From positions 1 through 28,126 of IMG/VR virus record IMGVR_UViG_3300027736_000194: a DNA stretch of 28,126 nt; one strand, given 5' to 3'. Made by a program: the position numbers and the translations under genes. Of this stretch, positions 1-28,126 are shown in pieces. The stretch comes from a virus. Each line of letters opens with the position of its first letter. Position 1 is the stretch's first letter. The notes beneath the pieces are model-generated. The model had not been told where the DNA came from, searched no databases, and worked only from the letters and a program-made list of their open reading frames with translations.

Positions 1-2559
1 CCGACTGCGCTCGGCATTGGTGATGGGTCGATCCGGGATCTTGGAGTCCAACGGCAGGGTGTTGCGCAGGTAGTTCTTAAGCGCGGCGATGTGACCGAAC
101 AGGTTGCCTCGGCCATGGATGTCCTTGTCTGGTAGCCAATCGACAAGGTGTCCAATCTCGTGCCAGATCACCTTCATGGCGATCTCTGGATTCTGGCGCT
201 TGGCCTTCTCCAGAGCTTGTTCCATCAGGATCTTGAGATGGTCCTTGTAGGCTGCTCGGAATTCCGCATCGGTCTTGGACGTGGCTCTGGCGTACTCCAT
301 CGCCCGGTCTCGAATCTCTGCCTTGTGTGCATCCGTAAGGAGTTCGGCGGTCGACGCCAGCATCTCAATGGATGCGTCCTTGCCTTGCGCTTTGAACACT
401 CCAAACGCCCGACCCCGCAATGCCCCAATCTTCTCGACCACCTTAGGGTATTTGCCGCCCAGCAAGTTCTTGGCGAATTCCACCGCTTCCGGCATCTCAG
501 CAGGGAACACACTGAATTGACTGGTCGCCCCGGGCTTTGGCCCTTCACCGATCGGCCCGCCCGGATACGCTCTCGGTGGGGCTGCATGGCTTCGGCTAGG
601 ACCAAAGCCCGGAGAGAACAGCTCGGTCTTGTCCTCGGCAAACAGAGGTTGCTGCCCCAAGTCCCCGCGGGTGCCCTCAAAGGGTGCCGCTTGCCGTCTG
701 GCCATCTCTTCTTGCTGCGCCCGACGGGCCTCCTGAGCGGCAATGGATTCCTCGCGGGCTCGCTGTTCCTCTATGCTCTCAGGCTTATCAAAGAATCCGG
801 ATTGACCGATATCTTCCGCCCGAAGGAAATCGGGATTTGCTTTGCTGACGTGGGAACCTGCGTCGATGTGGACGGCGCCAGCGTCCTCTGGGCCAAAGCG
901 TTGGATCCCAAACTTGGGGCCGTCCTTAACGGTGACGGAGACCGTGTATCCATCCTGGTCAATTTCCAGATCCTGAACTGTGAACTTGTGCCCTTGGACC
1001 GTGAATTCATCCCCTCGAATGAGTGAGTCGATCGGCAATGGCTGCACGTTGGCAGCTTCGGCCTTGGGTCGTTCTCCATTCAGAACCTTCTTCTGAAACT
1101 GGATGGCCTGCTTGGACTCGTCCTCGATGGAACGCTCGTCCCGGTAATACGACTTGCGCCATTCCTTGCGCTGCTTGGCGGCATCCTCAAGGGCGTTCTT
1201 GAACTGATCCAGTGTGGCGTCCTTGAATCGTTCACCCATGGTGCTGCTGCGCACCAACGCATCGAGAGCCTGGTCGGCGCCTACTCCGCCGCGGCGAAAG
1301 TATTGGCGAATGACTCCCGGTGGTTTCCAGCCTGGGGCCAACTCCTCGAGTAGCTTGGGGTCAAACTTGCCGACTTGCGCCTCAATCTCATCGAGGATGT
1401 CGGGTGGTCGTTCTGCGTCAGCACGTGCGTACTTCGGCTGCTTTCGCCCGGTCGCCCCTTGGTTAGACTGACCGGGCTCCTGTGCGGGGCGTTCCTCACG
1501 CTCCGCCGGCATTTCAGAGCCTATTCGCTCATTGGAGCCGGTGATAGTTCCCTCGACAGGAGCCCTAGTCGGTGGCGTTGGTACAATGGATGGCTCGCTT
1601 TGTCGAGCCTCCACCGGTGGTTGAGTTAGCAGCCTTTCTTGCCCTTGCCCTTGCGTTTCATTCTGAAGGTCACCCCCTTTCGGTTGAGTGCTTTGAAGCG
1701 ACTCTGACGGTGCTTGTTGCGGAAGATCTCTTGCGATCGGCTGATCAGGCTCAACAACGGCTTCGCCGCGAGCCTGGGCGGCGGCACGGTTGATCCACGG
1801 CGCCTGTTCGGGATCGACTGTGTACGGCTTGGGTGCTTCTGGGGACGGCGTTATAATGGGTTGGCGCCACAGGTCCCCGCCTTGGATTGGTGCTTTGTCG
1901 ATTTGGTTCGCCAGTTCGACCGCCATGGACGTCTGCGGGACCGGGTCCAATGCATGTTTGGCGGATCCAGCCGCCATCACAACGCTGGCCAATGTGCCAA
2001 GACCAGATTCAACGCCTTGCTGCACGTCTCCAGCCTTGGCGGCCTCGATGGTAGAGCGGACGCCCTGGGGAACATGGGATGCCATGTCTCCCGCAAAGTA
2101 GGCGCTGGTCAGGGCCCGGATGGGAGCCGCTGGGCTGCCGCCGGCCATCAACAGCAACGGATTGGCGAGGCCTTCCACGAGGCCGGATCCAGCGTTGACC
2201 GCACCCGCTGCAATCTGCTTGGGAATGGTGTCCTGCTTGGCAATGCGAGGAATGGAAACGGACGACTTTGCGTCCATTAGACCGCGGGGTGCCAGACCTT
2301 CGATCTGCTGAGCTTTCTGCTCTTCGGTGTATCCGATCAGCGGCGACAGTGCCTCGCGGATGCGCTTGCGCTGCATCGCGGCGATGTCCATTTGGCTGGC
2401 TGCTCGAAGTTCTGTGCCGTACTGAGGCTTCACAGATGGGTCTACGCCCACCACTTCAAAGCCCATCTCGTCAACATTGGGTGTGGAAGTGGCAAATTCG
2501 AACCCAAGTTTGTCCGCCTTGGGTTCGTCAATGACTTCGAATCCGAGCGCATCCTTCAT
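1..2559 (-). CDS. Very large virion-associated protein with HEIGH zinc-metallopeptidase motif (C-terminus beyond window)
   Basis: The frame is open for 853 codons from an ATG at 2559 and leaves the window without a stop, so this is only the N-terminal part. The ATG overlaps the TGA of the upstream gene as ATGA, and an AGGA lies about 7 bases ahead. Residues 1-50 repeat LGFEV/MGFEV-like motifs. Roughly residues 110-210 are Ala/Gly-rich and hydrophobic, and 230-390 are Pro/Gln-rich and probably disordered. After that come charged helical and mixed segments. At residues 800-804 the sequence HEIGH, flanked by VIW and LVDW, fits the HExxH zinc-binding helix of zincins; the third ligand would lie beyond the edge. 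Size, position last in the late block and modular build resemble ejected internal virion or polyvalent phage proteins. That role is inferred. The peptidase motif is seen, but activity is unproven. Confidence 0.85.
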   Translation of the reverse strand, partial: MKDALGFEVIDEPKADKLGFEFATSTPNVDEMGFEVVGVDPSVKPQYGTELRAASQMDIAAMQRKRIREALSPLIGYTEEQKAQQIEGLAPRGLMDAKSSVSIPRIAKQDTIPKQIAAGAVNAGSGLVEGLANPLLLMAGGSPAAPIRALTSAYFAGDMASHVPQGVRSTIEAAKAGDVQQGVESGLGTLASVVMAAGSAKHALDPVPQTSMAVELANQIDKAPIQGGDLWRQPIITPSPEAPKPYTVDPEQAPWINRAAAQARGEAVVEPDQPIARDLPQQAPSESLQSTQPKGGDLQNETQGQGQERLLTQPPVEARQSEPSIVPTPPTRAPVEGTITGSNERIGSEMPAEREERPAQEPGQSNQGATGRKQPKYARADAERPPDILDEIEAQVGKFDPKLLEELAPGWKPPGVIRQYFRRGGVGADQALDALVRSSTMGERFKDATLDQFKNALEDAAKQRKEWRKSYYRDERSIEDESKQAIQFQKKVLNGERPKAEAANVQPLPIDSLIRGDEFTVQGHKFTVQDLEIDQDGYTVSVTVKDGPKFGIQRFGPEDAGAVHIDAGSHVSKANPDFLRAEDIGQSGFFDKPESIEEQRAREESIAAQEARRAQQEEMARRQAAPFEGTRGDLGQQPLFAEDKTELFSPGFGPSRSHAAPPRAYPGGPIGEGPKPGATSQFSVFPAEMPEAVEFAKNLLGGKYPKVVEKIGALRGRAFGVFKAQGKDASIEMLASTAELLTDAHKAEIRDRAMEYARATSKTDAEFRAAYKDHLKILMEQALEKAKRQNPEIAMKVIWHEIGHLVDWLPDKDIHGRGNLFGHIAALKNYLRNTLPLDSKIPDRPITNAERSR

Positions 2560-3569
2560 TTGTATCCTGCCTTCTTCGCTTCCTCTACTCGGTCAGCTGG
2601 AACATTGACTCTGCGTCCATCCGGATTGGTCATGACAACGGTGGCCGATTTACCATCGGTCTTCGTAGCGCTGGGTGGCGTGTTGGATTGGCCATTTGAT
2701 TCCATCCAAGCTTTGTACTGCGCAGGGGTTCCAGTGAACCCAACCTGATCATTAAGAATTCCAGTGCCGGTCTTGATCTTGGGTTCTTGAGTCTTCACCA
2801 CCGTCACATTCCCGCGGGGGCCAACAACGGCATGCACTCCCGGGATGGGATTCCCTTCAGCGTCTTCAATGGCCATTGCCTTGGTGTTGGCGATGCGTTT
2901 CGGGTTGGTTCCGCTCGGCAACGCCTGCTTGCCCATCATGAAGAAACGAGCACCGGTCTCGGGGTCCTCCGAGAATTCTGGCTTCATCGTCTGCTCATCC
3001 TGCTTTGGCATGTAATGGAACAGCGCCTGTATCGCCGGGTGCATCAAGGCGATTGGATTCTGCTCGGCTGCATACTTGAAGTTGCCCTGTGGCCCCTCGT
3101 ATCGCGAGAGAGAGTCTGGGGAAAGGGCCTGCGGAGGACCTTGCGCCCAATCACGCGCAAACATTTGAACGGCACCCTTGAGCGCCTCGTCATCAGCACG
3201 TCGCTGGTCTTCGTTCCTTCCTGACCGTTCAAACTGCTTGAGATTGAGACCTAGATATTGATCAGCCCGGGTGTTGTTGGCGGATTGGTTCGCCATCTGT
3301 GACTGCTGGAGCTGGCGTTGCATCTGGTCTTGCTCCATTTGCCGCTTGGCAGCTTGGGCGGCGGACTCGGCTTCCAGATCCTTCAACCCCATGGCGTTGA
3401 ACTCATCCTTCCGATCCGGATTGTACAGGGCCATGACCTTTCGAAGAGAAGCACTTTTCTGGCTGTCTTCCTTGGTCTTCTGGGCGAAGTTTCGAATGTT
3501 CTGCCCAAACTGGGCAATTCCTTGCGCCAGCGGGCTGAAATCATATTGCTGTCCAGGTGCGTACGGCAT
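2556..3569 (-). CDS. Gln-rich coiled-coil protein, putative internal virion protein
   Basis: This 337-residue protein has no family I recognise. Its N-terminal 60 residues contain the amphipathic FSPLAQGIAQFGQNIRNFAQKTKED stretch in outline. Residues about 65-120 are Gln/Ala/Arg-rich and predicted coiled coil, with QMEQDQMQRQLQQSQM as the clearest part. The remainder is mixed, with a Gly/Pro-rich patch near 240-260 and a basic C-terminus. It starts 3 bases after the preceding small gene stops and overlaps the giant HEIGH gene by ATGA, so the two are probably translated together. Helical, Gln-rich proteins in this position in short-tailed phages are usually internal or ejection proteins. The role here is inferred from context only. 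Confidence 0.8.
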   Translation of the reverse strand: MPYAPGQQYDFSPLAQGIAQFGQNIRNFAQKTKEDSQKSASLRKVMALYNPDRKDEFNAMGLKDLEAESAAQAAKRQMEQDQMQRQLQQSQMANQSANNTRADQYLGLNLKQFERSGRNEDQRRADDEALKGAVQMFARDWAQGPPQALSPDSLSRYEGPQGNFKYAAEQNPIALMHPAIQALFHYMPKQDEQTMKPEFSEDPETGARFFMMGKQALPSGTNPKRIANTKAMAIEDAEGNPIPGVHAVVGPRGNVTVVKTQEPKIKTGTGILNDQVGFTGTPAQYKAWMESNGQSNTPPSATKTDGKSATVVMTNPDGRRVNVPADRVEEAKKAGYK

Positions 3570-3572
3570 AGG

Positions 3573-3740
3573 TCAAATCGTGGTCAGTTCAGATCGGTGG
3601 ACCATGACGGTCTTCATGTCGTGGAGTCGGATGGCTTCCCAGAAATGCAGGAGCCAGGAGACCGCTTTCATTTCAGCAAGTTCCCAGACTTTACCCTCGC
3701 GGTCTTTGTAGCCGATGCGTTTAGGGTTGGTGGCGTTCAT
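3573..3740 (-). CDS. Small hypothetical protein (55 residues)
   Basis: A short gene with ATG at 3740. It overlaps the end of the upstream glycosyltransferase-like gene by 20 bases and stops 3 bases before the next gene. The start is supported by an AAGGA about 7 bases upstream, one of the better ribosome binding sites in the late region. The protein begins MNATNPKRIGYKDREGKVW and continues as an amphipathic, Trp/His-containing helix that ends in a short basic tail. A longer reading from further upstream in the same frame is possible but would run deep into the upstream gene with unconvincing composition. No function can be assigned; it may be a small accessory virion or regulatory protein. 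Confidence 0.65.
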   Translation of the reverse strand: MNATNPKRIGYKDREGKVWELAEMKAVSWLLHFWEAIRLHDMKTVMVHRSELTTI

Positions 3741-4464
3741 ACCATTCCTTGTGTGTCTTCCAATTTCCTCTGAAGAGTTCGGGGCGTTCGATGGCCATCC
3801 GGTGGGATTCGCGCAGCCCGGGGATGTGCGGCTCGACGTACTTGCTCCAAGTGCCGCATTGCAGATGGGCAAAGGCATTCAGTTGCTGTTCGTTGAAATG
3901 CTGTCCACCGATGGCGTTGTAGGCAATGGATCCTGTATCTGCGAAGTGAAGTTCGCGCCCGATTGGAAGCCATTGCTGCCTCCATGGTTCAAACAAGGGC
4001 GAGAATGGGTTCGGCGGAAGCGTGGCCTTCCACGCGTCAAACGCGTTCCGCGTCGATTCTGGTTTAACCCACAACAGGCACGAGTGAAGGCGTGGCAAAT
4101 GAATGGCACTGGTGACTGGATTCCGATGCTTTGGCTCAAACATGCCAGCCATGGGCTGATCAAAGCTCCAATCTTCCACACTTTCGTAGAACACCATGTC
4201 GGTGTCGCAAAAGACAATGGAGTCACATGGAATCTCCGAGTATTTGGCGATGAACGCATCGTGCGTCTGAATCTTAGATCCATCCCACATACAGCAGCCG
4301 GCGTCATCTCCGGATTTCATCACTTCTTCAAGGCACTCCCCAGAGTACCACACATAAACCTGCGAGTTAGGGAATCCAACGCGCAGTGTCTTGAACACCA
4401 ACGTGCTCATTTCGAACGCGCTTTCGTCGCTCACGTGGGCGCGAATGTAAACACGGGGCTTCAC
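3721..4464 (-). CDS. Glycosyltransferase-like protein with DTD motif
   Basis: The 247-residue product starts at GTG (GTGA overlap with the preceding stop), with a GAGGGGG ribosome binding site about 8 bases ahead. It opens with beta-strand RVYIRAHVSD, then a segment resembling the nucleotide-binding half of GT-A glycosyltransferases (VYVWYSGE), followed by IVFCDTDMVF at residues 83-92. Asp87 and Asp89 form the DxD metal/nucleotide-sugar motif typical of GT-A enzymes. The later Trp/His-rich part (EPWRQQWLPIGRELHFADTGSIAYN) could form the acceptor side. The likely role is transfer of a sugar, to a virion protein or host surface glycan, but substrate and acceptor are unknown. The gene lies in a tight run with a cupin and a DDxxD helical protein, suggesting one accessory module. 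The fold assignment is a motif-based inference. Confidence 0.7.
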   Translation of the reverse strand: MKPRVYIRAHVSDESAFEMSTLVFKTLRVGFPNSQVYVWYSGECLEEVMKSGDDAGCCMWDGSKIQTHDAFIAKYSEIPCDSIVFCDTDMVFYESVEDWSFDQPMAGMFEPKHRNPVTSAIHLPRLHSCLLWVKPESTRNAFDAWKATLPPNPFSPLFEPWRQQWLPIGRELHFADTGSIAYNAIGGQHFNEQQLNAFAHLQCGTWSKYVEPHIPGLRESHRMAIERPELFRGNWKTHKEWYERHQP

Positions 4465-4895
4465 TTCGGATCCCCCTCAATGGTGTGGTGTTCACGCCAG
4501 CAAAGAGCCCTCAAAGGGATCGAGATCTGCCTCATCAGTGAATATCCGCCGACTATAAATGCCACCATTCGAACCATGTCGGCTCCGTTGCTGCGAATCA
4601 CATCCGCCACAGTCCGCTGCCAGCGTTCCTTGGACTTCTCCATTTCCACGGAGTCCTCGTAGTGGCAGGTGATAAGTTGAACTTGAGGCCCAAGTACCAC
4701 GGAAAATCGCTGGTAAAATGCGGACGAATAAAGATCGTTGGCCCAACGCCCAACCTGGGCGGCTTTGATGGTGGGTTCTTCTCCATCCACCACGTCATCG
4801 ATCAAGTGGCAATACCGATGCCAGGCATACAGAAAGGCCTTTGCTTCCGGATTGGTTCCGGATGCCAGGTCGATCAGTTCTTCCACGTCGTTCAT
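4461..4895 (-). CDS. All-helical hypothetical protein with DDxxD motif
   Basis: I start this gene at ATG 4895, which overlaps the preceding TGA as ATGA; an ATG at 4913 is an alternative adding six residues. The 144-residue protein looks wholly alpha-helical. Residues 23-37 read YAWHRYCHLIDDVVD in pattern, giving an aspartate-rich DDxxD at 33-37, and a second acidic cluster (YEDSVEMEKS) lies near residue 85. An Arg and a His-His pair occur near the C-terminus. Such aspartate pairs bind divalent metal in all-alpha pyrophosphate-handling enzymes such as isoprenoid synthases and MazG-like NTP hydrolases. The protein is too short for a full terpenoid synthase and lacks a clear MazG spacing. Function is therefore unassigned; a metal-binding helical bundle is the most I can support. 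Confidence 0.75.
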   Translation of the reverse strand: MNDVEELIDLASGTNPEAKAFLYAWHRYCHLIDDVVDGEEPTIKAAQVGRWANDLYSSAFYQRFSVVLGPQVQLITCHYEDSVEMEKSKERWQRTVADVIRSNGADMVRMVAFIVGGYSLMRQISIPLRALCWREHHTIEGDPK

Positions 4896-5230
4896 GCCAG
4901 TTGCAAGTCGCATGCTGCCGATGATTTATCGCCGCGCCACGTTTCCCAGTTGGCAAACAGTCCAAACTGACCCGTTGTCACTGCGCCGTGGTCATCGTCT
5001 GGCCCAACATGAAACATGCGCCCAACATCCAGCCATCCGAACACTTTGCTCTTGGCATTCAGCGTCCATTGCATTCGGCCGCCTAAGAACACCAGGAGGC
5101 TTTCGATGCGCGAATGGCGGTGCATTGGGATCCGCGTGCCCCGCGGGCAGTACCATAATTCCAACTGCCTGTTTCCAGGCATTGGTATGGTCACGCCGTG
5201 ACAGCCAAAGATGTGCTGAAACTGAATCAC
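4892..5230 (-). CDS. Cupin-fold protein
   Basis: A 112-residue protein starting at GTG 5230 in a GTGA overlap with the upstream stop. Residues 31-50 match cupin motif 1, G(X)5HxH(X)3E(X)6G, exactly: Gly31, His37, His39, Glu43 and Gly50. A second segment, near residues 70-81, has Gly, Pro and a following His (GRMFHVGPDDDH), matching motif 2 loosely. These residues normally hold a divalent metal in a small beta-barrel. Cupins range from sugar isomerases and epimerases to dioxygenases and simple binding proteins, so the reaction cannot be named. Single-domain size and adjacency to a DxD glycosyltransferase-like gene suggest a carbohydrate-related role, which is inference. It also overlaps the next gene by four bases. 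Confidence 0.82.
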   Translation of the reverse strand: MIQFQHIFGCHGVTIPMPGNRQLELWYCPRGTRIPMHRHSRIESLLVFLGGRMQWTLNAKSKVFGWLDVGRMFHVGPDDDHGAVTTGQFGLFANWETWRGDKSSAACDLQLA

Positions 5231-6033
5231 AGAGCCGAAAGTCCGCCGGCGACAACGGAGGCGGTTGCGTTCGTCTCGGCAATGTCCGCCGCAGCGCGCC
5301 CGTTGTAGTTGGTGTTGAACAAGTCTGCCGAGTAACTGTTGAACGGGTTGAAGTCGGGAGAACCCTTTCCGCCGGCATTCATTTGGCCCGCGCCAAGCAG
5401 GTTCTGGGCACCGGCACCGGCTGACGATGGCCGGCCAAGAATTGCCAGGGCAGGGTCGGCTCCCGTGGCGGCATTGATCCCTGCGACCTGTCCGGCGAAT
5501 CCTTGCCGCTGCTGGCGCAGAGCCTGTCCGCGGTCGCCCATGGCGTAGGCTTCCGTGACGGCATCCGGCATTCCAAAACCAAACCCGTTGGCAGCGGAGC
5601 GGGCTCGAACGCTTTGGCTGATGGTATTGGCCAACGACGGATCAAGGCTGGCGCCGGCATCCAGCCCTTGAGTTGCTTCGCGATTCAGCCGTTCGACCAA
5701 AACTTGCTGCTGGGGATCGGCGCTTCGAATGGCAGCAACTGCCTGCGGGCCGTATTTCTGCAACGCTTCAACGTCGGCTTGCCGCTGGGAAGCCTGTGTC
5801 GAGTTGGCAATCTGCTGAATCCTTGGAGATAACGTCTCCATGGTCTGGAGCAAGCCAGGGGACGTGCCGTTGCCCATCAAGGCTCGATTGACCTGCTGAA
5901 CCTGCAAATCGGTGTACAGTGGATCAAATTTGGCCCGGTTTGCGTACACGTCTGGAGCCAGGTCGACTTGTGCCTGCAAGCTGTCGCGGCCTTCCTGAGC
6001 GAGATTGCGGTCGGGGGGTGCTGAGACGTTCAT
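5227..6033 (-). CDS. Putative internal virion (ejection) protein
   Basis: The 268-residue protein is rich in Ala, Gln and Gly. Residues 1-150 look mostly helical (DSLQAQVDLAPDVYANRAKF, then Gln-rich heptads around residues 70-115). Residues 150-235 are Gly/Ala/Asn-rich and low in complexity. The C-terminus TNATASVVAGGLSAL is a small amphipathic or membrane-active-looking segment. It is coupled by ATGA to the upstream GNAT-like gene and by GTGA to the cupin gene. Helical, Ala/Gln-rich proteins with Gly-rich ends at this place in short-tailed phages are typically internal proteins ejected with the DNA. I recognise no specific family, so the function rests on composition and position. Confidence 0.72.
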   Translation of the reverse strand: MNVSAPPDRNLAQEGRDSLQAQVDLAPDVYANRAKFDPLYTDLQVQQVNRALMGNGTSPGLLQTMETLSPRIQQIANSTQASQRQADVEALQKYGPQAVAAIRSADPQQQVLVERLNREATQGLDAGASLDPSLANTISQSVRARSAANGFGFGMPDAVTEAYAMGDRGQALRQQRQGFAGQVAGINAATGADPALAILGRPSSAGAGAQNLLGAGQMNAGGKGSPDFNPFNSYSADLFNTNYNGRAAADIAETNATASVVAGGLSAL

Positions 6034-6458
6034 TTGTCCTTTGCTAAAGCAGATATCTGAAGCCGCGTAATCAGCTTCTTGTTGAGTTGCACGCGTCGAC
6101 CTTTCCGGTCTGCGATCAATCGAAGCTGCTGCCAGTCGGGGACGCGGGCCTCAAACAATGCAATGATGGTTGCCAAAGCCAAAGGCGACTTGCTGTGCAG
6201 CTGATCGAAATAGAAACAATCGCCAGTATCGTCCCAATAACTCCATCGATCATCGATGTCGCCCATGTGCCCTCGCCACCCAATTCCAACCGCCATCACT
6301 TCGCCCTTGATTGCAACGATTGCGCACGCTTGCTGAACAATGTGATGCCGAAGCCAATGGCGCATCTTCTGTTCCGGCCAGGACGAAAACACGTCCGGTC
6401 GGCTCTCCAAGAGAAACTTGGATACTTCGCTCACCAGTTGATATTCAGGGAGGATCAT
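6030..6458 (-). CDS. Hypothetical protein, possibly GNAT-acetyltransferase-like
   Basis: This 142-residue gene starts at ATG 6458, sharing bases with the fibre TAA (TAATG), and ends in an ATGA overlap. The protein has an N-terminal helix region followed by a strand pair (ACAIVAIKGEVMAVGIGWRG), an acidic loop, then FYFDQLHSKSPLALATIIALFEARVP. A final strand and basic helix follow (LRLIADRKGRRVQLN). A central strand, then a helix, then a strand with a basic Arg-Lys-Gly-Arg turn is reminiscent of the acetyl-CoA-binding core of GNAT enzymes found near tail genes in many phages. The canonical Q/RxxGxG/A loop is not clear, so acetyltransferase activity is a suggestion only. A structural role is equally possible. 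Confidence 0.55.
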   Translation of the reverse strand: MILPEYQLVSEVSKFLLESRPDVFSSWPEQKMRHWLRHHIVQQACAIVAIKGEVMAVGIGWRGHMGDIDDRWSYWDDTGDCFYFDQLHSKSPLALATIIALFEARVPDWQQLRLIADRKGRRVQLNKKLITRLQISALAKDK

Positions 6459-7618
6459 TATTTGTAGCCGTATCCCTTGATCTTCCAGTTGGCCTCGGTG
6501 ATGGCGGTACGCACGCCGGTGGATTTATGGGGAAGCTTGATGTTGGTCATGTCGCTGTACCGAACAATTCCAATCACGGTCGCATTCGCGTAGACGGCCG
6601 ACAGCATGACCTCTTCGTCGCCAGCACCTGGGGATTCCCAACCGGCTCCAATATCCATTTCGTCATCGACTGAATAGCCAATCTCGGCAGATGTGCAGAT
6701 GAGTACGATCTGGCGTGGCCACGGTGTGGATCCGAGGCCGTGGGTGAATTCCGCCTTGGCGCCCGCTGCTGGAATCGCCGCATAGGCTCCAGAACTGGTG
6801 ACGTACTTGGACCCGGCGGTTACTGCGGTCACACGGCCGGCGGAGTCCGTCGTCACGCTGGTCGGGTAGGCGTAGGTTCCGGCGGTTCCGGCGGTCTCGC
6901 GTCCATAATTGCCCAACAGTTTGAAGTTGGTGCCGTCATAGGCCACCTGCACCAGTGCGCCGCTGGGTAAATCTCCGGACAATGGATCCGATCCGGACAC
7001 CAGCTTGATCGATTTGGCTCCCAGGCCGTTCACGTTCAGGGTGCATGCGCCTGTGTTCGCGGCGTTGGTCTGAAACACGATGGGCAGTCCCACGATATCA
7101 GCCAACCCGAGGCTTTCCCGGACGGTGATGGCGTAGGTGTTGGCCGCACCGGTTGCCACGGCAAAGTTCCAGACCGCAGCCCTGGCATCGTTCAGCATCT
7201 GCCAATTCGTGCCGTCGTATGCGACGAGCAGCAATTGGCCGGATTGAATGTCGCCCGCTTGTACATCAGAGCCGTTGAGCTTCTTAATGGATTTGGCTCC
7301 CAATCCACTGACATTCAAAGTTGCAGCGCCCGTGTTGGTGAAATTGCTCTTGAGGATCAACCACGTGTTTGCGACCAGCGCCGGGACCGCCGGGGTAGGG
7401 GATGCCAAATAGGCGTTGGCGCTTCCGGTGGTCGTGACGGCACAGATCGCCCCCGGTGTGATCTTGAGGTTAGAGACTGCGCCATCCACCAGATCAGCTG
7501 TCCCAACGGTTCCGCTTAGGAGCACGCTGGGCAAAGCGCCGGCATTGAGGTCCGCCGTAGTGACGGGCGTACCACTGACGAACGTGTGGCCTCTGGTGAC
7601 GGTTAAACTGAGTGACAT
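6458..7618 (-). CDS. Tail fibre protein with two internal beta repeats
   Basis: A 386-residue protein, Thr/Ala/Gly/Ser/Asn-rich throughout, as is usual for trimeric phage fibres. The N-terminal 60 residues (GTPVTTADLNAGALP, GTADLVDGAVSNLKITPGAI) match the short beta-collagen-like turns common at fibre bases. Residues 95-143 and 188-236 are near duplicates, each containing TLNVxGLGAKSIK and VAYDGTN; this unit recurs in many phage fibres. The C-terminal 120 residues, with HGLGSTPWPRQI and a final GYGYK, form the likely receptor-binding tip. The ATG at 7618 has no Shine-Dalgarno sequence. Instead a 6-bp hairpin (7621-7635) ends two bases upstream, and a conserved intergenic element lies at 7646-7661. 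The gene probably follows its own regulatory segment in the 84-base gap. Confidence 0.85.
   Translation of the reverse strand: MSLSLTVTRGHTFVSGTPVTTADLNAGALPSVLLSGTVGTADLVDGAVSNLKITPGAICAVTTTGSANAYLASPTPAVPALVANTWLILKSNFTNTGAATLNVSGLGAKSIKKLNGSDVQAGDIQSGQLLLVAYDGTNWQMLNDARAAVWNFAVATGAANTYAITVRESLGLADIVGLPIVFQTNAANTGACTLNVNGLGAKSIKLVSGSDPLSGDLPSGALVQVAYDGTNFKLLGNYGRETAGTAGTYAYPTSVTTDSAGRVTAVTAGSKYVTSSGAYAAIPAAGAKAEFTHGLGSTPWPRQIVLICTSAEIGYSVDDEMDIGAGWESPGAGDEEVMLSAVYANATVIGIVRYSDMTNIKLPHKSTGVRTAITEANWKIKGYGYK
6911..7057 (-). repeat. Tail-fibre internal repeat, unit 2
   Basis: It encodes fibre residues 188-236, the second copy of the same 49-residue beta module. Divergence from unit 1 is mostly in the variable loop after the GSD motif. 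Confidence 0.8.
7190..7336 (-). repeat. Tail-fibre internal repeat, unit 1
   Basis: It encodes fibre residues 95-143. It shares TLNVxGLGAKSIK, GSD, SG and VAYDGTN with the second unit. The two copies are offset by 93 residues, which points to duplication of a fibre module. Confidence 0.8.
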
Positions 7619-7620
7619 TT

Positions 7621-7635
7621 GCCGCGTTGCGCGGC
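7621..7635 (-). promoter_or_regulatory. Hairpin directly ahead of the fibre start codon
   Basis: GCCGCGTTGCGCGGC is a perfect 6-bp stem with a 3-base loop. On the minus strand it ends two bases before the fibre ATG, where a ribosome binding site would normally sit. It could limit ribosome entry or mark an RNA 5' end; no U-tract follows, so a terminator is unlikely. Confidence 0.6.
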
Positions 7636-7645
7636 CGACGGACTG

Positions 7646-7661
7646 TTGTGCGGATTCCCGG
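7646..7661 (-). repeat. Conserved intergenic element, copy ahead of tail fibre
   Basis: The plus strand reads TTGTGCGGATTCCCGG, identical over 16 bases to the copy at 21321-21336. The complementary core GGGAATCCGCACAA also recurs at 18726-18739. It lies 27 bases upstream of the fibre ATG inside an 84-base noncoding gap. Similarity to the portal copy extends weakly to a CCGYCGGCC a few bases further downstream. The role is unknown; promoter, operator or processing site are all possible. Confidence 0.75.
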
Positions 7662-7702
7662 AAACGAAACTACGGATCGCCGACGATTCTGCAATCTCAA
7701 AA

Positions 7703-9454
7703 TCACGCTTGAGCACCATCCCGAGGACTGGCTCCAAACGTTTCGCAAACCACGTCGCGGACTACGATGCGCCCTTGAGTGCCCGTAAATACCAACTGGG
7801 TGAATCTGCCGTGCGTCTTGGGTCGGAAGCCGAGATCAATCGTTTGATGCAGCTCGAGTGTGACTCCGTTGGCGCCGGGAAGGATGCCATCGGTTGGTAA
7901 GATTACCGCATAGTCTTCGCGATAGGGGTCGTGGAAATCGTCGTTGACGTTGGTATTGATCCAGTCGGCGCGCCCGTATGGTCTTCGGTACTTGGTAGCT
8001 GAATAGTTGGCAATGGTCCCAATCGACCTCTCTTCGGACACCCCATCCGCCCGGGCAGTGATGGCGCCCGCCGGCCACCATGTGCTTAGGCGGCATTGAA
8101 CCTTTCCAAAACGCTTCCTTCCCGGCGCATTGCCGCCGTACCCACGCGTGACCAATTGGGTCTGAACAGAGGTGCTTGTGATGGCGCCGGAAACGTCCCC
8201 GGTTTGGTCAAGGTAACCGTCTTCGTACATGACCAAAAATCCATCGACGCTCACAAAGCACAACCGGACCAAGCCAGCAATGGTGAATTTCACCCATTCA
8301 CGAACCTTGATGCCATTGCCTTGATCGATGCCCGCCCATTTCTGATTGACCGTGTCGTAGACAAGCACCGCATTGTTGACGGTGGATCCGTCGATCGGGA
8401 CTGCAATGTAGACTCGATTGTCGTGACTGGCCGCGACAGCGCCCGAGGCGTTCTCCCAGTTGATCCGGTCGATCAAGGGTTGGATGTCTCTGGACACCGG
8501 CACATCCACGCCCTGCAGCTTATTCTGCTCGGTTTGCTTGATGCTGACAATCCCTCGTCGATGGGCCAGAAACCAAACATCGGATCCGACTTGCACGAAA
8601 GAGTTGGGGGCGTTGCAACCGTATTCCGTCGTGATCGCATCCAGGGCGGCGTTGGCGGCTAATTCCGCATTGGTCCCGCCCACGTTGGTGACCACGTATA
8701 TGGAGGTCTCTTTCGCCGCAATCAGGGTCTGATCGTTGAATCGGTACAGCGCCTTGAGACGATCAGAGGAGCCTTGGTTGATCTTGAAGCTGTTGTAAGC
8801 TATGGAACCTTCTAACACGTCGAATACCGTGCCAAAGTCGGAAACGAACACCGTGTCGACGTGTGCGGCGTCCGTGCGTCCATCCACCACAAACAGCCGG
8901 TTCTGGAAGTAAATACCCGTGCTGGCCGGTGGGATTGGGATGTTTGCTGGATCGTTGGTTGCCACCGGCAGGGTTTGCCATCCAGCTGACAGGCTGGTGC
9001 AGTAGAGTGGGTTCAGATCGGGTCCACGCAACATGACCAACCCATTGTAGGTCTGGATCATGCGAACAGATGACGGAATGGTTTCCCCGGTGGGCAATGC
9101 GATCTGCGACGCCAGCACGCCCGGTTTGGCTGCGTACACTCCCCCGTTGGTGGCGATGATCAACCAACTTTCTCCGGAAATGGGATCACTGAAAAGTCCG
9201 GCACCGCTGACGTTGGAGTAAGGGAATATCAAACCCGGGTCACTGCCCAAGACATATTTGGAAGCCCAACTGACAATCCGGGTGCCTTGACGCGGTTCCG
9301 CCACGCCATTGGTAAACCTGAGATTGATCGCCTCGGAGACTGTGCCGGGTTCCAATTGCCCCGGATCCCGACGCATATCCACGCCCAGGAAGTAAGGATC
9401 GCCAGCATCCGCTGGTGCATCGTCTCCTGTGGTGTACTGCCGGTAAAAGGGCAT
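7703..9454 (-). CDS. Beta-propeller-like tail nozzle / DNA-stabilisation protein
   Basis: A 583-residue protein. The N-terminal DMRRDPGQLEPGTVSEAINLRF followed by GVAEPRQGTRI is the familiar opening of phage propeller proteins, in which ordinary genes read roughly D..xLxPGxxxxAxNxxFxxGxxxxRxGT. It is followed by repeated strand-turn-strand units (SWLIIATNGGVYAAKPG, YFQNRLFVVDGRTD, DVWFLAHRRGIVSIKQ, NRVYIAVPIDG, NAVLVYDTVNQKW) that look like propeller blades. The last 150 residues look like a separate beta domain. Proteins of this kind close the tail tip or stabilise packaged DNA in short-tailed phages. Its place between spanin-like genes and the fibre fits that. The gene stops 84 bases before the fibre start and begins 3 bases after the preceding stop. 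Confidence 0.78.
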   Translation of the reverse strand: MPFYRQYTTGDDAPADAGDPYFLGVDMRRDPGQLEPGTVSEAINLRFTNGVAEPRQGTRIVSWASKYVLGSDPGLIFPYSNVSGAGLFSDPISGESWLIIATNGGVYAAKPGVLASQIALPTGETIPSSVRMIQTYNGLVMLRGPDLNPLYCTSLSAGWQTLPVATNDPANIPIPPASTGIYFQNRLFVVDGRTDAAHVDTVFVSDFGTVFDVLEGSIAYNSFKINQGSSDRLKALYRFNDQTLIAAKETSIYVVTNVGGTNAELAANAALDAITTEYGCNAPNSFVQVGSDVWFLAHRRGIVSIKQTEQNKLQGVDVPVSRDIQPLIDRINWENASGAVAASHDNRVYIAVPIDGSTVNNAVLVYDTVNQKWAGIDQGNGIKVREWVKFTIAGLVRLCFVSVDGFLVMYEDGYLDQTGDVSGAITSTSVQTQLVTRGYGGNAPGRKRFGKVQCRLSTWWPAGAITARADGVSEERSIGTIANYSATKYRRPYGRADWINTNVNDDFHDPYREDYAVILPTDGILPGANGVTLELHQTIDLGFRPKTHGRFTQLVFTGTQGRIVVRDVVCETFGASPRDGAQA

Positions 9455-9457
9455 GGC

Positions 9458-9763
9458 TTAAGTCGGTGGTTGTATCAATGTCACCAAGTTCGCAGGGGAA
9501 GCAGGTGGATATTGTCCAACCACGTACTCACCAGGCAGTGGCCAGGATCCGAAAACACTCTTGAGTCGGGCATTGATCATGCCGATGTCGATCCCGGAGA
9601 TTGTAACCGTACCGGTGCTGTAGAGCTTTCGACCCACGTACTTCCACTGGTGGTAGTGGTTGGCAATCATGTACGCATTCAGCTCCGCTTCTTCGGCTGG
9701 GTTGGCCGGCGGAAGTCTGACTGGCTCGTCAGGTGGAGTGTTGCCTCCGGGTGGGATGATCAT
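9458..9763 (-). CDS. Small hypothetical virion-region protein
   Basis: The 101-residue product has a Pro-rich N-terminus (about residues 1-25), a central helix with HYHQWKYVGRKLY, a beta pair (TGTVTISGIDIGMINARLKSVFG in part) and a Pro/Tyr-rich C-terminal tail. It is linked by ATGA to the spanin-like gene upstream and sits 3 bases before the nozzle-like gene. I do not recognise a family. Position between lysis-type and tail genes, small size and aromatic/Pro ends are compatible with a minor tail component or an outer lysis factor. It has no lipobox or signal peptide, so an o-spanin is not supported. Confidence 0.72.
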   Translation of the reverse strand: MIIPPGGNTPPDEPVRLPPANPAEEAELNAYMIANHYHQWKYVGRKLYSTGTVTISGIDIGMINARLKSVFGSWPLPGEYVVGQYPPASPANLVTLIQPPT

Positions 9764-10089
9764 TTGCGTTCAATGTGGGTTTCACCAGCAACAGTGGATC
9801 CGTCCAAAGCGATCCGATTGACAATTCCCTTGGCTTCCAGCCGGTTCCGAATCGCTTCCAAGGTCTTCTGCATTTCTTCAATCGCTTTCTGCTGGGAGTG
9901 CGTTTGTTCTTCCAGGCGGATAAGGGATTCACGCGTCTGGGTCAGTTTCGTCTGCAATTCCGAGATGTACGGCACCCCACCAACCCCACCAAAGCCGATC
10001 AACCCAAGGATTACGGATAGTTTCCAGTCTTTCTGGGGTTGGGTTTGTGGTGGCATCTTGGGTGGTTGGATTGCGATTGCTGGAGTCAT
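9760..10089 (-). CDS. Single-pass membrane coiled-coil protein, inner-spanin (Rz-like) candidate
   Basis: A 109-residue protein with a Pro/Gln-rich start, one predicted membrane segment at about residues 24-41 (LSVILGLIGFGGVGGVPY), and then a long coiled coil (SELQTKLTQTRESLIRLEEQTHSQQKAIEEMQKTL in outline, residues 43-88). The N-terminal anchor followed by a charged helical domain is the layout of inner-membrane spanins. These act with an outer-membrane partner to disrupt the envelope at lysis. It lies immediately after a holin-like gene with an ATGA overlap, which supports a lysis role. No outer-membrane lipoprotein partner is visible embedded in or beside it. A tail-associated coiled-coil protein is the alternative. 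Confidence 0.6.
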   Translation of the reverse strand: MTPAIAIQPPKMPPQTQPQKDWKLSVILGLIGFGGVGGVPYISELQTKLTQTRESLIRLEEQTHSQQKAIEEMQKTLEAIRNRLEAKGIVNRIALDGSTVAGETHIERK

Positions 10090-10277
10090 TTCTTGGTCTC
10101 TGTCTTGATCCCGGCGCGAAGGGTGGCAAGTCCTATGGATCCAAGAATTCCGATGACTTTCTCATTCACGGGCTTTCCGGTGAAATCACATGTTACCAAG
10201 TACAAGGCAGCGGCAGATGCGACTGCGTAGGTGCGCTTTCCCTTTAGGAATTCCAGCAATAGAGAAATATTGTTCAT
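10086..10277 (-). CDS. Holin-like small membrane protein
   Basis: The chosen start is ATG 10277, giving 63 residues beginning MNNISLLLEFLKGKRTYAV. A start at 10331 would add 18 unlikely, Cys/Pro-containing residues and overlap the tailspike end by 32 bases. Two hydrophobic helices are visible, about 17-29 and 41-55. The second reads ILGSIGLATLRAGI, a pattern I associate with small phage holins and holin-like proteins that have an N-terminal GKRTY turn. The C-terminus is basic (KTETKK). Holins open the inner membrane to release or activate the endolysin. The next gene is spanin-like, but no endolysin is visible in the window. No clear Shine-Dalgarno sequence precedes either start. Confidence 0.62.
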   Translation of the reverse strand: MNNISLLLEFLKGKRTYAVASAAALYLVTCDFTGKPVNEKVIGILGSIGLATLRAGIKTETKK

Positions 10278-10299
10278 GCAACCGGTTTGATTGGGGTGA

Positions 10300-13200
10300 T
10301 TACAGATCGGTGATGTCGATGATTTCGCCATAACTACCAGCTTTCGCGGTGATGGCGGAAGACGAAACTTCGGACGCGAAGCGCAGGCTCAAAACACCGG
10401 TAGCGGATAGGGTGATTGTGCCCTCGACGATTGCGTAGTTTCCGGCTGTCAAACTGCTGGCGTTCGCGGATGCTGGTGAATCGTACGCTTGAAGGTTGTT
10501 CAGGGTTTCCGTGGTGGCATCAAGACTATATCTGGAAACGTACTGCAAAGCGGATGTGGAAGGACCGTTCAGGCTCCAGCGCGATCCGGTGGTGGTTGCT
10601 GCCGAGGTGTAATTGACGAAGAATTTGAACCGGTAGGTTCGACCTGATGTGACGTTGAATGACATCCCGGTCACAGTGGCCATGGTGTTAGCTGACGCGT
10701 TGTTGTTGACCACATCAGCCGCGAGCTTAATCCGGCGAACACCAAGATTGTAATTCGCATCCGCCCCCACAGCGACAACGCCCGCTCCAATTACCGTGCC
10801 ATCCAGACCGTTTGAGGTTCGATCGGTAATCTCACCCGCTTGACCACTGGCCAGATCCGGGTCTAGAAACCAACCAATCCGCTTTACCGTGTTGGACGCA
10901 TCAAGCAGCCCGGCGCCGGTGGTAGTAGCTACGAACTCAGTGCCAACGTTGGAATTGGCGGCGCCAGCCGTGGTAAAATTTGAAGTAGCCTGGGCAACAA
11001 TTCGATAGCGTTTGCCTACAGTCAGGGTGCCTGAATTCAAGATTGTAGTTGACCCCCAAACATCAGCCGCACCAACACCGCGGTTGAGCGCGGCAACCTC
11101 GGTTGCGCTGAGCGCTCTGTTGGCAACTCGAAAAGACGTGATGGTAGAAGCCCATGGCTGAGACCCAAGGAACACTCCGATATTGTAACGATCCGTCGTG
11201 AGACTGTCTCCCCAAGTCGGCGCAGTGCCGTTTAGACCCTCGGCGTACGTGAGGGCAGTTCCGTTCACGTACATTGCCAGATTTGTGCCAGAACGAGTAA
11301 TCGTCAGATTTACCGGAACACCAGCATAAGAACTCAGCTGAGCGGCCGTGACGTTGGCCACGCGTACATCTCCGCTGGTTGATCCATATCGTAAAAATTG
11401 AAGGGTTCCGTCAGTCGCCACATACAATCCGCAACCCAGCACAGCGATGGATCCGTTTGCTGTGGTCATGGTAAAAATGCCCGATTGTGTCGTTGGGTTT
11501 ACGGAAGGATAGCGAACGCGAACTTGGATTGTGAATGGATCGGTTCCCAATTGCTGAGACAGTCCTCCAATATAGCTGCTTGTTTGAACGCCGTCCCATG
11601 AGTACCCGCGATCTTGCTGATCAATTTGAGCTGTTGAAACCGTTGCAACTGGTGGGGCTATTCCAACTTGCTTGGTCCATCGAACCCCATTTCCAACCAA
11701 GGCACCGTAATTGTAATTAGGAGTCCGGTCGTAGACGGATGTTCCGGAATTACCAGTCAGATCCAAGTCAACAACCCAGCCAATTCGAGTGAGGGTGTTT
11801 GACGCGTCGAGAAGTCCGGAACCAGTTCCAGTGGCAATAAACTCGGTTCCAACACTGTTATTCGCCGCACCGACTGATGTGAAAGAAGATGAGGCCCAGG
11901 ATGAAATTCGATATCGCCAGCCAATTGTCAGAAGTCCACTGGATTGGTTTGTATTGCTACCCCACATGTCGCTGGGCTTTGGTCCAGATGACAAAGCGGA
12001 AACGTCCGCGGCGGATAACTCGCGGTTTGCCACCCTGAACTCGTGAATCAACGAGGGCCAAGGTGCGCCAATGCCTGCCCCAAGATTCCATTTGGTGGTA
12101 GGCATTGACGCAGCCCAAGTAGGGGCTGCGCCGGCAGTCGCCGTAGTGTACTCCATTTCACCGCCGTTTAGATAAATCTTTAGCGTGGTGCTGCTCCGGG
12201 TAAATGCAAAGTCAACCACCTGACCCATTAAAGGAACATACTTTTCAGGGGGGATCACTGCTACAAATCGGTCGGATTGAGTGCCGGCGTAGAAGATGAA
12301 ATAGATGTTCTTGTCGCTTGACCAATAGCAGGCAATGCCAGGAAAAGACGATCCGCCAGCGGATGAGCCAAGACTGAACATTGCTGATGTCGCTGCGGGT
12401 GGTGTAATCGGGAGCCTGACGCGAGTGTGAATGGTGAATGGATCCGTATTAATAGCGGCCATCGTACCGCTTGCGTATGATCCTGAAATCGCCGTGTCGA
12501 ACGTGAGTCCAGAATCGGAATCCGGGCGAGACTGCGTAGTCTTCCACCCTGTAGACGTGTCCTGATTTGCAAGCAAGTACAGGAACGTGTTGTCCGAAAT
12601 GACGCCGGATCCAGCCGTTGCCTTGATTCCAATTTCACCGTCCGCCGAAGGGTTTGTGTATGACGAGTTGAAGAAATTGTGGTTTACCTGAACGTGCTCT
12701 GGATTGTAGTTGGCGAATGCGATTGGAGTGCCACCAAGCGAGCTGGCTGCAATTTCCAGTGACGGTTTGTTCTGCCCCGAGAAAGCAAATCGGTTGTTTA
12801 TGAATCGAACATCATAAGTAGCCCCAACCTTGACAAGATTGTACTGACGAAGTGTGGAAGACCCTGACAAAGTGCTAAAAAATTCCACTGTTGAGAACGC
12901 GGAAGACCACCCATGAAACCAGCAGTCTTCGAACGCGATGTTGTTGACCTTTCGTCCAGCGTTCGGGATCTGGCGCGTATCCACATAGACCCCATCACCC
13001 AGCGAGAACACCACCTCACACTTTCTAAAGGTAATTCCATTGTGCACGTCTTCAGTGCTAGAGGTTGACGTTTCTTGATTGACAACAGATACGGCTGGCC
13101 AGCCTCCTCCGACGTTATTCGTTGCATCGCGCTTCCCGCAAAATCGCACGGATACATTGTCAAAAAGCGACTCTCTAACGCTGGTGTTCAGATAAATTCC

Positions 13201-13878
13201 AGACCGCTGAAACCTCCAGATGTACACATCCCGAACAACAAAGTAGTCACAATGGTTCAGGTAAATAGCCCCCAAATCAGATATGCGATTGTTCCCCTCA
13301 AGGCTTAAGTTGGTGATTAGTGACGGTGCCAGATTGAATTCCGTATCAACTTGGGCGCCTGACAATTCATCAAACGATATCATCCAGCCCGTGGCGCCGG
13401 ACAAGGCTTTTAGACAGGTGTTCCACGATTGATGACCAGAAAGGGTGACGCCTCGCTTAATGCTGAGATTGGAAATCGTGTTGGTTCCGGACAGCTGAAC
13501 CTTTCCATAAACAACCGTGTCAATTGCACTTTGAATTGCCAAAGTTGAATCCGCACTTGGGATTCCAATTGCCCCAAACCAAGCGGCTTCCACGTACCCA
13601 ACAGGATGGATTCTCTTCACTCGACCAACGCCGCTGAGAGGCGCAAACACGGTGCCTAAGTTGGTGGCGGTGGTTGATGTGGCATCGTAAAAAAACTCCC
13701 CTCCACCGCCATCATTGATGGCGTTTCTGCCAAGGGTTCTCCAGGTGCCCAGTTTCGATTGAGGGCGGGCCAGCAAAATGTCTAGCGTATCAACCACCTT
13801 GGCTGTTTCTTGGCCGTTCAAATGCAAAACAGCCGTCACGGTTACAAAAACCAAAACGATGAGTCGTAGATATCGCAT
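10300..13878 (-). CDS. Tailspike: pectate-lyase-like beta-helix with two LamG-like modules and a signal-peptide-like N-terminus
   Basis: ATG 13878 lies one base after the upstream stop and gives 1192 residues; a longer reading would add 54 residues overlapping the upstream gene. Residues 1-25 have a basic start, a 15-residue hydrophobic core (LIVLVFVTVTAVLHL) and a polar end, like a secretion signal. Residues 50-70 contain DGGGGEFFYD, and 99-122 contain WFGAIG followed by STLAIQSAID, the entry to a pectate-lyase-3 type right-handed beta-helix running to about 430. Two homologous beta-sandwich units follow, near 465-730 and 766-1031. Each contains DPFTI, a MYVNG or IYLNG strand and FRVANRxLSxxxVxAL, as in LamG/concanavalin folds. 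Each is followed by a G-x-RYRI element. A C-terminal beta-sandwich ends at IIDITDL. It probably binds or degrades host surface polysaccharide. Confidence 0.85.
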   Translation of the reverse strand: MRYLRLIVLVFVTVTAVLHLNGQETAKVVDTLDILLARPQSKLGTWRTLGRNAINDGGGGEFFYDATSTTATNLGTVFAPLSGVGRVKRIHPVGYVEAAWFGAIGIPSADSTLAIQSAIDTVVYGKVQLSGTNTISNLSIKRGVTLSGHQSWNTCLKALSGATGWMISFDELSGAQVDTEFNLAPSLITNLSLEGNNRISDLGAIYLNHCDYFVVRDVYIWRFQRSGIYLNTSVRESLFDNVSVRFCGKRDATNNVGGGWPAVSVVNQETSTSSTEDVHNGITFRKCEVVFSLGDGVYVDTRQIPNAGRKVNNIAFEDCWFHGWSSAFSTVEFFSTLSGSSTLRQYNLVKVGATYDVRFINNRFAFSGQNKPSLEIAASSLGGTPIAFANYNPEHVQVNHNFFNSSYTNPSADGEIGIKATAGSGVISDNTFLYLLANQDTSTGWKTTQSRPDSDSGLTFDTAISGSYASGTMAAINTDPFTIHTRVRLPITPPAATSAMFSLGSSAGGSSFPGIACYWSSDKNIYFIFYAGTQSDRFVAVIPPEKYVPLMGQVVDFAFTRSSTTLKIYLNGGEMEYTTATAGAAPTWAASMPTTKWNLGAGIGAPWPSLIHEFRVANRELSAADVSALSSGPKPSDMWGSNTNQSSGLLTIGWRYRISSWASSSFTSVGAANNSVGTEFIATGTGSGLLDASNTLTRIGWVVDLDLTGNSGTSVYDRTPNYNYGALVGNGVRWTKQVGIAPPVATVSTAQIDQQDRGYSWDGVQTSSYIGGLSQQLGTDPFTIQVRVRYPSVNPTTQSGIFTMTTANGSIAVLGCGLYVATDGTLQFLRYGSTSGDVRVANVTAAQLSSYAGVPVNLTITRSGTNLAMYVNGTALTYAEGLNGTAPTWGDSLTTDRYNIGVFLGSQPWASTITSFRVANRALSATEVAALNRGVGAADVWGSTTILNSGTLTVGKRYRIVAQATSNFTTAGAANSNVGTEFVATTTGAGLLDASNTVKRIGWFLDPDLASGQAGEITDRTSNGLDGTVIGAGVVAVGADANYNLGVRRIKLAADVVNNNASANTMATVTGMSFNVTSGRTYRFKFFVNYTSAATTTGSRWSLNGPSTSALQYVSRYSLDATTETLNNLQAYDSPASANASSLTAGNYAIVEGTITLSATGVLSLRFASEVSSSAITAKAGSYGEIIDITDL
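10787..11597 (-). repeat. Tailspike LamG-like tandem module, unit 2
   Basis: The unit runs from just ahead of DPFTIQVRV to GTVIGAGV. It shares FRVANR, the GxRYRI element and the GLLDASNT/IGW segment with unit 1. Boundaries are approximate. Confidence 0.7.
11690..12500 (-). repeat. Tailspike LamG-like tandem module, unit 1
   Basis: The unit runs from just ahead of DPFTIHTRV to YGALVGNGV. It is homologous to the second unit at a 903-base (301-residue) offset. Boundaries are approximate. Confidence 0.7.
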
Positions 13879-13879
13879 G

Positions 13880-14887
13880 TCAGGAAATCCGCACATAGCG
13901 CCCTGGGTTTCCGGGTAAAATATTGTCGGGCTGCAAGAAATCGATCGCGTCATCCGCGGTGGAATCCGCAGATTTGAAGCGAAACCAACCTTCTGCTCCG
14001 TCACCTTCAGCCGTGGCATAAAGCAGGTAAAACATCGCATTGTTTGAATACGTGGTGTTTTCCCTCAAACTCGCTATTCCGGGATATCCATTAAGTCCGG
14101 ATGCAGATGTCACGATACTCGGCGCCGTGGTAGTTGCATCGTCTCCAGTGACTGCTGTGTAAGCTGAAGATGATGAGTAAATGTCCCCAGTAAATCGATG
14201 TGGACGCCGCATCAGCACCAAGAACGGAGAATTGGACGCGTTCGAGGTTCTCGGCTGAATGCCATCCGGAGTCGTGTCGAATGGGATTTCGGCCGCTCCA
14301 ACATTGATGGTCGGGTCGGTTTGATGCAGTGACACTGCATCCCCGATCGGCGTCTTTCCGCTCTGGGTCCATTCGATCGTTGGAGCAAATTCATTCAAAG
14401 CCCCCCAATAGCTGGAACTGGTCGGCAAATTGCCAGTGCTGGCGGTGTGGCACTGGTAATACAGGCCCGTGGTCGAATACTTAACCTGCGAGCCTCTGGC
14501 GTAAGCAGTCGTGTTGCTGTATTCGTTGCCGTCGTAGGAGCCTCGGGCAAACGCCCAGTACTGAAGATTGATTGTCCACGCGGTTCCGGATTGAGTGGCT
14601 GGCTCGTTTCCAATGGTTCCCTGAATGGCTTGGTAGTAATCGTCGGAACCAATGTGATACACGACATCGCCTGCGCTGTACGTCGTCCCTGAATTGTAGA
14701 CCGGGGCGTAGCGCCGTTGTTCCGTCAGTTTAAGGTCTGACCAATGGGCGGCTTTCCAGATTTCTTCGAGTGCTTCGCTGATGCAGTCCCGAATGCTGGC
14801 GAACTCGGTGCCGTCCAATAAGTCAGGATCCAGTCCGAGCTGACTGGCAACTCGTCGCTGCAAGGTTGAATATGGAACGCGCCTCAT
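13880..14887 (-). CDS. Head-to-tail adaptor-like protein with two carbohydrate-binding-like repeats
   Basis: A 335-residue protein. Residues 1-60 are helical (YSTLQRRVASQLGL, then a long helix ending in WSDLKLTEQRRY). This resembles the N-terminal domain of short-tailed phage adaptor proteins, where a WP/WS-x-L motif precedes a strand. Two repeats follow at about 64-104 and 121-161. Each has a Y..GD/GSxV strand, a YYQ pair, a G-N-x-P turn and a closing Trp, the pattern of CBM5/12-type chitin-binding modules. The rest is beta-rich and ends in a GNPGRYVRIS strand. The dual layout suggests a connector that also carries surface-exposed sugar-binding lobes. The gene is 3 bases from its upstream neighbour and 1 base from the tailspike start. 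The adaptor role is an inference from N-terminal similarity and gene order. Confidence 0.7.
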   Translation of the reverse strand: MRRVPYSTLQRRVASQLGLDPDLLDGTEFASIRDCISEALEEIWKAAHWSDLKLTEQRRYAPVYNSGTTYSAGDVVYHIGSDDYYQAIQGTIGNEPATQSGTAWTINLQYWAFARGSYDGNEYSNTTAYARGSQVKYSTTGLYYQCHTASTGNLPTSSSYWGALNEFAPTIEWTQSGKTPIGDAVSLHQTDPTINVGAAEIPFDTTPDGIQPRTSNASNSPFLVLMRRPHRFTGDIYSSSSAYTAVTGDDATTTAPSIVTSASGLNGYPGIASLRENTTYSNNAMFYLLYATAEGDGAEGWFRFKSADSTADDAIDFLQPDNILPGNPGRYVRIS

Positions 14888-14890
14888 GAT

Positions 14891-15184
14891 TTATCGGATC
14901 CCAACCGATGAGCGTTGTGATTGAACTCGGCCAATTCTGGAGACTTCCTTGTAAACGGTTTCCTCCAAGATCTGGGCGGCGCCTGCTCTCTCCCCGCGGC
15001 GTCGATCGGTTTGACCTTCGCCGGGCAACATCTTCTCGTAAGCCGCCTGGATGATGTAGCGCTCGAACTGCGCTGGAATATCCATGATCCGCCACTTCTC
15101 CGAGTTGGTCGCCGGAGACTCACCCGCAGCGGTGTTGCTCACGCATTCGTACCAGTCGCCGTTGTAATAGGCCTGGGAAGCCAT
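14891..15184 (-). CDS. Small head-completion-region protein with a partial CBM5/12-like motif
   Basis: This 97-residue protein begins directly with a carbohydrate-binding-like unit: AYYNGDWYECVSN, then GESPATNSEKW, ending near residue 31. It is the same pattern as the two repeats of the next gene. An in-frame TAG two codons upstream fixes the start at ATG 15184, so the unit lacks the usual first strand. Residues 32-97 are helical and basic (IPAQFERYIIQAAYEKML, then an Arg-rich stretch). Position between small capsid-associated genes and the adaptor suggests a connector or completion protein. The basic helix could contact DNA. No named family is recognised. Confidence 0.68.
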   Translation of the reverse strand: MASQAYYNGDWYECVSNTAAGESPATNSEKWRIMDIPAQFERYIIQAAYEKMLPGEGQTDRRRGERAGAAQILEETVYKEVSRIGRVQSQRSSVGIR

Positions 15185-15187
15185 TGG

Positions 15188-15502
15188 CTAGACGTATTGG
15201 AACGGACTGGCTTGGATGACAGCATCGGCTGCACCTTGGCGAATGAAGCTGGCCGCGGCCCATTGTTGCTTGGTCCAATAGTCTTGATACCCAGCTGGGT
15301 ATCGATGGCCAGCGGAGGCTGATGGGGTGCTGCCGTCGAACGTTACCATGATGTCGTTGGTCTGTACCCCAACCAGGACGTGGCTCGTGTTGTTTGGCAG
15401 GGTTGCGATAATGGCGCTTGGAAGCACTACGGATGTGGAAATGGTGGCCCTTGCAGTGGCGCCATTGGGGGCAAATCCGGCGGTCTTAAACGTTGCTGCC
15501 AT
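15188..15502 (-). CDS. Small beta-rich head or connector protein
   Basis: A 104-residue product. It contains repeated Thr/Ser/Ala strands (ATARATISTSVVLPSAIIATLPN), then VLVGVQTNDIMVTFDGSTPSASAGHRYPAG and a C-terminal helical part with WTKQQWAAASFIRQG. The MVTFDGSTPSASAGHR pattern, a strand with DG followed by a Pro-Ser turn, is common in small phage structural proteins that sit near the capsid gene. It overlaps the upstream gene by 17 bases and is separated from the next by three bases. I infer a minor head or connector role; there is no enzymatic motif. Confidence 0.7.
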   Translation of the reverse strand: MAATFKTAGFAPNGATARATISTSVVLPSAIIATLPNNTSHVLVGVQTNDIMVTFDGSTPSASAGHRYPAGYQDYWTKQQWAAASFIRQGAADAVIQASPFQYV

Positions 15503-15866
15503 AGGTCTTTCTGAATCGGGGGTTGGACGGGGCTGAGTACCCCACTTGAATCTTTGTGCCGGTCTCGGGGACGTGAAACCACTCCCCTCGTTTCTTCAGG
15601 AATTCAACGAACTGATCGTCTTGAAATATCTTGTCCCCATGCAGCCGGCGGAAATAACTGACCCAGTACGGATCCATTGCCAAACCGACGGGGCCGATTC
15701 CATTCTTGGTTGTGCCGGGCGCAACCGAGTCCCGATACATCTGCGCGATCTTGGCTTGCCTGACTTTCGCCAGCGCCATTTGCGCCGCGTCCTCTCGTTG
15801 AAGGGATCGAACGATGGATTGCCGTTGGGACAATGGCAATTGGCTGAGGTCTGCGGTGAAATGCAT
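15486..15866 (-). CDS. Hypothetical head-region protein
   Basis: The 126-residue protein opens with HFTADLSQLPLSQRQSIVRSLQREDAAQMALAKVRQAKIAQ in outline, a strongly helical, Gln/Arg-rich region. A globular part with DPYWVSYFRRLHGDKIFQDDQFVEFLKKRGEWF follows, then a short strand IQVGYS and a basic tail. No family is recognised. The ATG lies 10 bases after a 13-bp hairpin (15877-15912) and has no Shine-Dalgarno sequence, an unusual arrangement also seen at the fibre gene. It overlaps the following gene by 17 bases. Position after the capsid genes suggests a head-completion or connector component. Confidence 0.68.
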   Translation of the reverse strand: MHFTADLSQLPLSQRQSIVRSLQREDAAQMALAKVRQAKIAQMYRDSVAPGTTKNGIGPVGLAMDPYWVSYFRRLHGDKIFQDDQFVEFLKKRGEWFHVPETGTKIQVGYSAPSNPRFRKTYGSNV

Positions 15867-15876
15867 GGCTTTGAAA

Positions 15877-15912
15877 GGCCGCCGACCGACTCAACACAAT
15901 CGATCGACGGCC
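15877..15912 (-). promoter_or_regulatory. 13-bp RNA hairpin in the gap before the next head gene
   Basis: In minus-strand RNA the arms (plus 15877-15889 and 15900-15912) pair over 13 positions, including two U-G wobbles, with a 10-base loop. UUU then AAAGCC follows before the ATG. It occupies most of a 62-base gap after the upstream stop. The short U run is too weak to be sure of termination; a processing or translation-control structure is possible. Confidence 0.6.
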
Positions 15913-15928
15913 ATTGATTTGGATCAGA

Positions 15929-16408
15929 TCAACTCAGGGGACCCTTGGCTCGGGTCATCATGCTTGTGTCTGTGATGTGGAGAAGGATATGCACTTCGCC
16001 AGCGGTGGCTTCGCCGAGCGTCGGGCTGGCGCCGCCGGCGACAGTGAACAGCGCCTTGATGGAGTCGGCAGCCGTGTACGCATACGCGCTATTGGCTGCC
16101 TTCTGCGTCACGGGCGTTCCGGCCGATGCAATCTGAGTCTGCGTCAGATGGCGGTTGGTCACGGTTCCGTCGCCGATTTCCACCAAAAGTGAATTGATGG
16201 ATCCGTCGGAGAACGTGAACGGGGTTGGCAGATAAAGTCCGGAAAACCGAACCGTGCTTCCGGCGGGAAATGTGCCGCTGGTTGGAAGGATTTGCACCGT
16301 GCCAGTGGTGCCGGCTCCAAATCCAGTGATATCCGTAGACAATAGCACCACTTTGTGTGTGGCGAACTGGAACTTGTTGTCCGACGGGCTGAGGGGAATG
16401 AGTTTCAT
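15929..16408 (-). CDS. Capsid-adjacent beta-rich protein (possible decoration protein)
   Basis: A 159-residue protein with an N-terminal strand region (KVVLLSTDITGFGAGTTGTVQILPTSGTFPAGSTVRFSG in outline), a conserved-looking INSLLVEIGDGTVTNRHLTQTQIASAGTPV segment, and a closing beta region with VHILLHITD. The INSLLVEIGD..L....I.AAGT pattern is often seen in proteins directly after phage major capsid genes that decorate the shell. It starts 37 bases after the capsid stop and is followed by a hairpin gap. I call it a probable head decoration protein on order and composition; no enzyme motif is present. Confidence 0.7.
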   Translation of the reverse strand: MKLIPLSPSDNKFQFATHKVVLLSTDITGFGAGTTGTVQILPTSGTFPAGSTVRFSGLYLPTPFTFSDGSINSLLVEIGDGTVTNRHLTQTQIASAGTPVTQKAANSAYAYTAADSIKALFTVAGGASPTLGEATAGEVHILLHITDTSMMTRAKGPLS

Positions 16409-16444
16409 GATGAAGAGGCTGAAATCTTCGCTTGGGGTTGCGGA

Positions 16445-17482
16445 TTAGCTCGTCGGTTGGTAACGGCCTTCACCCTTGGGGTTGAGGCACTCCAACATGG
16501 CAAGGGTTTCGCAAAACGCTTCGTAGCTTCCGCCTTCGTACGGCTTCCGAATCCATGTTGGCTTTCCGCTCTTGCTCTTGGTGGCCTCGCTGCCGGGGCC
16601 CCATCGCAATTGCCACATGTTCTGGTGCAGGAAGTATGTGCAATACGCCTTCTCGACCGCGCCGCCATTCAGCGCCACGTTGTACCAACTGATGCCGGGA
16701 AGATCGATCGGACCAAAGTCGGACATGTACCGCTCAAAGATGCGGTCGATCGTCTTTCCGTTCTTGCTGTACGTAATACCCGTTGCGACTGCGGTGCCGC
16801 CGGGAACCAGCGTGGCCTGCGGGTTGAACAACGGAATGTTGTTGAACGCGCGCTTGGCTTTCTGGCCAGGGAACGCCGTGATTGGATTCTTGCTCTTGGT
16901 CACTTGGCCCATGGATTCCAAGATGTCCAAGATGGTGTTCTCGGTGAGGGAAGCGCTGGCCGTAGTGCTGATGGAGGCGGTCGGCGGTCGGAAATCGACC
17001 GGCACCGGGTATAGCGATTGCGCCGAGTTGCTGATCCACGAAGCCACGCCACGGGTCTTGTAAGCGGTGGTGGAGCTGCCTTCGACGTGATCCGTGCCTT
17101 CAAGAAAAGCGACTTCGATATCGCGGGCCAGCTCTTTGGTGCGTTTCACCATGTCGCGGCCCAGTTCGTCCTCGATGCCGGCGATGTTGGACACATCTTG
17201 GTGCAGTCGGGTGACGCTGGAGGTCTTGGTGAAGTACTGGATGAGCGCGATCAGTTTGCCGCGGCCGTCACCGGCGGAGGCAAATCCGCTGACGGGGCGA
17301 CCGTCAACGTGCGCGTTGAGAACCGGATCTTCGTACTTCTCAGCTTGGTAGTTGTGAAGGACGTTTACCGGCTTGTCCCCGACTGGAAGCCAGTCGAGGA
17401 AGGGTGTTTCCATCATCTCGACGTTCGTGATGATGTCTGCCCAATCTTCCTGATTACCGACGATCTGCGAATATTGCAGCAT
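16445..17482 (-). CDS. Major capsid protein, SU10/DUF5309-type
   Basis: The 345-residue product starts MLQYSQIVGNQEDWADIITNVEMMETPFLDW in outline. The DWADIITNVxxxETPFL segment at about 13-30 is the hallmark opening of SU10-type HK97-fold capsid proteins. Further family-like stretches are GKLIALIQYFTKTSSVTRLHQDVSNIAG, the ELGRDMVKRTKELARDIEVAFLEGTD helix (spine-helix candidate) and the GYRTRGVASWI-like AYKTRGVASWI. Near the end, YMSDFGPIDLPG and a run of Trp/Tyr-rich strands close the fold. Length is normal for the family. It lies 24 bases after the scaffold-like gene, the usual arrangement for capsid assembly. No maturation-protease gene is seen nearby. Confidence 0.88.
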   Translation of the reverse strand: MLQYSQIVGNQEDWADIITNVEMMETPFLDWLPVGDKPVNVLHNYQAEKYEDPVLNAHVDGRPVSGFASAGDGRGKLIALIQYFTKTSSVTRLHQDVSNIAGIEDELGRDMVKRTKELARDIEVAFLEGTDHVEGSSTTAYKTRGVASWISNSAQSLYPVPVDFRPPTASISTTASASLTENTILDILESMGQVTKSKNPITAFPGQKAKRAFNNIPLFNPQATLVPGGTAVATGITYSKNGKTIDRIFERYMSDFGPIDLPGISWYNVALNGGAVEKAYCTYFLHQNMWQLRWGPGSEATKSKSGKPTWIRKPYEGGSYEAFCETLAMLECLNPKGEGRYQPTS

Positions 17483-17506
17483 GGTGCTTGGAATTGGCGT
17501 TTTGAA

Positions 17507-18652
17507 TCACGCTTGCATCGAGGCTTTAACAGCCGCGCTGGCGTACTTCATAAACCCATCCAACCCTTTCGAACCTCTGAGGTTTGCCCTGGCTTGCTCC
17601 AACTCCCCGGGTTTCTCCGGAGGAACAGGGGCCACCCTGGGAACGGACACCGCTGCTGGCGCCTTCGGCAATGGCTTTGCCGCTGATTTGGCTGCTGGCG
17701 CTTTCGCACCTTTGGCCATGTCTTGGTATTGCCGCAACCCGAGCGAATAGATTGTGTACTGCTCTAGCCAATCCGGGCGCGATCTCAACGCGGGATACGC
17801 TTTGAGAACTTCCTGGATTGTCCCGTGCAACGTGCTGTCTTCATCTTGCAAGTCAGGGACCACCTGAAGTACGCGTTGAATTGCCTGTTGCTCTTGCTGT
17901 ACGTGATTGATTCGCCGTGGCGCTGACTCCACTGCCGCATTGGCTTTGTCCCGCACTTCTCGCATGTAATCGCGCATCTTCTGCGGCGTCCAAGCCTCGG
18001 GATCGCTCCCAAGATTTGCCCCCATGGATCTCAATCTCTGCTCAACCCGTTCGGGGTCGTGCGTGAGATCTTCGATCAGGGTCCGCATGCGCTCGCTGAC
18101 GGATCTAGCCTGATCTGCAAGCTGATTGATGGCCTGCGGATCGGAAATTCCCTCGTACGGATCCTTCTCACCCTTGGGTGTATCGCGCGTTCCGCCGATT
18201 TCAATTTGAGCCTGCAGCTCGCGTTCGCGTTGCTTCAGTTGCTCAACTTGATTTCGGAGTTCCGCTCGTTGCGCCTTGAGTTTCTTTGTCCGTTCAATGG
18301 CAGACTTGGGCCATTGTTTGGACTCTGGCTCGGAATCCGTTTCCCGCGCATCGTGCGTTTCTGCCTCTGCGTTGTCCGTTGTCTCGTCGTTCGAATTGGA
18401 AAGAGCTGGCTGAGCTTCGTCCGACCCCGTTTCTCCCGCCGGTGATTCTTGAGCGGAAGCTGGTGTCGGATCTGGCGTTGTCGCTTTGGCTGGTTCCGTG
18501 GGCTGCCCGGACGACCGGAGCTGCTCGGAGATTCGCTTGGCGATGTCTGCCGTGGTTCGCGGCGTTGAGGCCGGTGGTGCGCTGACATTTGGTGTCGCGG
18601 TTGACGCACTGCTCTCCGCGGCTGGCGTCGCGCCAGCGGTAGTTGGATCCAT
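17507..18652 (-). CDS. Scaffolding-like protein
   Basis: A 381-residue protein with the usual scaffold layout. Residues 1-110 are Pro/Ser/Thr/Glu-rich and disordered. A coiled coil lies at about 117-151 (IERTKKLKAQRAELRNQVEQ onward). A helical middle part follows (residues 160-300), then a Lys/Ala/Pro-rich linker, and a short basic helical end with GLDGFMKYASAAVKASMQA, the region that typically touches the capsid. It sits directly ahead of the capsid gene. The start at ATG 18652 follows a 203-base noncoding spacer containing a strong hairpin and a conserved element, so expression of the head genes may be set separately here. No Shine-Dalgarno sequence precedes it. There is no serine-protease motif, so it is not a protease-scaffold fusion. 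Confidence 0.8.
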   Translation of the reverse strand: MDPTTAGATPAAESSASTATPNVSAPPASTPRTTADIAKRISEQLRSSGQPTEPAKATTPDPTPASAQESPAGETGSDEAQPALSNSNDETTDNAEAETHDARETDSEPESKQWPKSAIERTKKLKAQRAELRNQVEQLKQRERELQAQIEIGGTRDTPKGEKDPYEGISDPQAINQLADQARSVSERMRTLIEDLTHDPERVEQRLRSMGANLGSDPEAWTPQKMRDYMREVRDKANAAVESAPRRINHVQQEQQAIQRVLQVVPDLQDEDSTLHGTIQEVLKAYPALRSRPDWLEQYTIYSLGLRQYQDMAKGAKAPAAKSAAKPLPKAPAAVSVPRVAPVPPEKPGELEQARANLRGSKGLDGFMKYASAAVKASMQA

Positions 18653-18690
18653 GCTTCAGGCCCGCATGTGGGCAAAAACGGTTCCGAGGT

Positions 18691-18730
18691 TTCCCAGAGA
18701 AGCGCCGGCCACTCGGCCGGCGCCTGGGAA
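18691..18730. promoter_or_regulatory. Strong bipartite hairpin upstream of the scaffold gene
   Basis: The outer arms TTCCCAG (18691-18697) and CTGGGAA (18724-18730) and the inner arms GCGCCGGCC (18702-18710) and GGCCGGCGC (18715-18723) pair perfectly, 16 bp in total, around an ACTC loop with one 4-base bulge. It lies 38 bases upstream of the scaffold ATG. The first T run on the minus strand (GTTTTTG) starts only about 12 bases after the stem, so it is not a canonical terminator. Attenuation, RNA processing or transcript stabilisation are candidates. Confidence 0.8.
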
Positions 18731-18739
18731 TCCGCACAA
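18726..18739 (+). repeat. Conserved intergenic element, copy ahead of scaffold (inverted)
   Basis: GGGAATCCGCACAA on the plus strand; the fibre and portal copies carry the same core on the minus strand. Its first five bases are shared with the outer arm of the hairpin at 18691-18730. Confidence 0.7.
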
Positions 18740-18833
18740 CGAGCACCGTCAGCTCGCGTGTGCGCTTCGCATAAACCACGCGGCCAACCATCGATCAATT
18801 GAACTCTGCGTCGCGGTGTACGAATTGAACGTT

Positions 18834-18860
18834 AGTGAACACTTTCGGTCGTTGTTCACT
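18834..18860. promoter_or_regulatory. 7-bp inverted repeat at a gene end
   Basis: AGTGAAC (18834-18840) and GTTCACT (18854-18860) are perfect complements around a 13-base loop and include the stop codon of the small gene ending at 18856. No T run follows on the minus strand, so termination is doubtful; an operator is possible. Confidence 0.45.
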
Positions 18861-19107
18861 CGGTTGTGTGAGCCTCTGCATGCAATCGAACCAATTCTTC
18901 GCGCAACTCCAACAGAATGCCCATGCGTCCACGGGCTCGATGAACTTCACTGTCTGGGATATTCGGCGCGCAGATGGCGATCTGTTCGATTTGGAGGTTG
19001 GTATCCAGAATTCCAAGCAACCCAGTCCAGAGTCGATTGTTCTGGCTGATTCCACGGAGACCGATGATCACATCTGCCCTCGATTGATCTTGTGCCTGCG
19101 GATTCAT
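18856..19107 (-). CDS. Small portal-adjacent hypothetical protein
   Basis: I start this at ATG 19107, which overlaps the portal TGA as ATGA, giving 83 residues. A start at 19194 would overlap the portal by 91 bases. The protein is helical. NNRLWTGLLGILDTNLQIEQIAICAPNIPDSEVHRARGRM in outline is followed by a helix LLELREELVRLHAE. The layout, helix, loop with CAPN, then HRARGRMxxLLxLxxxL, resembles small proteins found beside portal genes in other phages, where their role is unknown. Translational coupling to the portal supports function in head assembly. The gene is followed by the longest noncoding spacer of the window. Confidence 0.75.
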   Translation of the reverse strand: MNPQAQDQSRADVIIGLRGISQNNRLWTGLLGILDTNLQIEQIAICAPNIPDSEVHRARGRMGILLELREELVRLHAEAHTTE

Positions 19108-21290
19108 GGCTGGTGTCCTTCCGGAGTGACCCCAATTCGACCAATGGTCTTGTTCTGTTCCTGCTGCACTTGGAATTGGAGCGATTGAACCCACTTGTTG
19201 AGCAGTTCACTGAATCGACTCTTGGTCTTGAGAGCCTCTTGGTACGTCGGATTCGCGGCGATGATCTGCTGTCCGTACTGCAACTTGGTTGCTGCGGTCG
19301 GATCTTTCTCGGCGTAACGCGCTTCGTTTCCGAGGAACATCTGGGCGATATCAGTTCGGACCGATTCGTACAGTTGCTGACTGGCGGCCTGGCCTGGAAG
19401 CATGAGTTCCTTGGCCCAGCGTGGGTTGATGGTGCGCAACTGCAGCTCGACCAATTTGCGGCGGTCAATGGCGCCCGTGGCATCGCTTGGAAGCACTACC
19501 TTGGAGACCGCTTCAATCTGCTTTCCGACCAATTCCGGATCCAATTCACGCACGTCAAACTCCAGCTGCACGCGCAAAGCGCCCGGCTTGTCGCGGTATT
19601 GTTCAAGCCATCCTTCCGGCGCCGAGGTCGCCTTGCTGAATTCCGCAGACGACATGAAACGCTGAGACAGGGCAACCAGTTGAGCGAAAGCTTGCGTCCA
19701 CGCCACGAGGAACCCGGACACCATGGAGCTTTGAATCAACTGACTACGCTCCGGTGGAACCTTGTCTGAGCGAATCCCAAAGTAGTTGTCGATTTCGTAA
19801 TCAATGCGATCGATGGCCACAATGGATTCGTTCAGACCTTGTCCGCTTGGCATGTCCATGAATCGAGGTTCCTTGCCTTGCATTACGGTGTTCTGAACTG
19901 CCGGGCCGAATCTAAATTTGGATCCGACCGTCGTCGGATAAACATTGACGGGTGGGAGCACGGTGATGGACGTGCGATCGATCATGGCGTCGAGCAGCGA
20001 CTTCTTCTCGTTCTGCCGCGTCGTGATGATTTCGGGGATTCCGCGTGAGCTGGTGAATCTCCGGCAGTGGTACTCACGCGCGCCCGCCACGTAGGGATAT
20101 TCTCCATGTGGGTAGTCGAGCAACTCGTGCTTGGCATACAGTTCGACTCCATTCAGTTGGCAAATGGCAGGATGGATGGTCGTCTTGTAAACGGCGGGGA
20201 CTCCATCGTCGTCGATACTCTTTCGAACGCAGTGGATGATTTCGATGAAGTCCGTCTTGTTGCCTTGCTCCACGCTCTGGGTGTATTGCACACCGCTGTT
20301 GCTGAGGGCTGATCCGGGAATCCCTTCGGGCATTGAGTCGAATGAAATACGGCCCTTGTGCTTGACGGCTTCCTTGATCCAATTCGGATCGTATCCTTCG
20401 GTCCGTTCGCGTTCAGACAAAGTGGTTTCTGTCACCCATTCGCGCTGAAACCACACGCGGGAACTTTCCACGTCGGTGGTATCATCTGGCGTGAAGATTT
20501 CGTCCCATGGTTTGAGGGCCATGATGGAAGGGCCGTCTTTGGAAACGTAGGGGACTGCGATGGATGTCTGCTGTTTGGTTCGCAACTCCCTCAGAGCACG
20601 CCTTAACGTCTTGTCGCTGACCGGCGGAATCTCCACTTCGAAACTCGCTTCGAGGTTCTGACGTGCGTAGGCATCGTAGATAAACTTCAATTGCTGAAGC
20701 GCTACGCTCTCGAGTTCGGGTTCGAGCACTGTCTGAGCCAGCGTGCTCAAATCCGGCTGATCCGGCATTGCCTGGCTCAACTGTGCTGCCAGCATCACCA
20801 GTTCCTGTAGCGTCACGGTCTGCCTCCGTAACGATAGGCGCTGTTCCCAGGTGGGATGCAGAACAAACCATCCGTAAGTCTGCATGTACTGGGCGGACAA
20901 CTCTACTTCTCGGGTCAACTGCGAAGTCATCTTCTCGAACACGAAGTACTCGACTAGGCGTGTGCAATACGTGCCGATGTCGTCGTCGGCTGCCTTCTGC
21001 TTCGTGGTGGCTCGCCAGAACGCTTCCTTCAGGGTGGCGACCGTTTCGCCGATCAAACGATCGGCTACCATGGGGCGCGTGTCGGATGCGCCTTCCCATG
21101 GAAAGGCTTTGATGGATCCGCTGTCGTGTTTGCGGCCGTCGGCGTTCTGTCCGGTCCAGCGACAGAAGCGAATGTCATCGGCGACAACCGGGTAGTTGCG
21201 GCGGTTCTTTCCGATTTTGTTCCACTCGTGCTGGAGGGCGGCGATGTCGGGTGTGGTCTCGGCGTGCGAGATTGGGTCTGGCGTGTCCAT
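19104..21290 (-). CDS. Portal protein
   Basis: From ATG 21290 the product has 728 residues. An ATG at 21428 is possible but would add a Pro/Ser-rich tail, overlap the HTH gene by 79 bases and cover the conserved element. Helical N-terminus IAALQHEWNKIGKNRRNYPVV leads to IKAFPWEGASDTRPMVADRLI, the PW-GASD motif found in large portals of SU10-like and related short-tailed phages. A long wing region with coiled-coil heptads (LSQAMPDQPDLSTLAQTVLE) follows, then a mid-domain (LLDAMIDRTSITVLPPVNVYP) and stem-like helices. The C-terminal helical barrel is Gln-rich (QYGQQIIAANPTYQEALKTK). Twelve copies would form the DNA gate at one capsid vertex. It follows the terminase by one small HTH gene, the standard packaging order. 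No Shine-Dalgarno sequence precedes the start. Confidence 0.85.
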   Translation of the reverse strand: MDTPDPISHAETTPDIAALQHEWNKIGKNRRNYPVVADDIRFCRWTGQNADGRKHDSGSIKAFPWEGASDTRPMVADRLIGETVATLKEAFWRATTKQKAADDDIGTYCTRLVEYFVFEKMTSQLTREVELSAQYMQTYGWFVLHPTWEQRLSLRRQTVTLQELVMLAAQLSQAMPDQPDLSTLAQTVLEPELESVALQQLKFIYDAYARQNLEASFEVEIPPVSDKTLRRALRELRTKQQTSIAVPYVSKDGPSIMALKPWDEIFTPDDTTDVESSRVWFQREWVTETTLSERERTEGYDPNWIKEAVKHKGRISFDSMPEGIPGSALSNSGVQYTQSVEQGNKTDFIEIIHCVRKSIDDDGVPAVYKTTIHPAICQLNGVELYAKHELLDYPHGEYPYVAGAREYHCRRFTSSRGIPEIITTRQNEKKSLLDAMIDRTSITVLPPVNVYPTTVGSKFRFGPAVQNTVMQGKEPRFMDMPSGQGLNESIVAIDRIDYEIDNYFGIRSDKVPPERSQLIQSSMVSGFLVAWTQAFAQLVALSQRFMSSAEFSKATSAPEGWLEQYRDKPGALRVQLEFDVRELDPELVGKQIEAVSKVVLPSDATGAIDRRKLVELQLRTINPRWAKELMLPGQAASQQLYESVRTDIAQMFLGNEARYAEKDPTAATKLQYGQQIIAANPTYQEALKTKSRFSELLNKWVQSLQFQVQQEQNKTIGRIGVTPEGHQP

Positions 21291-21320
21291 TGGATTTCGG
21301 AGGACACGGGCCGGCGGCGT

Positions 21321-21336
21321 TTGTGCGGATTCCCGG
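21321..21336 (-). repeat. Conserved intergenic element, copy ahead of portal
   Basis: The plus strand reads TTGTGCGGATTCCCGG, identical over 16 bases to the copy ahead of the fibre gene (7646-7661). It lies 30 bases upstream of the portal ATG in the 59-base gap after the HTH gene. Spacing and orientation relative to the downstream start match the fibre copy. Confidence 0.75.
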
Positions 21337-21349
21337 GTGGTGCTGTACC

Positions 21350-21535
21350 TCAGCGGCGATTCTCCTGCAACAGCAATTCGATCTGGCGGCGACGGTACTT
21401 CGGGCGTTGAAGCCCACCCAGGCGACATTGAATCGATGGATTGGCGACAACAAATCGTGCGAATGTCGCACGGTGCTTTATGTCGAGCATCGACATGGCT
21501 GTCTTTGCGCTAACGAGTTCCGGTTCGGTCGGCAT
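21350..21535 (-). CDS. Small helix-turn-helix protein (MerR/excisionase-like)
   Basis: ATG 21535 shares its first base with the terminase TAA (TAATG), giving 61 residues; a longer start would run 54 bases into the terminase gene. The sequence LVSAKTAMSMLDIKHRATFARFV, then a loop with RLGGLQRPKYRRRQIELLLQ, matches the winged-helix DNA-binding pattern of MerR and excisionase-like proteins: a recognition helix at about residues 20-30 and a basic wing after residue 39. It could act as a transcription regulator of the late block or assist packaging like a small terminase, since no other small-terminase candidate is visible. Only DNA binding is well supported. A conserved repeat lies 13 bases past its stop and might be its target. 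Confidence 0.72.
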   Translation of the reverse strand: MPTEPELVSAKTAMSMLDIKHRATFARFVVANPSIQCRLGGLQRPKYRRRQIELLLQENRR

Positions 21536-23370
21536 TAGTAGGATCCTCCTCCGTTGCTCCCAAAGGTTTGCGGCGCGTAGTACTGGCAACCGTGCTTGGC
21601 GGCCATGCGCATGCAGTCAATGGGATCTTTGGTGGCACCATCTTCGCCATCCGCACCCGTCCAGGTGAGGAGCGCAAAGATCAAATTCTTGCAGTCGTTG
21701 GTCACAAACATGCGGGGTCCACGTTCAGGCCCGTGGCTCAGCATGTCGTTGATGAAACTGATTCCGATCTCGTCTTTCACTGCGCTGGCGGGTCCCGCTG
21801 CGAAGTCCATGCCAGGCACCAAGACGCGGCCGGAGGCGTCTACAGTCGATTCCGCCAACACTTCGAGCAGAGTTTGCTGGCCGTCTTCACCCAATGACTT
21901 AATGCCGGCCGGCCGTGGGTCAAGTAACCGCTCGGACACTTCCTCGACGCGTTCACCCCGCATGACGGCGTTGTCCAGATCTGGATGGTTGACCCATCCT
22001 TCCGCGCGAAGCACGAGCCGCTTGTAATCGCTGAAGCTTCGTCCGCCGCCGGCTTTCTGGGCGGGACCTTGCCGTCCGTCCGGTTTGTCGCCTGGTACAG
22101 CCCATTCACCCACGGTCTGATGGTCTGGCCATTCTCTGTAGAAGAACCAGCGGTTGTTGGCATCAACCAGCAACCAGAGCAAAAACCAATTCCGGCGGCC
22201 GTGTGGGTCTCCCAGCAGATACCGCGTGCCGCGTTGAGGAACGCGCTCGGATGAGATGACGTGAATCTTTTTGTCAAACCGCGGGAACACCCGCATGGCG
22301 CGCTTGGTTGGCCAACCCCACAGACGCTCCAGGGCAAAGTCCGTGTTGCCGTTCATCGCGCTGGTGATGATCGCCTGACGACCGGTCAGGTACGGATTCA
22401 TCAGGGTGGGGCATACGATCACATACCGCCCTGCGGCAGATGATTTCAGGACGAAGGGAACATGCCCCGGCTTGCAACCATCGACGTAGTCGCGATTCTC
22501 GGGCAGAAGCCACTCCGTAAATTCGTACGTCTCGCGTGGATGCCATGGACTGGGCCAGCGGTAGGTAATATCGCGCACGGGCAATTCTTCCAACACCTCG
22601 GCACCGTCGACGTACTCGGCGACTGTCTCGGTAAACCCATTGACCGGCGTGAACGTGGAAATCAGCACGCCATTGGCTTTGTGAACACGGAAGCGTTGGG
22701 TTCGTACCAGCTCCACGGGCGGTGGTTCGTCGTTGATGACGAGCTTGGCTTCACCACCTTCGGCGCTCGTCTTGTCTTGTTCCCACCCCTTGTAGGAAAA
22801 CATGAGGCACTTGCTGCTGTTGGGTAGGACAAACACCATCTCCGAGAATCCCGTGGCAACGCTGTACGAGATCTTTGTCACTCCACCTTGTTTCTTCACT
22901 CCTCGCAGGGCAGGGGGCATATATTTGTACATGCTGGGCTGCTGGTAATTGATCGAAGTCTTCTCGTTCTGTGAGAAAGCTCTGGCTTCTGTGCGCGGGC
23001 GCTTCATGAGCGTCTCGACAATCAGCTTTCCGCCCATGTCCGTCTTGCCGGATCCGTTTCCACCCAGCATCAGAATATCGTTGGCTTTGTGGGTGACGCC
23101 TTGTGGATCGACGTACGTTCCTTCGATCAACTTGCGGAGGATGCGCATGGGTGGCGGCTCCCATCCATTGGACAACGGATCGTGAATCTCGCATTGGATC
23201 AAATGCTCGCGCCGATCGTTCCATCCGGAAATGACATCGATGGCGCTCTTGGCTCCGCCGGGATGACGCCCGACGTAATCAAGGATTTCCGCATTGGTCG
23301 GCATGTGCTGCGTGGGCCAATTTGTCCACGAAAGGCCTGCGACCTGAAGTTGGTCGGATTGTTCGTTCAT
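21535..23370 (-). CDS. terL: Terminase large subunit
   Basis: A 611-residue protein. The Walker A loop GGNGSGKT lies at residues 103-110 and Walker B LVINDE at 210-215, followed by a coupling-like TFTPVNGF segment at 239-246. These form the N-terminal ATPase motor. The C-terminal RNase-H-like nuclease carries an aspartate in LLGDPHG (Asp388) and another pair in KDPIDCMRM (Asp582, Asp585). The enzyme cuts concatemeric DNA and pumps it through the portal. The start is uncertain: ATG 23370 overlaps the zinc-ribbon gene by 92 bases, whereas ATG 23304 (MPTNAEIL) would overlap by 26. Neither has a Shine-Dalgarno sequence. The gene ends in a TAATG junction with the HTH gene. Confidence 0.9.
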   Translation of the reverse strand: MNEQSDQLQVAGLSWTNWPTQHMPTNAEILDYVGRHPGGAKSAIDVISGWNDRREHLIQCEIHDPLSNGWEPPPMRILRKLIEGTYVDPQGVTHKANDILMLGGNGSGKTDMGGKLIVETLMKRPRTEARAFSQNEKTSINYQQPSMYKYMPPALRGVKKQGGVTKISYSVATGFSEMVFVLPNSSKCLMFSYKGWEQDKTSAEGGEAKLVINDEPPPVELVRTQRFRVHKANGVLISTFTPVNGFTETVAEYVDGAEVLEELPVRDITYRWPSPWHPRETYEFTEWLLPENRDYVDGCKPGHVPFVLKSSAAGRYVIVCPTLMNPYLTGRQAIITSAMNGNTDFALERLWGWPTKRAMRVFPRFDKKIHVISSERVPQRGTRYLLGDPHGRRNWFLLWLLVDANNRWFFYREWPDHQTVGEWAVPGDKPDGRQGPAQKAGGGRSFSDYKRLVLRAEGWVNHPDLDNAVMRGERVEEVSERLLDPRPAGIKSLGEDGQQTLLEVLAESTVDASGRVLVPGMDFAAGPASAVKDEIGISFINDMLSHGPERGPRMFVTNDCKNLIFALLTWTGADGEDGATKDPIDCMRMAAKHGCQYYAPQTFGSNGGGSY

Positions 23371-23527
23371 CGAGACGGCGTTGTAGATCCAGTTTGATGC
23401 AGCGGGCGCAGACCCAATCGTTGTCGAATCTTCGCTCCGCTGGCTTTCCGCAGGCGCACTCTTTGGGTTTGGTCAATCCAGACTGAGCACAAATGCCAAC
23501 GGATTTCGGCGGTGGCAGTGTTGCCAT
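23279..23527 (-). CDS. Small zinc-ribbon protein overlapping the terminase start
   Basis: An 82-residue reading from ATG 23527. Cys24-x-Cys26 and Cys40-x2-Cys43, spaced by KPAERRFDNDWV, form a single zinc ribbon of the CxC...CxxC kind, with the typical WVCxRCI turn. The rest is basic and ends HAADHQCGNP-like (actual HADQCGNP). It overlaps the upstream gene by 55 bases and the terminase by 26-92 bases depending on the terminase start. Such overlaps are larger than elsewhere in this window, so I keep confidence moderate. Small zinc ribbons beside terminases are often DNA-binding or packaging accessory proteins. The Cys pattern is a direct observation; the role is inference. Confidence 0.6.
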   Translation of the reverse strand: MATLPPPKSVGICAQSGLTKPKECACGKPAERRFDNDWVCARCIKLDLQRRLDERTIRPTSGRRPFVDKLAHAAHADQCGNP

Positions 23528-23850
23528 GCGATCAGATCGCATGCGGCTTCGAGCTGATTGGATTTGGCTGATTGATCCTGAATCCATTGGGTGACTTCGC
23601 TTGTTTGGTTGGTGGCATAGGCAATGATTCTGTCCTGCTCGGACTGAAGCCTCGGCTTGATCTGTTTCACAAACCACGCGTTGGGAGGTGGCGTCCGCAT
23701 GTATCGATCCATTGCCATTTTGATGATCTGGGCTCGGTTGGCTTTGACCCGTTCTATGACATCCGGTGCAGTGTCAGGTGGCAGCTTCGGCACTGCGGAG
23801 TCTTTGGTGTGTTCGAATCGGATGAGATCGGCTATTTCCCATTCGGTCAT
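23473..23850 (-). CDS. Hypothetical helical protein between helicase and terminase
   Basis: A 125-residue protein coupled by ATGA to the DnaB-like gene. It is mainly helical and charged: MTEWEIADLIRFEHTKDS, then APDVIERVKANRAQIIKMAMDRYMRTPPPNAWF, then a basic-acidic helix QIKPRLQSEQDRIIAYATNQ and a C-terminal HCHRRNPLAFVLSLD. I do not recognise a family. The position at the boundary of replication and packaging suggests a small DNA-metabolism or small-terminase-type role, but no HTH is clear. An AAGG lies about 12 bases ahead of its start. Confidence 0.72.
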   Translation of the reverse strand: MTEWEIADLIRFEHTKDSAVPKLPPDTAPDVIERVKANRAQIIKMAMDRYMRTPPPNAWFVKQIKPRLQSEQDRIIAYATNQTSEVTQWIQDQSAKSNQLEAACDLIAWQHCHRRNPLAFVLSLD

Positions 23851-25490
23851 ATTTCAAGGCCTTCGACGGACTTGGGTTTGTTGGATTCCTTCTTCCCGTA
23901 ATCTTCGCTGTATGCGTCCACGAAACGCGTCGTTCTGCGTTGCAGTACGAGTTCGCATGGGCCTGTGGCGCCATTGCGATTCTTCGCGACGGTCATCTGG
24001 ACAAAGCTCAACTCGCGCTGCCACGAGGCTGGATACTCAACCTTGTTGCCTCCAACTTCCTCTGCGGCCACCAACTTTGGGCCATCGATCCATCCACAAT
24101 CCTTCTCGTTGTCCTTGTTGGGCTTTGGGGCGTCGGCCTCGTGGTACTGAATCCACTTCATGTCATGGTACGATTTCGGATCCAGCTTGGGTGTCCACAG
24201 TAGCCCGATGACATCCGCGTTCTGCGAAATGCGGTCACTCTCGCGGATGTCGCTCATGCGGGGTTCGCGTGGCGTTCGATCCTTCTCGCTGTCGCGATTG
24301 AGCTGTGCGAGTGCGACGACAGAGATGTCCAGATCTTTGGCCGTGCGTTTGATCCAATCGGCAACCTCGGCAACCTCTTCTTCGCGACTGGCTCCGCGGC
24401 GGGTGCCCCTCATGAGTTGAATGTAATCCACAATTGCCAGGCTGATTCCTCGCTCGCGTTTGGCGCGTCGCACGCTGGCGTAGAAGTCCCGTCCGCTGAG
24501 ATCCGTTCGATCGTCGACAAACAGTCGATTCTTGTAGGACGACAATTCGCCGTATCCCTTCAGTAGCTTGGGCTCGTCGCTGGCGCTGATGAATCCATTT
24601 CGGAGTTTGAGGGTATCGACACGAGCGGTCACACCAACAAATCGATTGAGCAGGCTCTGCCGTCCCATTTCAATCGACCAGAATCCAACACCGTGACCGC
24701 AACGGAGCACGTTGACGGCAAGAGTCACTCCAAGGGAAGTCTTGCCCACGCTGGGACGTGCGGCAATGACCACGAGTTCGCCGGGTTGGAGTCCGCACGT
24801 CATGTTGTTGAACATGTGCAGATTGGTGTCGAGGCCAGTAATGCTCTGGCGCCCGTTCTTTCGACGCTCAAGCACCGTGACGAATTCCTTCAGATCGTCC
24901 GTGATCGGCTTCAGCTTGTCTTCAGATCCGGTGTCATTGATCCGCAGCGCCTCTGCCTGCACTTTGGAAACGACCTCGGCAGCGTCCACGGCCGTCTTGG
25001 CTTGCGCTATCGCGTCGTGGCCAAACCGAATGACGTGACGAAGCGTTGCCTTCTCGCAGACGATCTTGACGTAGTAGTCGAGATGCGAAGCTGATGGGAC
25101 TGAGTCGCCAAGATTGCTGAGGTAGACCAAACCACCAACCTGCTCCAATTCCTGATAGTCTTTCAGGTTGCTCTGCAATGTCAGAAGGTTGATTGGAATC
25201 TGCTGTTCCCACATCGATCGCAATCGAGCCCACAGCATCTTGTGCCGGAGGTCATAAAACGCGGTGTCCTCAAACTTTCCAATCTGCTCAGCAGCGGCAT
25301 CGATGGCGGTCGATGGTTCCAATATGCAGCATCCAAGCACACCTTGTTCTGCTTCGATAGAATGCGGTGGGAGTTCAGGCTCAGGCGTCGGATTGTGACG
25401 ATGTCGGCGCCTTTGTGGTGCCTGGTGGGTTTGCTCATCCGGCAGTTCTGATGAGGCGGGGAGCGAATCGAATGGGATGTCGTCAATCAT
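23847..25490 (-). CDS. dnaB: Replicative DNA helicase, DnaB family
   Basis: A 547-residue DnaB-type hexameric helicase. After a disordered, Pro/His-rich start, residues 42-150 form the N-terminal helical domain (SIEAEQGVLGCCIL, the classic start, then FYDLRHKMLW). The RecA-like core carries Walker A ARPSVGKTS at 244-252, the SIEMGRQSLLNR element at 272-283, Walker B LAIVDYIQLM at 351-360 and the LAQLNRDSEKD segment that precedes the arginine region. An insertion rich in Asp/Lys/Gly sits between QNADVIGLLW and SFVQMTVAKNR, longer than in typical DnaB. It unwinds DNA at the fork and probably works with the SSB and initiator-like protein upstream. A GGAGG lies 8 bases before ATG 25490. No primase is visible beside it. 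Confidence 0.93.
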   Translation of the reverse strand: MIDDIPFDSLPASSELPDEQTHQAPQRRRHRHNPTPEPELPPHSIEAEQGVLGCCILEPSTAIDAAAEQIGKFEDTAFYDLRHKMLWARLRSMWEQQIPINLLTLQSNLKDYQELEQVGGLVYLSNLGDSVPSASHLDYYVKIVCEKATLRHVIRFGHDAIAQAKTAVDAAEVVSKVQAEALRINDTGSEDKLKPITDDLKEFVTVLERRKNGRQSITGLDTNLHMFNNMTCGLQPGELVVIAARPSVGKTSLGVTLAVNVLRCGHGVGFWSIEMGRQSLLNRFVGVTARVDTLKLRNGFISASDEPKLLKGYGELSSYKNRLFVDDRTDLSGRDFYASVRRAKRERGISLAIVDYIQLMRGTRRGASREEEVAEVADWIKRTAKDLDISVVALAQLNRDSEKDRTPREPRMSDIRESDRISQNADVIGLLWTPKLDPKSYHDMKWIQYHEADAPKPNKDNEKDCGWIDGPKLVAAEEVGGNKVEYPASWQRELSFVQMTVAKNRNGATGPCELVLQRRTTRFVDAYSEDYGKKESNKPKSVEGLEI

Positions 25491-25690
25491 GGTTTGGCCT
25501 CCATCTGATCCATCTGCTCAAGAACTGCTCTCATGGATTTACGAAATGTCTGACGTTTCGGGTCGAATGGCTCGTACTCGCGGATGCAAATGGTATCTAT
25601 CTGGCTTGGATCCGCCTGACACGAGAGCATTATTGTCGTTGCGCACCCCTCGCCAAACTCGGCGATTAGCCAATCCAGTTCGGGACTCAT
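25487..25690 (-). CDS. Small hypothetical protein
   Basis: A 67-residue protein with strong translation signals: GGGAGGTGG centred about 9 bases before ATG 25690, which itself overlaps the preceding TGA. It ends in ATGA overlap with the helicase gene. The sequence has an N-terminal helix (ELDWLIAEFGEGC), a strand-like stretch with TTIMLSCQADPSQIDTICIREYEPF, and a basic helix at the end. Two Cys residues are present but no zinc pattern. No family is recognised. Its setting in a tightly coupled replication operon suggests an accessory replication protein. Confidence 0.72.
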   Translation of the reverse strand: MSPELDWLIAEFGEGCATTIMLSCQADPSQIDTICIREYEPFDPKRQTFRKSMRAVLEQMDQMEAKP

Positions 25691-25983
25691 TTAACCACCT
25701 CCCATGGAGCCCCGTACCCTTGTTTCCCAATCAATCTTCCATCGTCCAATAGGAGGGTGGTTTTGTACGGAAGAATTCCATCGCTTGAGCACAAGTATCC
25801 TCGGCACTCCACAACGTCGCGCACAGCGTCCAACAATACGCCTTGGGGGTCGTAGTCGCTGGTAAGAGCCCATCGGTCAGTGTCCGGAATCCGCTTCAGC
25901 AATGCCTGCCTGAACTGATCGCGCAATTCATCCACCTCGAATCGTTCTGCCCACCAGTTGGCGGCTTTGTCCTTTATGCTCAT
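25687..25983 (-). CDS. Hypothetical replication-region protein
   Basis: A 98-residue protein, ATGA-coupled at both ends. It begins MSIKDKAANWWAERFEVDELR, an amphipathic Trp-rich helix, continues with a second helix FRQALLKRI, then a short segment with DPQGVLLDAVRDVVECRGYLCSSDGILPYKTTLLLDDGRLIG, and ends in a basic strand pair. The composition resembles a small globular domain with a helix-rich half and a beta hairpin. No family is recognised. It has no clear ribosome binding site of its own and probably depends on the SSB gene for translation. Confidence 0.72.
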   Translation of the reverse strand: MSIKDKAANWWAERFEVDELRDQFRQALLKRIPDTDRWALTSDYDPQGVLLDAVRDVVECRGYLCSSDGILPYKTTLLLDDGRLIGKQGYGAPWEVVK

Positions 25984-26363
25984 GCAAATGGTACGTTCGG
26001 GGTTTGATTGTTCTGAGGAGGGTCGATTGGATCACGCTTCGGTCCGACAAAGTGCCAGTGCTGAACCCGGATTTTGGTTTTTGATTTTTTGGCGCCCGTC
26101 TCCTTGTCTGCCCAGGTGTCCGTGATGAGGCGGCCCTCGACGAGTGCGGGCGTGCCTTTGCGATGGAATTGCGCGAAGCTCTTAGCCAGCGCACCCCACA
26201 TCGTGATGCCGACGAATGCGGTCTCCTCTCTTTGCTCGCCAGAGTCCGTGGTGAATTTGTGCGTGTTCGCCAGAGTGGCATTGAGCACGGCAATGTTCGC
26301 CGCGGTGTAGGTGATTTCCGGGTCTCTCGTCAGGTTGCCCTGGAACTGGGTCGAGTTGATCAT
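25980..26363 (-). CDS. ssb: Single-stranded DNA-binding protein
   Basis: A 127-residue OB-fold SSB. MINSTQFQGNLTRDPEITYTAANIAVLNATLA in outline gives the first strands (usual pattern xNxxxLxGxLxxDPExx), followed by REETAFVGITMWGALAKSFAQFHRKGTPALVEGRL, the typical WGxxA.....KG....V.GRL core. A closing strand with TKIRVQHWHFV completes the barrel. The C-terminus is short and ends NVPFA, a remnant of the xxPF tip without its acidic run. It protects single strands during replication and is coupled to a HTH regulator upstream by ATGA. A GAAGGAGG lies about 6 bases before ATG 26363, the best Shine-Dalgarno sequence in the region. Confidence 0.9.
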   Translation of the reverse strand: MINSTQFQGNLTRDPEITYTAANIAVLNATLANTHKFTTDSGEQREETAFVGITMWGALAKSFAQFHRKGTPALVEGRLITDTWADKETGAKKSKTKIRVQHWHFVGPKRDPIDPPQNNQTPNVPFA

Positions 26364-26635
26364 TTTGCCTCCTTCTCGATGCCCAGCATTGCGTCAGCGC
26401 TCCACCCTGTGACCGCGCAAATTTTTGCGATAGTGTCGAAGCGTGGAATCCTGCGTCCGCACTCGTAATCGCTGATCATGGATGGGGTTGTACCGCTGAT
26501 CTTTGCGAGTCCGTACTGAGTGAGACCTGATGTCTCTCGCAGAGACTGAAATCGTTTGGCGATTTCCGCGAAGTCCACCTTCAATGGTCTCTTCCGGGGA
26601 ATGGTCATGTTGGGGCTTTGGGGTGTATTTTCCAT
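26360..26635 (-). CDS. XRE-family helix-turn-helix regulator
   Basis: A 91-residue protein. After a basic, flexible first 20 residues, residues 21-80 fit the lambda-repressor/XRE domain: FAEIAKRFQSLRETSGLTQYGLAKISGTTPSMISDYECGRRIPRFDTIAKICAVTG in outline, with the recognition helix at about 50-57. It is short, with no protease or dimerisation domain, so a Cro-like or antirepressor-type role fits better than a full CI repressor. The start may alternatively be ATG 26608. The gene lies 9 bases after the initiator-like gene stops and overlaps the SSB gene by ATGA. A perfect palindrome at 27614-27630 is a plausible operator, as yet untested. Confidence 0.82.
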   Translation of the reverse strand: MENTPQSPNMTIPRKRPLKVDFAEIAKRFQSLRETSGLTQYGLAKISGTTPSMISDYECGRRIPRFDTIAKICAVTGWSADAMLGIEKEAK

Positions 26636-26644
26636 AAGTGTTGA

Positions 26645-27601
26645 TCAAACGGCAGAAGGTTGCGCATGCATTGAGCGTTTAAGCTCAGCAAGCTCGTCGA
26701 CTAATTTTTGGAAATTGGGAAACTCGGCCTGCTTCCTTGCGACCGATCCGACACCATTGTCCGGATTGCCCGGGTGGTTCTGAAGTGCTTCTTCCAGCTG
26801 TCGGACTCGCTGGTATGCGGGCGGTGAATTTGGAGTTCCGCTCGGCGTGCTGGTGCCGTTTCGAGCAGTGCTACGTCGAGCAACCCAAGCGGCCGTAAAT
26901 CGGCGTGTGATGTCGGACTTCCAATCCCTCGGAAATGGCTTGGTATCGCCGCGGCGCCACGCAATCCAATCGAGAATCCACGCCTCTGGAATTCCTGCCG
27001 GTATGCCTCTTGTGTGATCGCCTGGCCATGTCGATGTGAACGCCAGAATCGTCTCATCGCTCGGAATTTCAATGCCAAATCCAGCAGTACTCGTTTGGGG
27101 TATGGGTGGAACTTCATCTGCTGGTGGTGCCCCCTTCCATTCCATTATATTCTCTTCTCTTCTCTTCTCTTCTCTTCCGCATATGCCCAATTCTGAAGTC
27201 GCTATTAGCGGGATTTCGTTTCCGCTATTAGCGGGATTTCCTGTCTGGCATTGGCTGATTGTGTTGGGGTTGGGTTGTCCCCAGCGCTTTTCTGCACCTC
27301 GCGAACCGCGCGCTCTTTTGTCCTGAACCTCAGCTTCTTTTGCCTTTGGATAGAACTCCACCAATAGGTCTTCGCCGACCCATTTCCAGAGCGGGCAGGT
27401 TGACGCCAACTGCTCCAGGTTGACGCGGAGTACGATCATGATCTTGTTGGCAGACCACGATTTAACCGAAGGGATCCGCCCGCCATTTTCCGTCGAGCAG
27501 CAATAGCGCATCAGCTTAAGCCAGACACCATTCTGCTCGTCCGTGGCATCGAGAAACGCTTCGTGCTCCAGTTGCGCGGTGGGGATGTTGATATAGGTCA
27601 T
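26645..27601 (-). CDS. Replication-initiator-like protein carrying origin-like repeats inside its gene
   Basis: A 318-residue protein. The N-terminal 110 residues (LEHEAFLDATDEQNGVWLKLMRYCC, then GRIPSVKSWSANKIMIVL) resemble the winged-helix domains at the start of phage replication initiators and DUF1376-like proteins, where W.KL..YC and G.I... are common. Residues 111-200 form a low-complexity linker. The C-terminal third is helical (AWILDWIAWRRGDTKPFPRDWKSDI and a coiled-coil QLEEAL segment), a possible helicase-loading part. The linker is encoded over two 18-base iterons and a pentanucleotide tract. Placement beside ssb and dnaB supports an initiation role. The ATG at 27601 follows a region without Shine-Dalgarno sequence. 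Initiator function is inferred from layout and position. Confidence 0.72.
   Translation of the reverse strand: MTYINIPTAQLEHEAFLDATDEQNGVWLKLMRYCCSTENGGRIPSVKSWSANKIMIVLRVNLEQLASTCPLWKWVGEDLLVEFYPKAKEAEVQDKRARGSRGAEKRWGQPNPNTISQCQTGNPANSGNEIPLIATSELGICGREEKRREENIMEWKGAPPADEVPPIPQTSTAGFGIEIPSDETILAFTSTWPGDHTRGIPAGIPEAWILDWIAWRRGDTKPFPRDWKSDITRRFTAAWVARRSTARNGTSTPSGTPNSPPAYQRVRQLEEALQNHPGNPDNGVGSVARKQAEFPNFQKLVDELAELKRSMHAQPSAV
27151..27177. repeat. Pentanucleotide tandem repeat (TCTCT, about 5.4 copies)
   Basis: Five perfect TCTCT units plus two bases on the plus strand, coding for an Arg/Glu/Lys run on the minus strand. Unit length is not a multiple of three, so each gained or lost copy would shift the reading frame of the initiator-like gene. 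Strand asymmetry (all purine on one strand) also fits a melting or unwinding element. Confidence 0.9.
27200..27217. repeat. Iteron-like repeat 1 with palindromic core
   Basis: CGCTATTAGCGGGATTTC, with an 11-base palindrome CGCTATTAGCG at its start. It is identical over all 18 bases to the copy at 27223-27240; the two are 23 bases apart centre to centre. Confidence 0.9.
27223..27240. repeat. Iteron-like repeat 2 with palindromic core
   Basis: The second identical 18-base copy, after a 5-base spacer. The two copies fall in different reading frames of the initiator-like gene and encode different residues, so the repetition is selected at DNA level rather than by protein sequence. Confidence 0.9.
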
Positions 27602-27613
27602 GGGAGGATGGTT

Positions 27614-27630
27614 TTTGGTGAATCACCAAA
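27614..27630. promoter_or_regulatory. Perfect 17-base palindrome, operator candidate
   Basis: TTTGGTGAATCACCAAA has 8-base arms around a single central base. It covers the stop codon of the upstream gene and lies 12 bases before the initiator-like ATG. Perfect symmetry and size suit a dimeric HTH repressor, such as the XRE-type protein two genes downstream. A hairpin is possible but has no loop and no following T run. Confidence 0.6.
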
Positions 27631-28039
27631 CGCCTGGGCGGCGTGGATAGCGGGCGGGTTTGTGGTCCTCGTGGTCTTCAGGTCCGAGATATCGAAAGGT
27701 CATGTACGGCTCGGCCGCGACCTTGATGCGCATTTTCGGAAGAAATAGACTGGCTGTGTTTCCGGGCACACGCACCACGATGATGGCGTTGGCCTCGTCG
27801 GTGCAGAGCAGTCGTCCAGATTGAATCCGAGTGACGACTACGATCTTCCTTGGGGCTGCTTGTTGCGCAGCGATGCCTATTTCGAGCGCGAGTTTGTCGG
27901 AGGCCTCTTTCGACCAAGCGACGATTCCGCCCGATTGGCGGTGCCAATCCTTTCCACGCTGGCCCCGTTTGGCTCGCAAGAACTCGACGGACACACCAAT
28001 CGAGTTCGCGAGGTCAATCTCTGGAATGAGGTCACTCAT
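27623..28039 (-). CDS. Hypothetical early protein with possible N-terminal DNA-binding helices
   Basis: A 138-residue protein whose ATG overlaps the TGA of an upstream truncated gene. The first 55 residues are helical (LIPEIDLANSIGVSVEFLRAKR, then a short loop and IVAWSKEASDKLALEIG). A helix-turn-helix reading (IDLANSIGVSVEFLRAKRG) is plausible, though weak. Residues 65-120 are beta-rich, alternating Val/Ile/Arg strands (KIVVVTRIQSGRLLCT, NAIIVVRVPG, MRIKVAAEPYMTFRYL). The last 20 residues are a charged, Pro/Arg/His-rich tail. No family is recognised. As the first complete gene of the replication block, and with a palindrome over its stop codon, it may be regulatory. Confidence 0.72.
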   Translation of the reverse strand: MSDLIPEIDLANSIGVSVEFLRAKRGQRGKDWHRQSGGIVAWSKEASDKLALEIGIAAQQAAPRKIVVVTRIQSGRLLCTDEANAIIVVRVPGNTASLFLPKMRIKVAAEPYMTFRYLGPEDHEDHKPARYPRRPGVW

Positions 28040-28126
28040 GCGGCGCGCAGAAGCTCCAGCAGTTTTTCGGATTGTCTGATGATCGCTGCTTGCTCGGCGG
28101 CGGCGTAGGCGGCGGCGGCGGCGTAG
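28036..28126 (-). CDS. C-terminal fragment of an Ala-rich protein (N-terminus beyond window)
   Basis: Only 29 codons and the TGA are present, in frame up to the right edge. The end is an Ala/Tyr-rich helix (YAAAAAYAAAEQAA) followed by IIRQSEKLLELLRAA. The stop overlaps the next ATG as ATGA, so it belongs to the same operon. A GCC/GCG-rich run encodes the poly-Ala stretch. Nothing can be said about function. Confidence 0.7.
   Translation of the reverse strand, partial: YAAAAAYAAAEQAAIIRQSEKLLELLRAA

Follow-up and report, generated by a model that had tools for sequence, protein, structure and literature searches.

A candidate replication origin of lambda-type layout within the initiator-like gene of a phage family

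Where does the phage represented by the 28,126-nt stretch of viral DNA analysed here (the window) begin to replicate its genome, and does a pair of repeats buried within one of its genes mark the place? The initial annotation drew attention to two identical 18-base repeats and a strand-asymmetric tract inside an open reading frame resembling a replication initiator, and compared them with the lambda origin in gene O. On comparison of sequences and predicted structures, we consider the site to be, at a probability of about 0.85, a phage replication origin located inside the gene for its own initiator, working in the manner of lambda but with an initiator family unrelated to it in sequence. On the coding strand, the N-terminal domain is followed by two iterons, 21 bases, the purine tract and the C-terminal part (Table 1), the repeated candidate initiator sites lying between the N- and C-terminal coding parts of the gene.

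Table 1. Features of the origin candidate and its neighbourhood (window coordinates)
Feature	Position	Strand	Basis or remarks
Initiator-like gene, 318 aa, holds the origin candidate	27601..26645 (26645..27601)	-	ORF; N-terminal domain homology
N-terminal winged-helix domain, aa 1-108, presumed iteron binder	27278..27601	-	AlphaFold2 and conserved family domain
Iteron 1, GAAATCCCGCTAATAGCG on the coding strand, palindromic core	27223..27240	-	gene nt 362-379
Iteron 2, identical to iteron 1 (GAAATCCCGCTAATAGCG), other frame	27200..27217	-	gene nt 385-402
Homopurine tract, 29 nt, GAAGA repeats, presumed DNA-unwinding element	27150..27178	-	gene nt 424-452; longest R/Y run, period-5 array
C-free stretch (coding strand), 49 nt, contains the purine tract	27130..27178	-	longest C-free or G-free run of the genome contig
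Helical C-terminal part, about aa 181-312, presumed helicase contact (inferred)	26666..27061	-	AlphaFold2
Cro/CI-type HTH protein	26360..26635	-	PF01381 3.2e-10, phrog_8
ssb, single-strand DNA-binding protein	25980..26363	-	PF00436 8.1e-24
DnaB-type replicative helicase	23847..25490	-	PF03796 4.8e-62, PF00772 1.8e-22

The window is identical over positions 1-28117 to contig IMGVR_UViG_3300010885_057888 (G001; 41,484 bp), whose ends share 123 identical bp; this contig therefore probably represents the whole genome, circularly mapping and about 41,361 bp long, and the window a portion of it. Over its 41 kb the cumulative GC skew stays between -137 and 217 and shows no clear minimum; a curve this flat carries no weight for or against an origin at this site. 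The initiator-like gene had been placed beside ssb and dnaB; both do belong to the same cluster downstream, with the gene of the Cro/CI-type HTH protein preceding ssb and two small ORFs separating ssb from dnaB. No P-type loader was recognised among the neighbouring ORFs scanned. Elsewhere on the minus strand, the ORF at 10300-14040 encodes a protein of 1246 aa in which Laminin_G_3 matches two stretches, and that at 16445-17482 a major capsid protein of SU10 type. A tandem array of GGCGGCGTA type occupies window positions 28095-28126, runs on in G001 at 40857-40990 upstream of a 138-aa ORF, and has many exact copies in that contig. A terminase search for closer relatives of the phage returned the same contig only, and among named phages the terminases found were distant (4 records, below 60% identity).

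On the plus strand the repeat reads CGCTATTAGCGGGATTTC, and its copies at 27200-27217 and 27223-27240 are identical and, as originally described, in different reading frames. The perfect 11-base palindromic core reported for each is also present (CGCTA-T-TAGCG, a single central base flanked by arms of 5 bp); at one copy (27222-27234) the arms reach 6 bp, and the perfect dyad thus spans 11-13 bp of the 18-bp iterons. The quoted separation of 23 bases holds as a start-to-start distance, which places the copies in different frames; 5 bases lie between them. Repetition of the protein had been excluded as their cause, and this conclusion stood: in 500 synonymous-codon shuffles of the gene, which preserve the encoded protein, the out-of-frame repeat score averaged 6.3, against 18 in the real sequence (p=0.002), and palindrome content was likewise raised (300 such shuffles, p=0.020). 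With up to 3 mismatches allowed, there is no third copy in the 28,126-nt window, no match in 100 dinucleotide shuffles of it, and no site in G001 other than the same two. That contig contains no second site of the origin-candidate kind, and was the only one matched when viral contigs were searched with the 18-mer as a DNA pattern. A phased chain of AAGC or AACC, as found in relatives (see below), was sought in the window gene and rejected, the best chain there being three AATC (p=0.047, weak).

The adjoining pyrimidine/purine tract, first described as 27 bases long and 22 bases away, is present, its length being 29 nt (27150-27178) and its distance from the nearer iteron 21 bases. It is the longest purine or pyrimidine run of the 41,361 bp of G001 (the next has 12 nt), and exceeds the mean of 13.3 nt obtained from 500 synonymous-codon shuffles (p=0.014); as it encodes Arg, Glu and Lys, part of the purine bias is nevertheless codon-driven. 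According to nearest-neighbour energies, the least stable 30-bp segment of the genome contig (27144-27173; 0 of 41,332 less stable) and the least stable 40-bp segment (27138-27177; 0 of 41,322) both overlap this tract, as does the top entry of the 60-bp stability list for the 41,361 bp. Both the 30-bp and the 40-bp segment fall inside the 49-nt C-free stretch, a description that we framed post hoc, after viewing the later loci introduced below. The iterons are adjoined by a strand-asymmetric tract computed to melt easily, GA-rich and not AT-rich. For coding-sense RNA of 27130-27178, the predicted gain of the RNA-DNA hybrid over the DNA duplex is near the best of the genome, being more favourable elsewhere in 45 of 41,322 40-bp and 11 of 41,302 60-bp segments.

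The 318-aa protein gave no Pfam or PHROG match up to E 0.1, and a sequence profile of its N-terminal domain matched no PDB chain up to E 1. By homology it possesses the N-terminal domain of the family described below, in which it is the most divergent row of the alignment and a long branch of the tree; relatives at about 40% to 100% domain identity to it were not found. AlphaFold2 models this domain with pLDDT >=90 at 77 of 112 residues and in a winged-helix-like order of elements (helices 21-37, 51-58 and 62-66, strands 72-75 and 78-81, helix 86-107). The linker behind it is predicted with low confidence (residues 117-122, 126-144 and 146-175; mostly below 50 over 117-175) and covers the codons of the iterons and the tract. 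Since these codons fall into a linker predicted to be disordered, the presence of origin DNA there would cost the protein little.

A tblastn search of 50,697 phage records produced three matches, all of them Akkermansia phages, with 31-34% identity over the first 110-132 residues; longer queries (L040, L014 and L022) found the same three only in this collection. In two of these phages, Chambord and Chantilly, the gene is annotated as hypothetical and directly precedes dnaB. A profile of the domain detected 46 viral loci (G001 among them) and six genome loci, namely two in Akkermansia, one each in Lentisphaerae and Opitutaceae, and two in MAGs labelled Clostridiales and Lachnospiraceae. Of 288 genomes sampled from the phylum to which an Akkermansia genome belongs, at least 12 also gave a match, a lower bound with up to 16 candidates scored per genome. 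We infer that the hosts of the uncultured viral contigs, including that of the window, are Verrucomicrobiota. The set used for further study comprised 53 genes in 35 clusters, the window included, and left out L061 and L062, for which the match gave no clean full-length gene.

Nine residues of the domain are invariant in 27 aligned rows (W27, C35, E38, N39, G41, W49, L71, Y84 and R96). The downstream genes that could be recognised mostly encode DnaB or a DnaC-type ATPase. In 20 of 54 loci dnaB is the next gene, at a distance of up to about 240 nt; in the remaining 34 the flanks retrieved showed no dnaB. Seven downstream ORFs scanned, at other or overlapping loci, encode five IstB/DnaC-type ATPases (L051, L036, L056, L022 and L012), a DnaB (L041) and a MarR-like protein (L025). 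Eleven of the 31 members scanned matched phrog_3926, a replication initiation protein family (E up to 0.1, best 0.0011); the linker plus C-terminal part of L022 and L057 matched the O-like phrog_678, and L040 matched phrog_270.

Relatives, to which the initial annotation had looked for conservation of the repeats, preserve the arrangement rather than the letters: those that keep the gene lack the exact 18-mer, yet most of those studied retain a repeat array and a purine tract in place. The layout of N-terminal domain, phased repeats in several frames and purine tract thus recurs in the family with other sequences, in most of the relatives studied with the repeats at about nt 315-460 and the tract at about nt 415-495. 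In eight loci (L013, L014, L016, L020, L032, L033, L039 and L051) AAGC occurs every 11-12 bp with one gap, and in Chambord and Chantilly AACC is spaced in the same way, with gaps. The repeats of DTMo-2021a are GGAAACCAACGTTGG, 25 bp apart, while L017 and L041 contain palindromes of TGCTTGAAGCA type and of TAGCTCAGCTA, respectively. In 18 of the 35 clusters, phased chains of 5-10 tetramers were longer than synonymous shuffles would give (p<0.01), whereas an equally long N-terminal coding part, the control, did not surpass two tetramers in any cluster. Out-of-frame repeats were significant (p<0.05) in 20 clusters, and palindromic repeat cores went beyond the shuffles in the window, L017, L022, L041 and DTMo-2021a. 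At least one of three repeat tests reached an uncorrected p<0.05 in 32 of 35 clusters, the window included, and none did so in L023, L038 and L040.

The tract is the longest purine or pyrimidine run of its locus in 31 of the 34 other loci, against 0.68 expected from position alone. The exceptions are L023, which has a (GTAATA)n stretch and the least stable 40-bp segment of its locus, L038, with an interrupted tract, and L057, with a 31-nt C-free run at nt 539, outside the interval scanned. Measured against synonymous shuffles, the purine run is significant (p<0.05) in 18 of 35 clusters and not in the other 17. Low stability is less general among relatives than in the window: from 0.0 to 14.0% of the 40-bp segments of a locus are less stable than the tract. 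Searches of genomes later added 15 loci (L069-L083), of which 12 were analysed after exclusion of L071 and L072 (domains 97-98% identical) and of L081 (the contig ends in the gene). Repeats were significant by either test (p<0.05) in 7 of these 12, and the tract was the longest run in 4. For C-free runs the fragments L069 and L083 were also excluded; the run in the tract region was the longest of the locus in 8 of the remaining 10, and over all 44 loci it ranked first in 29 and among the top three in 40.

Closely similar domains may be accompanied by different sites. The N-terminal domains of L017 and of L016 and L020 are nearly identical and their linker arrays differ, L017 having palindromic AAGC/GCTT sites and the other two direct CCCAAGC half-sites, which suggests that the arrangement of sites turns over rapidly. 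Residue 53 of the domain is Q where linkers are rich in AAGC, and R or K in the Akkermansia type. We retain this residue as a lead only: it follows the tree, the AAGC-rich L013, L014, L016, L020, L021 and L032 also have 5-7 AACC each, and there are exceptions in L041 (Q53, TAGC-type sites), L057 (R53, other sites) and the window (K53, another site again).

In one group of relatives, the N-terminal domain, the iterons and the tract travel as one unit, apart from the C-terminal part. The DNA of Chantilly (L007), L056 and L059 is 78-98% identical up to gene nt 480, including 97-98% over nt 421-480, which hold the last sites and the tract; identity breaks just past the tract, and beyond nt 480 it is no higher than expected by chance (about 24-53%, and less still at the extreme end). 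L007 and L056 have C-terminal parts with only a distant resemblance to each other (29% over 45 residues); L059 has one of DTMo type, unlike either, which matches that of L026 at 37% over 128 residues. As domain, sites and tract are shared while the C-terminal parts differ, the three move together. The converse is seen between Chambord and Chantilly, which are 93-100% identical over nt 1-240, 45% at nt 421-480, and 85-100% thereafter.

How close is this organization to that of lambda? The lambda origin is described as combining hyphenated inverted repeats of 18 bp with an AT-rich region of 39 bp (PMC6022878), in which almost all purines are on one strand (PMC5043065), and two iterons plus the AT-rich region are given as the minimal fragment for unwinding in vitro (PMC7466680). 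The annotated 18-bp iterons of lambda (J02459) start at O-gene nt 349, 369, 393 and 416. Used as a positive control, this origin was recovered by the run test and by the out-of-frame repeat test (p=0.002 for the latter), but not by the C-free test, its run being 23 nt with six longer ones in the 7-kb stretch. The resemblance proposed at the outset is borne out in position: in initiator genes of similar size, iterons in different frames cover nt 349-433 in lambda and nt 362-402 in the window, with spacings of 20, 24 and 23 against 23, and are followed by a coding-strand purine run, which in lambda has 18 nt at nt 453 (the longest run of the 7-kb stretch) and in the window 29 nt at nt 424. There are also clear differences. 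The window has two iterons, not four, of another sequence, its tract is GA-rich and not AT-rich, and the phage has its own DnaB, with no P-type loader among the neighbours scanned. No sequence relation between the two initiators was found, in line with the initial impression that the sequences are unrelated: the best BLASTP hit between them has E 0.069 over 38 residues, and neither PF04492 nor an O-like PHROG, both matched by lambda O, is found in the window protein. The similarity would therefore be one of lambda-like working, outside the Phage_rep_O family.

Structural comparison offers leads to other replication systems. The top PDB entries for the N-domain model in Foldseek were 4pt7, 4pql, 5kbj and 4pta (weak, E 0.14-0.66), whose titles speak of an initiator, a DNA binding protein and a Rep-DNA complex, and which we take to be RepA_N plasmid initiator domains. 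A second aligner gave them Z-scores of 3.8-4.2 over 78-79 residues, level with CRP-type winged helices and below one plant NLR row; there was no Pfam RepA_N match in the window protein. In RepA_N plasmids, one account places the Rep boxes centrally in the rep gene, where they are bound by the winged-helix N-domain (pSK41 RepA) and the origin encodes the linker, and gives pPR9 as a case in which N-domain and origin have been swapped together in nature (PMC5703833). The candidate boxes of the window are also in mid-gene. Among the top matches to BFVD predicted structures were DUF1376, Lin1244/Lin1753-like and phage replisome-organizer proteins, with a best E of 1.1e-4 that came from a multi-domain model with low TM-scores; by sequence, the window protein has no Pfam match to them. 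The direct half-sites of relatives, phased 11-12 bp apart, also recall iteron plasmids of the P1, F and RK2 type, whose iterons are described as lying in phase with the helix (PMC5043065); in contrast to these, the window sites lie inside the initiator-like gene, and its protein matches none of their initiator families. Among the literature matches listed, none was concerned, by title or start of abstract, with an origin in these phages.

If the site is an origin, dimers of the gene product would use the N-terminal winged-helix domain to bind the two 18-bp iterons, and the bound protein would bend and strain the DNA so that the adjacent purine-rich, C-free tract opens. The C-terminal part may then load the phage's own DnaB on the strand exposed in this way, and the phage SSB may coat the remainder.

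Could the repeats instead serve a neighbouring regulator? They are palindromic and of operator size, and an HTH_3 protein of Cro/CI type is encoded next door (26360-26635), which might use them to repress, or roadblock, transcription of the replication operon. However, they lie about 360 nt into the gene, away from a promoter, and the purine tract would have no explanation. Moreover, relatives keep repeats and tract with dnaB or a DnaC-type ATPase directly after the gene, so that the HTH neighbour is not constant while the N-domain is; we regard operators as very improbable. Just as little credit is due to an autoregulatory site, at which the initiator would repress its own gene, the origin being elsewhere. 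Such a site calls for the same protein-DNA contact and agrees with the presence of a single site cluster, but leaves unexplained the tract of lowest stability and its recurrence in relatives.

A slightly smaller chance is given to functionless DNA repeats produced by slippage in a low-complexity linker, with a purine tract resulting from Lys, Glu, Arg and Gly codons. The linker is indeed predicted to be disordered, the 12-bp steps of some relatives are in frame, the purine run remains within synonymous shuffles in 17 of 35 clusters, and L070 has neither feature. Yet steps of 11 and 23 bp shift the frame with the motif kept, five members (the window, L017, L022, L041 and DTMo-2021a) have palindromic cores beyond what shuffles give, and order and position are conserved despite differing sequences, the known lambda origin being alike. 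It is hardly credible that the repeats are antisense transcription terminators: both copies were listed as terminator-like on the plus strand, but the region holds 4 such sites against a mean of 4.0 in its shuffles, and the tail is not a T run. An origin within the initiator gene is the reading that we prefer.

A broader picture, rather unlikely in its entirety, would add to this origin that the lambda solution was reached independently, with a fast-changing recognition code, a filament of N-domains and a tract opened with the aid of a transcript. In relatives, N-domains would recognise 4-bp cores (AACC or AAGC) that recur at 11-12 bp along the same side of the helix, and would assemble into a filament instead of isolated dimers; the palindromic 18-mers of the window would be one variant of this. 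The initiator's own transcript would help to open the C-free tract; since purine RNA is predicted to form unusually stable hybrids there, the origin could be activated, or primed, by transcription of the gene in which it lies.

For a phage family to which induced prophages of the gut bacterium Akkermansia muciniphila belong, the site supplies a precisely located origin candidate. In this family, nature has also paired closely similar initiator domains with different site arrays, and co-change of initiator and origin, as well as strand-asymmetric tract opening, may therefore be tested outside Escherichia coli.

Among the later loci, L070 (G003:C39:82746-83039) lies in an Akkermansia genome, where it is the second copy of the domain, divergent in sequence, and its gene contains neither repeats nor tract. 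L078 (G010:C25), the one later locus that has the domain of the window as its best match (40% over 85 residues), contains an array of ATGCAAATGC and a TTAAAG-rich C-free tract.
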